From Pseudorhodobacter sp. E13 (lineage in GTDB: Bacteria > Pseudomonadota > Alphaproteobacteria > Rhodobacterales > Rhodobacteraceae), in assembly GCF_003991405.1 (NCBI RefSeq), contig NZ_RPEN01000159.1, forward strand, positions 496,001 to 560,000: a stretch of 64,000 nt of DNA, read 5' to 3'. Every line of letters begins with the position of its first letter. Position 1 is the stretch's first letter. Below the pieces are notes generated by a model. That model searched no databases, was not told the DNA's origin, and saw nothing but the letters and a program-made list of their open reading frames with translations. Made by a program: the position numbers and the translations under genes. This document shows positions 1 through 64,000 of the stretch, piece by piece.

Positions 1-687
1 TGCAGCCCGTTTATTGTGATCGTGGTGCCTTTCTCGGCACTGTTCGGGATGGTGGCCACCGATGCCGGGCTGAACATTCTGCAAGTGGTCGCCATGTCGG
101 CCATTGTGATCGCCGGATCGGCCCAGTTCACCGCGCTCAGCCTGTTGCAAGAGGGCGCGCCGGTGTTCGTGGTCCTGCTGGCCTCGCTTGCGGTCAACAT
201 GCGGATGGCGATGTATTCGGCCGCCTTGGTGCCGCATATTGGTGGCGCATCGCTGGGGCTGCGGATGCTGATGGCCTATGTGATGGTCGACCAGACCTAT
301 GCCGTCTCGGTGCAAACCTATGAGGCGAACCCGGCGATGCCGCAGGACGCAAAGATCAGCTATTATTTCGGCTGTATCACAGTTGTCTGCCTGCCTTGGT
401 ATATCTGCACCTTCCTTGGGGCCTTGCTGGGCCAAGCGGTGCCTGCCTCGCTGTCGCCGGATTTCGCGGTGCCGGTTTGTTTCATCGCGCTGTTCGCGCC
501 GATGCTGCGCAGCTTGCCGCATCTGGTGGCGGCGGGTGTGTCCATCGCGGCGGCGGTGGTCTTTTCCGGGCTGCCGTGGAATTTCGGCCTGATCGTTGCG
601 GCGCTGCTGGCCATGGTTGCGGGCGCGCAGGTCGAATTCTGGCAGCGGCGGCGGGCTGCACGGGCAGCGCAGGTGTCGCATGATTGA
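1..687 (+). CDS. azlC: AzlC family branched-chain amino acid exporter, large subunit (5' partial)
   Basis: Reading frame is open from the first base, so the true start lies outside the window; the first residues seen (SPFIVIVVPFSALFG) match the early hydrophobic part of AzlC proteins. About five membrane segments are visible, including the stretch with GSAQFTALSLL and the family-typical NMRMAMYSAAL. AzlC pairs with the small AzlD protein to export branched-chain and related amino acids across the inner membrane. The next gene, azlD, overlaps this one by 8 bp, as usual for the pair. About 20-30 N-terminal residues are probably missing. Substrate is inferred from family only. Confidence 0.9.
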   Translation, partial: CSPFIVIVVPFSALFGMVATDAGLNILQVVAMSAIVIAGSAQFTALSLLQEGAPVFVVLLASLAVNMRMAMYSAALVPHIGGASLGLRMLMAYVMVDQTYAVSVQTYEANPAMPQDAKISYYFGCITVVCLPWYICTFLGALLGQAVPASLSPDFAVPVCFIALFAPMLRSLPHLVAAGVSIAAAVVFSGLPWNFGLIVAALLAMVAGAQVEFWQRRRAARAAQVSHD

Positions 688-1009
688 CAATGGCACCTTC
701 TGGCTGGTGACGCTGGTGCTGGGCATTGGCACCTATCTGATCCGGTTTTCCTTTCTGGGGCTGCTGGGCGGGCGGCAGTTGCCGGATTGGCTGCTGACCC
801 ATCTGCGCTATGTCGGGGTGGCCGTATTGCCTGCGATGGTCACACCCATGATCCTTTGGCCTGCCGCCCATGGCGGCGCGTTTGACCCGTTGCGCATGCT
901 GGCGGCCATGGCGGCGCTGGCCGCAGGTTGGCGGCTGGGCGTGATGTGGGCGATTTTCATCGGCATGGGCAGCTTGTGGGCGCTGCAATGGCTTGTGGGC
1001 TTTGCCTGA
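680..1009 (+). CDS. azlD: AzlD family small branched-chain amino acid exporter subunit
   Basis: 109 residues starting MIDNGTFWLV at an ATG that overlaps the end of azlC by 8 bp, indicating translational coupling. A longer frame begins upstream at 596 but lies wholly inside azlC and is not needed. Three to four hydrophobic segments and the GIGTYLIRFSFL motif near the start are typical of AzlD. It forms the two-component amino acid exporter with AzlC in the inner membrane. A weak hairpin terminator follows at 1035-1066. Confidence 0.9.
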   Translation: MIDNGTFWLVTLVLGIGTYLIRFSFLGLLGGRQLPDWLLTHLRYVGVAVLPAMVTPMILWPAAHGGAFDPLRMLAAMAALAAGWRLGVMWAIFIGMGSLWALQWLVGFA

Positions 1010-1034
1010 CATGCGCTAACATAGACGCCTTGGC

Positions 1035-1066
1035 ATCAGGTATTATTGAACCTGATTCTCCTTTTT
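1035..1066 (+). terminator. Weak intrinsic terminator after azlCD
   Basis: Seven-base arms ATCAGGT (1035-1041) and ACCTGAT (1050-1056) with an 8-base AT-rich loop, followed after TCTCC by a run of five T. The stem is short and the T tract is 5 bases from it, so efficiency is uncertain. Confidence 0.5.
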
Positions 1067-1275
1067 CAACACAACCTTTTGATTACACCCCAGAACCCTT
1101 ACGGACCGATTGAGTCCACCTCATTTTGCACGAAATTGAGCGGAAACATGACCACAAAGGCACGATTAACCTTGTCCTGCTTGTTTGCGACACGTCCTTC
1201 GGCTAAGGAGCCTTGTCCCAAGTTGTCTTGGGCTGGTGCTTTGGGCGGTGTGATTACAGGTGATCGAGGTTAGAC
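1067..1275 (+). promoter_or_regulatory. Leader/promoter region of the exopolysaccharide genes
   Basis: Non-coding stretch between azlD and the NDP-sugar dehydratase gene. It is less GC-rich than its flanks and must hold the promoter of the downstream cluster. An inverted repeat CCCAA-N6-TTGGG lies at 1217-1232, about 45 bases before the start codon, and could be an operator. No convincing -35/-10 pair was recognised. Confidence 0.35.
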
Positions 1276-3180
1276 ATGTTGTTCTTGAGAACACTGCTCT
1301 TTAAATTGGTTGACCGGCTGACCCGGGCCCAGAAAAAGGCCTTGCTGGCCTCTGTCGATGCCTTGCTTGCGCCTTGCGCCTTCCTGATCTCTACCGGCAT
1401 CCTTTACAATGCCTTTCCCAGTATCGAGTTCATTCAACGGCATTTTCTGATCATCCTGCTGCTGACAGGTTTGGCAGGGGCGCTGTCTGTTCTGCTGAAA
1501 ATGCCGAATATCAAGCTGAATTCCTATGAGGCCCGCGGCATCTTGCGCACTGGCTTGATGGCCCTTCTGGTCACGCTGGCCTTTGCCGCGCTGGTCAATC
1601 AGTTGCCGCTGTATTTTTCGCGGCTTGGGATCATCTTGTTTGGCATGGTGTTTTTCCTGCTCGCGGTCAGCGCGCGGTTCAGCATGCTGCATATGTTGCT
1701 TTGGATCTTGCGGGCGGGCCGTCCGCACAAGCGGGTCTTGATCTATGGTGCCGGGCACACGGGGATGCAACTGGTCGCGGCCCTGCGCGAACATGCCACG
1801 ATTTTGCCTGTCGCCTTTGTTGACGACAATCCGTCGCTGCAATCCATGACCTCGGGCGGGCTGCGGATTTACAGCCCCGACCGCATCCTGGAGCTGTCGA
1901 AACGGCTGGAGGTGGATCGCATCTTGTTGGCCATGCCATCGGTGCCCGGCCCGAAACTGTCGCAGATCGCGCGCAGGCTTCAGGATCTGGGGCTGGTGGT
2001 GATGTCGGTGCCATCCTTCGCGCAGATCGTTGGGGTGGAACGGCTTGTCGACACGCTGACCCCTGTTGACGCCAATAGCTTTCTGGGCCGCAGTCAGGTT
2101 GAAAACCGGATGCCCATGGGCAGCGAGGCCTATCAGGGCCGCACGGTTCTGGTTTCGGGGGCTGGTGGTTCTGTAGGTTCTGCCTTGTGCCGGCAGCTTC
2201 TGGCCAGCAAACCCGCCTGCATCGTCTTGTTCGAGGTCAGCGAGATCAACCTTTACAACATCGAGCGCAAGCTGCTGGAACTGGCCAAGGGCACGCCGAC
2301 CCGGATCGTCGCTGTTCTGGGCTCTGTAACCGATAGCCGGATGGCACGCACGGTGATGGCCGAACACAAGGTAGAAATTGTGTTCCACGCCGCCGCATAC
2401 AAACATGTGCCGCTGGTCGAGGCCAATCCCTTGGCCGGGCTTGCCAATAACGTATTGGGCACGCGCACCTTAGGCGATGCGGCAAATGACGCGGGGGTGC
2501 GCAAGTTTGTTCTGATTTCCACCGACAAGGCGGTGCGCCCGACCAATGTGATGGGGGCCTCCAAGCGCCTTGCGGAACTGGTTGTGCAGGATCTTGCCAA
2601 GCGGTCGCAAGGCACCGTCTTTTCCATGGTGCGCTTTGGCAATGTGCTGGGGTCATCGGGTTCCGTGATCCCGCTGTTTCGGGAACAGATCGCCAAGGGC
2701 GGCCCTGTCACCCTGACGCATGAGGATGTCACGCGCTATTTCATGACCATTGCAGAGGCAGCGCAACTGGTGTTGCTGGCCGGGTCGTTTTCTGATGGCA
2801 GCGGCGGCGGCGATGTGTTCGTGCTGGATATGGGCGAACCCGTGAAAATCCGTGACCTTGCCCAGCAGATGATCGAAGCGGCAGGCCTGCGGGTGAAAAG
2901 CGACGACAGCCCTGACGGCGATATTGAAATCAAGGTGACGGGCCTGCGCCCCGGCGAAAAGCTGCATGAGGAATTGCTGATCGGCGAAGGGCTGTTGACG
3001 ACGCCGCATTCCAAAATCCTGCGCGCGCAGGAACGCAGCCTGACCGAATTGGAAATGGCAACCGCCCTGCGCGCCTTGCGGACGGCTGTCGCGACCGGCT
3101 CTGCCGAAGATGCGCATCGGGTCATCAATACCTATGTCGAAGGCTTCCGCCCGCCCGAACAGGTGGCATCGGCGCAATAG
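1276..3180 (+). CDS. Membrane NDP-sugar 4,6-dehydratase/epimerase (CapD/WbpM/PglF-like)
   Basis: 634 residues. The first ~130 residues are hydrophobic (four membrane segments); a first Rossmann region starts near residue 155 with GAGHTGMQ; the catalytic SDR domain follows from about residue 290 with VLVSGAGGSVGSALCR, AAAYKHVPLVE and STDKAVRPTNVMGASKR. This architecture is that of UDP-HexNAc C4,C6-dehydratases/C5-epimerases (WbpM, PglF, CapD) that make deoxy-amino sugars for capsule, O-antigen or glycoprotein glycans. The length is typical of the family. It lies 85 bp upstream of the yjb-type genes, so it probably supplies a modified sugar precursor for the same exopolysaccharide. The exact stereochemistry of the product cannot be read from sequence. 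Confidence 0.88.
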   Translation: MLFLRTLLFKLVDRLTRAQKKALLASVDALLAPCAFLISTGILYNAFPSIEFIQRHFLIILLLTGLAGALSVLLKMPNIKLNSYEARGILRTGLMALLVTLAFAALVNQLPLYFSRLGIILFGMVFFLLAVSARFSMLHMLLWILRAGRPHKRVLIYGAGHTGMQLVAALREHATILPVAFVDDNPSLQSMTSGGLRIYSPDRILELSKRLEVDRILLAMPSVPGPKLSQIARRLQDLGLVVMSVPSFAQIVGVERLVDTLTPVDANSFLGRSQVENRMPMGSEAYQGRTVLVSGAGGSVGSALCRQLLASKPACIVLFEVSEINLYNIERKLLELAKGTPTRIVAVLGSVTDSRMARTVMAEHKVEIVFHAAAYKHVPLVEANPLAGLANNVLGTRTLGDAANDAGVRKFVLISTDKAVRPTNVMGASKRLAELVVQDLAKRSQGTVFSMVRFGNVLGSSGSVIPLFREQIAKGGPVTLTHEDVTRYFMTIAEAAQLVLLAGSFSDGSGGGDVFVLDMGEPVKIRDLAQQMIEAAGLRVKSDDSPDGDIEIKVTGLRPGEKLHEELLIGEGLLTTPHSKILRAQERSLTELEMATALRALRTAVATGSAEDAHRVINTYVEGFRPPEQVASAQ

Positions 3181-3265
3181 TCTGCGGGAAAACCTTGAAA
3201 AGCGCCTTGCGCGATTGTGATACCGCGCAAGCCTGACTATGGTTGCCAAAACCCGTGAGGCCCAG

Positions 3266-5503
3266 ATGCACAAGAAACCCCGTAACACCCTTTGGCGGAG
3301 CCGCGTAAAAGCCATTGGCACCGGTGGTCTGGCGATTGCGGGCCTTGCCTTGGCCGCGCCTTTTGCCATGGCCGAGGTGAAGCCATCGCTGAACATGTAT
3401 GGCGCGACCGGGCTGATCGACATGCCCTCGGGCGAGGCGCAACCGGATGCGCAGCTTTCCGTGACAACCAGCCACTTCGGGCCGGTCAGCCGCAATACCT
3501 TGTCGTTCCAGATAACCCCCCGCATTTCCGCCAGCTTCCGTTTCACGGGGATCAGGGACTGGAACAAAACCGCAGCCTGCCAGCCTTCCTGCACGACCGG
3601 TCTGGACCAGTTCGATACCTATTACGACCGCAGCTTTGATCTGCGGTTCAAAGTTCTGAACGAAAGCAGATACCTGCCCGCGATCACCATCGGGCTTCAG
3701 GATTTCGCGGGAACCGGGCTTCAGGCCGGCGAATATATCGCCGCGACCAAGAATATAGCGCCGAACCTGAAAATCACCGCGGGCCTTGGCTGGGGGCGTT
3801 TGGGCAGTTATGGCGATATCGGCGCGCCGTTCGGAAAACGCCCCAAGGTCAATGTCGGCTTTGGCGGCAAGTTCAACTTTGACCAGTGGTTCCGTGGCCC
3901 CGCCGCACCCTTTGGCGGCGTGGAATGGAAATTCAACGATCGTTGGACCTTCAAGGGCGAATATTCCTCTGACGCCTATGTGACCGAAGCAGGCACCCGC
4001 AGCACCTTTGACCGCAAAAGCCCCTTCAACTTTGGGGTGGAATACCAACCCAGCGAATATTACCGGCTTGGCGCCTATTACATGTATGGCAGCACCGTGG
4101 GACTCGCGGGGCAGATTTTCATCAATCCCCAAAAGCGGCCCAGCGGTGGCATTGCCGACAAGGCACCGAACCCGGTGAAGCCACGGCCCAGCCGCAGCAG
4201 CGCGCCTGATGCCTGGTCCACCGACTGGGTGACACAAGCAGACAGGGCACCGGCCTTGCGCAACGATGTCGCCAAACGGTTGCAGGATGATGGCATCATC
4301 GTCGAATCCGTCGGCTATTCCGCTGGCAAGGTGCAGGTGCGTATTCGCAACACCCGATATCTGAACAACGCGCAGGCCATCGGACGCACCGCACGGGCCT
4401 TGACGCAGACAATGCCTGCCTCTGTCGAAACCTTTGAAATCGTCCCGCTCGCCAATGGCGTTCCCGCATCGCGTGTCACCATCCGCCGCTCTGACCTCGA
4501 AGATCTGGAATTCTCGCCCAATTCTATCGCAGAGATGAGCCAGCGTGTTTCGGTTGCGGGCGAGAATGGCTCTACCGCCGGGTTTGACCAGAACCCCGAT
4601 CTTTACCCCGCCTTCACATGGTCGCTTGGCCCGACGGCGCGGTTCCGTTTCTTTGATCAGAAAGCCCCGTTCAAGCTGGATGTCGGCATCAAGGCCACCG
4701 GCCGGTTTGAGCTGCGCCCCGGCCTTGTGATTGCAGGGGAAGTGACCCAGAAGATCGCCGGAAACCTGAAAGACAGGCCGCCGTTGCCAGATCGTGGCCG
4801 CCTGCAACCCGTGCGCTCTGCCGTCTATTTCTATGACAAGGAAGGCACCACCGCGATTGAGAAACTGGCCGTGCATTGGCACAGCAAGCTTGGCCAGGAT
4901 ATCTATGGCCGGGTGTCGGCTGGCTATCTGGAACGGATGTTCGGTGGTGTTTCGGCCGAAGTTCTGTGGAAGCCTGCGGGCAGCCGCCTCGCACTTGGGG
5001 GTGAGTTGAACTATGTCAAGCAACGCTCCCCCGATCAGCATTTCGGCTTTGATCTGCCTGTCTACATGTATGAAACCGATTCCGGCCCCAAAACCGGGCC
5101 CAGCAGCTATTCCACCGTTACAGGCCATGTTTCGGCCTATTACGAGCTTGGTAATGGTTTTCACGTGCAGCTTGATGTCGGCAAATATCTGGCGGGCGAT
5201 ATCGGGGCGACCTTCCGGCTTGACCGCGAATTCGCAAACGGCTGGCGGGTTGGCGCCTTTGCCACCAAGACCAACGTCTCCTCGGCTGATTTTGGCAGCG
5301 GGTCTTTTGACAAGGGGATCAAGGTTGTGATTCCGCTGAACTGGGGTCTGGGAACACCATCGCGCAAAACCTCACCGGTGGAATTGCGCCCCTTCCGCCG
5401 GGATGGCGGTGCCAAGCTGGAGGTCGATGGCCGCTTGTATGAATCCGTCCGTGGCTATCACCAGAGTGGGCTGGACAATCAGTTCGGAAGGTTCTGGAAA
5501 TGA
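3266..5503 (+). CDS. yjbH: YjbH-type outer-membrane exopolysaccharide protein
   Basis: 745 residues. ATG at 3266 is preferred over one at 3239 because a GTGAGG sequence lies just upstream and it gives a clean signal peptide (MHKKPR, then a hydrophobic core ending AMAE). The mature N-terminus (SLNMYGATGLIDMPSGEA) and repeated beta-strand patterns match the YjbH/GfcD family, large outer-membrane proteins needed for exopolysaccharide or group 4 capsule secretion. Two beta-rich halves flank a central soluble part (about residues 300-420). The stop overlaps the start of the yjbF-like gene by 4 bases, so the two are translationally coupled. No YjbG/GfcC gene is present. Confidence 0.85.
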   Translation: MHKKPRNTLWRSRVKAIGTGGLAIAGLALAAPFAMAEVKPSLNMYGATGLIDMPSGEAQPDAQLSVTTSHFGPVSRNTLSFQITPRISASFRFTGIRDWNKTAACQPSCTTGLDQFDTYYDRSFDLRFKVLNESRYLPAITIGLQDFAGTGLQAGEYIAATKNIAPNLKITAGLGWGRLGSYGDIGAPFGKRPKVNVGFGGKFNFDQWFRGPAAPFGGVEWKFNDRWTFKGEYSSDAYVTEAGTRSTFDRKSPFNFGVEYQPSEYYRLGAYYMYGSTVGLAGQIFINPQKRPSGGIADKAPNPVKPRPSRSSAPDAWSTDWVTQADRAPALRNDVAKRLQDDGIIVESVGYSAGKVQVRIRNTRYLNNAQAIGRTARALTQTMPASVETFEIVPLANGVPASRVTIRRSDLEDLEFSPNSIAEMSQRVSVAGENGSTAGFDQNPDLYPAFTWSLGPTARFRFFDQKAPFKLDVGIKATGRFELRPGLVIAGEVTQKIAGNLKDRPPLPDRGRLQPVRSAVYFYDKEGTTAIEKLAVHWHSKLGQDIYGRVSAGYLERMFGGVSAEVLWKPAGSRLALGGELNYVKQRSPDQHFGFDLPVYMYETDSGPKTGPSSYSTVTGHVSAYYELGNGFHVQLDVGKYLAGDIGATFRLDREFANGWRVGAFATKTNVSSADFGSGSFDKGIKVVIPLNWGLGTPSRKTSPVELRPFRRDGGAKLEVDGRLYESVRGYHQSGLDNQFGRFWK

Positions 5504-6174
5504 CCGTGTTTTCCCCTCTGCGCATGTTGGCGCTTGCGATAATGGCGATGACGCTGGCCTCTTGCGGGTCTGACAAATCCAGCACCGATGTGACCGGGTC
5601 CGTCAAGGTCATTGCCACGGCGATGACCGGTTTCATGCGGAAAGATCAGCCCACACAGGTGCAGGACCTTGGCCTGACACGGGCCGCGCTGGCGACACTA
5701 CCCGTCCCGGCCAAACGAATCACGCTGGAGAAATACGGGCAGCAAGCCTTGGTGGTGCAGATTGGCACCAACAAAGATGTTGAAACATGGTCGTCGGTCG
5801 ACAAGATCACCCTGTCGATGCGCAACGGGGTTGTTGTTGCGACGCGCGGTCTGATCGACGATCTGATGACAGCTTCGGTGCCCTCGCTTTCCATGTTGAG
5901 CCACGGCAGCAGCCACACAAGAACCCACAGCTTGCTGAACGGCGAAGATAAGCCCCGTGTGTTGCGTTTTGACTGTCAGGTTGCCCGCCACGGGCGTGTG
6001 AACCTGACGATTGTCGAGCGGTCTTATACCACGCAGCACGTCACAGAAACCTGCACAGGTGCCGAAGGCAGCTTCACCAATGAATATTGGCTTGAGGCAG
6101 GCGGAAAGCTTCGGCGTTCGCGTCAAACTATCAGTGATTTCGTCGGCCCTATGACGATTGATAGCCTTGACTAG
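5500..6174 (+). CDS. yjbF: YjbF/GfcB family exopolysaccharide lipoprotein
   Basis: 224 residues with a lipoprotein signal: hydrophobic N-terminus and lipobox ending LASC, cysteine near residue 22. The body contains the family pattern: a short motif predicting inner strands, GQQALVVQ, a Trp-Ser-Ser-containing segment (VETWSSVDK) and NGVVVATRGL. YjbF/GfcB lipoproteins sit in the periplasm and act with YjbH in exopolysaccharide export. Its start overlaps the end of yjbH by 4 bp. The C-terminal part with a Cys pair (FDCQ, ETCTG) suggests a disulfide. Function is from family knowledge. Confidence 0.8.
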   Translation: MTVFSPLRMLALAIMAMTLASCGSDKSSTDVTGSVKVIATAMTGFMRKDQPTQVQDLGLTRAALATLPVPAKRITLEKYGQQALVVQIGTNKDVETWSSVDKITLSMRNGVVVATRGLIDDLMTASVPSLSMLSHGSSHTRTHSLLNGEDKPRVLRFDCQVARHGRVNLTIVERSYTTQHVTETCTGAEGSFTNEYWLEAGGKLRRSRQTISDFVGPMTIDSLD

Positions 6175-6255
6175 GGGCACCGCAATCGGTAGGGTCCACG
6201 CAAGTGGTGGCATTTGCGTGTCGCTAAACCAAAAAGTCCCGGATTGGAGATTAAA

Positions 6256-6522
6256 ATGAACAAGTTTTCTGTAGCGCTCGCAACGTGCGCAATGTTGGCT
6301 ACCGCTTCTATGGCATCGGCTCAGGCTGGTGGCGGCGCTGCTGCGACTGGTGCAGGCGGCGCCGGAACGGGTGTTGGCGCCGTAGTTGGTGGCACGGCTG
6401 GTGCTGTTGGCGGCACGGTTGTTGTGGGTGGTCTGGCCATCGGCACGGGTGCTTTGGTTGCAGGTGCGCTGGCCTTGGCTGGTCTGGCTGCTATTGCTTC
6501 GGTTGACTCTGGCAGCCACTGA
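6256..6522 (+). CDS. YjbE-like small secreted Gly/Ala-rich protein
   Basis: 88 residues. A signal peptide (MNKFSVALATCAMLATASMASAQA) is followed by an almost pure Gly/Ala/Val/Thr sequence with no charged residues until the last five. A GGAG sequence 6 bases upstream supports the ATG at 6256. Position after yjbH and yjbF, size and composition resemble YjbE of the enterobacterial yjbEFGH operon, although order is reversed here. The role of YjbE is not established; the hydrophobic glycine-rich body could insert in a membrane or assemble extracellularly. A strong terminator follows. Confidence 0.7.
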   Translation: MNKFSVALATCAMLATASMASAQAGGGAAATGAGGAGTGVGAVVGGTAGAVGGTVVVGGLAIGTGALVAGALALAGLAAIASVDSGSH

Positions 6523-6552
6523 TATCTTTCGACAACCGGTTAAGGTTCGTCG

Positions 6553-6581
6553 CAAAAAGCCCGCCTTTGGCGGGCTTTTTT
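6553..6581 (+). terminator. Strong intrinsic terminator of the exopolysaccharide operon
   Basis: Perfect 8-bp stem AGCCCGCC/GGCGGGCT (6558-6565 and 6569-6576), three-base loop TTT, preceded by A's and followed by a T run. It separates the yjb-type genes from the YihY gene. Confidence 0.93.
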
Positions 6582-6635
6582 GTCATGACCTTGCCCTGAC
6601 AAAAATGGTCCTTTGACAGAATTCGGCACTGACGG

Positions 6636-7484
6636 ATGATGATGCGCTTATATGCTGCGGCTTGCCGGGTCTGGGACCGGGCCTCGAATGCCGAAATCGG
6701 CCTGATCTCGGCGGGAATCGCTTTTTTCGGCTTTCTGGCGATTTTCCCGGCCTTGGCGGCGGTTATTACCATCTGGGGCTATGCGGCCGACCCGATTGTC
6801 GTGCAATCGCAGCTCAACCTGATCGCCGATTACCTGCCGGATGAGGCGTTTGACCTGCTTTATGGTCAGGTGCAGCGGATTCTGGCCACCAGCAACCGCA
6901 GCCTTGGCCTTGCCTCGCTGCTTACCACGGCTTTCGCACTGTGGTCCGCGCGTGCCGGGGTCGGCGCCTTGATCAGCGGTATCAACGCCATTCACGGTTT
7001 CCCCGGACGCAGCGGCATCCGCCATCTGTTGCGGGCGTTCGTAATGACGATGGTGTTGATCGGGCTGGTGCTGTCGGCCATGATGGCCGGGCTGGTAACG
7101 CCCTTGGTTCTCAAGTTTCTGCCTTTGGGCCAAGCCTCAACCGTTGCCTTGAAGCTTGCGAATTTCGCACTGGTGACGTTTCTGGTGCTGTCCAGCATCG
7201 CGGTCGCCTATCGCCTTGGCCCCAACCGCGAGGGCGAGGCATCGACGCTGCATTTCCTGACCCCCGGCACCTTGCTTGCCGTGGTGCTTTGGGCCGGGGT
7301 GTCACGCGGGCTGGTGTTTTATCTTGGCAATTTTGCCAATTACAATCAGGTCTATGGCTCCATCGGGGCGGTGGTGGCCTTGCTGATGTGGTTTTACCTG
7401 TCCAGCTATGCGGTGCTGCTCGGCTCTGCCGTCGATGCGGAACTGGAGGCCGATCGGCGGCGACGCCGCGCCGCGCCTCAGTAA
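6636..7484 (+). CDS. YihY/BrkB family inner-membrane protein
   Basis: 282 residues with about six membrane helices; family landmarks include ISAGIAFFGFLAIFPALAA near residue 25, ALWSARAGVGALISGINAIH near 105 and NQVYGSIGAVVALLMWFYLSS near 240. The family was formerly misnamed ribonuclease BN; its role is unclear and a transport function is proposed by some. The gene begins ATGATGATG, so the start could be any of three codons. It converges on tamB with a 7-bp overlap of the 3' ends and no terminator between them. Confidence 0.88.
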   Translation: MMMRLYAAACRVWDRASNAEIGLISAGIAFFGFLAIFPALAAVITIWGYAADPIVVQSQLNLIADYLPDEAFDLLYGQVQRILATSNRSLGLASLLTTAFALWSARAGVGALISGINAIHGFPGRSGIRHLLRAFVMTMVLIGLVLSAMMAGLVTPLVLKFLPLGQASTVALKLANFALVTFLVLSSIAVAYRLGPNREGEASTLHFLTPGTLLAVVLWAGVSRGLVFYLGNFANYNQVYGSIGAVVALLMWFYLSSYAVLLGSAVDAELEADRRRRRAAPQ

Positions 7485-10400
7485 TCCTTTTCAAAGAAAA
7501 TCCCCAGACCAGCCTCGCCATCTGCCGCGACCGAACCACGCACCGTCACGTTCTTTTTCAGATCAAGGTTCAGGTTGATCTGGCTGCGACCATCCTGATC
7601 CACCTCCACCTCGGAATAGACCCGTTTGGACAGGTATTTCCCGGCTTTCAATGAGATGTTTCCTTCGGAATCCGTTGAAAAATCAAGATCATCCAAGCCA
7701 AAGCCACTGCGCAATTTGCTGACGATACCTTCCCCGCCCTTGCCTGCCAAAGTCGCCACCGCCGAGGCAAGCTGTGCCGCTTGCAAGGGCGAAATCTGGT
7801 CCAGCCCCTGCCCGAACAGCAGTTGCGCCAAGACCTCCTCTTGCGGCAGGTCCGGCACGGATTGGAAGGTGATCTCGGGCTCATCCGCGCGGCCTTCGAT
7901 CACGACCGAGGTGGTGACATCATCGCCTTCGTTGATGGCCACAATGTTGATATAAGGGATCAGATCACCTTGCAGCACCACGCTGGCTGTATCCAGATCA
8001 AGCCGCTTGCCCAGAATATCCAACCGCCCCCGGATCAGATCAAACCCACCGCTGGGGATGACGTTATCCGTGGTGCCGCGCAATTGCACGCTGCCGCCCA
8101 GTTCCGCATCAATGCCACGCCCCCGGATGAAAATCCGCGACGGTGCGCTGATGGTCAGATCAAGCCCAAAGGGGCGCGCGGCGGCCCCCTGCGACGCCCC
8201 GGTGCCCAAGTCGATCAGCCCTGCCTTGTAGCGCGTGGCCTTGACGGCAGCGGGTTCATTCTTGTGTTTCAGACCGGGAAGCGAGCCGAGGGCCGCAAAG
8301 CCCGTCGTTGGCACCTGAATCTCTGCTTCGCGGATACTGATCGCGCCCGAGATGCTGGCCCCCCCTTGCAACGGCCCTTGCACCACGACATTGCCACCCA
8401 GATTGACCTCATAGAGATCGGGGTCTTTCAGGATGCCATCGGTCAGGCCCACCCGCAGATCGGCCACATTCGGCGCGGCAAGCCCGATGCTGCCATCAAC
8501 CGTCATGCGCCCCCCTGTGCTGGGAGAGGCCGCGACCGATAGTTGCACCGCATTGCCACCCAGATTTGCGGTTGCTTGCAGGTCTTGCAGACCAAAGGGC
8601 AGGTTTGGCGCCGACAAACGGCCTTGCGACAATGATGCGCTGCCCGCAAGTGACGACAAAGCCAGCGGCCCGTTCAACCGCAGGTCAAAGGCGGTTTGCC
8701 CCGATACCGAACGCGGGCTGATGAACGCATTGGCCAGTTCAGCCCGTGCTGTGCCGCGAATGGCCAGATTGGCCGAATTGAAACTGGGGGCGATGCGGCC
8801 CGAAACGCTTGCATCAATGCCACCCGGTCCGGTGCCTGCCAGATCCAGCACCACCCCGTTGCCATCTTCGACCGCCGAACCCGCTACAGTCAGCCGCCCC
8901 GGAAAATCCGGGGCCAGCAGCGCAAGATTGGCCAGCGTTGCCTCTAGCTGAAGGCGGCGCTGATCGTCGGTGACGCTGCCCCTTGCGGCCAGCGTGACCT
9001 GCGGGTTTGACAGGGTCAGGGTTTCAATCTCGATCCGGCGGCCTTTGAAATTGGCGGCCCCGGCAAGACGCGATTGCCCGGCCAGCACGCGGTCTGCCTC
9101 GGCCACGCCAAGGGCAAGGCCGGTCCCAAGGCCCGACACCTCTACCCGCCCGGCATCAACCGTGCCTTTGAACGTGGCCTCGGCCGAAAGCGCGCCGCGA
9201 TAGCCCGGCCCCAAAGGCGCGATGCTTGGCAAGGCAACATCCAGCGCAAGGTCAGACCCTGCGGGCGCGTAAAAGCCTGTCACCTCACCCGCGATCTGCT
9301 GGTTGTTGATCGTGGCTTTGGTGATATCGAACCGCCCATCGTTCAGCCCGACATCCACCGACAGCCGGCTTTGCCCTGCGGTCAAGGCATCCACCTGTTT
9401 TTGCCCGATGCGCAACCCATCGGCCAAACCATCCAAGGTGATCCGCCCCTGCGCCGGGGTGCCGGAAAAGCTGGCATCGGCATTCAGGCTGCCACTATAT
9501 TGCGCGCCCAGCGCCGACAGATCGGCAAATTGCAGCTTGCCTTTCAGGTCACTGCCATCGCTGGCCAGTTTGCCCGATGCGTTGACCCGCAAATCCTGCG
9601 CGGTCACATTCAGGCTGCGCAGAAAGGTGCCCTTGGTCGACCGCCCCGCCGCAAAGTCGATTTCAGAGCCGCCTTGAAGCAGGTTATCAACCTCTGCGAT
9701 GCCGACCCGGATATCGGTGCCGCTGACCTTGCCAACCGCGTCAAACTCCCCGCCAAGGGGCACGGCTTGCCCGCTGATGCGAAAGGCCGCGGCGCCGCCA
9801 ATCTCGCGCCCTGCCAGATCGGACAGGCGGGACAGATCGTCATAGCGGGCATCGACGCTGCCTTTCAGCCGGAAGCCGCTTTCCAGATCGCCAAACCGCA
9901 CCGAAGCAACGATGTCATAGCCTTCTTCGCGCAGGGTCAGGCGGCCAATGCGAAAGCCAAGCCCGCCTTGCTGCCAGTCAAACACCATGCGGCCATCCAG
10001 CGAACTGCCCAAAGCGCGGGCCAGCGCCGGGTCGGCCAAGGCCACCTCTTGCGCATCAAAGACCAGTGTGCCGCCGACAATCGGGCCGCCGCTGCCTGCG
10101 CGGCGGTTGATCCGGCCAGACCCGGAAATCCGCGCTTGCCCCAAGGCCACATCATCGCGCTGCAACCCGGTCAGGTTTACCGCCCCCGACCAGCCATCGC
10201 CTTGCGCGGCATCAAAAGACAACCGCAGATCGGCAGAGGAGACACGGGTTTCCACCTCTCCGGCGATGGGCAACAGCACGGGCGCGCCATCGGCAAAGCC
10301 CAGCCTGCCCACCAGCGACAGCTTTTGCGGCAGGCCATCGGCGGCAATCATGGCCGACCCGTCCAGCCGAATGGCGCGGGTGTCCAGCGTCAGCGCGGTC

Positions 10401-11317
10401 AGGTCCAGCCGCCCCAGATTGCTGCGCGCGCCTTCCACTTCCAGCCGGACCTCGGTGCCAAAGAAGGCCGCATATTCGGGCAGAAACAGCGGGGCCACAT
10501 CGCCATTGATCGCAGCACGAAAGCCTTGGCCGCCATCGTCTTGCCCGGTCAGCGTCAGACTGCCTTGCAGCCGTTCTTCGCCATCGGTGCGCAAATCCAG
10601 ATCCGCCGTAAAATCGTCCAGCGGCCCTGCGCCCGCGATTCTCAGCGCGACAGACGGCGTCCCCGGCAGGCCGAGCAGCGTGGCGCCAATGCCGCCTTCG
10701 GCCTCGGCCAGATCCAGATCAACCGACAGTTCGCGCGTTGCATTGGCATAGGCCACTTTCAGCGACAGGCTGGCATCCGGCCCCGCATCGGTGCGTAGCA
10801 AGGTCAGCTCTGCGTTGCCCTGCCCACCATCCAGCACGGCAGCGGCCTCCAGCGAGCCTTCGAACGCTTGCCCCAGGATTTCCGCGCCCAGCGCAATCCG
10901 CTTGGCCGACAGCTTTTCAATCGTCACCGAAACGGGCAATTCCGGCAGGCTAAAACCGGACGCCTCGGGGGCCACAACGGCATTGGGGTCGGGCACGGGC
11001 TTGCGCGCGACGATCACCTCGTCGGCGACAAGTTCATTCACGCTGACCACCCCGCGCAGCAGCGAGGCGCGGCTCCAATCCAGCACAACGCCGTTCAACG
11101 TCAGCCAGACACCTTCGGTATCGGCGATGGTCAGGCTTTCGATCTGTGCTTGCGATGAAAACGCACCGCTAAACCCCGTCACCGTCACCTGCCGCCCGGC
11201 AGAGGACAGGTTATCCTCCAGAAAGGCGGTCAGGGTGTCACGGTCATCCGACTGCGCAAAGGCCAGAACCGGCAGCAGCAGAAAAACGAAAAGGGTGCGC
11301 CAAAAATTCTGCATCAA
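7478..11317 (-). CDS. tamB: Translocation and assembly module protein TamB
   Basis: 1279 residues, signal peptide at the N-terminus (MMQNFWRTLFVFLLLPVLAFAQ), then a very long repetitive beta-strand sequence and a C-terminal TamB (DUF490) domain covering roughly the last 330 residues (PFGLDLTISAPSRIFIRGRG, LQGDLIPYINI). TamB is an inner-membrane-anchored, periplasm-spanning beta-groove protein of the AsmA-like/VPS13-like class that works with TamA in outer-membrane protein assembly and probably phospholipid transport. Its start overlaps the tamA stop by 4 bp (ATGA), so the pair is coupled. Length is normal for the family. Confidence 0.93.
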   Translation of the reverse strand: MMQNFWRTLFVFLLLPVLAFAQSDDRDTLTAFLEDNLSSAGRQVTVTGFSGAFSSQAQIESLTIADTEGVWLTLNGVVLDWSRASLLRGVVSVNELVADEVIVARKPVPDPNAVVAPEASGFSLPELPVSVTIEKLSAKRIALGAEILGQAFEGSLEAAAVLDGGQGNAELTLLRTDAGPDASLSLKVAYANATRELSVDLDLAEAEGGIGATLLGLPGTPSVALRIAGAGPLDDFTADLDLRTDGEERLQGSLTLTGQDDGGQGFRAAINGDVAPLFLPEYAAFFGTEVRLEVEGARSNLGRLDLTALTLDTRAIRLDGSAMIAADGLPQKLSLVGRLGFADGAPVLLPIAGEVETRVSSADLRLSFDAAQGDGWSGAVNLTGLQRDDVALGQARISGSGRINRRAGSGGPIVGGTLVFDAQEVALADPALARALGSSLDGRMVFDWQQGGLGFRIGRLTLREEGYDIVASVRFGDLESGFRLKGSVDARYDDLSRLSDLAGREIGGAAAFRISGQAVPLGGEFDAVGKVSGTDIRVGIAEVDNLLQGGSEIDFAAGRSTKGTFLRSLNVTAQDLRVNASGKLASDGSDLKGKLQFADLSALGAQYSGSLNADASFSGTPAQGRITLDGLADGLRIGQKQVDALTAGQSRLSVDVGLNDGRFDITKATINNQQIAGEVTGFYAPAGSDLALDVALPSIAPLGPGYRGALSAEATFKGTVDAGRVEVSGLGTGLALGVAEADRVLAGQSRLAGAANFKGRRIEIETLTLSNPQVTLAARGSVTDDQRRLQLEATLANLALLAPDFPGRLTVAGSAVEDGNGVVLDLAGTGPGGIDASVSGRIAPSFNSANLAIRGTARAELANAFISPRSVSGQTAFDLRLNGPLALSSLAGSASLSQGRLSAPNLPFGLQDLQATANLGGNAVQLSVAASPSTGGRMTVDGSIGLAAPNVADLRVGLTDGILKDPDLYEVNLGGNVVVQGPLQGGASISGAISIREAEIQVPTTGFAALGSLPGLKHKNEPAAVKATRYKAGLIDLGTGASQGAAARPFGLDLTISAPSRIFIRGRGIDAELGGSVQLRGTTDNVIPSGGFDLIRGRLDILGKRLDLDTASVVLQGDLIPYINIVAINEGDDVTTSVVIEGRADEPEITFQSVPDLPQEEVLAQLLFGQGLDQISPLQAAQLASAVATLAGKGGEGIVSKLRSGFGLDDLDFSTDSEGNISLKAGKYLSKRVYSEVEVDQDGRSQINLNLDLKKNVTVRGSVAADGEAGLGIFFEKDY

Positions 11318-13125
11318 AATGCCTGTCCAATACCAACGTAAACCTGTGGGCTGCCACTGCCGCCCGAGATCGGCGCGCCGATATCAAGGCGGATCGGGCC
11401 GAACCCGGTGGCGTAGCGAATACCAAAGCCCGCGCCTGCATGGCTGGCCGTTTGCCCGCCGAACAAACCATCGCTGGCGATCTGCCCGAAATCGGCAAAG
11501 CCGACGATGCCGATGGTCGGCGTCACCTTGGCCCGCAACTCGATCGAGGCACCAAGGAACCCGGTGCCGCCGGTGCTGTCGCCCGTGGTCGGATCGGTAA
11601 AGCTGAGCGATTGATAGCTGTGCCCCCGCACCGTGCCGCCACCGCCCGAGTAATACAGATACTCCGGCGGCAAGCTGGTGGCATCGCCGCCAAAGCTGCC
11701 TTTGGCCTGAAACCGTCCGGCAATGGTAAAGCGGTCATCCTCGCCAAAGCCGCGATAGGCGCGGGCATCCAGTTCCAGTTTTGTGCCGGAATCGGTAGAG
11801 CCAAAGCCAAGGAAAGGCGCGATTTCGGCGTCGATGTAAAAGCCCTGCGTGGCGTCAGTTTTGGAATTCCGCTTGTCCCAGTTCACGCCCACCGGCAGCG
11901 ACAGGATACGGAAATCGACGCTGCCACCGGTGGTATAATCCACATTATACTGCGCGTATTCCAACCCGACCCGCGCCGTCATCTCGCGCGAGACATAATG
12001 GGTAAAGCCCAGACCGAATTCCGCGAAATCCTGCACATAATCGTCTTCATCCTCATGCCCGAAGCGCAGAAAGGACGTGGCGGTGGTATCGGCGCTAAGG
12101 GTCGCGGGACGATCCAGCGTGAAGCCAAGTGCATAATCGACACCGCTGTTCTGCGCGCCGAGTTGGGCAATCTCGCCTTCGACCTTGAAGCGTTCACCGC
12201 CGCCAAACAGGTTGCGATGCAGCCAATAGCCGCTGACCTTCGCACCTTCAGAGCTGGCAACCTCTAGCCCGAAGCTGAAGCGACGGGGTTTTTCCTCGAC
12301 CAGTTTGGCGGTGATGCCCAACAAGTCGGGCGCAGTGATCTGCTCATCCTCGACCAAGGCGACAGAGCGGAAAATCCCGGTGCGGCGCAAACGCTCTTCG
12401 GCGTCCTCCAGTTCGGCGGGGCTGAATTGTTCGCCTTCGGGCAGGCCAGCGATCTTGATGATGCGGCGCAGTTCCATACGGTCATGCCCGGTGACAGACA
12501 GCGGGCCAAAGCGCAGGCGCGGCCCGGCAGAAACAGTCAGTGCCGCCGACAAGGTGGCAGCGCGGTGGTCGGCCGTGACGTCTTGCCCCGTCACATCGGC
12601 CTTGGCATGGCCCACCTTGCGCCACCCCGTCACAGCCGCCGAGGCCGCGCCCGAGATGACATCGCTTTCCGCAGCAGCCCCAACGCGGTAGCCTTCGGGC
12701 AGCTCTGTGCCCGCAGCCAGCGGGGCGATGGCGGCTTTGGAAAAGGTGAACACCGGGCCGGGATCAACCGTTACCGTAATCACGCCCACGCTTTGCGGCG
12801 CGTCCAGCGGCGGAATGGAGGCAGCCTCGCGCCCGTCGATCCGAATGTTCACAACCCCGGAATAGCGGCCCGTGGCATATAGCGCGCCGACGATCCGGCC
12901 ATATTCGGCCCGCGCGGCAGCGAACAGGTCTTGCGGGTCGGTGGTGCCTTCGGCTTGGGTGGCCAGCAGAACAGAGGCCGCACGCACAGCGGCGATCACA
13001 TCTTCATCCCCGCCAGCAACATTGAAATCAATGCGTTCGAGCGCTTTGGCAGGCAGCACATTCGATATCTCGACACCGATCAGCAGCGCCGCGACACCAA
13101 CAGCTTTCAAGCCTTTTTTCAGCAT
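11314..13125 (-). CDS. tamA: Outer-membrane assembly protein TamA (Omp85 family)
   Basis: 603 residues: signal peptide, N-terminal POTRA repeats (to about residue 270; for example the RLRFGPLSVTGHDRM segment beginning a POTRA) and a C-terminal 16-stranded barrel with the L6 loop motif GTVRGHSYQSL and a terminal phenylalanine (IGQAF). Omp85 members of this size beside tamB are TamA. Encoded immediately upstream of tamB with a 4-bp overlap. The 146 bp upstream, shared with the divergent peroxidase gene, must hold its promoter. Confidence 0.93.
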   Translation of the reverse strand: MLKKGLKAVGVAALLIGVEISNVLPAKALERIDFNVAGGDEDVIAAVRAASVLLATQAEGTTDPQDLFAAARAEYGRIVGALYATGRYSGVVNIRIDGREAASIPPLDAPQSVGVITVTVDPGPVFTFSKAAIAPLAAGTELPEGYRVGAAAESDVISGAASAAVTGWRKVGHAKADVTGQDVTADHRAATLSAALTVSAGPRLRFGPLSVTGHDRMELRRIIKIAGLPEGEQFSPAELEDAEERLRRTGIFRSVALVEDEQITAPDLLGITAKLVEEKPRRFSFGLEVASSEGAKVSGYWLHRNLFGGGERFKVEGEIAQLGAQNSGVDYALGFTLDRPATLSADTTATSFLRFGHEDEDDYVQDFAEFGLGFTHYVSREMTARVGLEYAQYNVDYTTGGSVDFRILSLPVGVNWDKRNSKTDATQGFYIDAEIAPFLGFGSTDSGTKLELDARAYRGFGEDDRFTIAGRFQAKGSFGGDATSLPPEYLYYSGGGGTVRGHSYQSLSFTDPTTGDSTGGTGFLGASIELRAKVTPTIGIVGFADFGQIASDGLFGGQTASHAGAGFGIRYATGFGPIRLDIGAPISGGSGSPQVYVGIGQAF

Positions 13126-13271
13126 TCTCGTCCTCGCCTCTTTTCTTCTTGTTTTTCCCTACATCTATGACATTTCAATAGCGAATACACAACGGGACGT
13201 TATTGTGTGTCCTGTGACATAGGCAGGTTCAGGCCATTTCTGCCACAGCCATTCAGGGACAAGAACGCCTC

Positions 13272-14618
13272 ATGCGCGCACCGATGAAAATGAAGCTACC
13301 CTCACCAGCGCTCGCCATGCTGATTTCCGTCATGGCAGCGCCCGTTTATGCGGAAAATCGCCCCATTCCGCTGCAAGACAGCGATTTCCGTGCGCATAGC
13401 GCGGCGGAAACCCGGCTGGGGCAATTGCTGTTCTGGGATGCCGAATTGTCGGGAAACCGAAACATTTCGTGTGGAACCTGCCATCACCCTAGATTTGGGA
13501 CAAGTGACGGGGTGTCTTTATCGCTGGGTGAAGGGGGGGTCGGGCTGGGGCCTGCACGAAAAAGTGACCCGGAAAACCTGCCCGAACAGCGGATTCCGCG
13601 CAATGCGCCTGCCCTTTTCAATCTGGGCGTGCTGAACCTGACCACGATTTTCCACGATGGCCGGATTGAGGCGGACGCCACCCGCGCCAACGGTTTCCGC
13701 ACCCCGCTGGAGGATGAGATGGTCAGCGGCTTCGCCTCGTTGCTGTCGGCGCAAAGCATGTTCCCGGTGCTGTCGCCCGATGAAATGGCCGGGCATTATT
13801 CGGAAAACGAGATTGCCAAGGCGGTGCGCACCGGGCAGTTGACCGGGCCGGATGGCGCGTGGGAACGGATCGCCGCACGGGTCGCCGCGATACCGGAGTA
13901 TCAGGCACAATTCGCGGCCGTCTACCCCGAGATCGGGCAAGGCCGCCCCATCCATTTCACCGATATTTCCAACGCGATTGCGGCATTTATCAGCGCCGAG
14001 TGGCGGTCTGACAGCGCGCCCTTTGATGCCTGGCTGCGCGATGAGGCCCCTTTGCCGCCGCTGGCCGCCGACGGGGCCGCGCTGTTTTATGGCAAGGCGC
14101 AGTGCAGCACGTGCCATTCCGGGCCGCTGCTGACGGATCAGGGCTTTCACGCCATGGGCAGCCCGCAGCTTGGCCCCGGCAAAACCGAACGCTTTGAAAC
14201 CAACCAGCGTGATATTGGCCGGATGCGCGTGACCAACCGGGCCGAGGATGCCTATGCGTTCCGCACGCCCTCGTTGCGCAACATCACGGCCACCGCGCCT
14301 TATGGGCATGCGGGGGGGCACAGCGATTTGCGGGCCTTTGTGGAATATCACGCCGCCCCGGCGCAGGGGTTGAAAACCTATCAGCCGCAAGCGATTTTGG
14401 CCGAATTTGCCGCCGCCAAGCCCGATTGGGCGCTGGCCGGTGACAGTGCCGAAACGCAAGCGATCACCGCCGCCATCCGCACCCCGGATGTGGCGCTTTC
14501 CGCCTATGAAATCACCGCCATTCTGGCCTTTCTGGAGACGCTGACCGACCCCACGGCAATCGCCGGGCGGCTGGGTATTCCCGATAGGGTGCCCAGCGGT
14601 TTGCCGATTGATCGCTAA
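13272..14618 (+). CDS. Periplasmic di-heme cytochrome c peroxidase / MauG family
   Basis: 448 residues with a signal peptide (hydrophobic segment ending AAPVYA) and two c-type heme motifs, CGTCH at residue 67 and CSTCH at residue 278. The spacing and motifs such as FHAMG and TPSLRNITATAPYGHAG after the second heme are typical of bacterial di-heme peroxidases, which reduce hydrogen peroxide in the periplasm or, in MauG-like members, oxidise a protein partner. Starts at 13272 or 13284 are possible. The gene converges on a secreted FG-GAP/ASPIC protein with only 3 bp between, a hint but not proof of a shared process. Confidence 0.9.
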   Translation: MRAPMKMKLPSPALAMLISVMAAPVYAENRPIPLQDSDFRAHSAAETRLGQLLFWDAELSGNRNISCGTCHHPRFGTSDGVSLSLGEGGVGLGPARKSDPENLPEQRIPRNAPALFNLGVLNLTTIFHDGRIEADATRANGFRTPLEDEMVSGFASLLSAQSMFPVLSPDEMAGHYSENEIAKAVRTGQLTGPDGAWERIAARVAAIPEYQAQFAAVYPEIGQGRPIHFTDISNAIAAFISAEWRSDSAPFDAWLRDEAPLPPLAADGAALFYGKAQCSTCHSGPLLTDQGFHAMGSPQLGPGKTERFETNQRDIGRMRVTNRAEDAYAFRTPSLRNITATAPYGHAGGHSDLRAFVEYHAAPAQGLKTYQPQAILAEFAAAKPDWALAGDSAETQAITAAIRTPDVALSAYEITAILAFLETLTDPTAIAGRLGIPDRVPSGLPIDR

Positions 14619-14621
14619 GGC

Positions 14622-16160
14622 CTAATCCATCCGGCCCGCTGGCCCAAAGGTGACATGCTGTCCGGCCGCCACCGCAACCCATTCACCGGGGGCTTGGCCC
14701 GGCCAGATCACCCGCAGCTCTGCCTGTGTCGCTGCGTCCAAGCCGAAATGCAGCGGCACCGCTTGGCCCGACACATGGCCGCCGCCCACCGTGACCTCAC
14801 GGGCTTGCACCCGCCCATCCGTGCGCAATTCGACCCAAGCACCAACGCCCATGCTGTTGCCGCCCTGCCCGCGCAACGCAACCGTCAGCCAATTGCCCGA
14901 CTCTGGCGTTTGGTTTTCCCAGATTTCAATCGGCACACGGCGGTTGACCACAACGATATCCAGCCGCCCATCCGCATTCAGATCAACCAGCCCTGCCCCG
15001 CGTGACCGTTCCATCGTGGCCACGCCGGCCTCCTGCCCTTTTTCGACGAAACTGCCATCGGCGGCCTGCATCAGCAGGTTATTGGGGTCATGCATCGCGT
15101 TCGATGGCATCTGATCCACATTGCCTTTGGCGATGAACAGATCATCCCGCCCGTCATTGTCGATATCACCGAATTCGGCGTGCCAGCCGGTGCTGGGCCG
15201 CCCATCATCGCCGATATAGGGCCGATGCGCATAGGTTCCCAAGGCAAAGGGCGCGTTTTCCAGCCGCCCCCCGCCGCGATTGATCTGAAGCAACTGGTCG
15301 CCCATCGAGGTCATCATCACCTCGGGCAGGCCGTCGCCCGTGATGTCGCGGCTGGCAATGCCCATACCCCAAAGCGAAAACCGAGGCCATTCCGCCTCGG
15401 CATAGGGGGCAAGCGGGGAAAGGCGCCACATCTCCTCATAGCCGCCGCGCACATAGTAATGCCGGTCGTTGGAAATGCGCAGATCGGCGGTGCCGTTGCG
15501 TTGCCAATCGGAGAACAGCATCGACAGCGCGCAGTAACCGGGGGAAAGCGGGATTTCCGGGCCATAGCCCCCGTTGGGCGCGGGGCGGTAAAGGCTGTTG
15601 CTATCGCAGGCTTCGAACGGGCCATCGGCGCGGGCGCGGTCAACATAATGCCCGATGGCAAGCGTGGGCCAGCTTTGCCCCGACTCCCATGTGGCGGTGA
15701 AGGCGGTGGACCAACGATCCGCCGTTTCCAGCCCCCAGATCGCGGTTGCATCCTGAAACTGGCAATCGGGCAGGCCCTTTAGAAAGCGGTCCGGCCCGAC
15801 GCGCAGCACCGCAAGGTCCAACAGGCCATCGCCATCAATATCCAAAGGATAGGCCCCCGTGACACCGGTGATCGGCGCAAGAGTTCCTGCGTCAAAGGAA
15901 ATGGCACCCCCCGGCGCAGTGGTGTTGACCAGAAGTTCGGCCTTATTCTCGCCCCCTGCTACGAAGATATCGGGGCGGGCATCGGCGTTGCAGTCAAACA
16001 AGGCCACCCCGCCGCCGACAAAATGCTCCCACCCGCCGGCATAGACGGGCTGCACCGGAAGCGCGGCGGAACGATTCACAAACACCGGGTCGGCCAAAGC
16101 GGTTTCGGGCAAAACGGAGGCCGCCAGCGGCAGCAGCACCATAATCAACGGTATTTTCAT
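14622..16160 (-). CDS. Secreted FG-GAP/VCBS repeat protein with C-terminal ASPIC/UnbV domain (CRTAC1-like)
   Basis: 512 residues with a signal peptide ending ETALA. At least five calcium-binding FG-GAP/VCBS loops are visible (FDCNADARPDI, DIDGDGLLDL, DITGDGLPEV, DIDNDGRDDL, DLNADGRLDI), spread over residues 50-400, as in a beta-propeller. The last ~110 residues (NWLTVALRGQGGNSMGVGAWV and onward) match the ASPIC/UnbV domain. Such proteins are exported; functions are mostly unknown. The start overlaps the upstream ROK gene by 4 bp (ATGA), so the regulator and this protein are coupled, which is unusual. Confidence 0.85.
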   Translation of the reverse strand: MKIPLIMVLLPLAASVLPETALADPVFVNRSAALPVQPVYAGGWEHFVGGGVALFDCNADARPDIFVAGGENKAELLVNTTAPGGAISFDAGTLAPITGVTGAYPLDIDGDGLLDLAVLRVGPDRFLKGLPDCQFQDATAIWGLETADRWSTAFTATWESGQSWPTLAIGHYVDRARADGPFEACDSNSLYRPAPNGGYGPEIPLSPGYCALSMLFSDWQRNGTADLRISNDRHYYVRGGYEEMWRLSPLAPYAEAEWPRFSLWGMGIASRDITGDGLPEVMMTSMGDQLLQINRGGGRLENAPFALGTYAHRPYIGDDGRPSTGWHAEFGDIDNDGRDDLFIAKGNVDQMPSNAMHDPNNLLMQAADGSFVEKGQEAGVATMERSRGAGLVDLNADGRLDIVVVNRRVPIEIWENQTPESGNWLTVALRGQGGNSMGVGAWVELRTDGRVQAREVTVGGGHVSGQAVPLHFGLDAATQAELRVIWPGQAPGEWVAVAAGQHVTFGPAGRMD

Positions 16161-17446
16161 TGCGCCGCCACCTCACGCGATGCCGAGTCGCGGCCAGCGG
16201 CCATCAAATCCTCGGTCAAGGCAGACAGCGCCAAGGCCGCCGCCCCTTGCGCCCACAGCATATCGCCCCAGGCGTGAATTTCGATCGGGGGGCGCGGGCG
16301 GCCTGTGGCGATGGCAAGGTTTTCCATCTCGGCCAGCGTATCGGCAGCATAAAGGTAATCAAACCGCATCCGCTCCCCGCTTAGAATGATCAGCGACGGG
16401 TCAAACAGGTTGACGACATTCGACAGGCCCACCGCCAGATAGCGACCCGCCCGCCGAAAGATCGACCGGGCCGAGGCATTGCCCGCCTTGGCATGATCAT
16501 AAAGGCTTTCCAGCAGGATGTTGATGGATTGCCCGTCCTTGCCCATCCAGTTCAGCGCGGTCGTCGCCTCACGCGCCAAGGCGTAATCAGCGACATAAGC
16601 CTCCAGACAGCCGCGCTGCCCACAGCGGCACAAGGCACCATCAAGCTGCACCTTGGTATGGCCCAGTTCCATCCCCAAACCATGCGCACCGCGATAGATG
16701 CGGTGGTTCACCACCAACCCCATGCCAACGCCATGCTCTATCGTCACCACGGCGAAATCCGACAGGCGGCGGCCTACGCCGAACCACAGTTCAGCCAGCG
16801 TCACCAGATTGGCATCGTTATCGACATGCACGGGAATGCCCAGATGCGCCCCCGCAATCGCGGCCAGTCCGACATTGCGGTCCATCATCACCGAGGACCA
16901 CAGCACCGTGCCGCTTTGCTGGTCGACAAATCCGGGCAGGCCAAGCCCAAGGCCCGACAATTCCTTGCGCCCGATCCCTGCCTTGGCACAAACCTTGTCC
17001 AGCAGGTTTTCCATCGCAGCCAACATCTGCGGCAAGGTCATCGCAAGGGGTTTACGCTCCACCACCTCATTGGCGATCAGGTTGCCCGCAAAATCGACGA
17101 TCACGGCGGTATGCTCACGGTCTGACAGCTTGATCCCCGCGACGCGATGCGCCTCGGCGCGCACGCCAAGGGCCACGGCGGGGCGGCCCCGGCTTGCCTC
17201 GCCCTCACGGGTGGCGGCGACTTCTTCGATCAACCCGGCCTCGATCAGTTCCGAAACGCCCATCGTCACCGAGGCCGGGCTGACCGCCAGATCCTTGGCC
17301 ACCTGCACCCGCGCAATCATCCCCGCCGCGCGCACGCGTTCGAAAATCTGTTGCCGCAAGGGACGCAACGAATCGGACAGGGGAGGGATGAGCGGGCCGC
17401 AACCGGCCACAGCGTTCGATGCAGGGTCATTGTGCATCTGCGGCAT
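16157..17446 (-). CDS. ROK family transcriptional regulator (XylR/NagC type)
   Basis: 429 residues: an N-terminal winged-helix region (about residues 28-75, with AKDLAVSPASVTMGVSELIEAG) and a ROK sugar-kinase-like domain with VDNDANLVTLAELWFG and the zinc motif CRCGQRGCLEAY. GGAG lies 10 bases upstream of the ATG at 17446. ROK repressors bind sugars and control sugar-uptake operons; this one is divergent from xylF with 216 bp between, so xylose-responsive control of xylFHGB is the natural inference. It is also coupled to the FG-GAP gene downstream. Confidence 0.88.
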   Translation of the reverse strand: MPQMHNDPASNAVAGCGPLIPPLSDSLRPLRQQIFERVRAAGMIARVQVAKDLAVSPASVTMGVSELIEAGLIEEVAATREGEASRGRPAVALGVRAEAHRVAGIKLSDREHTAVIVDFAGNLIANEVVERKPLAMTLPQMLAAMENLLDKVCAKAGIGRKELSGLGLGLPGFVDQQSGTVLWSSVMMDRNVGLAAIAGAHLGIPVHVDNDANLVTLAELWFGVGRRLSDFAVVTIEHGVGMGLVVNHRIYRGAHGLGMELGHTKVQLDGALCRCGQRGCLEAYVADYALAREATTALNWMGKDGQSINILLESLYDHAKAGNASARSIFRRAGRYLAVGLSNVVNLFDPSLIILSGERMRFDYLYAADTLAEMENLAIATGRPRPPIEIHAWGDMLWAQGAAALALSALTEDLMAAGRDSASREVAAQ

Positions 17447-17662
17447 TATTTATTCACTCCAAAAACTAAAAACCGCCTGATTTCTTGCTGTTTTGCGCAA
17501 ACCATGCCGCAGAGCAGCGAAAACAGGCGGTGATCTTCGTTGATTTCCATAGTGACCGTTATTTTTATTTTGACAACTGAAATTATTATCGCCATTTTCT
17601 GCCCGTGCCGACAAACTCGTCGGACTGGCCCGCAAAGGGTCGTTTCCACAGGGAGGAATACA
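17447..17662 (+). promoter_or_regulatory. Divergent control region between the ROK regulator and xylF
   Basis: AT-rich for this genome. A TTGACA hexamer occurs at 17570-17575 with only a poor -10 (CATTTT) 17 bases later. An imperfect AT-rich inverted repeat surrounds it, centred near 17572 (TTATTTT...AAATTATTA), and is the best candidate for ROK regulator binding. GGGAGG at 17651 is the xylF ribosome binding site. Confidence 0.45.
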
Positions 17663-18688
17663 ATGCGTAACGCAATTCTGCTGGCGGTCGTCGCCGTCAC
17701 CGGCTTTTCATCCGCAGCACTGGCCGAAGGTAAAAAAGTCGGCGTGTCTTGGGGCAGCTTTCAGGAAGAGCGCTGGAAGATCGACGAAGCCGCTGTAAAG
17801 GCAGCACTTGAAGCTGCTGGCAATGAATATGTGTCGGCTGACGCGGAATCGTCCTCGGCCAAGCAATTGACCGATATTGAATCGTTGATCGCCCAAGGTG
17901 TTGACGCGCTGATCATCAACGCATGGGACAAAGACGCGATTGCCCCGGCCATCGAACTGGCCGCGAACGAAGGCATCCCGGTTGTCGGCTATGACCGCCT
18001 GATCGAAGATGACCGCACCTTCTATCTGACCTTCGACAACGTCGGCGTTGGCCGCATCATTGCCGAATCCGTCTACGCCGTGAAACCCGAAGGCAACTAC
18101 GCCATCATCAAGGGTGACGCAGGCGACCCGAACGCAGGCTTCCTGCTGCAAGGCATGATGTCGGTCATTCAGGCCGATGTGGACGCCGGCAAGATCAAGA
18201 TCGTTGGCGAGATTCACTCGGACGGCTGGAAGCCGGAAAATGCCCAGAAGAACATGGAGCAGATTCTGACCTCCAACAACAACGCGGTTGACGCGGTGCT
18301 GAGCCAGAACGACGGCATGGCGGGCGGTGTTGTCGCAGCTTTGGCAGCCCAGGGCCTTGTAATCCCGGTTGGCGGGCAAGATGGTGACTTGGCCGCGATC
18401 AACCGTGTGGCCCGTGGCACCCAGACCGTTTCGGTATGGAAAGATGCGCGTCAGCTTGGCAAAGCCGCTGGTGAAATCGCCTCTGCTTTGGCCGAAGGCG
18501 CAGCATTGGACAGCATCGAAGGCGCGTCCAAATTCTCGGGCGGTGAGAAGGGTATCGAAATGAATGCCATCCTGCTGGCACCGACCCCGCTGACCAAAGA
18601 CAACCTGAACGTCGCGATTGATGCGGGCCATATCTCGAAAGAGCAGGCTTGCGAAGGTGCGATGGCCGGCGTTGTTGGCTGCGAGTAA
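17663..18688 (+). CDS. xylF: D-xylose ABC transporter substrate-binding protein
   Basis: 341 residues. The ATG at 17663 follows GGGAGG by 6 bases and gives a signal peptide (MRNAILLAVVAVTGFSSAALA); the frame is open further upstream to 17540 but without need. The mature protein is a periplasmic sugar-binding fold with features of XylF such as GVDALIINAWDKDAI, GYDRLI and VGGQDGDLAAINR. It binds xylose for the permease XylH and ATPase XylG encoded next. A strong hairpin terminator/attenuator lies between xylF and xylH, presumably to give more binding protein than permease. Confidence 0.93.
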   Translation: MRNAILLAVVAVTGFSSAALAEGKKVGVSWGSFQEERWKIDEAAVKAALEAAGNEYVSADAESSSAKQLTDIESLIAQGVDALIINAWDKDAIAPAIELAANEGIPVVGYDRLIEDDRTFYLTFDNVGVGRIIAESVYAVKPEGNYAIIKGDAGDPNAGFLLQGMMSVIQADVDAGKIKIVGEIHSDGWKPENAQKNMEQILTSNNNAVDAVLSQNDGMAGGVVAALAAQGLVIPVGGQDGDLAAINRVARGTQTVSVWKDARQLGKAAGEIASALAEGAALDSIEGASKFSGGEKGIEMNAILLAPTPLTKDNLNVAIDAGHISKEQACEGAMAGVVGCE

Positions 18689-18699
18689 CGAAAACCCTT

Positions 18700-18735
18700 G
18701 CCAGCGTCGGCCCCGCGCCGACGCTGGCTGTTTTT
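18700..18735 (+). terminator. Attenuating hairpin between xylF and xylH
   Basis: Perfect 12-bp inverted repeat GCCAGCGTCGGC / GCCGACGCTGGC (18700-18711, 18717-18728), five-base loop, then TG and a run of five T. It has the full form of an intrinsic terminator inside an operon, so partial read-through is expected. Confidence 0.9.
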
Positions 18736-18854
18736 CCCCGGCGACATGTGGCGCGACCTTGTGATCGCCCCTGCCTATGCTCCGCTTGCTGCTATGCGCT
18801 GACGCGCTTGGCCAAGCGTTCGGGCGCATGCGCTTTAGCGTTGGATACACCGCG

Positions 18855-20213
18855 ATGAACACCACCACCCCGCAAAACACAGGCCCTAAAACCAAGCAGC
18901 AAGGCGCTGTGAAACGGTTTTTGCACGCGACCGAACTTGACACCCGCTTGTTGGGGATGTTGGGCGCGCTGCTGCTGATCTGGTTCACGTTCGAGATTTA
19001 TTGCGCCATGTTTCTGGGCCGCCCCTCGGTGTTTCTGGGCGCTGCGGCCGAGGATGCAACCGGCTTTCTGACCCCGCGCAACCTGTGGAACCTGTCTGTG
19101 CAGACCTCCTCGATCGGGATCATGGCGACGGGGATGGTGCTGGTGATTGTCACCCGCAACATCGACCTGTCGGTGGGGTCGCTGATTGGCGTCACCGGTA
19201 TGGTGATGGGGATTTTGCAGGTCGATATCCTGCCGCAATATCTTGGCCTTGGGCATTGGTCGATCTGGATCATCACCGTTGCTGTCGGGATCGGCCTTGG
19301 TGCGCTGATCGGGGCGCTGCATGGCTATCTGATTGCCTATCTGACCATCCCTTCCTTTATCGTCACGCTTGGCGGGTTGATGGTCTGGCGCGGGGCTGCG
19401 TTTCTGGCCAATGGCGGGAAAACCATTTCCCCGGTCGATCAAACCTTTGCGCTGCTGGGCGGTGGGCCTTATGGCGCTGTCGGCTCCAGCATGAGCTGGG
19501 TGGTGGGGATTCTGGGCTGCATGGGTGCCGTCTGGATGATGGCCCATAGCCGCGCCCAGCGCCGCAAACATGAATTCCACCTGCGCCCGATGTGGGCCGA
19601 GGTGTCGATGGCCGCGATTGCCTGCGGGGCGATTATCGGGTCGGTCTTTCTGGCCAATGCCTATCCATGGCCCAAGGGCATCGTGAATGCCTATGCCAAG
19701 GCAAACGATCTGGTGGTGCCGCCCGAAGGCCTGTTCATCAGCCATGGCTTTGCCATTCCGGTGCTGATCCTGATCGGCGTGGGTATCTGCATGACCATCC
19801 TGATGACGCGCACCCGCTTTGGCCGCTATGTCTTTGCCATCGGTGGCAACCCCGAAGCAGCGGCACTGGCCGGCATCAACACCCGCTGGATGACGCTGAA
19901 GATTTTTGCGCTGATGGGGATGTTGTCGGGGCTGGCGGCGGTGATCGCTTCGGCGCGCCTGAATTCCGCCACCAATGCGCTTGGCACTTTGGACGAGCTT
20001 TACGTCATCGCGGCAGCCGTGATCGGCGGCACGTCACTGGCGGGGGGGCTCGGCACGATTTACGGGGCCATCCTTGGCGCGCTTGTGATGCAAAGCCTGC
20101 AATCGGGGATGGTGCTGGTGGGCGTGGATGCGGCTGTGCAGCGGATCGTTGTGGGGCTGGTTCTGGTCCTCGCCGTCTATCTCGACATTCTGTATCGCCG
20201 CACGACAAAATAA
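18855..20213 (+). CDS. xylH: Xylose ABC transporter permease
   Basis: 452 residues. The ATG at 18855 (MNTTTPQNTG) is preferred to an in-frame ATG at 18777, since the added 26 residues resemble nothing in the family. About ten to twelve hydrophobic segments and the conserved RNIDLSVGSLIGVTGMVMG and FAIGGNPEAAALAGI segments identify a ribose/xylose-type permease. A central charged loop with SRAQRRKHEF is typical of the longer XylH type. It forms the membrane channel for XylF-bound sugar. The ATPase gene starts 12 bp downstream. Confidence 0.92.
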   Translation: MNTTTPQNTGPKTKQQGAVKRFLHATELDTRLLGMLGALLLIWFTFEIYCAMFLGRPSVFLGAAAEDATGFLTPRNLWNLSVQTSSIGIMATGMVLVIVTRNIDLSVGSLIGVTGMVMGILQVDILPQYLGLGHWSIWIITVAVGIGLGALIGALHGYLIAYLTIPSFIVTLGGLMVWRGAAFLANGGKTISPVDQTFALLGGGPYGAVGSSMSWVVGILGCMGAVWMMAHSRAQRRKHEFHLRPMWAEVSMAAIACGAIIGSVFLANAYPWPKGIVNAYAKANDLVVPPEGLFISHGFAIPVLILIGVGICMTILMTRTRFGRYVFAIGGNPEAAALAGINTRWMTLKIFALMGMLSGLAAVIASARLNSATNALGTLDELYVIAAAVIGGTSLAGGLGTIYGAILGALVMQSLQSGMVLVGVDAAVQRIVVGLVLVLAVYLDILYRRTTK

Positions 20214-20225
20214 GGGACCATGAAC

Positions 20226-20999
20226 ATGAGCAACCAAGGCACACCCCTTGTTGAAATGCGCGACATCTCCATCTCTTTCGGGGGGATCAAGGCGGTCGAT
20301 CATGTGACCGTTGATCTGTATCCCGGCGAGGTTGTGGGCTTGCTGGGCCATAACGGGGCAGGCAAATCAACGCTGATCAAATGCCTGTCGGGGGCCTATC
20401 AGGCCGATGCGGGCGAAATCTGGATCAATGGCAAGAAGGTCGAGATCACCAACCCCCGCGACGCCCGCGCCCAGAACATCGAAACCATTTACCAGACGCT
20501 GGCGCTGGCCGATAACCTTGATGCGGCCTCTAACCTGTTTTTGGGGCGCGAATTGGTCAGCCCCTTGGGTTTTGTCGATGAAAGCAAGATGGAGGCGGAA
20601 ACCCGCAAGATCATGCATCGGCTGAACCCGAATTTCAAAAAGTTCAGCGTGCCGGTGTCGGCCCTGTCGGGCGGGCAACGCCAATCGGTTGCCATTGCGC
20701 GGGCGGTCTATTTCAACGCCAAGATCCTGATCATGGATGAACCCACCGCCGCCCTTGGCCCGCATGAAACGCAGATGGTGGCCGAGTTGATCGAGGAGTT
20801 GAAAAAGCAGGGGCTTGGCATTTTCCTGATCGAGCATGACATTCACAACGTGATGAAATTGTGCGACCGCGCTGCCGTCATGAAAAACGGGCAATTGGTG
20901 GGCACGGTGAAGGTGGATGAGGTCACGGATGAGGACATCCTGAGCATGATCATCCTCGGCAAAAAGCCGGGTGCCGCCGACTCTGAAGCTGCTGTCTGA
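20226..20999 (+). CDS. xylG: Xylose ABC transporter ATP-binding protein (single nucleotide-binding domain)
   Basis: 257 residues from the ATG at 20226, chosen over 20220 because the AGGGA sequence is 8 bases from it but only 2 from the earlier ATG. Walker [10 protein letters not shown], signature LSGGQRQ, Walker [11 protein letters not shown] and switch His in IEHD are all present. Unlike E. coli XylG (about 513 residues, two domains) this has one domain and must work as a homodimer, as in FrcA-type systems. It powers uptake through XylH. The stop overlaps the xylulokinase start (TGATG). Confidence 0.9.
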
Positions 21000-22435
21000 T
21001 GTATATCGGGCTTGATCTTGGGACGTCCGGCCTGAAAGGCGTGCTGATCGACGAGGCGCAGACCATTCTGGCCGAGGCGACCGCCCCGCTGAGCGTGCAG
21101 CGGCCCAAGGAAGGCTGGGCCGAACAAAGCCCGGCCCATTGGATCGCGGCGGCTGAAACCGTGCTGGAACAACTGGCCGCGCATGGGTTGGGCGCGGTCC
21201 GGGGGATCGGGCTGTCGGGTCATATGCATGGCGCGACCCTGCTGGATGCCGCAGATGAGGTGATCCGCCCTTGCATCCTGTGGAATGACACGCGCAGCGC
21301 CGCCGAGGCCGCCGTTCTGGATGGCGACCCCATGTTCCGGCGCATTTCGGGCAACATCGTTTTCCCCGGTTTCACCGCGCCGAAACTGGAATGGGTGCGC
21401 CTGCATGAACCACAGAACTGGAAGCGTATCGCCAAGGTTCTGCTGCCCAAGGACTACCTGCGCCTGTGGCTGACTGGGGAGCATGTGGCCGAAATGTCGG
21501 ATGCGGCGGGCACAAGCTGGCTGGATACCGGGGCGCGCGATTGGTCGGATGATCTGCTGGCGGCCACCCATCTGGATCGCAGTTTCATGCCGCGTCTGGT
21601 CGAAGGCTCTGCCGTTTCGGGCCAGCTGCGCCCGGCATTGGCGGCGCGTTGGGGTCTGCCTGCACAGGTGATCGTGGCGGGGGGGGGTGGCGATAATGCC
21701 GCTTCTGGCGTTGGTGTCGGTGTGGTGCGCGCAGGCGAGGCATTTGTGTCACTTGGCACCTCGGGCGTGCTGTTTGCCGCCAATGATGGCTATCAACCCA
21801 GCCCGGAAACCGCCGTGCACAGCTTTTGTCACGCTTTGCCGAACACATGGCACCAGATGGGCGTCATTCTGGCCGCGACCGATGCGCTGAACTGGTATGC
21901 GGGTCTGGTGGGCGGCACCTCGGCGCAGTTAACGGACGCTTTGGGCCCGTTGCAGGCACCGGGCAAGCCCCTGTTCCTGCCCTATCTAGGGGGGGAGCGG
22001 ACGCCGCTGAACGATGCCGCCATTCGCGGGGCCTTTCTGGGGTTGGAACACGCGACCGACACCGCCGCCGGAACCCGCGCGGTGCTGGAAGGCGTGACCT
22101 TTGCTTTCCGCGATTGCCGCGATGCGCTGGCCGCCACCGGCACACGGCTGGAAAAGGTGATCGCGGTGGGCGGTGGCTCTCGCTCGGCCTATTGGCTGGA
22201 GGCGATTGCAACGGCGCTGGCGGTGCCTGTCCTGCTGCCCAAGGCCGGGGATTTTGGCGGGGCCTTCGGGGCCGCGCGCCTGGCCATCATGGCCGCCACA
22301 GGCAGCGGGGCCGAGATTGCAACCATGCCCCAGATCGCGCGGCAGATTGACCCGAACCAAACCCTGTCGGCAGCCTTTGATGCCGGTCATGCCCGCTATC
22401 GCGCGGCACAAACGGCCATCGCGTCATTGGCCTGA
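20999..22435 (+). CDS. xylB: Xylulokinase
   Basis: 478 residues of the FGGY sugar kinase family: DLGTSGLKGVLID at the start (phosphate-binding), GHMHGATLLD with the substrate contacts near residue 76, GGGGDNAASGVGVG near 225, and the adenosine motif GGGSRSAYW near 392. It phosphorylates D-xylulose to xylulose 5-phosphate for the pentose phosphate pathway. Its start overlaps the xylG stop by one base. No xylose isomerase gene is in the window, so the preceding step must be encoded elsewhere or done by another route. Confidence 0.92.
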   Translation: MYIGLDLGTSGLKGVLIDEAQTILAEATAPLSVQRPKEGWAEQSPAHWIAAAETVLEQLAAHGLGAVRGIGLSGHMHGATLLDAADEVIRPCILWNDTRSAAEAAVLDGDPMFRRISGNIVFPGFTAPKLEWVRLHEPQNWKRIAKVLLPKDYLRLWLTGEHVAEMSDAAGTSWLDTGARDWSDDLLAATHLDRSFMPRLVEGSAVSGQLRPALAARWGLPAQVIVAGGGGDNAASGVGVGVVRAGEAFVSLGTSGVLFAANDGYQPSPETAVHSFCHALPNTWHQMGVILAATDALNWYAGLVGGTSAQLTDALGPLQAPGKPLFLPYLGGERTPLNDAAIRGAFLGLEHATDTAAGTRAVLEGVTFAFRDCRDALAATGTRLEKVIAVGGGSRSAYWLEAIATALAVPVLLPKAGDFGGAFGAARLAIMAATGSGAEIATMPQIARQIDPNQTLSAAFDAGHARYRAAQTAIASLA

Positions 22436-22570
22436 CCACCATTGAATTTCCCGCGATGCGGGCCGAACGGGCTTGCGCTGCGGCGCATTATTCCCGACAA
22501 CTGCCATACCAGTTCTTGCGGGGCAGCCTGCCTTGACCCGCAAAACCCGATCCGCACCAAAGGAGCCGCT

Positions 22571-23599
22571 ATGCGCTATACACCCGCCGAAGATCGCTAT
22601 TCCCGCATGACCTACCGCCGTTGCGGCAAGTCGGGGTTGAAGCTTCCGGCCATCTCGCTGGGCCTGTGGCATAACTTTGGCTATGACACGCCGCATGCCA
22701 CCAAACGCGCGATTTGCCAGACCGCTTTTGACCATGGCATTACCCATTTTGACCTTGCCAACAACTACGGCCCCCCGCCCGGTTCCGCCGAGGAAGCGTT
22801 TGGCGACATCCTCGCCACCGATTTCAAAGGCTACCGGGATGAGCTGATCATCTCGTCCAAGGCGGGCTATCTGATGTGGCCGGGCCCCTACGGCGAAATG
22901 GGCAGCCGGAAATATCTGATCGCCTCTTGCGACCAGTCGCTGAAGCGGATGGGGCTGGATTACGTCGATATCTTTTATTCCCACCGTTTCGATCCCGACA
23001 CCCCGCTAGAGGAAACCATGGGCGCGCTGGATCATATCGTGCGGTCAGGCCGCGCGCTTTATGTGGGCATTTCCAGCTACAACTCCAAACGCACGCGCGA
23101 GGCGGCGGCGATCTTGAAGGATCTGGGCACCCCCTGCGTGATCCACCAGCCCAGCTATAACCTGCTGAACCGCTGGGTTGAAAAGGACGGGTTGAAGGAA
23201 ACACTGGCCGAACTGGGGATAGGGTCCATCGCCTTTACGCCCTTGGCGCAGGGGATTTTGACCAAGAAATACCTGGGCGGCATTCCCGAAGGCAGCCGCG
23301 CCGCACAAGGCAAATCGCTGAACCCGGCCACCATCACCGAAAGCGCCTTGAATTCGGTGCGGGCGCTGGATGCGATGGCAAAGGCGCGCGGGCAGACACT
23401 GGCCCAGATGGCGATTGCCTGGGTGCTGCGCAACGAAGGTATCACCACCGCGCTGATCGGCGCCTCGAAACCCGAACAGGTGGTCGATTGCGCAGGTGCG
23501 ATTGGCAATCTGGAGTTCTCGGCCACAGAACTGGCCGAGATTGACCGGATTTCATCGGAAGAGGATATCAACCTCTGGGCCAAGTCGTCGGCGGAATAA
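22571..23599 (+). CDS. Aldo/keto reductase, MgrA/YghZ-like
   Basis: 342 residues from an ATG preceded by AAAGGAG; the frame is open to 22442 but the upstream part is not family-like. The catalytic tetrad is visible: Asp and Tyr in FDLANNYG, Lys in ISSKAGY, His in FYSHRFD. The N-terminal motif MTYRRCGKSGLKLPAISLGLWHN and C-terminal NADPH-site segment IGASKPEQV match the AKR14-type L-glyceraldehyde 3-phosphate reductases (E. coli YghZ). It follows xylB by 135 bp on the same strand and may be co-expressed with the xylose genes; true substrate is not known. Confidence 0.85.
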   Translation: MRYTPAEDRYSRMTYRRCGKSGLKLPAISLGLWHNFGYDTPHATKRAICQTAFDHGITHFDLANNYGPPPGSAEEAFGDILATDFKGYRDELIISSKAGYLMWPGPYGEMGSRKYLIASCDQSLKRMGLDYVDIFYSHRFDPDTPLEETMGALDHIVRSGRALYVGISSYNSKRTREAAAILKDLGTPCVIHQPSYNLLNRWVEKDGLKETLAELGIGSIAFTPLAQGILTKKYLGGIPEGSRAAQGKSLNPATITESALNSVRALDAMAKARGQTLAQMAIAWVLRNEGITTALIGASKPEQVVDCAGAIGNLEFSATELAEIDRISSEEDINLWAKSSAE

Positions 23600-24025
23600 T
23601 CAGCCTTGGGCGGCCTGCATGATAAGCTGGTCGCCCACATAAAGCCGCAGGACATTGCCCGCAAAATCGAACCGGGTAACAGCGGCCAGCGCTTGGGAAA
23701 ACCCGGCCTCGATATCCATCAGTTGCGGCGCGCAGGCTTTGCGGGTCATCGCGGCGGGGCCAAAGGTCAGGGCGTTGCCCGCTTGGGTGAAGCTGCCGTT
23801 ATAGCGGTTGCAGCCGGAACTGCCCGACACCGCGCCCGGTGAAAATTCAAGCGTCACACTGGCCGTATCGGGCAGCGCCACTCCGGCAAGCGATGTAACC
23901 TTCCAGTTGCCAGACAATGGTGCAGCCACGGCGGCCCCCTCATTTTGTTGCCCAACGCAGGCGGTGATCGCAAAGGCCAGCCCAAGGCCAAGCACGGATG
24001 AGAGCAGAAATCTTGCGGGTTTCAT
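23600..24025 (-). CDS. META-domain lipoprotein (HslJ-like)
   Basis: 141 residues from the ATG at 24025, which follows AAGGAA and opens a lipoprotein signal with lipobox ITAC. The rest is a META domain: SGNWKVTSLAGVALP, the hallmark GSSGCNRYNGSF and FGPAAMTRKAC, with a conserved Cys pair. In E. coli the related HslJ is an outer-membrane protein linked to novobiocin resistance and heat induction; the general role is unknown. The stop abuts the stop of the convergent aldo/keto reductase. The frame is also open upstream to 24103, which I reject as start. Confidence 0.83.
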   Translation of the reverse strand: MKPARFLLSSVLGLGLAFAITACVGQQNEGAAVAAPLSGNWKVTSLAGVALPDTASVTLEFSPGAVSGSSGCNRYNGSFTQAGNALTFGPAAMTRKACAPQLMDIEAGFSQALAAVTRFDFAGNVLRLYVGDQLIMQAAQG

Positions 24026-24062
24026 TGCGGGTTCCTTTCCTGTTGTTCCCCTGATCCGGGCA

Positions 24063-25313
24063 TCACGGCAGCTTTTGCAAAATCTCAAGGCTGGGATAGC
24101 CATCGGGCACCAAGCCGCTGGCCCTTTGAAACGCTTTCACGGCTGCGATCGTATTGGGCCCCATCTTGCCATCAACGCCCTTGGTGTCAAACCCCGCGCG
24201 GGTCAGCCGGGTTTGCAGGTCCAGCCGTTCGTCCAGCGTCAGGGCACGCAAGTCGCGCGGCCAGTCCGATGCGATGCGCGGCCCGCCTTTCAGCAAATCC
24301 GCCAGATGGCCCACCGCAATCACATAGGCATCGGCGGTGTTATACCGCTCGATCACCTGAAAATTGGAATAGATCAGAAAGGCCGCCCCGCGCGCGCCCC
24401 CCGGCAACAGAACCGAGGCCGTGCCATGGTCAGGCAAATCGCCCCCATCCACGCGCCGCACGCCCATGGCCTGCCAGTCGGCCACCGGTTTTTTCACCCG
24501 CTCGCTGGTCTGGTCATAGTCAAACCCTTGCGGCAGTGTGATTTCCATGCCCCAAAGCGCGCCTTTGGTCCAGCCGAACCCCGCCAAATAGGACGCGGTC
24601 GAGGCCAACGCATCTGTCGGGTCATCCTCCCAGATGTTGCGCTTGCCATCGCCGTCAAAATCCACCGCATAGGCAAGATAGGACGACGGCATGAATTGCG
24701 TATGCCCCATGGCCCCCGCCCAACTGCCTTGCATCCGCGGAGCAGTCGTATCGCCCGATTGCAGGATTTTCAGCGCCGCCAGCAATTCGCCTTCGAAAAA
24801 GGCCGCGCGCCGCCCGTCATAGGCCAAGGTGGCAAGGGATTGGATGGTCGGAACCGAGCCGCGAAACGTGCCATAGGCGCTTTCCAGCCCCCAGATCGCG
24901 GCCACGATTTCCTTTTCGACGCCATAGCGATCCTCGATCGCCTGCAACACGCGGCGATGTTTCGCCAGTGCCGCCTTGCCGTTTTCCACACGCGCGTCCG
25001 AGGTGGCGGTATCCAGATAATCCCAGATCGTCTTGGTGAATTCCGATTGGTTCCGATCGCGCCGAACCACATCGGCATCATAGGACAGACCCCGCAAGGC
25101 CTGATCCATCACCGCATCCGAAATGCCCGCCGCTGCCGCACGGGTGCGAAACCCTGCCAGCCAGCGCTGCAACCCTTGGGTATCCGCCGCAACCGTTTCT
25201 TGCACCATCACTGCCCCTGTCTTGCCAATGAACCGCGCAGGCTGATCCACCGGGGCGGCAAGCGCCGCCGCCGTGCCAAAACACCACGCGATAACTGGGT
25301 GGAAAAACTGCAT
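24063..25313 (-). CDS. Lytic murein transglycosylase, MltB family
   Basis: 416 residues. A signal peptide (HPVIAWCFGTAAALAAP) leads into a MltB-type SLT domain with catalytic Glu144 in AAIWGLESAYG, and GAMGHTQFMPSSYLAYAVDFDGDG. A C-terminal peptidoglycan-binding domain (last ~65 residues, LTRAGFDTKGVDGKMGPNTI) follows. The enzyme cleaves the glycan strand with 1,6-anhydro product formation in the periplasm. GAGG lies 7 bases before the ATG. No lipobox is seen, so it is likely soluble, unlike E. coli MltB. Confidence 0.9.
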   Translation of the reverse strand: MQFFHPVIAWCFGTAAALAAPVDQPARFIGKTGAVMVQETVAADTQGLQRWLAGFRTRAAAAGISDAVMDQALRGLSYDADVVRRDRNQSEFTKTIWDYLDTATSDARVENGKAALAKHRRVLQAIEDRYGVEKEIVAAIWGLESAYGTFRGSVPTIQSLATLAYDGRRAAFFEGELLAALKILQSGDTTAPRMQGSWAGAMGHTQFMPSSYLAYAVDFDGDGKRNIWEDDPTDALASTASYLAGFGWTKGALWGMEITLPQGFDYDQTSERVKKPVADWQAMGVRRVDGGDLPDHGTASVLLPGGARGAAFLIYSNFQVIERYNTADAYVIAVGHLADLLKGGPRIASDWPRDLRALTLDERLDLQTRLTRAGFDTKGVDGKMGPNTIAAVKAFQRASGLVPDGYPSLEILQKLP

Positions 25314-25403
25314 ATACCTGCCTCGGGTTCTTGTTTTGCGGTCAGTCTACCAAGACGGCCCGGTTTGACAACGGCTTCGGCGCGGCTGTGCGGTTTTCGG
25401 CGG

Positions 25404-27659
25404 CTATTTGCGCCGCCGTTCCACCTTGCGCTTGATCGCGCGGCCCTTGTGGCTGGCCTTTCCGGCCATACGGCCACCGCTGCGCCCGCGTTTCGGGCTG
25501 TTCCCTGCGGGCAACGCGCGGTCCTCGATCTCCAGCAGTTCAAGGATAAGGCCACCGGTCACTGGCACCGCTTCGGTCAGGCGGACCTTGACCCGCTGGC
25601 CGATGCCGATGGTCAGGCCGGTATCTGCCCCCATCAGGGTTTGGGTATCGGCGTCAAAATGGAAAAACTCCCGCCCGACGGACCGGATGGGAATAAGCCC
25701 ATCGGCCCCGCTTTCCTCCAGCTTCACGAACAGCCCAAAGCGCTGCACACCAGACACCCGGCCTTCAAACGTGGCGCCCACCCGATCTGACAGATAGGCA
25801 GCCAGATAGCGGTCGGTGGTGTCGCGCTCGGCCAGCATCGACCGGCGCTCGGTGTCGGAAATCGCCTTGGCGGTATCTTCCAACTCCTCCACATCCTGCG
25901 GGGTCAGGCCATCATCGCCCCAGCGATGCCCCGCGATCAGCGCGCGATGCACGATCAGATCGGAATAGCGGCGGATGGGCGAGGTGAAATGCGCGTAATT
26001 CCGCAGGGCCAGCCCGAAATGCCCGAAATTCTGCGGGTTGTAATAGGCTTGGGTCATCGACCGCAGGGTGGTGATGTTCATCAACTCATCAAATTCGGTG
26101 TTCTGCGCCTGCGACAGCAAGCGGTTCAGATGCGCGGTTTTCAACACCTGCCCCTTGGCCAGCACAAAACCCGAGGCTTCGGCCACTTCGCGCAGCGCCT
26201 CCAGCTTTTCGGGGCTGGGTTCTTCATGCACGCGGAACAGCAAGGGCTGTTTCAGCCGGATCAATTCCTCGGCGGCGGCGACATTGGCAAGGATCATGAA
26301 TTCCTCAATCACCTTATGCGCATCAAACCGTTCATAGAAATCGACCGACAGCACCGCGCCTTCCTCTGACAGCACGATCTTGCGTTCGGGCAGATCGAGG
26401 TCAAGCGGTTGCCGTTCGGCCCGCGCAAGCGTCAAAGCGGCATAGGCCGCGTAAAGCGGGCGCAGCACGTCCTCCAGCAGCGGTTCGGTCACGGCATCGG
26501 GGTTGCCATCCACAGCGCCTTGCACCTGCGCATAGTTCAGCGAGGCGACAGAGCGCATCATCCCACGGGTGAACCTGTGGCTGATCTTGCGGCCCTGCGC
26601 GTCGATCACCATGCGCACGGCAAGGCAGGCGCGGTCCACATGTTCATGCAGGCTGCACAGATCGCCGGACAGGATATCGGGCAGCATCGGCACAACACGG
26701 TCGGGGAAATAGCTGGAGTTGCCACGCTTTTTCGCCTCGCGGTCCAGCGCGGAGCCGGGGCGGACGTAATGCGCGACATCGGCAATCGCCACCCAGATGA
26801 CAAAACCGCCGGGGTTGGATTTATCCGTATCGGGCTGGGCCAGCACCGCATCATCGCGGTCGCGCGCATCCACCGGGTCGATGGTGACAAGCGGCAATGC
26901 GCGCAGGTCTTCGCGTTTAGCCATGGGGGCGGGTTCGGCGGCATCCGCCTCGGCAATGACCTTATCGGGGAATTGGTCGGGGATACCGTGCTGGTGAATG
27001 GCAATCAGCGAGATTGCGCGCGGGCCAGACGGGTCGCCCAGCCGTGCGGTGATACGCGCTTGCGGCAGGCCAAGGCGGCGGGGGCCTGCCTGTTCAGCCT
27101 CCACCAATTCGCCATCGCGGGCCTCCATCGTGCCATCGCGCAGCACGCGCCATTCCTTGTCGTTTTTCTTGTCGACTGGAATGATGCGCCCGCCCTCAGA
27201 CTCCGCGCGAAAAATCCCGAGTATCTTCAAGGGGTTCGCGCCGATCTTGCGGATCAGCCGTGCCTCATAGGCGTGGTCTTTGCCGCCCACAGGTTCCAGC
27301 CGCGCCAGAATCCGGTCGCCTTCGCCCAAAGCCGGGTCAGAGGCTTTGGTGACCAGCAGAATACGCGGCGGCTCGGCCTCCTCGTTCCACTCCATCGCTT
27401 TGGCGAACAGATCGCCATCGGCATCGGGGGCCAGCACTTGCAGCACCGATACGGGCGGCAGCGCCGAACTGTCGCGATAGCTGCGCTTTTTCTTGGTCAA
27501 AGCGCCTTCATCCTCCAGCTCTTTGAGCATGCGTTTCAACTCTATGCGCAGGGCGCTGCCTTTGATGCCAAAGGCGCGCGCTATATCGCGCTTGGAGGTG
27601 AGCGTTGGGTTATCGCTCAGCCATTGAAGGATCTGGGGTTTTGACGGCAATTGTTCCAT
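25404..27659 (-). CDS. rnr: Ribonuclease R
   Basis: 751 residues from the ATG at 27659 (MEQLPSKPQIL); a TTG frame starts seven codons earlier. A winged-helix N-terminus (residues 1-70) is followed by cold-shock domains, an RNB nuclease domain with the Mg-binding DPVDARDRDDAV motif near residue 270, a C-terminal S1 domain (GATFEGRVSGVQRFGLFVKL) and a very basic tail. It is a processive 3'-5' exonuclease for structured RNA. A short inverted repeat GCCCG/CGGGC sits just upstream of the start codon and could affect translation. Confidence 0.94.
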   Translation of the reverse strand: MEQLPSKPQILQWLSDNPTLTSKRDIARAFGIKGSALRIELKRMLKELEDEGALTKKKRSYRDSSALPPVSVLQVLAPDADGDLFAKAMEWNEEAEPPRILLVTKASDPALGEGDRILARLEPVGGKDHAYEARLIRKIGANPLKILGIFRAESEGGRIIPVDKKNDKEWRVLRDGTMEARDGELVEAEQAGPRRLGLPQARITARLGDPSGPRAISLIAIHQHGIPDQFPDKVIAEADAAEPAPMAKREDLRALPLVTIDPVDARDRDDAVLAQPDTDKSNPGGFVIWVAIADVAHYVRPGSALDREAKKRGNSSYFPDRVVPMLPDILSGDLCSLHEHVDRACLAVRMVIDAQGRKISHRFTRGMMRSVASLNYAQVQGAVDGNPDAVTEPLLEDVLRPLYAAYAALTLARAERQPLDLDLPERKIVLSEEGAVLSVDFYERFDAHKVIEEFMILANVAAAEELIRLKQPLLFRVHEEPSPEKLEALREVAEASGFVLAKGQVLKTAHLNRLLSQAQNTEFDELMNITTLRSMTQAYYNPQNFGHFGLALRNYAHFTSPIRRYSDLIVHRALIAGHRWGDDGLTPQDVEELEDTAKAISDTERRSMLAERDTTDRYLAAYLSDRVGATFEGRVSGVQRFGLFVKLEESGADGLIPIRSVGREFFHFDADTQTLMGADTGLTIGIGQRVKVRLTEAVPVTGGLILELLEIEDRALPAGNSPKRGRSGGRMAGKASHKGRAIKRKVERRRK

Positions 27660-27741
27660 AAGCCCGCGTAGCACGGGCAAAGCGGGCCGTCACCTGTGAA
27701 GCGCGCGGATTTCGGCCATCGCCCCGGTTTTGTTGTGCCCG

Positions 27742-28164
27742 TTACAGGGTGAAAACCATATCGCGGTGTGGAATACCTGCATCATCATAGACATCGCCAT
27801 AAGCGGTAAAGCCAAGCTGTTCGTAAAAGGCGACCGCATGGGTCTGCGCGCCCAGCTTGACCTGCGTGATACCCGGCATGGCGCGAAACACCTCTATCGC
27901 GGCGCGGATCAGCGCGGCCCCAATGCCTTGGCCCCGCGCCGTTGCCAGCACGCAGACGCGGCCAATCTTGCCCACGTCGCCCATGTGCAGCAACCGCGCG
28001 GACCCAACCGCCGCGCCACCTGCGCGGGCCAGCAAATGCACTGCAGCATCGTCCAGATCATCCCGCTCATCCGCCTCGGATACGCCTTGTTCGTCAATGA
28101 AGACAATGCGCCGCAGTTCCAGACAGGTGGCAATATCGCGCGTGACTTCAATCTGCACGCTCAT
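27742..28164 (-). CDS. GNAT family N-acetyltransferase
   Basis: 140 residues. The acetyl-CoA binding motif is in [18 protein letters not shown], and the end [34 protein letters not shown] matches the ElaA/YitI-like branch of GNAT enzymes. Substrate is unknown. Its start overlaps the dapE stop by 4 bp, so it is expressed with dapE. Confidence 0.87.
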
Positions 28165-29324
28165 GCAAAGTAATCCGTCAGGATGCGGGTATAGATCGCC
28201 TTGAGTTGGTGGATCTGCGCCACCTCAACCCGTTCATCCACTTGGTGCATGGTCTTGCCGACAAGGCCAAATTCCACCACCGGGCAATGATCCTTGACGA
28301 AACGCGCATCCGATGTGCCGCCCGATGTGGACAGAACCGGCGCGACCCCGGTTTCCGCCTGCACCGCCGCCGCCACCATATCCGACAGCGCGCCCGGCGG
28401 GGTCAGGAAACTCTCGCCCGAGATTTTGACATCGACGTCAATCGCCACACCCGTTACCGCCTGCACCGCTGCCGCCTCGGCTTGCAGCCATGCGGTGACA
28501 GAGGCCCCGCTATGCGCATCGTTGAAGCGAATGTTCACCGTGGCCTTGCAGCTTGCCGGGATGACGTTATTGGCCGGATTGCCGGTATCAATCGTGGTGA
28601 TGGCAAGGGTGGAAGGGTCGAAATGATCGGTGCCCTGATCCAGTTCATGGGTCGCCAAACGATCCATCAAGCGCACCATCGCGTTCAGCGGGTTATTCGC
28701 CCGATGCGGATAGGCGGCATGGCCCTGCACCCCGCGCGCGGTGAAATAAGCCGTCAGCGACCCGCGCCGCCCGACTTTCATCATCTCGCCCATGGTGTTG
28801 GGGCAGGTCGGTTCCCCCACCAGACAGACACTCATCGCCTCATTATTGGCGGCCATCCAATCCAGCAAGGCCACGGTGCCATCGGTTGCCACGCCTTCCT
28901 CATCCCCGGTGATGGCAAGGATAATGGCGCCATCGGGGGGCGTGTTGCGGGTAAAATCAATCGCCGCCGCTGCAAAGGCCGCCACGCCGGATTTCATATC
29001 CGTGGTGCCGCGCCCATACATCCAACCGTCCACGATCTCTGCGCCAAACGGTTCATGCGTCCAGGCGGAGGCATCGCCAACGGGGACAACATCGGTATGG
29101 CCGTTAAAGCCGAAACTGCGGTTCGCCCCTGCCCGGCCCCAACGCGCATAAAGATTGGCCACCCCGCCCCGATCAACGCGGGTGCAGGCAAAGCCCGCGC
29201 CCGACAGCAGCTTTTCCAGCAACATCAGCGCGCCCCCTTCGGCAGGCGTGACCGAGGCACAGCGCACTAAGGCCGCTGTCAGATCAACCGGATCGACCGT
29301 TTTGTGCTGTTCAAAGGGGGGCAT
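28161..29324 (-). CDS. dapE: Succinyl-diaminopimelate desuccinylase
   Basis: 387 residues from the ATG at 29324 (MPPFEQHK); the frame continues open to 29462 but the added part is unlike DapE. Dinuclear zinc ligands and catalytic residues are visible: His76 and Asp78 in NGHTDVVP, Asp109 in [10 protein letters not shown], Glu142/Glu143 in ITGDEEG. It hydrolyses N-succinyl-LL-2,6-diaminopimelate to diaminopimelate in lysine and peptidoglycan biosynthesis. Coupled to the downstream GNAT gene. Confidence 0.93.
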
Positions 29325-29580
29325 CGGCACGCTTTCTGCTGGGACCATATTTGCCCACCGATACCCGTTCTGCCCCGGCGCTTCAACACTCGGCCACCCG
29401 CACAGCCCAAGACAGGAACTGTTGCGGACCTGCCACCTTACCTTACGGCAACTGTCAACCATTGCGCGAAGGCGCGTGACAAAAGTTAATTTCTGCGATT
29501 CAATGAAACTAATAATAACGTCCTGAGGCAGGGCAAACGCTGGGTCAACGCGCCCAAACGAGTAGGTTAAAGACAGTGCA
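29325..29580. other. Intergenic region upstream of dapE and the Hint genes; no gene recognised
   Basis: 320 bp lie between the dapE start and the first Hint gene (to 29644). The part from 29470 to 29530 is AT-richer (AATGAAACTAATAATAACG) and could hold the plus-strand promoter. No protein-coding frame with a credible start was found. A terminator-like hairpin ends the stretch (29581-29603), so a short plus-strand RNA could be made here. Confidence 0.4.
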
Positions 29581-29603
29581 AGACCGGCAAATCCGGTCTT
29601 TTT
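29581..29603 (+). terminator. Terminator-like hairpin in the leader of the first Hint gene
   Basis: Seven-bp stem AGACCGG/CCGGTCT with a five-base loop, followed by four to five T. It lies 42 bp before the ATG at 29645 on the same strand and no gene precedes it, so it is either the end of a small RNA or a leader attenuator. Confidence 0.65.
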
Positions 29604-29644
29604 CAGGCGTTTGGACCTGTCTCCAATAATATTTGGGGGCAGAT

Positions 29645-31219
29645 ATGGCGACGGGTGCCGAACTCACCTATCAGACCAATGCATCGGCATTGGCCATGGC
29701 AAACACAATCTTCGGGTCTGGCGTCACGGTTAACGGTGCCAGCTATTCCGGGCCAAGCGCATCTTCGGCGATCTATTCCAACGGCCAGTTGGCGGCGGGG
29801 GTCGTGCCCTCGACCACGGGCGTTATTCTGTCCACGGGCAACGTGACCAGCTTTACCCAAAGCAGCGGTGATCCGAACCGATCCACCGGCACGTCGACCA
29901 ACACCTCGGGCACTGATAACAACAGCCTGTTCAATGCCATCGCCGGCACGCGCACCTATGATGCCGTCTGGCTGGACGTTGATTTCACCCCAACCGCCAG
30001 CCTGATGACGATGAGCTTTGTGTTCACGTCCGAGGAATACCCGGAATATATCAACAGTCAGTTCAACGATGTCGTCGGCGTTTGGGTGAACGGCACCCAT
30101 GTTCCGATCACGGTGGGCAATGGTGTGACCTCGGTCAACAACATCAACGGCAACACGCAGCAAAACCTGTTCGTCAACAACACAAATGATGCGTTCAACA
30201 CCGAGATGGACGGCTTTACCGTCACGCTGACGCTGACGATGCCGGTCAATCCGGGGGTGGTGAACTCTATCCGGATCGGCGTGGCCGATGCGACCGACAC
30301 CCAATATGACAGTAACCTGCTGATCGCGGCAGACTCGGTGCAGACGGCGCTGATTGCGGTGGATGATACGGTCAACCTGAACCCGAACGGAACCAAAACC
30401 GTATCTGTTCTGGCAAATGATATCAGTCAGAATGGCGCGACGCTGGTCATTACACATATCAACGATGTGCCGGTTACTGCTGGCTCTACCGTGACGCTGC
30501 CGTCGGGGCAACAGATCACGCTGAACGCCAATGGCACCTTCACGCTGGTCGGTGACGGGCAGATCGAAACCAAGACCTTCACCTATACGATTCAGGATGG
30601 GCTGGGGAATACGGATGTTGGCTTTGTCACCATCAACTCCATCCCATGCTTTGTTGCGGGCACAGCCATTCTGACCCCGGACGGCGAAGTGCCGGTAGAA
30701 AGCCTGCAAGCGGGTGATCTGGTCATCACCCATGATGATGGCCCGCAGCCGCTGCGCTGGATCGGGCAGCGCCGCGTTGCCGCCGAAGGAAGCTTTGCCC
30801 CCATCCACATTCGCGCCAATACTTTTGGCAGCCACCGCGACCTGCTCGTCTCGCCGCTGCACCGCATCCTGATCCGCGACAGTCTGGCCGAATTGCTGTT
30901 TGGCGAGGCAGAGGTGCTTGTCGCCGCCAAGGACCTTGTGAACGACCGTTCCGTCCTGTCGGTGCCGGGGGGAGAGGTGGATTATGTGCACCTGCTGTTT
31001 GATCGGCATCAGGTGGTCTTTTCCGAAGGTCTGGCGACCGAAAGCTTCTTGCCGGGGCCGCAAACCACCAAAAGTTTTGAGGCCGAGATCGTGGCCGAAA
31101 TCTGTGCGATCTTCCCCGAGATTGACCCCGAAACCGGCCATGGTTACAGCCCCGCCGCCCGCCGCACCCTGCGCGGCTATGAGGCGCGGCTGCTGACCGC
31201 CGCCAACCGGGCGGCCTGA
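29645..31219 (+). CDS. Choice-of-anchor L / Hint-domain protein (paralogue 1)
   Basis: 524 residues from an ATG preceded by GGGGG. No Sec signal. Residues 1-235 form a choice-of-anchor L domain ([59 protein letters not shown]). Residues 240-332 look like a cadherin/Ig-like repeat (VDDTVNLN...VLANDIS...[13 protein letters not shown]). From Cys335 comes a Hint domain: [40 protein letters not shown], then VSPLHRIL (His406) and FDRHQVVF (His455). Hint domains catalyse N-S acyl shift at the first Cys. The canonical terminal His-Asn of inteins is not seen, so self-cleavage or ester transfer rather than splicing is likelier. The next Hint gene starts 6 bp downstream. Confidence 0.85.
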
Positions 31220-31225
31220 GCGCGC

Positions 31226-32239
31226 ATGGCACAATGGCTCGCCCTTTCCGACAGAGCGACCCCGCTGGAAGCAGCGGTGGGCCTGCCTTTGTTGGCAAAA
31301 GCGACCCTTGTGCTGGAGTTTGAATTGCCGCTGGAAGGGGCTGCAATTCTGATCGACTACAAGACCGATACCGACTGGCCCCGCGCCTTGTCGGTGTTTG
31401 TCGATGAGCAAGCGGGCGTCGTGATCCTGCACCGTCAGGCGGACCGCTTGCTGCGCCATGTCTTGCCGGGGCCGCTTGGGCTGTCTAGCAACGGCGTTGC
31501 CCGCATTTCCTTTGGCTGGAACGGGCCTGCGAAAAGCTGGACGCTGTCGCTGGAACAGCCCGGCCAAGGCGAGGGCCGCCGAACCCGCGGGCGCGATTGC
31601 ATGCCGATGCTGATGGAAGACATCCTGAGCATTTGTGACGGCACCCACGAAACCCGCCGCCACCGATCCGTGCTGTGGTTTGGTGTCATGGATGGGGCGA
31701 CCCTGCCGGACCGCGCGCCGTGGGTCGGCCTGCAAACCCCGATTGATACGCCTTATGGCCCCTGCCCCGCAGGCAAGCTGCGCCCCGGTGACATGCTGCT
31801 GACCGAAGATGGTGACTATGCTGTCCTTTTGTCACGCACGCTGATGGATTTGCCCAGCCGGGGGTCGTTCAGCCCAGTGGTTCTGCGCGCGCCCTATTTC
31901 GGGGCGGAGTCGGATATCCTTGTCTCGGCCGACCAGCTTGTCGCAATTTCCGGCGATGAGGTGGAATATCTGTTCGGCGAAGATACTGTTCTGACCGAGG
32001 CGCGAAACCTGACCGATGGGCGCGCGGCCTTGATGGACCTGCGCCGCGCCCTGACCTCTTGTGTGGCGCTGGATATTGGCGTGCCCCGGTTGATTCAGGC
32101 CGAGGATTGCCGCTTGCTGACGCATACCAACGGGCGCAGCACCGCCCAGACCTTCGCCCCCCATACGGTCATTCAGGGCTATGAAACCATTCCCCTGCTG
32201 GACATGCTGGGCCGCACCGGCGGGCGGTCAGTGGCCTAA
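31226..32239 (+). CDS. Hint-related protein without the catalytic cysteine
   Basis: 337 residues starting 6 bp after paralogue 1, so the two are in one transcript. Residues 1-155 are a beta-rich N-terminal domain (LPLEGAAILIDYKTD, GVARISFGWNG) not recognised. From about 166 a Hint-like region follows: TPIDTPYG, KLRPGDMLLTEDGD, SFSPVVLRAPYFGAESDILVSADQLVAI. Aligned with paralogue 1, the catalytic Cys position (PCFVAGT) reads PWVGLQT, Trp166 here, and the SPLHRIL histidine reads SADQLVAI. Both key residues are lost, so autoprocessing is not expected. It may be a binding or partner version of the fold. Many similar proteins are annotated as Hint-domain-containing. Confidence 0.75.
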   Translation: MAQWLALSDRATPLEAAVGLPLLAKATLVLEFELPLEGAAILIDYKTDTDWPRALSVFVDEQAGVVILHRQADRLLRHVLPGPLGLSSNGVARISFGWNGPAKSWTLSLEQPGQGEGRRTRGRDCMPMLMEDILSICDGTHETRRHRSVLWFGVMDGATLPDRAPWVGLQTPIDTPYGPCPAGKLRPGDMLLTEDGDYAVLLSRTLMDLPSRGSFSPVVLRAPYFGAESDILVSADQLVAISGDEVEYLFGEDTVLTEARNLTDGRAALMDLRRALTSCVALDIGVPRLIQAEDCRLLTHTNGRSTAQTFAPHTVIQGYETIPLLDMLGRTGGRSVA

Positions 32240-32246
32240 CGGGTTT

Positions 32247-32331
32247 AGCGTTTGATGAGTCAGCTTTATCGCGAAACGCTCTAACGCCCTTTGGCGAGGG
32301 GGGAATGACTGGCCGTATTCCCCTTAAATTT
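32247..32331 (+). terminator. Hairpins between the second and third Hint genes
   Basis: First, AGCGTTT (32247-32253) pairs with AAACGCT (32274-32280). Second, GGGGAAT (32300-32306) pairs with ATTCCCC (32317-32323) and is followed by TTAAATTT, resembling a weak intrinsic terminator. Together they suggest that the third gene has its own promoter in the 177-bp gap. Confidence 0.5.
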
Positions 32332-32416
32332 ATGCAACAGCGCATCTATCTAAAGTTCCTGTTCCAATGTCGGGCAGGTTTTGCCTGACAGAACGCCAAC
32401 ATCGGGGGGTGTTGAT

Positions 32417-33991
32417 ATGGTTGCTGCTGCTGAACTTGCGATTGATACGTCCGCCTCTGCCTTGGACATGGCGAATGCCATGTTTGGCGCGGGTGTGACG
32501 ATCCTGTCGGCCAATTATTCCGGTGCCGCTGCGGCCTCGGGTATCTATTCCGGCGGGCTTGCCACCGCGCCGGGGGTGGTGCCTTCGGATAGCGGGGTCA
32601 TCTTGTCCACCGGGCGGGCGACGGATTTCACCAATAGCACGGGTCAGGCCAATCAGGCCGCGAACACCTCGGGCAATCTGGGCCGTGCGGGCGATGCGCA
32701 GCTCAGCGCGATTGCAGGTGTGAACACCTTTGACGCTGCCATTTTCACGGCAAGCTTTGTGCCCGATGGCAATGTGCTGACCATGCAGATCACCTTTTCC
32801 TCGGAGGAGTATCTGGAATATGTGAATTCAGGCTTCAACGATGCGACCGCGATCTGGGTCAATGGGGTGCAGGCCGAACTGACGGTCGGCACCGGCGACA
32901 TCACGATCAACAACATCAATACCACGTCGAATTCCAACCTGTTTGTGAACAACCCCGCAGCCACCTCGCCCTTCAACACCGAGATGGACGGCTTCACCGT
33001 CACGCTGACGCTGAAAGCGCCGGTGATCGCTGGTGCGACGAATACCATCAAGATTGCCATCGCCGATGGTGGCGACCGCATCTATGACAGCAACCTGTTG
33101 ATCGCGGGCGACAGTATTCAGGTGGCACTGATCGCCGGGGATGATGAATTTGACATCGGCAAGAATGATCCTGTCACCTATGACCTTCTGGCGAATGACA
33201 CCTCCTCGACCGGGTCGACGCTGACGATCACCCAGATCAACGGGCAGCCGGTGGTTGCGGGCAGCGTCGTGACGCTGGCCACGGGAGAGCAGATCACCGT
33301 CAACGGCGATGGCACCATCACCGTGCTGTCGGATGGCAGCTTTGACAGCAACACCTTCACCTATACCGTCGCGGATGCGGACGGGAATACCGATGTCGCC
33401 TTTGTCACCGTCAACACCGTGCCATGCTTTACGCGTAGCACCCGTATCCGCACCGCGCGCGGCGATATCGCGGTCGAGGATCTGGCGGTGGGCGACCGCG
33501 TGATCACCCGCGACCATGGGTTGCAACCGATCCGCTGGATTGGCGCGCGCAAGGTGGCAGGCATCGGCCCCTTTGCCCCGGTGGTGTTCGAGGCCGGAAG
33601 CCTTGGCGCGCATGACCGGCTGGTGCTGTCACAGCAGCATTGCGTATTGATGCGCGGGGCGTCGGCCCAGATGACCTGCGGCGCTGCGGAAGTGCTGGTC
33701 CGCGCCAAGCATCTGATCAACGGCCACAGCATCCGGCTGGAAACGTCAGGCGCGCCGGTGGAGTATTTCCATATCCTCTGCGACCGGCATGAAATCCTGT
33801 GGTCCAACGGGTTGGAAACCGAAAGCTTCCACCCCGGCACGCAAGTGCTGAACGGGATGGAGGCCGAAAAGCGGGCCGAGGTGTTGGCGCTGTTCCCCGA
33901 ACTGGCACAAGGAGATTGCGCCCTGCCGACCGCCCGGCCCGAGGTCAAAGCCTATGAAGCGCAGCTTTTGGGGCAGAATATCGCCGCATAA
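32417..33991 (+). CDS. Choice-of-anchor L / Hint-domain protein (paralogue 2)
   Basis: 524 residues, the same length and domain order as the protein at 29645, from an ATG preceded by GGGGGG. Choice-of-anchor L domain residues 1-235 ([61 protein letters not shown]), cadherin-like repeat about 240-333, Hint domain from Cys337 (VPCFTRSTRIRTARGDIAVE, LAVGDRVITRDHGLQPIRWIG, LSQQHCVLM). The paralogues are clearly related but diverged, so the duplication is not recent. No Sec signal; type I-like export is plausible, but no exporter genes are nearby. The end CDRHEILWSNGLETESFHPG mirrors the first paralogue. Confidence 0.85.
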   Translation: MVAAAELAIDTSASALDMANAMFGAGVTILSANYSGAAAASGIYSGGLATAPGVVPSDSGVILSTGRATDFTNSTGQANQAANTSGNLGRAGDAQLSAIAGVNTFDAAIFTASFVPDGNVLTMQITFSSEEYLEYVNSGFNDATAIWVNGVQAELTVGTGDITINNINTTSNSNLFVNNPAATSPFNTEMDGFTVTLTLKAPVIAGATNTIKIAIADGGDRIYDSNLLIAGDSIQVALIAGDDEFDIGKNDPVTYDLLANDTSSTGSTLTITQINGQPVVAGSVVTLATGEQITVNGDGTITVLSDGSFDSNTFTYTVADADGNTDVAFVTVNTVPCFTRSTRIRTARGDIAVEDLAVGDRVITRDHGLQPIRWIGARKVAGIGPFAPVVFEAGSLGAHDRLVLSQQHCVLMRGASAQMTCGAAEVLVRAKHLINGHSIRLETSGAPVEYFHILCDRHEILWSNGLETESFHPGTQVLNGMEAEKRAEVLALFPELAQGDCALPTARPEVKAYEAQLLGQNIAA

Positions 33992-34093
33992 TTGGACACA
34001 CCCATCAGTCAGCGAAGACGCCCATCAGGGCGGATGAGCCGCTCGTCACTCCCTCACGGGCGCTCCTCGCGCAAGTGGCACAGCGTCACAAGG

Positions 34094-34435
34094 TCAGTCG
34101 AAAAGCGGTGTCATCTGCGCGACGATCACCGAGTTTTCCGACAAGGCGCGGTCCATCAACCCGCGCTCTTCCTCGTCAATCTCATCGCCCGCCTCCAGCC
34201 GTTCTTCCAGCGTGCCATAGCCCGACACATCCAAAGGCGACATATCGGCTTGCTTGAGGATGGCCACGGTTTCGCGCACCGCTTCCGCCTCATCCACCCC
34301 GCTGGCATAGACCATCAGCGCCGCCCCCGTCGATTTCGCGGGCAGCCCGTCACCGGGGCTGCGGCCCACTTCGATGACCAGAGTATAGACTTGCTGCCGA
34401 GAGGCCTTTTTCTGCTTTTCCGGTTTATCCGTCAT
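34094..34435 (-). CDS. Small cytoplasmic protein of unknown function
   Basis: 113 residues from the ATG at 34435, which follows GAGGCGG; an upstream in-frame extension to 34483 is less likely. Not recognised. The N-terminus is lysine-rich (MTDKPEKQKKASRQQ), followed by a strand-like YTLVIEVG, an Ala/Val helix (DEAEAVRETVAILKQADMS) and an acidic segment (LEAGDEIDEEERGLMDRAL). The pattern of strand, helix, acidic helix and strand suggests a small alpha/beta fold. No membrane segment or signal peptide. It lies 81 bp beyond the LysR stop on the same strand. Confidence 0.6.
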   Translation of the reverse strand: MTDKPEKQKKASRQQVYTLVIEVGRSPGDGLPAKSTGAALMVYASGVDEAEAVRETVAILKQADMSPLDVSGYGTLEERLEAGDEIDEEERGLMDRALSENSVIVAQMTPLFD

Positions 34436-34516
34436 ATCCGCCTCTTTGCCTGTGCTGTGCCCAACCTGATAGTCGCCCGGCATAGGCTGGGCAAGGGTGC
34501 GGCCACCGAAAGCCGC

Positions 34517-35434
34517 TTATGCGGGCAGGATGGTTTCTTCCAACGTCCGGGCCATCCGCGCCACCATGAAATCTATGAACAGCCGCGCTTTCGGGTCTTG
34601 CTTGCGGCGATGCGAATACAGGCACGCCATCTGAATGGGCACAGGCGGTTGATGCGGCAACACCGGCACAAGCCGCCCTGCGGCGATATGCTCTTGCACC
34701 TCAAACAACGGTTTCATGATGATCCCATGCCCCTGCAAGGCCCAATCGGTCAGAATATCACCATCGTCGCATTCAAACGGCCCAGAAACTTCAATCCGCT
34801 TTACCCCGTCTTTGGTTTGCAAGGGCCATTGAAACTCTGGCGCGCCGGGGAATCGCAGGTTCAGGCAGTCATGCTTGCTGCGCAGCGCCTCGATACTGTC
34901 GGGCACACCGCGTTCGGCCAGATAACCGGGTGCGGCACATAGCACGCGCTGGCAATCCGCGATCTTGCGGATACGCAGGCTGGAATCTTCCGGGATGCCC
35001 AGAAAAAAGGCCACGTCCAACCCTTCCATCGCGAGGTCGATCTTGCGATCGGACAGGCGCAGGCGAATTTTTATCAGCGGATATTCCGCCCGAAACGCTG
35101 CCGTTTGCGGTGCAATCAGCCGCCGCCCCACGCCCAAGGGGGCCGCCACATGCAATATCCCGCGTGGCACCAGCGTCACCGCGTTCACCTCGGCTTCGGC
35201 TTCCTCTACCGCGTCCAGAATTTTCCGCGCGCCGGGATAAAAGATGTTGCCCTGCTCGGTCGGGTTCAGCATCCGCGTGGTGCGCTGAAACAGCCGCACG
35301 CCCAGATGTTCCTCTAGCTGGGAAATCCGGGCCGAGGCCACTGCCGCCGAAATCCGCATATCCCGCGCCGCCGAGGACATGTTCCCCAGCTCGTAAACCC
35401 GGACAAAGGTGCGAATGTTATCAAGATAGGCCAT
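34517..35434 (-). CDS. LysR family transcriptional regulator
   Basis: 305 residues. N-terminal winged helix (YLDNIRTFVRVYELGNMSSAARDM...ARISQLEEHLGVRLFQRTTR) and a periplasmic-binding-like effector domain. It is divergent from puuD with 105 bp between, the usual LysR arrangement, so puuD-lrgAB may be its target. The subgroup with SSAARDMRISAAVASARIS resembles regulators of the CrgA type. Effector unknown. Confidence 0.9.
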   Translation of the reverse strand: MAYLDNIRTFVRVYELGNMSSAARDMRISAAVASARISQLEEHLGVRLFQRTTRMLNPTEQGNIFYPGARKILDAVEEAEAEVNAVTLVPRGILHVAAPLGVGRRLIAPQTAAFRAEYPLIKIRLRLSDRKIDLAMEGLDVAFFLGIPEDSSLRIRKIADCQRVLCAAPGYLAERGVPDSIEALRSKHDCLNLRFPGAPEFQWPLQTKDGVKRIEVSGPFECDDGDILTDWALQGHGIIMKPLFEVQEHIAAGRLVPVLPHQPPVPIQMACLYSHRRKQDPKARLFIDFMVARMARTLEETILPA

Positions 35435-35539
35435 GCGCTATTGTTAGCGGTAATTTGAAACAGCTAGAAGCCTTTTTGCAATTCCATCTAATCCGGTTTC
35501 AGCTAGGCTCGCAGAGGGCGACAAAACAAGAGGTGCTGC

Positions 35540-36799
35540 ATGTATGAGCTGGCGATAATCTGGGAATGGCTGGCTTTTGCTGTGCGGTGGCTGCATGTGA
35601 TCACCGCGATGGCGTGGATCGGGGCCTCGTTCTATTTCATCGCGTTGGATCTGGGGCTGCGCAAGGCCTCCAACATGCCCGAAGGCGCCTATGGTGAAGA
35701 ATGGCAGGTTCATGGGGGTGGGTTTTATCATATCCAGAAATATCTAGTCGCGCCCGCGAACATGCCTGACCACCTGATCTGGCATAAATGGCAAAGCTAT
35801 ACGACGTGGTTGTCCGGCGCGGCCCTGTTGATGATCGTCTATTGGGCGGGGGCAGAGCTTTACCTGATCGACGCGCAAAAGGCCGATCTGTCGGTGTTTC
35901 AGGGCATCGTGATTTCCGCCGCCTCGCTGACTTTGGGTTGGCTGATCTATGATTTCCTGTGCAAATCCAGCCTCGGCCATCGCCCGACCTTGCTGATGGT
36001 GCTGTTGTTCGTGCTGCTTGTTCTGATGGCTTGGGGCTATAACCAGATTTTCACGGGTCGTGCCGCCTTGCTGCATCTGGGTGCCTTTACCGCCACGATC
36101 ATGACGGCGAATGTGTTTTTCATCATCATGCCAAACCAGCGGATCGTGGTGAAAGACCTGCAAGAGGGCCGCACACCGGATGCCAAATATGGCCGGATCG
36201 CCAAGCTGCGCTCGACCCATAACAATTACCTGACGCTGCCTGTGATTTTCCTGATGCTGGCCAATCACTACCCGCTGGCTTTCGCGACCGAATACAACTG
36301 GCTGATCGCGGCGCTGGTGTTTCTCATGGGCGTTACCATCCGGCATTATTTCAACTCGCTGCATGCGGGCAAAGGCAACCCGACATGGACATGGCTTGTT
36401 TCGGTTGTGCTGTTCATCCTGATTATGGCCCTGTCCACCGCCCCCTTGATGCAAGACAGCTATGAGGAGTCGGAGGCCCGCGCCCTGACCCCGCGCGAGC
36501 AGGTCTTTGCCAGCGCCGCAGGGTTTGAGGATGCCGCCAGCATCGTGCCGGGCCGTTGCGCGATGTGCCACGCCCGCGAACCGGGGTATGAGGGCATCCA
36601 CCGCGCGCCGAAACACATCTTTCTGGAAACCCCGGCCGATATCGCGAAGAACGCCGAGTTGATCTATATTCAGGCGGGCGTCACCCATGCGATGCCGCCC
36701 GCGAATGTCACCTATATGGAGGAGGCAGAGCGCGCGGCCCTCCGCAAATGGTATCGCGCCGCCGCAAAAGCGTTGCCATTCACCGTGGCGGCAGACTAA
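35540..36799 (+). CDS. puuD: Membrane urate hydroxylase with cytochrome c domain (PuuD)
   Basis: 419 residues: eight hydrophobic segments in residues 1-310, beginning WEWLAFAVRWLHVITAMAWIG, with conserved His and HNNYLTLPVIFLMLANHYP, followed by a soluble c-type cytochrome domain with the heme motif CAMCH at residue 340. This fusion defines PuuD, which oxidises urate to 5-hydroxyisourate and passes electrons to the respiratory chain. Other ureide genes are not in the window. AGAGG-like sequence precedes the ATG. lrgA begins 41 bp downstream. Confidence 0.92.
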   Translation: MYELAIIWEWLAFAVRWLHVITAMAWIGASFYFIALDLGLRKASNMPEGAYGEEWQVHGGGFYHIQKYLVAPANMPDHLIWHKWQSYTTWLSGAALLMIVYWAGAELYLIDAQKADLSVFQGIVISAASLTLGWLIYDFLCKSSLGHRPTLLMVLLFVLLVLMAWGYNQIFTGRAALLHLGAFTATIMTANVFFIIMPNQRIVVKDLQEGRTPDAKYGRIAKLRSTHNNYLTLPVIFLMLANHYPLAFATEYNWLIAALVFLMGVTIRHYFNSLHAGKGNPTWTWLVSVVLFILIMALSTAPLMQDSYEESEARALTPREQVFASAAGFEDAASIVPGRCAMCHAREPGYEGIHRAPKHIFLETPADIAKNAELIYIQAGVTHAMPPANVTYMEEAERAALRKWYRAAAKALPFTVAAD

Positions 36800-36840
36800 C
36801 CCTATGGCGGGGCAAGCTGCCCCGTGATTGGGAGGCTTAC

Positions 36841-37191
36841 ATGATCCTGCATCTGGCCACGCTGCTGGCCTTTCAACTGGCCGGGGAAACCCTGTCGCGC
36901 GGCTTGGGGCTGGTGGTGCCCGGCCCGGTAATCGGGATGGTGCTGCTGCTGGGCTTTTTTATCGCGGCCCCGCGTGCGGCGGCGGCAATCCAACCCACGG
37001 CGCAAGGATTGCTGTCGCATCTGTCGCTGCTGTTCGTGCCCGCCGGGGTGGGGATCGTGGCGCATCTGGACAAGCTTGGCGCGGATGGGGGGCCGATCTT
37101 GCTGGCCCTGCTGGTCAGCACGGCGCTGTCCATCGCGGTCGGCGCGCTGGTTTTCGTGGGCCTTTCGCGGCTGATCGGGGCGAAGGAATGA
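36841..37191 (+). CDS. lrgA: CidA/LrgA family membrane protein
   Basis: 116 residues from the ATG at 36841, preceded by GGGAGG; the frame is open upstream but that part is not family-like. Four membrane segments and the GPVIGMVLLLGFF motif match the CidA/LrgA family. These small proteins act with LrgB as holin/antiholin-like or pyruvate-transport components of the inner membrane. The stop overlaps the lrgB start (ATGA). Confidence 0.88.
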   Translation: MILHLATLLAFQLAGETLSRGLGLVVPGPVIGMVLLLGFFIAAPRAAAAIQPTAQGLLSHLSLLFVPAGVGIVAHLDKLGADGGPILLALLVSTALSIAVGALVFVGLSRLIGAKE

Positions 37192-37904
37192 ACAGCCTGC
37201 CCGAGATCTGGACCTATCTGGCGCAAGAACCGCTGCTGTGGCTGACGGCGACTTTGGTTGCCTATGCGATCGGGGATGCGCTGTTCAAGGCGGTGAACAA
37301 GCGGCCCTATGTGAACCCGGTGCTGATCGCGGTGGTGTTGCTGGCGGCTTTGTTATGGGCGGCAAGCGTGCCTTACACGACCTATTTTGAGGGCGCGAAA
37401 TTCGTTCATTTCATGCTGGGTCCGGCCACGGTGGCGCTGGCGGCCCCGCTTTATGCGAACCTTGGCAAGATCAAAGCCTCGGCGCTGCCGATGATCGGGG
37501 CGCTGCTGGCAGGGTCTGTGACGGCGATTGCCTCGGCGTTGGGGGTGGCCTATGCGCTGGGGGTGCGGGGTGAGGTTTTGCTGTCGCTGGCCCCGAAATC
37601 GGTGACGGCCCCGGTGGCCTTGGGCGTATCCGAGGCGATTGGGGGCAGCCCCACGCTGACCGCCGTGCTGGTGATTTTGACAGGCATTATGGGGGCGGTG
37701 ATGGCGACACCTTTGCTGAACCTGTTGCGGGTGAAGAACTGGCAGGCACGGGGGTTCGCGGTGGGCGTCGCCTCGCACGGGATCGGCACGGCGCGAGCGT
37801 TTCAGGTGAATGAGACGGCGGGGGCCTTTGCAGGCATCGGCATGGGGCTGAATGCGGTTTTGACGGCCATCATCGCGCCGATTATCGTGCGATTCTTCCT
37901 ATAG
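37188..37904 (+). CDS. lrgB: LrgB/CidB family membrane protein
   Basis: 238 residues starting in the lrgA stop (4-bp overlap). Seven to eight membrane segments with family motifs YFEGAKFVHFMLGPATVALA, SLAPKSVTAPVA and ASHGIGTARAFQ. Pairs with LrgA. Natural partners of the pair in this locus are unclear; it is downstream of puuD and may share its transcript. Confidence 0.9.
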   Translation: MNSLPEIWTYLAQEPLLWLTATLVAYAIGDALFKAVNKRPYVNPVLIAVVLLAALLWAASVPYTTYFEGAKFVHFMLGPATVALAAPLYANLGKIKASALPMIGALLAGSVTAIASALGVAYALGVRGEVLLSLAPKSVTAPVALGVSEAIGGSPTLTAVLVILTGIMGAVMATPLLNLLRVKNWQARGFAVGVASHGIGTARAFQVNETAGAFAGIGMGLNAVLTAIIAPIIVRFFL

Positions 37905-38148
37905 GAATCCCGCGCGGAATGGTCGGTAAGATATTGTAACATAGTGATATTGAGAATTTTTTTAACCGGCTGTTAACCCACGGATGCGATGTAAAGAGCG
38001 GGCAATACAGCAGGCGAGGCAGAGGGTATTTCATTAGAAGAAATGCCTTAGACGCGCGATTTTTTTGGCGGTGTTACGAGATACTCAGAAGGCTGCTTTG
38101 CGGACGGTCCGGAAGCCTAAAAAACCCGCGTGAACTCGTTTGAACCTT
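37905..38148. other. AT-rich intergenic region after lrgB; no gene seen
   Basis: Distinctly lower GC than the genome, with stretches such as ATATTGTAACATAGTGATATTG and runs of seven T. It holds no recognisable RNA gene, terminator of standard form or mobile-element end. Together with the next gene and its upstream region it forms a compositional island. Confidence 0.5.
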
Positions 38149-38781
38149 TTAGGGTTTCCATTTGCAACTTTCTGCAAGAGAATCAATCCGTGCGCGTAAG
38201 CCGGAAATATCAAACGAAAACTCGAGGTTCGAGTTACTATAGCTTTCATAAGCCACCACCATATCTTCGGCGTCAAACATCTTCTTTATGAAGGGGATTG
38301 CTGAGTTTCCTGACCAGATGCCGATGCCTTCACCGCCTTGCATGTGGACCATCCAGACTTTTCTGACGGGGCTATCATCGAGCTTGTAGCGGACGTTTTG
38401 ATTGTCTGGAGTATAGTTGTTGAAGGTGATGAACAAGTTTGTGCTATTGTTCATGCAGCGCACCCAAAGAGTGGACTTCTCTGGGTTACCAATCTGGTTT
38501 GGTTGGGAGTTTTTGCTGTCGACCGAAAGCCAAACATCCGTGCGGCCATCAAGGCTACTGCTTTCTTCTGACTTTCTCCATTGTTGCCCGGTGGCCGCAG
38601 ATACTTCGCTGACCTCTTCCTTTTCTGGAGCCTCGTATTCTGTTTGTTTATCGTAGCAGTCCAGTCGTTCCTTTTCGACTTTGATGGCATGACACGCATT
38701 CCCGCCATCTTTCGCCTTTGCGACCCCAGAGCCTGACGCAACAATGATAATGAATAGCGCCAATACAGAATATGACTTCAT
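38149..38781 (-). CDS. VasI/TagO-like secreted protein in an AT-rich patch
   Basis: 210 residues with a signal peptide (MKSYSVLALFIIIVASGSGVAKA). The pattern after it matches VasI/TagO proteins linked with type VI secretion: CHAIKVEKERLDCYDKQTE, then a beta domain with WLSVDSK, LWVRCMNNSTNLFITFNNY, VRYKLDDSPVRK and the final FDISGLRARIDSLAESCKW. Four conserved Cys are present. No T6SS gene is in the window. Codon use is visibly AT-richer than neighbours, suggesting transfer. The domain also occurs outside T6SS loci, for example near phage or toxin genes, so the role is open. Confidence 0.7.
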   Translation of the reverse strand: MKSYSVLALFIIIVASGSGVAKAKDGGNACHAIKVEKERLDCYDKQTEYEAPEKEEVSEVSAATGQQWRKSEESSSLDGRTDVWLSVDSKNSQPNQIGNPEKSTLWVRCMNNSTNLFITFNNYTPDNQNVRYKLDDSPVRKVWMVHMQGGEGIGIWSGNSAIPFIKKMFDAEDMVVAYESYSNSNLEFSFDISGLRARIDSLAESCKWKP

Positions 38782-38930
38782 TTATTTCCTACCATAATCA
38801 AAGCTTTTGCTTTTCCAGATTGCAATACAACATTGAATTTACCAAGTCGTTTTCATCTCTTTGGAATAAATTGCTCGAAGTAGAGTTTAGGTAGTTACTT
38901 TCGCTTTGATATCCAAGCTGACCTTCCCCC

Positions 38931-38968
38931 CCAAACAAAAACGGCGCGGGGTTGCCCCTGCGCCGTTT
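38931..38968 (-). terminator. Intrinsic terminator at the end of the TRAP/monooxygenase operon
   Basis: Arms around AACGGCGC and GGGG with one bulge (38939-38951 and 38955-38968) and a three-base loop, followed on the minus strand by TTTTTGTTTG. It lies 17 bp beyond the stop of the last gene, dctP. Confidence 0.88.
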
Positions 38969-38985
38969 CCAATTTCAAGCGATGA

Positions 38986-40044
38986 TTACTTCAGTTCCAT
39001 CGCGCGTTCGGCGTCAACCACGCCTTGGGCTTGGTCAACAGCAGCGGTGAAGGCGTCCAGCACTTCGGGGCCGCCTTTTACGCTGGATTTGAACCATTCG
39101 AACACCGGTGCGGCAGCGGCCTTGAAGGCAGCTTTTTCGTCGGCGGTGGGCACATAGATATCACCCCCGGCGGCTTTGAAATCGGCGTAGGCTTGGATTT
39201 CCTTGCGCTTCGGGCTGGCGAAGGTGGCCTGCTGCAAGGCGGCAAAACCATCCACCACAACCTGCTTTTGCGCGTCCGTCAGGCTGGCGAAACGGTCCTG
39301 GCCCATCCACCAGAACGCCCCCATATAGGAGTGGCCATCCAGCGTCAGGTATTTCAGGCCGGCATCGGGGAACTTCATGTTCATGATGTCGGTGATGCCA
39401 TTCGCGGTGCCTTCCACAACGCCGGTTTGCAGCGAGGTGAACAGCTCTGGCCATGCGATGGGCGTGGGGGATGCGCCGACAGCGCGGGCGGATTCCTGCG
39501 GCAGGTCAGCCGGGACGGTCCGCATTTTCAGACCAGCAAGGTCGCCGGGGCCCTGCACGCGCTTTTTGGTGTTGGCATAGTTGCGCCAGCCGCCGGTGTT
39601 GCCGATGGTCATCAGACGGATTTTATCGCCCGAGTCTGCCATCACCATATCGCGCAGTTTCGAGGTGAAATCGGTGCTGGTCAGCACGGTTTCGGCCACG
39701 CGGTCATCCGACATCAGGTAGGGCAGATCCAGCACCTGAATATAGGGGAACAGGCCCGCCGCACCGCCCGAAGTGGAGATATAGATATCAATCGAGCCAT
39801 CGGCCACGCCTGCAAGGCATTCATCGCCCTTGGCGCAAAGCTGGGTGCCGATGAACAGTTCCACCGCGATTTCACCGTTCGATGCGTTTTCGACATAGTT
39901 CTTGAAGACGACCAGACCGTCATAATCCTCATCGGCCTCGTTGGAGTTTGCGGTGGCGCGCAGGGTGACGGCTTGCCCCATGGCCATGCTGGTGGTGCCT
40001 GCCAGAAGCGTGGCGAGCATCAGGGTTTTGATGGTGTTTTTCAT
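38986..40044 (-). CDS. TRAP transporter substrate-binding protein DctP family
   Basis: 352 residues with a signal peptide (LATLLAGTTSMAMGQA). DctP-family landmarks: VFKNYVENASNGEIAVELF, DGSIDIYIS, LDLPYLM, KMRTVPADLPQESARAVGASPTPIAWPELFTSLQTGVVEGTANG, with the conserved Arg for a carboxylate ligand in LKMRTV. It is the last gene of a run LLM monooxygenase, aldo/keto reductase, flavin reductase, dctQ, dctM, dctP, so it very likely binds the compound those enzymes degrade. Unusual for having a Cys pair (CAKGDEC) in the N-terminal lobe. Ligand unknown. Confidence 0.88.
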   Translation of the reverse strand: MKNTIKTLMLATLLAGTTSMAMGQAVTLRATANSNEADEDYDGLVVFKNYVENASNGEIAVELFIGTQLCAKGDECLAGVADGSIDIYISTSGGAAGLFPYIQVLDLPYLMSDDRVAETVLTSTDFTSKLRDMVMADSGDKIRLMTIGNTGGWRNYANTKKRVQGPGDLAGLKMRTVPADLPQESARAVGASPTPIAWPELFTSLQTGVVEGTANGITDIMNMKFPDAGLKYLTLDGHSYMGAFWWMGQDRFASLTDAQKQVVVDGFAALQQATFASPKRKEIQAYADFKAAGGDIYVPTADEKAAFKAAAAPVFEWFKSSVKGGPEVLDAFTAAVDQAQGVVDAERAMELK

Positions 40045-40058
40045 GTGGTCTTCTCTCC

Positions 40059-40090
40059 CTAGTGGTTTGGTTGGCTAGTGGTTTGGTTGG
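40059..40090. repeat. Two tandem copies of a 16-bp unit between dctM and dctP
   Basis: The unit CTAGTGGTTTGGTTGG occurs twice directly in a row (40059-40074, 40075-40090) and a third partial TCAGTGG follows in the stop codon region of dctM. This is replication-slippage-like sequence in a 46-bp gap. Confidence 0.85.
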
Positions 40091-41380
40091 TCAGTGGATG
40101 AACCCGAAAAAGCGCGGGACGGTAAGGCTGATGGCCGGGATGAAGGTGATCAGGAAGATCACGATCACCTCAACGGCGAGGAAGGGCAGCGTGGCCTTGG
40201 CGATGGTTTCCACCCTGAGTCCGGAGACAGAGGAGGTGACAAAGAGCACCAGCCCCATGGGTGGCGTCAGCAGGCCCACGGTCAGGTTGACGGCCATGAT
40301 AATGGCGAAATGCACGGAGTCCACGCCAAGTGAGGTGAAAATCGGGCCAAGGATGGGGCCAAGGATGATGATCGCGGGGCCTGCATCCAGAAACATGCCA
40401 ACCACGAACAGCAGCAGGTTGATCAGGAACAGCAGCACCAGCGGGTTATCCGACAGGCCAAGGATGATCGCGGCCAGAAGTTCCGGCGTATGGCTAAGGC
40501 TGGCCACGGTTTTGAAGGCCATGGCGGCCCCTACCAGCAGCAGCACCACCGCCGAGGTCATCCCCGCATTGGTCAGCACCTCGGGCATGTCGCGCAGTTT
40601 CAGGGTGCGCATGACGAAAAAGCCGATCAGGGTGGAATAGCCCACGGCCACGGCGGCCGCCTCGGTGGGGGTAAAGACCCCGCCAAGGATGCCGCCAAGG
40701 ATGATGACCGGGGTCAGCAGCGGCCAGATGGCGTTAAGGCTGGCCTGCCCGCGTTCGCCCCATGTGGCGCGGGTGGTGCGGGCCGGCAGGTTGTATTTAT
40801 CGGCCAGCAGGTGAATTGTCAGCATCAGGCCAACCGCAATCAGGATGCCCGGCACGATGCCCGCAAGGAACAGGGCCGCCACGCTTTCGCCCATCACATA
40901 GGCATAGATGATCATGATGCCCGAAGGTGGGATGATCGGCCCGATGATCGAGGAGGCGGCGGTGATCGCGGCGGCAAAGCTGCGGGTGTAGCCTTGTTTT
41001 TCCATCGCGGGGATCAGCATGGACCCCAGCGCCGAGACATCCGCCACCGCAGAGCCGGACAGCCCTGCAAACAGCATCGACGACAGCACGTTCACATGCG
41101 CCAGACCGCCGCGCAGATGGCCCATCATGGCTTGGCTGAATTCGACAAGGCGCATGGTGATGTTGGAGCGGTTCATCACCTCGCCCGCCAGCATGAAAAA
41201 CGGAATCGCCATCAGCGGAAAGCTGTCCATCCCGTTATAGACGTTGCGATACAGCAGGACGATGTCGCGTTCCTGCCCGTTCAGCCACAGCAGAATGGCG
41301 GGGGCCGCGATCAGGCCGAAGAACACCGGCAGGCCCAGCAACAGGAACACCAGAAACAGCGGCAGGAAAAAGGACAGCAT
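40091..41380 (-). CDS. TRAP transporter large permease (DctM)
   Basis: 429 residues from the ATG at 41380; the frame is open upstream to 41782, but that part lies in dctQ. Twelve or so hydrophobic segments with DctM motifs (LPVFFGLIAAPAILLW, GLSGSAVADVSALGSMLIPAMEKQGYTRSFAAAITAASS, FTPTEAAAVAVGYSTLI). It forms the sodium-driven channel with DctQ. The start overlaps the dctQ stop (TAATG). Confidence 0.92.
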   Translation of the reverse strand: MLSFFLPLFLVFLLLGLPVFFGLIAAPAILLWLNGQERDIVLLYRNVYNGMDSFPLMAIPFFMLAGEVMNRSNITMRLVEFSQAMMGHLRGGLAHVNVLSSMLFAGLSGSAVADVSALGSMLIPAMEKQGYTRSFAAAITAASSIIGPIIPPSGIMIIYAYVMGESVAALFLAGIVPGILIAVGLMLTIHLLADKYNLPARTTRATWGERGQASLNAIWPLLTPVIILGGILGGVFTPTEAAAVAVGYSTLIGFFVMRTLKLRDMPEVLTNAGMTSAVVLLLVGAAMAFKTVASLSHTPELLAAIILGLSDNPLVLLFLINLLLFVVGMFLDAGPAIIILGPILGPIFTSLGVDSVHFAIIMAVNLTVGLLTPPMGLVLFVTSSVSGLRVETIAKATLPFLAVEVIVIFLITFIPAISLTVPRFFGFIH

Positions 41381-41970
41381 TATTCCGCCCCTCCCATGAC
41401 CGCATGGGGAATCTCGATCAGCCGGTCGCCGCGCCCGGCAAGGGTGGCGATGTTGCGCAGCATCAGTTCCGCACAGACCGAGATCAGCAGGCCAAGCCCC
41501 ACGACCAGCGACAGCATCATCCAGCTTTTCGGCACCTTGTCCCAGATGCTCAGATCCCATGTGGTGGGGAAATGCAGGCTGTCGGTGGTAAAGCGCCCGC
41601 CAAGGCCCGTCACCTCGGACCAGCCGATTTGCAGGCCGACGAGCAGCAGGACCAGCGACAGCCCCAACAACAACAGCGACAATAGCGCCGCCATCCGCGT
41701 GGGCAACAACCGGGTCAGCATTTCGATAGAGACAAAGCCACCGCGCCGAAACGCCGTGGGGGCCATCAGGCCCGTCATCCACAGCATCAGAAAGCGGGCG
41801 GCTTCCTCGGGCCAGGCAAGGGCATTATCCAGCACATAGCGGAAGAACACCTGAAGCAGAATGATGATGACCATCAGCCCCACCATACCCGCGCCAAGAC
41901 GGCGGCCCAGCGTCAGCAGGGCGGCATTCACCACCCCCAGCCCGTTGGTCAGACCCAGCAATGCGCCCAT
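41380..41970 (-). CDS. TRAP transporter small permease (DctQ)
   Basis: 196 residues with four membrane segments and the DctQ motif VFFRYVLDNALAWPEEAARFLMLW. A longer-than-usual loop (RFTTDSLHFPTTWDLS) sits between helices 3 and 4. GGGGAGGGG before the ATG at 41970 supports the start. It assembles with the DctM protein encoded immediately downstream. Confidence 0.9.
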   Translation of the reverse strand: MGALLGLTNGLGVVNAALLTLGRRLGAGMVGLMVIIILLQVFFRYVLDNALAWPEEAARFLMLWMTGLMAPTAFRRGGFVSIEMLTRLLPTRMAALLSLLLLGLSLVLLLVGLQIGWSEVTGLGGRFTTDSLHFPTTWDLSIWDKVPKSWMMLSLVVGLGLLISVCAELMLRNIATLAGRGDRLIEIPHAVMGGAE

Positions 41971-42019
41971 GGCGCGCCCCTCCCCCTATATCTGCGCGGC
42001 GTTGTGCCCCGCAGCCGTA

Positions 42020-42535
42020 TCAGTTGGCGGTAAACCCGCCATACTGGCCTTTTGTAAACACCAATGGTGCGCCTTCATTCATGGCGCAGCGCAGCACACG
42101 GCCCACAACGATCAGATGATCGCCTCCCTCATGGGTCGCGTGTTGTTCGCATTCAAACCGGGCCAGACTGCCCGGAAGCAGCGGCACCCCTTCGGCATTG
42201 TGGTGAAAGGACATGCCTTCAAACCCCAAGCCGCCACGGATGAAGCGTTGGATCAGATCGGTCTGATCCTGCGCCAGAACGTGAATGGCATAGTGCCGCG
42301 CCGTTGCATAATGGGCAAAGCGTGACGAAGATTTCGCCGGCGACCACAGCACCAGCGGCGGGTCCATCGACAGGCTGGCAAAGCTGTTGGCGGTAAAGCC
42401 CATGGGCCCGTGATCCGATTGCACGGTCACGATCGTCACCCCGGTGGCAAAACAGCCCAGCGCATCGCGAAAGGCGCGGGACTGGCTGGCATCGGGGATA
42501 AAACTGGTTTCGGTCATCTGCCCTCCGTCGGCCAT
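42020..42535 (-). CDS. Flavin reductase family protein
   Basis: 171 residues from an ATG in the stop of the preceding gene (TGATG) with GAGG 7 bases upstream; a second possible start at 42517 has GGAGGG but only 4 bases away. Motifs are those of flavin:NAD(P)H reductases of two-component monooxygenases: FATGVTIVT, PMGFTANSFASLSMDPPLVLW and AIHVLAQDQ. It would supply reduced FMN to the LLM monooxygenase encoded two genes upstream. Confidence 0.88.
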   Translation of the reverse strand: MADGGQMTETSFIPDASQSRAFRDALGCFATGVTIVTVQSDHGPMGFTANSFASLSMDPPLVLWSPAKSSSRFAHYATARHYAIHVLAQDQTDLIQRFIRGGLGFEGMSFHHNAEGVPLLPGSLARFECEQHATHEGGDHLIVVGRVLRCAMNEGAPLVFTKGQYGGFTAN

Positions 42536-43425
42536 CACGCGACCTCATGCCCCATGACAAGGGTATAAAGTTCGAACCACGTCTGGCGGTCGATCTGAAT
42601 ATCCATCGCGGTCGCAATCGTGCCAATGCGGGCAAGGCTGTTCGTGCCCAGAACCGGGATGATACGCGCAGGATGACGCAAAAGCCAAGCGACAGCGGCG
42701 GCAGACCAATCGGTGCCATGGGCTTCACCGATGTCGGTCAGGCGGTCGCGCAGGGGCTTGCCTGCTTCGGCCAGCAGCCGCCCGCCTGCCAAGGGCGACC
42801 ATGCCATCAAGGGAATGCCGCGTTCCTGATGGAAGGCGACATCGCCATTGGTAAAGCCGTCATGCGCCACAAGGCTGAGTTCGATCTGGTTGGTGACCAG
42901 CGGCGTTTTCATGCCCGATTGCAGCAGCGTAAAATCCCAAGGGCGGAAATTGGAAACCCCCACCGCGCGCACCTTGCCAGCGGCCACCAGCGCATCCAGT
43001 GCCGCCCCGGTTTCATGGTGGTCCATCAACGGGTCGGGGCGATGCACCAGCAACAGGTCGATCTGTTCGATCGCCATGTCGCGTAGGCTGGCCTCAACGC
43101 TGGCGTTGATATGGGCGGCAGAGGTGTCGTAATGTTTCACCCGCGCCGACGCATGGCGGCCAACCGGCGCCACGATATCGCATTTGGTGACGATCTCCAT
43201 GCGCGACCGAAGCTGGGGGGCGGCGCGTAATGCGGCCCCCAAAAGCGCCTCGGCCTGATAGCCGCCATAGATGTCGGCTTGGTCAAAACTGGTGATGCCT
43301 TGCGCAAGGCAGGCCTCGATCTTGGCCTGCACATGGCCCGCGCTGGTATCGGCATCATCGCCCAGCCGCCACATGCCATAGACCAGCCGTGACAGCTCAA
43401 TTTTGCCAAGCGAAATTCGTTCCAT
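42535..43425 (-). CDS. Aldo/keto reductase, YdhF-like
   Basis: 296 residues of the aldo/keto reductase barrel: LSRLVYGMWRLGDD, the catalytic Asp and Tyr in SFDQADIYGGYQAE, Lys in IVTKCDIV, His in DLLLVHRPDPLMDHHE and the NADPH motif VLGTNSLARI. Its start overlaps the upstream monooxygenase stop and its stop overlaps the flavin reductase start. Likely reduces an aldehyde or ketone released by the monooxygenase. Confidence 0.88.
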   Translation of the reverse strand: MERISLGKIELSRLVYGMWRLGDDADTSAGHVQAKIEACLAQGITSFDQADIYGGYQAEALLGAALRAAPQLRSRMEIVTKCDIVAPVGRHASARVKHYDTSAAHINASVEASLRDMAIEQIDLLLVHRPDPLMDHHETGAALDALVAAGKVRAVGVSNFRPWDFTLLQSGMKTPLVTNQIELSLVAHDGFTNGDVAFHQERGIPLMAWSPLAGGRLLAEAGKPLRDRLTDIGEAHGTDWSAAAVAWLLRHPARIIPVLGTNSLARIGTIATAMDIQIDRQTWFELYTLVMGHEVA

Positions 43426-44582
43426 CAGCGCCGTTCCCCAATTCCAAGCGGTGTTGCCGGGGTGCTGCTGGGCACCCGGCCATATGCATGCGGCAAGGAG
43501 CAGGTTTTAAGCTGCGGCAAGACCTTGGCGCCAAAGTGATCGCATTCATCCAGATGCGGATAGCCCGAGAAGATGAAAGCACGGATGCCCATCTTCTGAT
43601 AGGCTTCGATTTCCGACATAACCTGATCGGTGGACCCGACAAGGGCCGCCCCGCAGCCCGACCGCGCACGGCCGATGCCTGTCCACATATGTGGTTCGAT
43701 ATAGCCGAATTGGTCGGCCAGTTCACGCGCGCGGGCCTGATGTGCCACGCCCAGCGAAATGCTGTCATGCGCGCGGTCGCGGATCAGTTTGCCATATTCA
43801 TCATCCAGCTTGCTGGCGATATATTCGGCATATTCCTTGGCCTCGGCTTGCGTATCCCGCACGATCATATGCACGCGCAGCCCGTAATCCAGCGTGCGGC
43901 CATGGGCTGCCGCGCGGGCATGAACCGCCTTCATCCGTTCGGCCAATGTATCGCGGGTTTCCGGCCACATCAGGTAAACGTCGCATTGCGCGCCGCACAG
44001 TTCCAGCGCATCCGGGGAATAGCCGCCGAAATACAGCAGCGGCCCACCGTTTTGCTGATACGGGCGGGCGGGATCGGCGGAAACCTTGCTGATCTTGTAA
44101 ATCTCGCCATCATATTCGATGTGATCCTGCGTCCAGGCCTGGCGCAGGATTTCCACAACCTCATGGCTGCGCTTGTAGCGGAATTTGCTATCGGCCACCT
44201 CGCCCGGGAAATCCGAGGAAATGACGTTCAGTGTCAGCCGCCCTTTCAGCATATGGTCCAGCGTGGCCACGGTGCGGGCCAACATGACGGGCTGCATCTC
44301 GCCGCAGCGGATGGCGGCAAGGAAGTTGATCTTGTCGGTGATCGGCGCGCAACCCGCCACGAAAGACAGCGTATCCTGCCCCACCTGATAGGAGGACGGG
44401 CACAGGATGTTGCGGAACCCATGCCCTTCGGCGCGTTTCACGATGTTTGAACAATGCGCCCATGACGAGCGCAGCGCGCCATCGGGTTGGCCAAGGAATT
44501 GGTAATCGTCGGAACACAGGGCGGCGAACCAGCTAACCTCTGCCGCGTTCAGATCGGGGGATGTGATGGGAACGACGGTCAT
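43425..44582 (-). CDS. LLM class FMNH2-dependent monooxygenase (SsuD-like)
   Basis: 385 residues of the luciferase-like fold, close in pattern to alkanesulfonate monooxygenase SsuD: the Arg-x-His pair of YGLRVHMIVRD, MWTGIGRARSGCGAALVGS and the Tyr of FSGYPHLDE. The SsuD Cys54 position (GRSCEDAW in E. coli) reads SSYQVGQDTL here, so that Cys is absent. It is first of a six-gene run with a flavin reductase and a TRAP transporter. Substrate is therefore an imported, probably anionic small compound, a sulfonate being one candidate. Confidence 0.85.
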   Translation of the reverse strand: MTVVPITSPDLNAAEVSWFAALCSDDYQFLGQPDGALRSSWAHCSNIVKRAEGHGFRNILCPSSYQVGQDTLSFVAGCAPITDKINFLAAIRCGEMQPVMLARTVATLDHMLKGRLTLNVISSDFPGEVADSKFRYKRSHEVVEILRQAWTQDHIEYDGEIYKISKVSADPARPYQQNGGPLLYFGGYSPDALELCGAQCDVYLMWPETRDTLAERMKAVHARAAAHGRTLDYGLRVHMIVRDTQAEAKEYAEYIASKLDDEYGKLIRDRAHDSISLGVAHQARARELADQFGYIEPHMWTGIGRARSGCGAALVGSTDQVMSEIEAYQKMGIRAFIFSGYPHLDECDHFGAKVLPQLKTCSLPHAYGRVPSSTPATPLGIGERR

Positions 44583-44629
44583 TGATTCTCTCTCCCTGAG
44601 ATTCAGCTTTTCACTTGCGTAGCACCCGA

Positions 44630-44658
44630 ATTGATGTAGATCAATACTGTATCAATTT
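44630..44658. promoter_or_regulatory. Candidate GntR operator in the divergent monooxygenase/GntR region
   Basis: Perfect inverted repeat ATTGAT-N4-ATCAAT at 44630-44645, with a further ATCAAT half-site at 44651-44656 that also pairs with the central part. It lies in the 93-bp region between the divergent genes, about 30 bp before the GntR start, the expected place for autoregulation. Confidence 0.6.
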
Positions 44659-44675
44659 TTTCAGATGTGGTGCGC

Positions 44676-45377
44676 ATGCCCTCTCCCGGCTCCCTTCCCC
44701 TGTTTTTGCAGATCAGCGAATTGCTGATCCGTGACATCGCGGCAGGCCGGTTGATTGATGGCGAAAAACTGCCCCCTGAACGGGAGATGGCAGCACAGCT
44801 TGGCATCGCAGTAGGCACCTTGCGCCAAGCGCTGAAGGAATTGACGGCCAAGGGCATGTTGGTGCGGGTGCAGGGGTCTGGCAATTACATCCGCGCGGTG
44901 AATGCGCCGGCCTCGGTCTATGCGCTGTTTCGGCTGGAACTGGTGACGGGGGGCGGCTTGCCCACCGCGCGCGTGCTGTCGGTGGAGCGTTGCACCAAAG
45001 ACCCCGCCTTGCCCGATTTTGGCGACAGCGCCGAGGGCTTTCGCATCCGCCGCCTGCGTTCGCTTTCCGGCAAGATCGCCGCGGTCGAGGAAATCTGGCT
45101 GGACGGCAGCTATGCCCAGAGCATCGCAAAAACCGACCTGTCGGAATCGCTTTACCTTTATTACCGCGAAAAGCTGGGGCTATGGATCGCGCGGGCCGAG
45201 GATCGCGTAGGTTTGGGCCGATGCCCGGACTGGGCCCCGGATGAATTTGCCTATGCCGCAGGCACGAAGCTGCCGCTGATCACGCGGGTCAGTTGGGGGC
45301 AGGATGGCCGCCGCTGCGAGGCATCATGGACATGGTATGACCCCGATATCGCGCAATATGTCGCGCGTTTGAAATGA
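44676..45377 (+). CDS. GntR family transcriptional regulator (HutC-type)
   Basis: 233 residues from the ATG at 44676; a GTG at 44667 is possible. Winged helix in the first 70 residues (LFLQISELLIRDIAAGRLIDGEKLPPEREMAAQLGIAVGTLRQALKELTAKGMLVRV is the typical pattern, shown here in parts: PPEREMAAQLG, GSGNYI), then a UTRA ligand-binding domain to the end. It is divergent from the monooxygenase operon and upstream of a Gfo/Idh gene, so it probably represses both. Ligand unknown. Confidence 0.88.
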   Translation: MPSPGSLPLFLQISELLIRDIAAGRLIDGEKLPPEREMAAQLGIAVGTLRQALKELTAKGMLVRVQGSGNYIRAVNAPASVYALFRLELVTGGGLPTARVLSVERCTKDPALPDFGDSAEGFRIRRLRSLSGKIAAVEEIWLDGSYAQSIAKTDLSESLYLYYREKLGLWIARAEDRVGLGRCPDWAPDEFAYAAGTKLPLITRVSWGQDGRRCEASWTWYDPDIAQYVARLK

Positions 45378-45414
45378 GACCCGGCGCGATCTGCGCCAAA
45401 GATGAGGGATTGGA

Positions 45415-46527
45415 ATGAAAACCGTTCGGTATGGCATCATCGGCTGCGGCATGATGGGGCAAGAGCATTTGCGCAACATCGCCTTGCTGCCGCAGGCAGA
45501 GGTGGTGGCGATCTTTGAACCCGATGCCGGGATGCGGGCGCGCGCGGCAGAGCTTGCACCGGGGGCCCGCATGGTCGGCTCGGTCGCCGAGGTTCTGGCG
45601 GTGGAGGCGGTGAATTGCCTGCTGATCACCAGCCCCAATTTCATGCATCTGCCGCAGTTGGAGGAAATCGCAGCCATCCGCCCCCTGCCTGTGCTGTGCG
45701 AAAAGCCGCTGTTCACCGACCCTGCCGATGCACCGCGTCTGGCCACCTTGCGCGCGGCATACCCTGCGCCGATCTGGGTGGCGATGGAATACCGCTATAT
45801 GCCCCCGGTCGCCCATCTGATTGCGCAGGCCGAAGCGGCCACGGGTGGCATCAAGATGCTGACCATCCGCGAACACCGCTTTCCTTTTCTGGAAAAGGTC
45901 GGGGATTGGAACCGGTTTAACCGCAATTCGGGCGGCACATTGGTGGAAAAATGCTGCCATTTCTTTGACCTGATGCGCCTGATTGCGGGCTGTGATCCGG
46001 TGCGGGTGATGGCATCGGGCGGGCAAGCGGTGAACCATCTGGACGAACGCTATAACGGCGAGGCCCCGGATATCTGGGATAATGCCTATGTGATCGTCGA
46101 TTTTGAAAACGGCATGCGGGCAATGCTGGAACTGTGCATGTTCGCCGAAGGCTCTCGCTATCAGGAAGAAATCAGCGCGGTGGGGCCTGCGGGCAAGATA
46201 GAGGCGCTGGTGCCCGGTCCGGGGCGGTTCTGGCCTGCGCATCTGGGCGCGGCCCCTGTGCCGCAAGTGGTGGTATCGCCGCGCCAACCCGCCGGCCCGC
46301 ATGTGCTGGAAGTGCCGGTGGACCCGTCGCTGCTGGCGGCGGGCGATCATAACGGATCAACCTTTTACCAGCATCGCGGCTTTGCCGATGTGGTGGCACA
46401 TGGCGGCACGCCTGAGGTTGGGCTGAAGGATGGCTGGTGGGCGGTTGCGATGGGCATCGCGGCACAAATCTCGGCCGCTGAAGGCCGCGTGATCGGGGCG
46501 GAGGAGTTGCGCCGCCTCGCGCCATAA
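45415..46527 (+). CDS. Gfo/Idh/MocA family oxidoreductase
   Basis: 370 residues. N-terminal Rossmann segment YGIIGCGMMGQEHLRNI, the conserved Lys motif CEKPLF near residue 97 and VAMEYRYMPP, GGTLVEKCCHFFDLMR in the C-terminal domain, with conserved His. Enzymes of this family oxidise sugars or inositols, or reduce related carbonyls with NAD(P). It follows GntR by 37 bp and may be part of the same catabolic unit. A terminator follows. Confidence 0.88.
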   Translation: MKTVRYGIIGCGMMGQEHLRNIALLPQAEVVAIFEPDAGMRARAAELAPGARMVGSVAEVLAVEAVNCLLITSPNFMHLPQLEEIAAIRPLPVLCEKPLFTDPADAPRLATLRAAYPAPIWVAMEYRYMPPVAHLIAQAEAATGGIKMLTIREHRFPFLEKVGDWNRFNRNSGGTLVEKCCHFFDLMRLIAGCDPVRVMASGGQAVNHLDERYNGEAPDIWDNAYVIVDFENGMRAMLELCMFAEGSRYQEEISAVGPAGKIEALVPGPGRFWPAHLGAAPVPQVVVSPRQPAGPHVLEVPVDPSLLAAGDHNGSTFYQHRGFADVVAHGGTPEVGLKDGWWAVAMGIAAQISAAEGRVIGAEELRRLAP

Positions 46528-46549
46528 GCCCCCCGCAACGGGCCTGAAG

Positions 46550-46584
46550 GGCGGCGCAAGGGCATCCCCCGCGCCGCCTTTTTT
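46550..46584 (+). terminator. Intrinsic terminator after the Gfo/Idh gene
   Basis: Eight-bp stem GGCGGCGC/GCGCCGCC (46550-46557 and 46571-46578) with a 13-base loop, then a run of six T. It separates the plus-strand gene from the convergent TRAP dctM, whose stop codon starts at 46585. Confidence 0.88.
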
Positions 46585-47973
46585 CTATCGGATGATCGTC
46601 TCTGGCCCCATGATCAGCGTGGGCAGATAGGTAGAGATGATCGGCACATAGGTGATCAGGATCAGGAACACGAACAGCACCGCAAGGAAGGGCAGCGCCG
46701 CGCGCACCACGCGCATGATCGGCATCCCCGCCACGCCCGAGGTGACAAAGAGGTTGAGCCCGACCGGTGGCGTGATCATCCCGATTTCCATGTTCACCAC
46801 CATAATGATGCCAAGGTGAATCGGGTCAACGCCCAGCTCAACCGCGATGGGGAACACCAAGGGCGCCACGATCAGCAACAGTCCCGAAGGTTCCATGAAC
46901 TGCCCGCCGATCAGCAGGATCACGTTCACGATCACAAGGAACATGATCTTGCCAAAACCCGCGCTCAGCATCGCTTCGGTGATCTTTTGCGGGATTTGTT
47001 CATCGGTCAGCACATGTTTGAGGATCAGCGCATTGGCGATGATGAACATCAGCGTGATCGTCAGCTTGCCCGCCTCAAACAAGGTGGCGCGCGTGTCGCG
47101 GTGAAAGAAAGACGTCACCAGTGCCTGCGGTTTGTGCCACAGCATCCGGTTGCCGCCATCATCCTGCAACGGCCCCATATCGCGATAGATGAAGTTTGCC
47201 ACGAAGAAGGCATAGACAGCGGCCACGGCGGCGGCCTCGGTCGGGGTGAAGATACCGTTGGTGATGCCCGGCACGCCATACAGCCCGACCATGATGATCG
47301 CGATCAGCATCAGGCCCCAGAAAGCATCGCGGAAGGAGTCGAAAATCTCGGCCCAGCCCTGCCAAGCGCCTTTGGGCAGGTTTTTGACAATGGCAATCAC
47401 AAGGATCGTCGCCATCAGCATGAAGCCCGCCAACAGGCCCGGAAAGACCCCGGCAAGAAACATCCGGCCCACGGAAACATCGGTTGCCGATGCGTAAACC
47501 ACCATCACGATCGACGGCGGGATAAGGATGCCAAGCGTGCCTGCGTTACAGATGACCCCTGCCGCGAAATCCTTGGAATAGCCCACCTGCCGCATCGCCG
47601 CGATGACGATGGACCCGATGGCAACCACCGTCGCCGGAGAGGAGCCAGAGAGCGCGGCGAACAGCATACAGGCGAACACACCCGCAATCGCCAAACCGCC
47701 CGGCAAATGCCCCACGCAGGCAATCGCGAAACGGATAATCCGTTTGGCCACGCCGCCCGTTGACATGAAGCTGGAAGCAAGGATGAAGAACGGAATGGCC
47801 AGCAGCGTCGCATGGCCTTCCATCGCCTGATACAGCGTCTGCGCGATAGAGGCGAGCGAGGTATCGGAAAACCACAGCAGGAACAGGGTAGAGCTGAGGC
47901 CAAGCGACACGGCAATCGGCACACCGATCAGCATGAAGCCGACCACCATCACGAAGAGAAGAACGATTTCCAT
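46585..47973 (-). CDS. dctM: C4-dicarboxylate TRAP transporter large permease
   Basis: 462 residues, about twelve hydrophobic segments. DctM motifs: LGLSSTLFLLWFSDTSLASIAQ, ALSGSSPATVVAIGSIVIAAM, GTLGILIPPSIVMVVYASATDVSVG, FTPTEAAAVAAVYAFFVA. Length exceeds ordinary DctM (about 430) owing to a cytoplasmic loop (DMGPLQDDGGNRMLWHKPQA), like the Rhodobacter capsulatus type. AGAGGA precedes the ATG. Starts 3 bp after the dctQ stop. Confidence 0.92.
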   Translation of the reverse strand: MEIVLLFVMVVGFMLIGVPIAVSLGLSSTLFLLWFSDTSLASIAQTLYQAMEGHATLLAIPFFILASSFMSTGGVAKRIIRFAIACVGHLPGGLAIAGVFACMLFAALSGSSPATVVAIGSIVIAAMRQVGYSKDFAAGVICNAGTLGILIPPSIVMVVYASATDVSVGRMFLAGVFPGLLAGFMLMATILVIAIVKNLPKGAWQGWAEIFDSFRDAFWGLMLIAIIMVGLYGVPGITNGIFTPTEAAAVAAVYAFFVANFIYRDMGPLQDDGGNRMLWHKPQALVTSFFHRDTRATLFEAGKLTITLMFIIANALILKHVLTDEQIPQKITEAMLSAGFGKIMFLVIVNVILLIGGQFMEPSGLLLIVAPLVFPIAVELGVDPIHLGIIMVVNMEIGMITPPVGLNLFVTSGVAGMPIMRVVRAALPFLAVLFVFLILITYVPIISTYLPTLIMGPETIIR

Positions 47974-47976
47974 GAC

Positions 47977-48657
47977 TTAATCCTCTGCGTTCAGGTGGCG
48001 GACGTCTTGCACGGCTTCTTCGGCCTCGTGGCTGACGATCAGGGCGGTGCGCTTGCCTTGCACCAGTTCCACCGCAGCCTGAACATAGCGGAACAACAGC
48101 AACGCGCAGCCAAAGGGCAGCATGAAATAGGGGATGAAACGCGGCAGTTTGTCATAGGATTCGCCCGCGTTGAACGTGCCTTCGATAAAGCGCAGCCAGT
48201 CGGGCATCGGAATGGTTTCGGTGACATACCAGCCCTGATCGCGGGTCTTGATGAAGCCTTCGGGGAACCAGCGCCCCCCGGTTTGCTGAAAGCCGCCAAA
48301 GGGGGCCCAGTAATCCCACGCGCCCTTGAGCAGCAGGAACGCATAGGCAAGGCAGAGCGTTACCGCGACCAGCGACATGATGCGGCGGGTCTTGCTGGGC
48401 AGCATGTTGACAACGGCATCCACCCCCAGATGCGCCGTAACCTTCACCGCATAGGACATGCCGAACAGCACCAGCCATGCAAACAGCGACAAGGTCACTT
48501 CAAAGCCCCAGAAGATAGAGCTGTTGAACACATAGCGCAGCACGACATTGGCGAATGTCAGCATGGTCATCAGCCCAAGGATCAGGGCGATGGCCGTTTC
48601 TTCAAGTGTGTGAATTGCCCGGCCAAAAGCCGTTTTGGGCACATAATGTGCGCTCAT
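47977..48657 (-). CDS. dctQ: C4-dicarboxylate TRAP transporter small permease
   Basis: 226 residues, four membrane segments, with VVLRYVFNSSIFWGFEVTLSLFAWLV as the DctQ motif. The long periplasmic loop (WAPFGGFQQTGGRWFPEGFIK...) between helices 3 and 4 is typical of the C4-dicarboxylate type. GGAG lies before the ATG at 48657. It is separated from dctP by a 63-bp gap with a strong hairpin. Confidence 0.9.
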   Translation of the reverse strand: MSAHYVPKTAFGRAIHTLEETAIALILGLMTMLTFANVVLRYVFNSSIFWGFEVTLSLFAWLVLFGMSYAVKVTAHLGVDAVVNMLPSKTRRIMSLVAVTLCLAYAFLLLKGAWDYWAPFGGFQQTGGRWFPEGFIKTRDQGWYVTETIPMPDWLRFIEGTFNAGESYDKLPRFIPYFMLPFGCALLLFRYVQAAVELVQGKRTALIVSHEAEEAVQDVRHLNAED

Positions 48658-48686
48658 CTCCTGCCCCCTCCCCGCGGGATAAGATG

Positions 48687-48711
48687 CGGCGCGCGAGAGT
48701 TTCGCGCGCCG
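48687..48711 (-). other. Hairpin between dctP and dctQ
   Basis: Perfect 10-bp inverted repeat CGGCGCGCGA/TCGCGCGCCG with a five-base loop. It has no T tract, so it is more likely an mRNA stability or processing element that raises the level of dctP message over dctQM than a true terminator. Confidence 0.75.
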
Positions 48712-48720
48712 TATGTTGGC

Positions 48721-49728
48721 TTAGTGCTTGGCGTTGATCGCCTGTGCGGCGTCAATGTTTTCTTGGCCAACACCGTCAACGAATTTCGCCCAGACCGGCT
48801 TCATCGCATCAACCCAAGCCTGGTTCTGCTCTGCCGTCAGGGTGCGGATCTCGCCGCCTGCGTCGATGATCGCCTGACGGGCATCCAGATCCACCTGGTT
48901 CACGGCGGCGTTGCGTTCAACCGTCACTTCGTTCAGGATTTTCAGCATCTGGTCGCGCACATCGGCATCGAGGCTTTCCAGCCAGTCGACCGAGGCCACA
49001 ACCATATAGTCGATCAGGCCGTGGTTGGTTTCGGTGGTGCCGTCCTGCACTTCATAGAACTTCTGGCCGCGAATGTTCGACCAGGTGTTTTCCTGACCAT
49101 CCACAACCTTGGTCTGCAAGGCACCGTAAACTTCCGAAAACGCCATCGGCTGCGCCGAGGCACCCAGCGCCTCCATCTGCGCGACGATCACGTCAGAAGG
49201 CTGCACGCGGAATTTCAGGCCCGCTGCATCGGTGGGCAACAGCAGCGGCTTGTTGGCCGAAAACTGCTTCATCCCGTTGTGCCAGAATTCCAGACCCTGC
49301 AAGCCACGGCGCACCATGGAATCCTTCATCGCCTGACCGGTTTCGGAGTTCTGGAATTCGTCCACCGCATTGATGTTCTTGAACATGAAGGGCAGATCGA
49401 AAATCTGGAACACTTTGGTGAAGGCTTCGAATTTCGACAAGGACGGGGCTGCAAGCTGCACATCGCCTTGCAGCATCGCCTCCAGCACCTGATCGTCATC
49501 ATAAAGGGTGGAGTTCGGGAACACCTCGACGCAGGCCTTGCCGTTCATTTCGGTGTTCACACGTTCAGCGAACATATTGGCGGCGATGCCTTTGGGGTGG
49601 TTATCGGCATTGGTCACATGCGCGAATTTGATCTTGACCTCGCCATCCTCGCACGAGGCATTGGCCACGGTTGCGGTGGTGGTCAGTGCCAAGGCGGCGG
49701 CGGTCAGTGTCAGCTTTGCAAAGTTCAT
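48721..49728 (-). CDS. dctP: C4-dicarboxylate TRAP transporter substrate-binding protein
   Basis: 335 residues with a signal peptide (TLTAAALALTTTATVANA). Close to the Rhodobacter DctP pattern: IKFAHVTNADNHPKGIAANMFAERVN, MLQGDVQLAAPSLSKF, LPFMFKN, GLKFRVQPSDVIVAQMEALGASAQPMAFSEVYGALQTKVVDGQENTW, with the ligand-binding Arg in KFRVQ. Binds malate, succinate and fumarate in characterised relatives. First gene of dctPQM; no dctSR two-component genes are in the window. Confidence 0.92.
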   Translation of the reverse strand: MNFAKLTLTAAALALTTTATVANASCEDGEVKIKFAHVTNADNHPKGIAANMFAERVNTEMNGKACVEVFPNSTLYDDDQVLEAMLQGDVQLAAPSLSKFEAFTKVFQIFDLPFMFKNINAVDEFQNSETGQAMKDSMVRRGLQGLEFWHNGMKQFSANKPLLLPTDAAGLKFRVQPSDVIVAQMEALGASAQPMAFSEVYGALQTKVVDGQENTWSNIRGQKFYEVQDGTTETNHGLIDYMVVASVDWLESLDADVRDQMLKILNEVTVERNAAVNQVDLDARQAIIDAGGEIRTLTAEQNQAWVDAMKPVWAKFVDGVGQENIDAAQAINAKH

Positions 49729-49772
49729 TCGTCTCTCTCTCCCTGTTTTGACGCGGTCTTATGACCGTTAGA

Positions 49773-49788
49773 CCTTATATTCATAAGG
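49773..49788. promoter_or_regulatory. Inverted repeat upstream of dctP
   Basis: CCTTAT-N4-ATAAGG at 49773-49788, next to CGGTC-N4-GACCG at 49754-49767. Both lie 25-60 bp before the dctP start and could be operators, for example for a response regulator controlling dicarboxylate uptake. Function is inferred from position only. Confidence 0.5.
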
Positions 49789-50200
49789 GCTCGTCACCGT
49801 TTGTCACTATGGATATCTGATTTACGCAGGTTCGGCCCGGCCCGGCTGGGGCCAAAAACCTTTGCCGCAAGCAGCGGCAATTCCGGCGTTGTGCAACAAT
49901 ATCCCCCCTTCTGCCCTGCCTTGCTGGCGGTGGTGCAGATAGCAGGCGCAGTATGCGGCGCGCGGGCGCAAAGACAAAACGCTTTTGCACTTTGCCGCGA
50001 AAACAGCAGGCGATCCGCCGCCAAAACCGTGGCGACAAGCCGCCACGGCACGGAAAGGACGCGCGCGGCCTTGCGCATTTCACGCGCCAGAGCGCCAAGA
50101 CGCGCGTGGATCACGCAAACACCGGGGCCATCACGCCGCAAAATGCGCAAAATGATGCGGATGGCTGCGCTATACTGGTGGAAACAGATGGAGGATACGC
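49789..50200. other. Intergenic region between dctP and hppD; no gene recognised
   Basis: 412 bp of GC-rich DNA. A perfect hairpin CCGTGGCG/CGCCACGG occurs at 50027-50048. Open frames on both strands have composition unlike proteins and no supporting ribosome sites, apart from GGAGG just before hppD. The hppD promoter must be in the last part. Confidence 0.45.
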
Positions 50201-51322
50201 ATGGGCCCGTTCCCACATGATGCCGCGCGCGCCGAGATTACCGCCGCCAACCCGGTTGGCACCGATGGGTTCGAATTCGTGGAATTCGCCCACCCCGAGC
50301 CGGAAGCGCTGGAGACACTTTTCTCCCAGATGGGTTACATCCCCGTTGCCCGGCACAAGACCAAGCAGATCACGCTGTGGCGGCAGGGCGATATTACCTA
50401 TGTCATCAATGCCGAACCGGGCAGCCATGCGATGCGTTTTGTCGAGGAACATGGCCCCTGCGCGCCGTCGATGGCGTGGCGGGTGGTGGATGCGCAGCAT
50501 GCCTTTGACCATGCGGTGGCCAAGGGGGCAAAGCCCTATACCGCGGCGGACCGCACGCTGGATGTGCCTGCGATTGTGGGCATCGGCGGCTCTATCCTCT
50601 ATTTCATCGACACCTATGGCGACAAGGGCAGCGCCTATGACGCAGAGTTTGACTGGCTGGGCGCGCCTGACCCGAAACCGGAAGGGCTGGGGTTTTACTA
50701 CCTCGATCACCTGACCCATAACGTTTATCGCGGGAATATGGATACATGGTGGGATTTCTACCGTGAGCTGTTCGGCTTTACCCAGATCCATTTCTTTGAC
50801 ATCGAAGGCAAGATGACCGGGCTTATCAGCCGCGCCATCACCAGCCCCTGCGGGAAAATCCGTATTCCGCTGAACGAATCCACCGATGACAAAAGCCAGA
50901 TCGAAAGCTATCTGCGCAAGTATAAGGGCGAAGGTATCCAGCATATCGCGGTGGGCACCGAAAGCCTGTATGACGCGACCGACAAACTGGCCGCCAATGG
51001 GTTGCAATTCATGCCCGGCCCGCCCGATGCCTATTACGAGATGTCGCAGGCCCGCGTGAACGGCCATTCAGAGCCGCTGGACCGGATGAAACAGCACGGC
51101 ATCCTGATTGATGGCGAAGGCGTGTTTGATGATGCCAAGGGCGACCGGATGACCAAGATCCTGTTGCAGATCTTCTCTAAAACCGTGATCGGCCCGATTT
51201 TCTTTGAATTCATCCAGCGCAAAGGCGACGAAGGCTTTGGCGAGGGCAATTTCCGCGCGCTGTTTGAAAGCATCGAACGCGAGCAGATCAAATCCGGGGA
51301 ATTGCAAAGCGATCCGGCCTGA
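50201..51322 (+). CDS. hppD: 4-hydroxyphenylpyruvate dioxygenase
   Basis: 373 residues of the vicinal-oxygen-chelate fold. Iron ligands are in LDHLTHNV (His), EGIQHIAVGT (His) and near the C-terminus in the FFEFIQRKGDEGFGEGN segment (Glu), which is a strong family signature. It converts 4-hydroxyphenylpyruvate to homogentisate in tyrosine breakdown. GGAGG lies before the ATG at 50201. No other homogentisate genes lie nearby. The gene ends 5 bp before the convergent C45 gene. Confidence 0.94.
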   Translation: MGPFPHDAARAEITAANPVGTDGFEFVEFAHPEPEALETLFSQMGYIPVARHKTKQITLWRQGDITYVINAEPGSHAMRFVEEHGPCAPSMAWRVVDAQHAFDHAVAKGAKPYTAADRTLDVPAIVGIGGSILYFIDTYGDKGSAYDAEFDWLGAPDPKPEGLGFYYLDHLTHNVYRGNMDTWWDFYRELFGFTQIHFFDIEGKMTGLISRAITSPCGKIRIPLNESTDDKSQIESYLRKYKGEGIQHIAVGTESLYDATDKLAANGLQFMPGPPDAYYEMSQARVNGHSEPLDRMKQHGILIDGEGVFDDAKGDRMTKILLQIFSKTVIGPIFFEFIQRKGDEGFGEGNFRALFESIEREQIKSGELQSDPA

Positions 51323-51327
51323 GCGCC

Positions 51328-52311
51328 TTATTGCGGGGCCATTTGCGGGGTGTAGATGGTGCGGTGCCCATCCTCGAACGCGTCCAGCGACAAGGGCCAA
51401 GTGGCGGCGGGCCAGCGCAGTTCCATGCTGCGCCGACGCGGGCGGTAAACGGCCGTATAAAGCGTGCCGAAGCCGCGATCAAAGGCGGTGGAATACAGCG
51501 GCGGGCGCAGAAACGCGCGGGTGAATTTTTCCTGACTTTCGACATGCAGGGTCAGGCGTTGCAGCAAATACCGCTCCCGCTCGACCGTTGCTGTCATGCG
51601 GGCATGGGCCTCCCATTCCACGCGTTCTTGGTGGTTGGTGGCCACAGCGGCATGGGTGATCTGCGCCGGGCGGTCTGGCCCCATAAGCACCGTCAGAAAC
51701 TTGCGCTTGGCGTCCAACACGGTGACATTATAGCTCATATGGGTGGGAAGGCGGGCAAGGGCAGCGCCGGCCTGTTCGGCTGTGTCGCAGGTTTGCAGCA
51801 CATAGCGCAGGATCAGCGGCACGCCGAACCCGGTGCCCACCACGCGCCGCCCGCCAAAGGTCAGGGAAACCGCAAGCCCGGCATCATTGACCCCGTCCAC
51901 CAGCCCCCACAGCCCGTCTGCGGTGCCCATGACCTTGCGGCCTTGCCAAGTGGTGTGCAGCACAAGGCAATCAAAGGCATTTGGCGAATAGTCGTAATTG
52001 CGCACCAGCATCGGGTCCGCCCCTTGCCAGACCGCTTGCGAACAGCCGGACAGGTAGGGCGGCGGGTTGTAGAAGGACAAAAACCGCGCGGCCAGATCGC
52101 CGCCCCCCGCCAGCGCGCAAAGCTGGTCATAAAGCGGCACAATTTCGGGCATATGGGTGACAAGCGCCTGGCGGCTTTCCCAATAGGTTGCCCGTTCATC
52201 CAAGCCGTTGCGCAGCCACCAGCGCTGATAATCCGGCCAGTATTCAGCAAAGAGCCTAGCCCATTTCGGGCCAGGCTCTGCTTCGGAAATGGCGCGCCAT
52301 AAAAGTTCCAT
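51328..52311 (-). CDS. C45 family autoproteolytic acyltransferase/hydrolase
   Basis: 327 residues. The Ntn-hydrolase nucleophile is Cys90 in YLSGCSQAVW; further family features are LVRNYDYSP and DGLWGLVDGVNDAGLAVSLTFGG. Members include acyl-CoA:6-aminopenicillanate acyltransferase and various amide hydrolases, which self-cleave before the Cys. Fourth gene of a minus-strand set nitrilase, decarboxylase, ATP-grasp, C45, 21 bp from the ATP-grasp stop. It could cleave or exchange the acyl group of an amide made by the ATP-grasp enzyme. No signal peptide, so cytoplasmic. Confidence 0.85.
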   Translation of the reverse strand: MELLWRAISEAEPGPKWARLFAEYWPDYQRWWLRNGLDERATYWESRQALVTHMPEIVPLYDQLCALAGGGDLAARFLSFYNPPPYLSGCSQAVWQGADPMLVRNYDYSPNAFDCLVLHTTWQGRKVMGTADGLWGLVDGVNDAGLAVSLTFGGRRVVGTGFGVPLILRYVLQTCDTAEQAGAALARLPTHMSYNVTVLDAKRKFLTVLMGPDRPAQITHAAVATNHQERVEWEAHARMTATVERERYLLQRLTLHVESQEKFTRAFLRPPLYSTAFDRGFGTLYTAVYRPRRRSMELRWPAATWPLSLDAFEDGHRTIYTPQMAPQ

Positions 52312-52332
52312 GAGCCAGCGCCTATCACCGTC

Positions 52333-53793
52333 TTACATAATCTTGAAGGCCGGATCGGCGATGGCCGGGCCTGCCTCGGCCACCGGAAGCGGCCGCGCCT
52401 TAAAGGCATTCTTGATCCCATGCACCCATTTCTTGGCGCGTTCGTTCATCTGGAAACTGGGCGTCATCGACCGACCGCGCGTGACCAGAATACCCAGATC
52501 GGCCCCTTCATAACGGTAATCGCCGGGTTTCTGGATGCGCAGGAAAAAGGCCTCGTTTTCCGATTCCACCGCGCGGCGGTGATAATCAAAGCGGTCATAG
52601 ACCACGCGGCCATCATCCAGCATCTTGTAGATGCCGGTTTGCGGCGCTTCGGTGATGATATCGACGCTGTCTTCGGTGTGTTTGATGACCATCTGCGACC
52701 AACTGTCGATCATATCCGGGTTGGCCCAGCGTGCGTTGAGTTCGGCCACATCCAGTTTGAATTTCTTTTTGGAAAATTCAAGCAGGTGGAACAGGAACAG
52801 CGGCGCATCGGCATGCGCAAAGGCAGCGTGGTTTGTCATGGAGGAACAACCCGTGATGCGGGGGTTCAGTTCCCCCAGCCACAGATCGCCGGTTTTCTTG
52901 TCGATCAGGAAATCGAGTTCGAAATAGCCGCGATAGCCTTCCTTGCGCAATTGCTCGCCGAATTTGAAGGTCAGGTCGCGGGCGTGTTGGCGCACCTTTT
53001 TCGGAAAGGCCGAGGACAGGATTTCATTGCCACACCAGCCGCCGCGATAAGGGGTCAATTCCTTGAACCCCACCAGTTCGGTCATTAAGGGGCCGACAAT
53101 CGTGCCCTGTTTGGTCACGCAAGCCTCAATCGCAGAGCCGCGGCAATCAATCCGCTTCATGATCTTGATCTCGCCCTGACCGACGATCTCATGCTCATGC
53201 CGGCGGAAATCGGCTTCGGTCTTGATGAAGAAGGTGGTGTGCCCGCTGTCGCCAAAGGCCGATTGCAGCACAAGATCATGGCCGATCCCGGCCTTTTCGG
53301 TGATCTTGCGCAGCGCCTCATAGCTTTTGACTTCGGCCAGTACGTTCGGCACCGAAGGCACGCCCGCCTTGTTGCCGATGCGCACGGTTTCGATCTTGTT
53401 ATCCATCGAGGTGCGCAGGCTGGCCTTGGGGAACCAGACATCGGCGCCAAGCTCTTTGGCCAGCCGCTCGGTTTCCTCGTCAAACATAAGGAACACGAAC
53501 TTCGGCTTGCCGCCGCGCCGCTTTACAAGGTCGATGACCTCTTTGTGCTGAAGCAGGTAGTTGTTGATATCCTCAATGCTCTGGAATTCCGCATGCGGCT
53601 GTTCCGACGGGCAGAACACGTTGGGGTGGCGGCCGTCATAGCAATCCAAGTAGCAGATATATTTGAAGTTTTTGCACCATTCATCAATCCCGAGCAGGTT
53701 GAAGTTGGTGGCCGAGATGAAATAGATCGGGTCTTCGTTGCGGTGGAAAAAGCGCCGGATTTCAGAGATGTTGTTCAACTGTGACGTGGTCAT
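52333..53793 (-). CDS. ATP-grasp ligase (biotin carboxylase-like), substrate unknown
   Basis: 486 residues from the ATG at 53793, with AAGGA upstream; an in-frame start seven codons earlier is less likely. ATP-grasp features: GADVWFPKASLRTSMDNKIETVRIGN, DLVLQSAFGDSGHTTFFI (ATP-binding Lys/loop region), YRGYFELDFLID and the Mg site LWLGELNPRITGCSSM. No biotin- or carrier-protein domain. Such enzymes join a carboxylate to an amine or thiol with ATP. Located between the decarboxylase (56 bp gap) and the C45 gene, it may ligate the amine made by the decarboxylase. Confidence 0.8.
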   Translation of the reverse strand: MTTSQLNNISEIRRFFHRNEDPIYFISATNFNLLGIDEWCKNFKYICYLDCYDGRHPNVFCPSEQPHAEFQSIEDINNYLLQHKEVIDLVKRRGGKPKFVFLMFDEETERLAKELGADVWFPKASLRTSMDNKIETVRIGNKAGVPSVPNVLAEVKSYEALRKITEKAGIGHDLVLQSAFGDSGHTTFFIKTEADFRRHEHEIVGQGEIKIMKRIDCRGSAIEACVTKQGTIVGPLMTELVGFKELTPYRGGWCGNEILSSAFPKKVRQHARDLTFKFGEQLRKEGYRGYFELDFLIDKKTGDLWLGELNPRITGCSSMTNHAAFAHADAPLFLFHLLEFSKKKFKLDVAELNARWANPDMIDSWSQMVIKHTEDSVDIITEAPQTGIYKMLDDGRVVYDRFDYHRRAVESENEAFFLRIQKPGDYRYEGADLGILVTRGRSMTPSFQMNERAKKWVHGIKNAFKARPLPVAEAGPAIADPAFKIM

Positions 53794-53849
53794 GGATAGT
53801 ATCCTTCCCTGCAAGTTCTGTTGAGCGGGGCCATGCGCCCCTTGTTCTG

Positions 53850-56588
53850 TCAGCCGCTTTTTGCGGCCTTGTTTTTCTGTGTGAGGTCGGCCAGCGCCTC
53901 GGGCGTAAAGACGCGCAGGCCAAGTTCGGGCCGATAGCCGTGGATCTCATTGACATCCAGCGCGCGCATGAAGGCGAGGATTTCCTCGCTGACCACCTGC
54001 CCCGGCACGAGGATCGGGAAACCCGGCGGATAGGGGATGATGAACGAGGCTGACACCACCTCTTGTCCGGCCTCCATCGCCGATTTGATGGTGCTGTCGA
54101 GTTCCAGATAATCGCAGTTGTTTTCATCATAGCTGAGGAAAAACGCCGAGCGGATATCGCCTTCGCCGGTTGCGCCATCGCTGAGGAACGCATCGTGGAA
54201 GCGGCTGAAATCGGGCAAGGGCGGCAGGTCTTGCATCAGGTTCTTGACCCGGCGTTCAAAGGCCAGCCGTTCCATCTTGGAGGCGTCATCCAGCAATTCA
54301 TCAAGGTCTTTGGCAATTTCGACCAACACTTCGATCAGATAGGCGACCGAGGAGCGCGTGGTGCCGATATTGGTCATGAACAGCACGGTATTACGCGAGG
54401 TCTTGTTGATCTGGATGCCGTATTTATCCATCAGGATCTTGGTTTTGAACGTATCGCCATCCCAACCCGTGCCGCCTACCGCCAGCGTGACACGGGTGGC
54501 ATCCAGCACGAATTCGTCCTTTTCCCAGCAATCCCAGATATCCGTCCAACCCTGTTCCGGGTCGTAATAGCTGGACACCTTGCTTTCGCGATATTCCTCG
54601 GGGATCATATCGCCCGCGGTCAACACTTTGAAATATTTCTGCAAAAGCGGATGGGTGGAGATGGCGCGGCGCATCGACATGGCCGCCTCTACCTGCCGCT
54701 GCACAAATTCGAACCCTTCCAGTTCCACCTGCCGGCGGCCCACGTCCAAACTGGCGATGATCTGGTAATTCGGGCTGGTGGAGGTATGGGTCATATAGGC
54801 TTCGTGGAAGGCTTGCTCTACCTCTCCCTTGAAGTCCTGATCGTTGACATGGATCATCGACCCCTGCCGCAGCGAGGTCAGGGTTTTATGCGTGGATTGC
54901 GTGGTATAGACCCTGATCCGCGCATTGGGTGGCGGGATCAACCGGGTGTTCAGCAGGGTTTCCATATCTGCATCGGCCAGCTTTTCCTGCTGGGCGGCAT
55001 AGGCCTTGGCATGGGCCGGGCTGCGCAGCTTTTCGCGGAAATTATTGGCGGCATTCATCCCGGTGCGCTGGCGATAGGTCGGGCCGAAACGGGCAAAGGC
55101 GAACCATGCTTCATCCCACAAAAACACCAGATCGGGCTTGATGGCGAGGCATTCTTCCATCACCCGTTCGACGTTATAGACCACGCCGTCAAAGGTGCAG
55201 TTGGTCAGCAAAAGCATCCGCACGCGGTCCAGCTTGCCTTCGGCCTTCAGTTGCAGCAGGCGGTGCTTGATCTCGCGCAGCGGCACCGCGCCATACATCG
55301 AATATTCGTTCAGCGGATAGCTGTCGAGGTAGCTGACCTGCGCACCTGCCAACACCATGCCGTAATGGTGCGATTTGTGGCAATCGCGGTCGACCAGCAC
55401 AATATCACCGGGCCGGACCAGCGCCTGCACCACGATCTTGTTGCAGGTTGATGTGCCATTGGTGGAAAAATAGGTGTGTTTGGCACCAAAGGCACGCGCG
55501 GCAAGTTCCTGCGCCTCTTTGATGGTGCCGACAGGTTCCAGCAGGCTGTCCAGCCCGCCGGATGTGGCCGAGGTTTCGGCCATAAAGATATTGGGGCCAT
55601 AAAACGCGCCCATATCCTGAATCCAATGGCTGCGGGTGATGGATTTGCCCCGGCTGATGGGCATCGCGTGAAACACGCCTGTCGGCTGTTTGGAATATTC
55701 CTTCAGCGCGGTAAAGAACGGGGTTTTATACCGGGCCTGAACACCGCGCAGGATGTTCAGGTGCAACTCCATAAAGTCTTCTTGGTTGTAAAACACCCGG
55801 CGGCAGATCCCCAGATCAAGCCCTGCGATATCTTCGACAGAACGATCGGTGACCAGATAAGCATCCAGTTCGGGCCGCACCTTGGCAACAAGGCGGCAGA
55901 GTTCGGGGCCGTAATCTTCGGGGTTCAGCGCCTTGATATCCTCTATCCCGCCTGCGCGGTTCAGATAGCGGGTCAGCAGGCCCAGTTCGACCTTGGATTC
56001 CATCCGCAGGCCGGGGCGCACGACGATGGCCTGAATGTTGTGGTTGAACAACACCCCGATCAGCGCGTCTTGCAGGCTGGGCACCACGACCGGCGCATAG
56101 GTAAAGGCGTCTTCGGGGCGGCGCATGGAGGCCATGTTCTGCCGCAGCCAGCGTTCCTGATGCTCGTTCACATCATCGACGATCATCACCTCGAAATAAG
56201 GTTTTGCCAAGGCGCGGGCATCGGGCGACAGGATCGCCTCATCCTCGTTTTCGTCCTTGTCATCCATATCACGGTCCAGCGGGATATGGCGGCGGCGGTA
56301 GGCCCCGGTGGTCAGGGCGCGCGCGGCCCGGCGCACGGTAAAGGCAACATCGCTGACATTGCCGTTTTCAAACTGGCGGCGCATGTGGTCAAAGGCCTGA
56401 ATGCCGGGAAAGGCCCAATAGCGTTCGATCAGTTCCAGCGCGGTGAACATTTCGGCCACCTTGGCGCGGGTGGCTTTTGCGTGGCGACCTTCCGGCTCTC
56501 GGGCGAGTTGGTCGAGCGATTGGCGCAATGTGCTCCAATGGTCGCTGCGCAGCTGCACGGCAGAATAATAGTCGCTCATCGTTTGCAT
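53850..56588 (-). CDS. PLP-dependent Orn/Lys/Arg-type decarboxylase, extended form
   Basis: 912 residues, longer than the usual 710-760. Residues 1-110 are charged and unmatched; from ~130 there is a receiver-like wing domain (YFEVMIVDDVNEHQERWL) as in fold-type I Orn/Lys/Arg decarboxylases, then the PLP domain with FSTNGTSTCNKIVVQA, LFLWDEAWFAF-like WDEAW and Schiff-base Lys568 in TTQSTHKTLTSL, then the C-terminal domain. It makes an amine from a basic amino acid; which one cannot be told. AAAGGA precedes the ATG. The product may feed the ATP-grasp ligase next door. Confidence 0.88.
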   Translation of the reverse strand: MQTMSDYYSAVQLRSDHWSTLRQSLDQLAREPEGRHAKATRAKVAEMFTALELIERYWAFPGIQAFDHMRRQFENGNVSDVAFTVRRAARALTTGAYRRRHIPLDRDMDDKDENEDEAILSPDARALAKPYFEVMIVDDVNEHQERWLRQNMASMRRPEDAFTYAPVVVPSLQDALIGVLFNHNIQAIVVRPGLRMESKVELGLLTRYLNRAGGIEDIKALNPEDYGPELCRLVAKVRPELDAYLVTDRSVEDIAGLDLGICRRVFYNQEDFMELHLNILRGVQARYKTPFFTALKEYSKQPTGVFHAMPISRGKSITRSHWIQDMGAFYGPNIFMAETSATSGGLDSLLEPVGTIKEAQELAARAFGAKHTYFSTNGTSTCNKIVVQALVRPGDIVLVDRDCHKSHHYGMVLAGAQVSYLDSYPLNEYSMYGAVPLREIKHRLLQLKAEGKLDRVRMLLLTNCTFDGVVYNVERVMEECLAIKPDLVFLWDEAWFAFARFGPTYRQRTGMNAANNFREKLRSPAHAKAYAAQQEKLADADMETLLNTRLIPPPNARIRVYTTQSTHKTLTSLRQGSMIHVNDQDFKGEVEQAFHEAYMTHTSTSPNYQIIASLDVGRRQVELEGFEFVQRQVEAAMSMRRAISTHPLLQKYFKVLTAGDMIPEEYRESKVSSYYDPEQGWTDIWDCWEKDEFVLDATRVTLAVGGTGWDGDTFKTKILMDKYGIQINKTSRNTVLFMTNIGTTRSSVAYLIEVLVEIAKDLDELLDDASKMERLAFERRVKNLMQDLPPLPDFSRFHDAFLSDGATGEGDIRSAFFLSYDENNCDYLELDSTIKSAMEAGQEVVSASFIIPYPPGFPILVPGQVVSEEILAFMRALDVNEIHGYRPELGLRVFTPEALADLTQKNKAAKSG

Positions 56589-56675
56589 CGCGTGGTCCTT
56601 TACCTAGTGGTCAAGGCCGGCCCCAGTGGGGGCGATATCGCGCGGAAGGGCAAGCGGCCCCTCCGCGCAAATTGT

Positions 56676-57695
56676 TCAGCCTGTTACGGTTTTGCCCGCA
56701 AGTGGTGCGGCGGTATTAGTTTGGGCGGGCGCGTGAACCGGTTGGTCTGCGCCTTTGAATTGCGGCTGAGGAGCTCCTCTGATGATCTCATCCGAAACGG
56801 TGGTATCGCGCAAGTCCAATGTTGAAAGCCCGGCTTTTGTGCCCTGCTGCGGGATGGCCAAGGGGCCAAGATGGTTGAGGTAAGCATCGGCCCCGCTGGT
56901 CCGGTCATAGACGGTGAAATCGACGGCACGGTCGCGGAAGCTTTTGAGCACCTGGCCCAAGCCTTTCATCCCGGTTTCGCGCTGGCGGCGCACTTGGGCA
57001 AGGTCAAGCTCCAGCGGGAACATGTCTTCCTGCCCTGCGGATTGGTGCAGCACGGTGGCTGTCGGGTCGATCACACAAGACCGCCCGTTGCCGCCCGCGC
57101 CCAGACCATTCACATCGACCACATAGCACTGGAATTGCGCGGCGGTGGCGCGGGCGATGGCCAGTTCTGCCTCGCGGTCGGTGGTGCCTGTCAGAACCGG
57201 GTGCAGCAGCACCTCGACCCCCGCGGCGGTCAGTTGGCGGGTGGTTTCGGGGAACCAGATGTCATAGCAGATCGACAGCCCGAAACGGCCCACCTCTGGC
57301 ACGTCGAAAATGCAGAATTCTGTGCCAGCCTCTACCCCGGATTCGTAAGGGCGGAAGGGGAACATTTTGCGGTATTTCTGGATCACCTGCCCCTGCGGGT
57401 TGATCACCGCCGAGGTGTTGTAGATATGGCCGGTTTCGGTTTGTTCAAACATCGAACCGGGGATCAGCCAGATATTGTGTTTGATCGCGGCTTCCTGAAA
57501 GCGGTGCAGATGCGCATTGTCAAAGGGCAGCGCAAAGCGCGGCAGCGGGCCAAGCGGCGCCAGTTCCGAAAACAGAACCATCTGGGTCCATGGAAAGCGC
57601 GCCATCAGGATATCAAGGCGCTGCAACATGCCTTCGATATTGGGCTGCAATGCATTCACATACATCTGAACGCCAGCGATTGCGAAGGGGGTCAT
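56676..57695 (-). CDS. Carbon-nitrogen hydrolase (nitrilase superfamily)
   Basis: 339 residues with the complete catalytic triad: Glu44 in LFSELAPLG, Lys110 in KYRKMFPF and Cys143 in SICYDIWFPE. Cys-Tyr-Asp and the C-terminal domain place it near aliphatic amidase/N-carbamoylputrescine amidase types rather than nitrilases. The last 60 residues are a low-complexity Pro/Thr/Ala tail. It is first of the set nitrilase, decarboxylase, ATP-grasp, C45; the decarboxylase start is 87 bp downstream. Physiological amide unknown. Confidence 0.87.
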   Translation of the reverse strand: MTPFAIAGVQMYVNALQPNIEGMLQRLDILMARFPWTQMVLFSELAPLGPLPRFALPFDNAHLHRFQEAAIKHNIWLIPGSMFEQTETGHIYNTSAVINPQGQVIQKYRKMFPFRPYESGVEAGTEFCIFDVPEVGRFGLSICYDIWFPETTRQLTAAGVEVLLHPVLTGTTDREAELAIARATAAQFQCYVVDVNGLGAGGNGRSCVIDPTATVLHQSAGQEDMFPLELDLAQVRRQRETGMKGLGQVLKSFRDRAVDFTVYDRTSGADAYLNHLGPLAIPQQGTKAGLSTLDLRDTTVSDEIIRGAPQPQFKGADQPVHAPAQTNTAAPLAGKTVTG

Positions 57696-57763
57696 TGTGG
57701 GGATACTCCGGTAAAGATGAGCCGCGCGCGGCGCGGCCTGTGCATAGATGCTACCGCCTGCTT

Positions 57764-58195
57764 CTACGCCCGAACGACAAGAACGGAAACAGGCGATCTG
57801 CGCACAACTCTGTCAGCTTGGCTGCCGACCAGAAATTCGCGCACCCGGTCAGGTGCATGCGAGGCCATGACCACCAGATCCGCGCCGACTGCCGTGATCG
57901 TCTCCAGAATTTCCGTATGCACCGTGCCGTGGCGCACATGCAGCTTGGCCTCGCGTTCGGCAGGCACTTCGCGCGCGACCAATGCCGAAAGCTGTTCCAG
58001 CGCATGGGCCAGCGCGGTTTTGGCAAAGCCTTTGGGCAAGGCATCCTCGACCAGCACAGACCCGTAAGAGGGCACGACATACAGCACATGCAGCGCCGCC
58101 TCGTTCAGCTTTGCCAGCTTCACCGCCTCGGGCAGGGCCACCTGCCATGACGCGTCTTCGGTAACGTCAATCGCAACCAGAATTGTCTTGGTCAT
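57764..58195 (-). CDS. Universal stress protein (UspA family), degenerate ATP motif
   Basis: 143 residues. Starts MTKTILVAIDVTEDA and ends VVRRSPVSVLVVRA, the usual UspA frame. The ATP-binding G-x2-G motif is replaced by ASHAPDRV, while the later VGS is kept, so nucleotide binding is doubtful. GGGGGAAA precedes the ATG. The gene begins 17 bp after the TRAP permease stop, recalling TeaD, a Usp that regulates the TeaABC TRAP transporter. Confidence 0.88.
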   Translation of the reverse strand: MTKTILVAIDVTEDASWQVALPEAVKLAKLNEAALHVLYVVPSYGSVLVEDALPKGFAKTALAHALEQLSALVAREVPAEREAKLHVRHGTVHTEILETITAVGADLVVMASHAPDRVREFLVGSQADRVVRRSPVSVLVVRA

Positions 58196-58212
58196 CGCAA
58201 TTTCCCCCTGTT

Positions 58213-60954
58213 TCAGGCCGTTACGGCGGCGATTGGGCCCGCGCGGCGGCGTTGCAGCATCACGATCAGGCCCAGAACCAGCAGCGCAGGCAGGAACATC
58301 CAGTATTTCGATGGCACATCCACCGGGCGCAGCACGCGCAACACCTCTTGATCCCAGTCCAGCCCCGCATCGGCGGCGGCAGAGCCAAAGCTGACATCGT
58401 CAATGATCATCTTGTCGCCATCGCTGCGCAGGGCCAGACCTGCCGCTGCCAGCTTTTCATCCCCGGTCGCACCTTCGGTGATCGGCAGGACGGCAACGAA
58501 TTCGATCGGGTCGCCCAACTCATTCAACCCGGCCACGCGCAGGCGCAAATCGGCCCCGATGGGCGTTGCCTCTGCCGCTTGCACAAGGTTCGCGGGCGGC
58601 TCTTCGGCAAAGGGTGGATAGATCATATCCATCCAGAAGCCGGGGCGGAACAGGGTGAAGGCGATCAGCAGCAGGGCCACCGATTCGTAAATCCGGTTGC
58701 GCGTCAGGAACCAGCCTTGGGTTGCCGCTGCGAACAGCAACATCGCCACGGTCGCGACAATGAAGACGAACACACCTTGCACCGCCGTGACATTGATCAA
58801 CAGCAATTCGGTGTTGAAGATGAACAGGAAGGGCAAGGCCGCCGTGCGCATGGAGTAAAAGAACGCCACGACCCCGGTCTTGATCGGGTCGCCCCCCGAA
58901 ACCGCCGCAGCCGCAAAGGAGGCAAGGCCGACGGGCGGTGTGACATCAGCCATGATGCCGAAATAGAACACGAACAAATGCACTGCGATCAGCGGCACGA
59001 TCAGCCCATTTTGCTGGCCCAAGGTCACGATGACCGGCGCAAGCAGCGCGGAGACCACGATATAATTGGCGGTAGTCGGCAGGCCCATGCCAAGGATCAG
59101 CGACAAGATCGCCGTCAGCACCAGAATGGCCAGAATATTGCCACCCGACAGCACCTCGACCACATCGGCAAGGGCAGAGCCGACACCCGTCTGGCTGACC
59201 GCGCCCACGATGATACCGGCAGTTGCCGTGGCAATGCCGATGCCGATCATGTTGCGCGCACCTGTCACCATCCCGTCCACAAGGTCGGTCAGCCCGCCGC
59301 GCACAGCCGCAGCCATGTCGCCAGTCCCGCGCAGGATCGCCAGAAGCGGGCGCTGGGTGACAAGGATGAACACCATATAGGTCGTCGCCCAGAAGGCCGA
59401 GAGGCCGGGGGACAGACGGTCCACCATCAAGGCCCAGACCAGCACCACCACCGGCAGGATGTAATGCAGGCCCGACCGGATCGTCGGCCCCGGAAGCGGC
59501 AGCTTGGTAACCTTGGCGTTCGGGTCATCCAGCTTCAGCGGCGCTTCGCGGGCGGCGATGGCCAGAAGGCCGATGTAGACCGCTGTCAGGAAAGCAAAGA
59601 TGATATAGCCCGCCGCCGCCGGGAAGGCCGGACGGATCCAGCCCATGCCGTAATAGACGGCAAAGGATACCGCACAGATCACCGCGATGGTGAAGGCAAT
59701 GCCGATCAGGCGCTGCACGATGGGCTTGGGGGTATAGGCGCGCTCCAGCCCTTCCATGCCTGCCTTGCAGGCTTCCAGATGCACGATATAGACCAGCGCG
59801 ATATAGGAAATCACGGCAGGCAGGAAGGCGTGCTTGACCACGTCGAAATAAGGGATGCCGACATATTCCACCATCAGGAAGGCCGCAGCCCCCATGACCG
59901 GCGGCATGATCTGCCCGTTGACGGAGGAGGCAACCTCTACCGCGCCGGCCTTTTCGGCGGAAAAGCCCACTTTCTTCATCAGGGGAATCGTGAAGGTGCC
60001 CGTTGTCACCACATTGGCGATGGACGACCCTGAAATCAGCCCCGTCATGGCCGAGGACACAACCGCCGCCTTGGCAGGCCCGCCGCGCATATGGCCCATC
60101 AGGCTGAAGGCGACCTGAATGAAGTAATTGCCCGCGCCCGCCTTATCCAGCAAAGAGCCGAACAGCACGAACAGGAACACGAACCCGGTCGACACGCCCA
60201 GCGCGATGCCAAAGACGCCTTCGGTTGTGATCCATTGGTGGTTCACGATCTCGGAAAGGTTATTGCCCTTATGCGCGATGATCGAGGGCATGTTCGGCCC
60301 CAGCACCGTATAGATCAGGAACACCGAAGCCACGATCATCAAGGCAGGCCCCAAGGCGCGGCGTGTCGCCTCTAGCAGCAACAGGATGCCGATGACGGCG
60401 ACCACGAAATCCTGCATGATCGGCGCGCCGACCCGGCTGGAGATATCGCGGTAATAGACATAAAGATAAAGCGATGCGGCGGCGGCAATGATGGCAAGCG
60501 CCCATTCCCAAACCGGAATCCGATCTTTGGGAGAGCCGAGCACAACCGCCCCCACAATCGCCAGCGCAATCGGGGCGATCCACCAGACCGGGGTGCCATC
60601 CTTGGCCGAAACCATGAACAACCCGCCCACAACCAGCGGCACGATGATGCCAAGGCCAAGCTGCACCGGGGTTCGGGTGGCAGGAAAAGCCGCAAAGGCC
60701 AGAAAAATCGCAAAGGCCAGATGGATAGACCGCGCCTCGGTATCGTTGAACACACCGATGCCAAAGATGAAGGGCAGCGGCGAGGCAAACCAAAGCTGGA
60801 ACAGCGACCACGCCAAGGCGACAAGCATCAGGAAAACGCCAACGCTGCCTTGCGACCCGCGCGCGCCGGTATCAGAGGCGGCAACAAGTTCGTCAAGTTC
60901 TGCCTGGCTTAAACCTGCAACACCGGACTCTTGCGGCTGGTTCTGCGTGACCAT
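58213..60954 (-). CDS. TAXI-type TRAP transporter fused permease
   Basis: 913 residues, some 16-18 membrane segments; the DctQ-like part is fused to the DctM-like part. Motifs of the fused type: GHMRGGPAKAAVVSSAMTGLISGSSIANVVTTGTFTIPLMKK, ASSVNGQIMPPVMGAAAFLMVEYVGIPY, MGLPTTANYIVVSALLAPV. An N-terminal tail of 40 residues precedes the first helix, and about 110 C-terminal residues form a soluble stretch that is uncommon in the family. Works with the TAXI binding protein encoded upstream. Confidence 0.92.
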   Translation of the reverse strand: MVTQNQPQESGVAGLSQAELDELVAASDTGARGSQGSVGVFLMLVALAWSLFQLWFASPLPFIFGIGVFNDTEARSIHLAFAIFLAFAAFPATRTPVQLGLGIIVPLVVGGLFMVSAKDGTPVWWIAPIALAIVGAVVLGSPKDRIPVWEWALAIIAAAASLYLYVYYRDISSRVGAPIMQDFVVAVIGILLLLEATRRALGPALMIVASVFLIYTVLGPNMPSIIAHKGNNLSEIVNHQWITTEGVFGIALGVSTGFVFLFVLFGSLLDKAGAGNYFIQVAFSLMGHMRGGPAKAAVVSSAMTGLISGSSIANVVTTGTFTIPLMKKVGFSAEKAGAVEVASSVNGQIMPPVMGAAAFLMVEYVGIPYFDVVKHAFLPAVISYIALVYIVHLEACKAGMEGLERAYTPKPIVQRLIGIAFTIAVICAVSFAVYYGMGWIRPAFPAAAGYIIFAFLTAVYIGLLAIAAREAPLKLDDPNAKVTKLPLPGPTIRSGLHYILPVVVLVWALMVDRLSPGLSAFWATTYMVFILVTQRPLLAILRGTGDMAAAVRGGLTDLVDGMVTGARNMIGIGIATATAGIIVGAVSQTGVGSALADVVEVLSGGNILAILVLTAILSLILGMGLPTTANYIVVSALLAPVIVTLGQQNGLIVPLIAVHLFVFYFGIMADVTPPVGLASFAAAAVSGGDPIKTGVVAFFYSMRTAALPFLFIFNTELLLINVTAVQGVFVFIVATVAMLLFAAATQGWFLTRNRIYESVALLLIAFTLFRPGFWMDMIYPPFAEEPPANLVQAAEATPIGADLRLRVAGLNELGDPIEFVAVLPITEGATGDEKLAAAGLALRSDGDKMIIDDVSFGSAAADAGLDWDQEVLRVLRPVDVPSKYWMFLPALLVLGLIVMLQRRRAGPIAAVTA

Positions 60955-61009
60955 TGAAAATCCCCCTGCGCAGCCGGTCTGATGCGGCCTGAAATCTGGT
61001 TTCTATTGG

Positions 61010-61044
61010 AAAAGGGCCGGGGCGCGTGAAACAGGCGCCCCGGC
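61010..61044 (-). terminator. Attenuating hairpin between the TAXI gene and its permease
   Basis: Perfect 10-bp inverted repeat GCCGGGGCGC/GCGCCCCGGC (61016-61025 and 61035-61044) followed on the minus strand by CCCTTTTCC. Terminator form in the 101-bp gap suggests partial termination after the binding-protein gene. Confidence 0.8.
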
Positions 61045-61055
61045 GGGCAGTGGCC

Positions 61056-62015
61056 TTACATCCAGCCACGTTCCTTGTAGTATTTCTCAGCGCCCGGATG
61101 CAGCGGGGCCGACAGACCGTCCTTGATCATTTCTTCTTCTTTCAGGTTTTCAAAGGCCGGGTGCAGCCCCTTGAACCGATCAAAGTTGTCAAAGACCGCT
61201 TTGACGACCTGATAAACCACCTCGTCATCGACATCCGCCGAGGTCACAAAGGTCGCCTTCACACCAAAGGTCGTGGTGTCGGCGTCGGTGCCTTTATACA
61301 TGCCGCCCGGAATGGTGGCATAGGCGTAGAAGGGGTTATCGGCAACCAGCTTGTCAATCGCCTCGCCGGTCACCGGCACGAGATTTGCATCCACGGTGGA
61401 CACAGCCTCTTGGATAGAGCCGTTCGGGTGGCCAACGGTATAGATGATCGCATCCACCTTGTTATCGCCCAAGGCGGCTGCCTGCTCTGCCGGCTTCAAC
61501 TCTGACGCCAAGGCAAAATCTGCCATGGTCCAACCTTTGGCGGCCAGAACCACTTCCATCGTGGCAAGCTGGCCGGAACCGGGGTTGCCCACGTTGACGC
61601 GCTTGCCCTTCAGGTCATCAAAGCTGTTGATATTGGCATCTTTGCGCGCGATGACGGTGAAGGGTTCGCCATGCACCGAAAACACGGCGCGCAGCTTGTC
61701 GACCTTGGCACCTTCAAACTGGCTGGAACCGTTATAGGCATGGAACTGCCAGTCAGACTGCGCCACGCCCATATCCATATCCCCCGCCGCAATGGCGTTG
61801 ATATTGGCGATGGACCCACCGGTCGAAGGCGCGGTGCATTTCAGGTTATGTTCGGCCGTGCCACGGTTGATCAAACGGCAGATGGACTGGCCCACCACAA
61901 AGTAAACGCCGGTTTGCCCACCGGTGCCGATGGTGATGAATTTCTCTTCCGCCGCTACAGACCCAGCTGCCAGGGACATGGCTGCCGCAGCGGTGATCGC
62001 TTTCCAGTGCTTCAT
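61056..62015 (-). CDS. TAXI family TRAP transporter substrate-binding protein
   Basis: 319 residues from the ATG at 62015, preceded by AAAGGA; the frame is open upstream to 62186 but the extra part is not family-like. Signal peptide ITAAAAMSLAAGSVAAE, then TAXI features ITIGTGGQTGVYFVVGQSICRLIN, PSTGGSIANINAIAAGDMDMGVAQSDWQ, KGKRVNVGNPGSG and VGHPNGSIQEA. First gene of a minus-strand run including the fused permease and a Usp. Ligand unknown; characterised relatives bind glutamate, 2-oxoglutarate or similar. Confidence 0.93.
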   Translation of the reverse strand: MKHWKAITAAAAMSLAAGSVAAEEKFITIGTGGQTGVYFVVGQSICRLINRGTAEHNLKCTAPSTGGSIANINAIAAGDMDMGVAQSDWQFHAYNGSSQFEGAKVDKLRAVFSVHGEPFTVIARKDANINSFDDLKGKRVNVGNPGSGQLATMEVVLAAKGWTMADFALASELKPAEQAAALGDNKVDAIIYTVGHPNGSIQEAVSTVDANLVPVTGEAIDKLVADNPFYAYATIPGGMYKGTDADTTTFGVKATFVTSADVDDEVVYQVVKAVFDNFDRFKGLHPAFENLKEEEMIKDGLSAPLHPGAEKYYKERGWM

Positions 62016-62419
62016 GGTTGGTATCCTTTCAGTTTTTTCATCGGCCACCGCCACATCAGATGCGCGGTGAAGTTCGAAACGCGAGGCCGGATGGCCCCTT
62101 GGCGGCACCCCGGACAAGCCGGGGGGCTGGGAGAAAAATGGGCATGCGCTATGCGCTTTGCTCCCAGATGTTGGTCGGGCGGCCAAAATGGGATGGCAGC
62201 CCCGTCTTCACATCTGATACCGCCGCGAATTTTGATTTCGTGTTTCGGCATCATCCCTGTTGGCGCGGGCTTCTGGTTGGCCCGTTTCCAATCTCAGGTC
62301 AGCTTAGGCGTGTTTAATATTTCAATCAACCCTGTATATTTTTCCAAACACTTCTTGGGTTTTGGCCCGTTTTCGCCTAGGGTTTTGAAAAGAAAAAACG
62401 GGGGGTTTGATTGGAAATT
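62016..62419. promoter_or_regulatory. Divergent region between the TAXI gene and the XRE-cupin regulator
   Basis: 404 bp. AT-rich from about 62310, where GTGTTT (62310-62315) and AAACAC (62346-62351) form an inverted repeat with 30 bases between, a candidate operator. A CCCCGG-N5-CCGGGG hairpin lies near 62105. No gene was recognised. Both flanking genes must have their promoters here. Confidence 0.4.
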
Positions 62420-63019
62420 ATGCCGGAAAGCGCGCCAAGCGACAGTATCGACATCGGCGACCGTCTGCGCACGGCACGCACTTTGCGACGGCTGTCACAG
62501 CGTGAATTGGCACGGCGCGCGGGTGTGACCAATGGCATGATTTCCCAGATCGAACAGAATCACTCCAGCCCGTCGATTTCATCGCTCAAACGCATTCTGG
62601 ATGCGGTGCCGATGTCGATGGCCGAGTTTTTTGCCGATGATTTCACCGAACAGAACGCCGTGTTTTTCCGCAAAGAGGACCTGCGCGAGATCAATCCCGC
62701 GAATTTGTTGTCGAAAACGGACGCAGATGCAAAGCCGTTTTCGTTTCGGCAGGTCGGGGATGCGCGCAATCATACGCTGCAAATGCTGCATGAACGCTAT
62801 GCCCCCGGCGCAGATACCGGCCCCGAGATGTATAGCCACAACTCCGAAGAGGCGGGGATTGTGATCGAAGGGACGATAGAGGTGACGGTGGGCGACCGCA
62901 CCGAAACCCTGCACCCCGGCGATGCCTATCTGTTCGACAGCCGCATCCCGCACCGTTTCCGCAATACCGGCGACTGCGTTTGTGTCATCGTCTCGGCCTG
63001 CTCACCGCCCTCCTTCTAA
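62420..63019 (+). CDS. XRE family regulator with cupin domain (PuuR-like)
   Basis: 199 residues from the ATG at 62420; a TTG three codons earlier is possible. N-terminal helix-turn-helix (DRLRTARTLRRLSQRELARRAGVTNGMISQIEQNHSSPSISSL in pattern; key parts RRLSQRELARRAGVTN and ISQIEQN) and a C-terminal cupin (YSHNSEEAGIVIEGTIEVTVGD, LHPGDAYLFDSRIPHRFRN). This arrangement is that of PuuR and other regulators of polyamine and amino-acid use. It converges on an aminotransferase and is divergent from the TAXI-TRAP genes, either of which it may control. Confidence 0.88.
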   Translation: MPESAPSDSIDIGDRLRTARTLRRLSQRELARRAGVTNGMISQIEQNHSSPSISSLKRILDAVPMSMAEFFADDFTEQNAVFFRKEDLREINPANLLSKTDADAKPFSFRQVGDARNHTLQMLHERYAPGADTGPEMYSHNSEEAGIVIEGTIEVTVGDRTETLHPGDAYLFDSRIPHRFRNTGDCVCVIVSACSPPSF

Positions 63020-63051
63020 GGCGGTTTACGGCGTTTCGCGTTGCATCTGGA

Positions 63052-64000
63052 TCACCTGACGCGCCCGCCAAGCGCCGCCGTGATCGCCGTTTCCAGCTTG
63101 TCTGTCAGCTCGTCAATCTGTGCATCGCTGATGATGAAGGGCGGGGCCAGCAAAACGTGATCGCCCGCGCGCCCGTCAATCGTGCCAGACATCGGATAGC
63201 AGATAAGCCCTGCCTGAAACGCCGCTTTCTTGATCTTGGCGGCAAGGCCCAAAGCCGGGTCAAACGGCGCTTTGCTTTCGCGGTCGGCCACCAGTTCCAC
63301 CCCGCGAAACAGGCCCCGCCCGCGCAGATCGCCGACATGCGGATGCTGACCGAACCGATCCAACAGCGCGGCGGCCAGCTTGTCGCCTTGCGCGCGCACC
63401 TGCGGCAACAGGCCCCGGCCCAGAATGGCCTGCACCACGGCCAAGCCACCCGCTGTGGCAACCGGATGGCCGATATAGGTGTGGCCGTGCTGGAAAAACC
63501 CCGACCCTGCGGCAATGGCGTCATAGATCTGGCCGGAACACAGCATCGCACCAATCGGCTGATAGCCCGCGCCCAAGCCTTTGGCGATACAGGCAATATC
63601 GGGGCTGATGCCATCTTGTTCCGATGCAAACAGCGTGCCGGTGCGCCCCATGCCGCACATCACCTCATCCAAAATCAACAGTACGCCATATTGGTCACAA
63701 ATCTCGCGGATACGGCGGAAATAGCCGGGGGCGGGGGGCACCGCACCTGCCGTGGCCCCGACAACCGGTTCGGCCATAAAGGCCATCACGGTTTCCGGGC
63801 CAAGGCGCAGGATCTCCGCCTCCAGTTCATTGGCGGCGCGCAGGCCATAGTCTTCGGGTGATTCCCCCGCCGTGCGCAGCCGGTAATCATAGCAAGGCGC
63901 GATATGGCTGACATCCAGCAGCAAAGGCCCGAATTGCGCCCGCCGCCATGCGTTGCCACCCGCAGACAGCGCGCCGATGGTGTTGCCGTGATAGCTTTGC
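63052..64000 (-). CDS. Class III (omega) aminotransferase, PLP-dependent (5' partial)
   Basis: The frame is open to the window edge, so the N-terminus is missing. From the edge it reads SYHGNTIGALSAGGNAW, a class III hallmark, then LILDEVMCGMGRTG (PLP ring Asp/Glu) and Schiff-base Lys in DIACIAKGLGAGYQPIGAM, and THIGHPVA-like HTYIGHPVATAGG. The C-terminus is DLRGRGLFRGVELV and LLAPPFIISDAQID. Such enzymes transfer the amino group from omega-amino acids, beta-alanine or polyamines. The adjacent PuuR-like regulator supports an amine substrate. Confidence 0.9.
   Translation of the reverse strand, partial: QSYHGNTIGALSAGGNAWRRAQFGPLLLDVSHIAPCYDYRLRTAGESPEDYGLRAANELEAEILRLGPETVMAFMAEPVVGATAGAVPPAPGYFRRIREICDQYGVLLILDEVMCGMGRTGTLFASEQDGISPDIACIAKGLGAGYQPIGAMLCSGQIYDAIAAGSGFFQHGHTYIGHPVATAGGLAVVQAILGRGLLPQVRAQGDKLAAALLDRFGQHPHVGDLRGRGLFRGVELVADRESKAPFDPALGLAAKIKKAAFQAGLICYPMSGTIDGRAGDHVLLAPPFIISDAQIDELTDKLETAITAALGGRVR

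Follow-up and report, generated by a model that had tools for sequence, protein, structure and literature searches.

Three adjacent genes of Pseudorhodobacter sp. E13 encode proteins with a Hint_2 domain; in the outer two (A and C), this domain and a short conserved tail close a protein that begins with a choice-of-anchor L domain, while the middle one (B) has a Hint fold from which the catalytic residues have been lost. We tentatively propose, with a little less than even confidence, that A and C resemble adhesins, leave the cell independently of Sec and are processed by their own Hint domain, and that B is their exported, uncleaved, lectin-like companion.

The trio and its domains

The genes lie in a window of 64,000 nucleotides, the whole stretch of DNA that was analysed, with the following features:

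29645..31219, +: gene A, 524 aa without an evident signal peptide, made up of choice-of-anchor L, Big_9, Hint_2 and tail
29696..30340, +: A choice-of-anchor L domain, residues 18-232 (NF038133, E 1.8e-48)
30350..30637, +: A Big_9 Ig-like domain, residues 236-331 (E 1.8e-10)
30644..31057, +: A Hint_2 domain, residues 334-471 (Pfam E 7.4e-53)
30647-30649, +: A Cys335 codon
within 30644..31057, +: A Hint residues of note, S403 to H406, H449, H455 and E466-S467
31058..31216, +: A conserved C-terminal tail, residues 472-524, low pLDDT, R506 and E513 nearly invariant
31226..32239, +: gene B, lectin-like domain and Cys-less Hint_2, 337 aa
31226..31690, +: B N-terminal beta-sandwich resembling CBM40/laminin-G, about residues 1-155 (border judged by the model)
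31736..32050, +: B degenerate Hint_2, residues 171-275 (Pfam E 4.5e-15)
31721-31723, +: B Trp166, approximately at the place of Cys335 of A
32417..33991, +: gene C, 524 aa, a paralogue with 51% identity to A
32468..33115, +: C choice-of-anchor L domain, residues 18-233 (NF038133, E 9e-53)
33131..33415, +: C Big_9 Ig-like domain, residues 239-333 (E 3.5e-10)
33422..33838, +: C Hint_2 domain, residues 336-474 (Pfam E 5.3e-50)
33425-33427, +: C Cys337 codon
33839..33988, +: C C-terminal tail, residues 475-524

The identity of A and C was calculated over 521 aligned columns. Their ORFs and their Pfam and NCBIfam matches bear out an earlier note, made from the letters of this DNA, that described two outer proteins of 524 residues with the same domain order. 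Hint_2 (PF13403) scores 179.3 bits in A, 56.7 in B and 170.1 in C (curated cut-off 28.4), and choice_anch_L (NF038133) scores 164.8 bits in A and 178.9 in C (curated cut-off 27); the latter was not listed for B in the NCBIfam profile search. The Hint domains carry Cys335 or Cys337 and the TxxH-like histidines that the note had assigned to them, the motif being S-P-L-H at 403-406 in A and S-Q-Q-H in C, and the Cys-less relative that it placed between the two is indeed a Hint_2 protein. Its "cadherin-like repeat" exists as a domain between anchor L and Hint, for which Big_9 is the better name; in Pfam, Cadherin_4 falls below its own cut-off in C and is unlisted for A. Structure prediction, named in the note as a possible refutation, returns a Hint fold: in Foldseek comparisons, A as modelled by AlphaFold2 (mean pLDDT 80) matches intein and BIL structures (6tmm, TMt 0.59; 6mwy, TMt 0.65), and the model of B (pLDDT 93) matches the intein 6riy (TMt 0.69). 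Proteins of the A/C type are well conserved, with a mean column identity of 60% over 70 rows (68 of 89 A/C references together with A and C). In the 26-row alignment A1, 23 rows start at a chosen internal Met, which affects the N-termini alone.

Choice-of-anchor L proteins elsewhere have other C-terminal signals, e.g., PEP-CTERM or LPXTG-type, whereas the terminus of A and C is Hint_2. That Hint stands at the position of a sorting signal is well supported within the family. Among 29 anchor-L loci, each from a different genome and selected on nothing but their anchor-L score (still high scorers), 28 end in Hint (25 plus three seen whole) and one ends without it; L054, one of the 25, has a stop inside the anchor-L part. 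A set of 20 long, weak or odd regions, which has five genes in common with the first set, yielded 13 with anchor L and Hint, one more with Hint beyond the fetched end, and six without Hint, whose anchor-L proteins have other C-terminal ends. These two sets are less biased than the 80 related loci considered below, which are the best 80 of at least 571 and were kept for similarity to A, so that the presence of Hint in all 80 is a biased observation.

The companion gene, the tail and export

The stop codon of A and the start of B are separated by six bases, and the two genes would be co-transcribed. The conserved gene order that the earlier note proposed to look for is evident, with B downstream of A on the same strand in 75 of the 80 related loci (at most 130 bases from the end of A in 74, and 511 bases in one) and absent from five in which 4.6-6.0 kb of downstream sequence was inspected. 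In a tree of 114 rows, for which one in three A rows and one in two B rows were taken, 40 B rows form one clade with support of 100/100; the analysis of B references took in 66 of 76 together with B itself. By model comparison, the N-terminal part of B resembles 6er2, 6er4 and laminin LG structures; another search matched 6er4 at E 0.0095. Its Hint domain retains G347 and G357 in all 77 B rows and P386 in 76, while Cys is gone in 75 (present in two) and His406 in 67 (present in 10); these rows include L081 10335, a B-like ORF (one of 76) that the tree identifies as a truncated C. B is thus most likely a catalytically dead, lectin-like companion of A. With the fold kept and the catalytic residues lost, it is probably exported like A and C and left uncleaved, and would present its lectin-like domain.

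A and C are presumed to leave the cell without a Sec signal, most likely via a type I secretion system, with Hint_2 and the tail of about 50 residues serving as a module for both export and self-processing. At a crude hydrophobicity threshold for signal peptides, none of 90 A/C N-termini pass, as opposed to 33 of 45 Sec-type neighbours and six of 123 cytosolic proteins; B passes in one of 75, and none of the 15 proteins of this genome that end in Hint_2 (A, B, C and 12 others) reaches it. A domain scan of 10 of these 12 found RTX repeats in four (at least four in the genome, therefore), two of which also carry PA14 or Big_9, a nidogen-like domain in one, a lamin-tail domain in one, and nothing besides Hint in four. 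Six long anchor-L proteins likewise bear RTX-like motifs, always N-terminal of Hint. These proteins resemble RTX/type I substrates, which, like A and C, have no evident signal peptide and at whose export-signal position the Hint_2 module is found; A and C differ in that they have no RTX-like motif and end in Hint and a candidate export tail.

This tail, conserved in A and C and disordered in the model of A, recurs in part of the wider set. A profile trained on tails of the A/C type recognises, at E 0.01, the tails of 18 among 31 other Hint proteins in three genomes and none of 1352 controls; it misses the other 13, including six of the 12 in this genome, and its fit to B is weak (5 of 75 at E 0.01, 50 of 75 at E 1). 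A type I exporter is present in the genome, whose HlyD genes are sited away from the trio. With the genome's own proteins as queries, no PrtD or HlyD relatives were found next to the trio or across the 80 loci (a control region was positive), the sole exception being a general ABC likeness at 20304-20939 in the window with 28% identity to the query. In 289 genomes sampled from the class, PrtD exceeds its cut-off in six of the 10 with Hint_2 over cut-off versus 85 of 289 overall, figures that kinship confounds too strongly for this co-occurrence to be retained as evidence. Hint_2 itself is present in 53 of 61 sampled genomes of the family, with up to 21 matches per genome.

Catalytic residues and competing explanations

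Across the 80 loci, A has Cys335 in 79 (Ser in one), S403, H406 and H449 in all, and H455 in 79, and SPxH is found in 80/80. Because B keeps the Hint fold without Cys or His, neither is needed for the fold, and such constancy in A suggests a chemical role. The conserved Cys, SPxH and His are compatible with thioester formation. Outside the cell, Hint may shift the bond before Cys335 or Cys337 to a thioester, as in Hedgehog and type B BIL domains; there is no C-terminal Asn, and splicing is thus not expected. Attack by water or an acceptor would then detach the anchor-L and Big_9 domains from Hint and tail.

An alternative possibility, unlikely but deserving some weight, is that Hint and tail are a folded export or sorting module alone and that no cleavage occurs. 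B retains fold and place without Cys or His, L026 of this genome is likewise without the Cys, and the residue at -1 of the Cys in A is Pro in 79/80 loci. Since intein cleavage is slowed by Pro at -1, A may react slowly, only on a trigger, or not at all. The near-invariance of Cys (79/80), His406 (80/80) and H455 (79/80) in A speaks against such a module; the fold, as B shows, needs neither Cys nor His406.

Self-processing could also end in transfer rather than release, the thioester passing the anchor-L part to a lipid, sugar or amine at the surface so that Hint anchors it as in Hedgehog. The Cys/His set of A is that of a Hint able to form a thioester, a C-terminal Asn is missing, alternative anchor-L proteins have other endings, and the tail lies where passages of one account place the sterol-recognition region of Hedgehog (PMC7765530). 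However, no acceptor is known, and the tail, which the model shows as disordered, is shared with RTX-repeat proteins, traits that would fit an export signal just as well or better; we regard transfer as doubtful, slightly more so than a module without cleavage. A broader version, in which Rhodobacterales would possess a counterpart of Hedgehog processing at scale, with type I-exported proteins using Hint and a recognition tail for thioester transfer to a surface acceptor and the dead-Hint lectin B guiding, anchoring or limiting it, is more speculative still.

An intein or type A BIL, with splicing or C-terminal release, is highly improbable. The predicted fold of A would allow it, and portions of one study describe a precedent in an exported RTX protein of Ruegeria pomeroyi, whose internal intein-like domain ends in His-Asn and whose peptides from that region went undetected in the exoproteome (PMC2953401). 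In A, His-Asn is missing, the corresponding position by motif comparison being occupied by E466 (80/80) and S467 (79/80), and only a short tail follows Hint; intein_Nterm and intein_Cterm were not listed at E <=1, a search in which HMMER filters drop most weak matches. Equally improbable is a polymorphic-toxin-like system in which Hint would set free a C-terminal effector, with B as an immunity-like neighbour, since, despite the existence of Hint-bearing toxins and the small gene after A, the roughly 50 residues behind Hint are conserved rather than variable and B has its own Hint and lectin-like domain.

Known systems and biological meaning

The statement that no described system uses Hint in this way was too strong, as the sections consulted of two papers show Hedgehog and BIL domains cleaving at, or transferring, the N-terminal part (PMC7765530, PMC4031507). 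A shares with type B BILs the intein-like N-terminal motifs and the missing C-terminal His-Asn outlined in the same sections; those domains sit in variable regions of non-conserved proteins, whereas A is conserved, has recurring neighbours and carries Hint near its C-terminus. By description, a further similar group is that of the little-characterised bacterial Hint-like domains in Buerglin (2008), which the available part of that paper sets apart from inteins, Hog and BIL, some members having signal peptides and conserved upstream cysteines (PMC2362128). Pfam PF13403, which A, B and C match above cut-off, spans the domain alone, leaving the tail, the RTX link and the dead companion outside it. 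With Hedgehog/Hog, A and C have in common a C-terminal Hint, a Cys nucleophile, a TxxH-like motif, no C-terminal Asn and a short region behind; PF01079 reaches only 13.1 bits (E 0.073) in C, under its cut-off of 29.7, and is not listed for A or B. No sterol site is known in A or C, and A has Pro at -1 where Hedgehog/Hog has Gly.

In the open-access PMC literature searched, no statement on the function of the Hint_2 module was found, and a word search for intein, hedgehog and hint gave no mention in PMC3933643, PMC5489592 or PMC5839243. The family of this genome comprises, in the part consulted of one of these, the abundant marine Roseobacter group (PMC3933643), and excerpts of another paper report an over-representation of Hint_2 among Rhodobacteraceae with a fast response in bloom experiments (PMC12487129). 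If the module does cut itself, it would give these bacteria a further means of setting exported adhesins free or fixing them in place, and the natural pairing of an active with a dead Hint would offer a ready-made control for testing self-cutting.

The Hint trio and its relatives

The earlier note described two outer proteins of one length and domain order flanking a Cys-less relative, and the trio is indeed arranged in this way:

A, 29645-31219: 524 residues; choice-of-anchor L, Big_9 and Hint_2, with Cys335
B, 31226-32239: Hint_2 without the Cys
C, 32417-33991: 524 residues; choice-of-anchor L, Big_9 and Hint_2, with Cys337

A and C share 51% identity, and six bases separate the stop codon of A from the start of B. 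The C-terminal part had also been read as a Hint fold. Since the Hint_2 E-values are 7.4e-53 (A) and 5.3e-50 (C) and the structures predicted for A and B match those of inteins, the assignment in A and C is not due to chance. A solved bacterial intein-like (BIL) domain, 2lwy, was weakly matched by the sequence profile of A (E 0.0023). The N-terminal part of B has likeness to CBM40/laminin-G lectin folds.

The proposed search for conserved gene order placed B downstream of A on the same strand in 75 of 80 related loci, chosen as the most similar to A among at least 571. In the remaining five, B-protein searches (four best matches per locus) matched only A's own Hint. The B frame overlaps the end of A in 51 loci, and only in L103 is it more than 130 bases away (511 bases). 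A second anchor-L/Hint gene (C) follows in at least 10 of the 80, a lower bound given the short flanks. Several neighbours recur, named here from reading of their sequences: on the upstream side genes of dapE-like, RNase R-like and GNAT-like type, on the downstream side one of dapD-like type. A tree of 114 sampled rows groups 40 B rows in a single clade with a long stem (support 100/100), the 41st B-labelled row being a truncated C; the A + C grouping is supported (99/91) and A alone is weak (94/31). By tree place, L081 10335-11075 is a truncated C-type Hint with no anchor-L domain and a changed active site. Two further Cys-less Hint_2 relatives, L026 (G000:C154:178139-178522) and L234, lie outside A-B pairs in short open frames (216 and 180 codons).

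Catalytic residues and candidate chemistry

Among the 80 loci most similar to A (of at least 571; numbering of A), S403, P404, H406, H449 and E466 are found in 80/80, Cys335 (one Ser), Pro334, H455, S467 and R506 in 79/80, and E513 in 78/80. In contrast, the 77 B rows, which include the window's B and one truncated C, retain Cys in two (L090 and L119, the latter with His406 too) and His406 in 10, while His455 (60), E466 (64) and S467 (67) are more frequent and Gly347 (77), Gly357 (77) and Pro386 (76) are kept. On these counts, A is strongly constrained to retain its catalytic residues, while B still folds but mostly lacks them.

The initial Cys, SPxH, His455 and the lack of a C-terminal Asn make the A-type Hint compatible with an N-S acyl shift at the Cys, which would be followed by cleavage before it, as in Hedgehog and BIL-B domains. 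An intein-like domain of Ruegeria pomeroyi is internal and ends in His-Asn (PMC2953401), whereas the A-type Hint has no C-terminal Asn. The Pro at -1 is unusual and could indicate that cleavage is slow, triggered or absent. It is possible, though less probable, that the Hint passes the anchor-L part to a surface acceptor, as the earlier note suggested. No experiments on this Hint type were found in the open-access text searched.

The Hint module, its tail and the proposed export route

The Hint_2 module is general in the Pseudorhodobacter sp. E13 genome, with 15 copies (the trio and 12 others); both anchor-L domains of this genome lie in Hint-ended proteins. Among the 10 of 12 other Hint proteins covered by the Pfam scan, RTX repeats are present in four, accompanied in one by PA14 and in another by Big_9 plus cadherin-like repeats. 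A nidogen-like domain and a lamin-tail domain occur in one protein each, and the remaining four show nothing beyond Hint above the cut-off. Hint_2 (PF13403) has been reported to be over-represented in fast-responding Rhodobacteraceae (PMC12487129).

After the Pfam match, which is partial in B, 45-81 residues follow in 14/15 copies and 10 in the shortest, a Cys-less copy. The Hint-plus-tail profile match stops at most 69 residues from the C-terminus in all 39 Hint ORFs of a set drawn from this genome and part of the Hint ORFs of two others. At E 0.01, a tail profile trained on A/C-type tails matched 23/39 tails, 0/570 shuffles and 0/782 unrelated ORF ends. With A-, B- and C-type rows excluded, 18/31 matched (6/12 in Pseudorhodobacter sp. 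E13), which indicates that the tail is common well beyond anchor-L proteins, yet unrecognisable in some Hint proteins. G319 and G450, two alphaproteobacteria with small genomes that belong to one other family, each contain six Hint_2 matches; in the six examined (L174, L175, L186, L187, L192 and L193), 171-214 other residues replace the short tail after the profile match.

None of 90 A/C N-termini passed a crude hydrophobicity test for a signal peptide, which 33/45 Sec-type neighbours, 6/123 cytosolic ones and 1/75 B proteins passed. Combined with the RTX association, this result suggests that A/C are exported by type I secretion. The genome carries PrtD- and HlyD-type genes, but not next to the trio, and a search of the 80 related loci revealed none. 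The A tail is mostly disordered in the predicted model (pLDDT below 50), which would suit an export signal or partner-binding region, and the last helices of the B model are predicted with confidence. In L247 of another genome (G210:C2; 1951-3240 (-) and 9164-12195 (-)), a Hint_2 gene and a pair of type I exporter genes are ~6 kb apart.

How anchor-L proteins end

Anchor-L is present in 127/295 Rhodobacteraceae genomes and in 8/289 drawn from the class Alphaproteobacteria, three of these eight being of the same family, Pseudorhodobacter sp. E13 included. Three anchor-L/Hint genes appear broken by a frame change or in-frame stop (L157 2330-3559 and 1954-2436 (-), L156 2384-3835, L054). Long RTX anchor-L/Hint genes at L139, L141 and L145 form a same-strand tandem with a preceding Hint ORF that has RTX-like motifs.

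In a set of 29 loci retrieved by anchor-L score, 28 are Hint-ended: 25 as first retrieved, and L045, L056 and L057 as whole genes (L139-L141). The exception, L058 (= L149), lacks a Hint and carries RTX-like motifs. A second set of 20 regions, picked as long, weak or odd and sharing five genes with the 29, held anchor-L with Hint in 13, the frame-broken L157 and shortened-Hint L156 among them. In L143 the gene extends beyond the fetched end, with a Hint_2 match in its frame, and the combination was absent in six (L146-L150, L153; L148 is cut N-terminally). RTX-like motifs occur in six Hint-bearing anchor-L proteins of this set, always before the Hint. Anchor-L proteins of the family thus have one of two termini, either Hint plus tail or an apparently ordinary RTX end.
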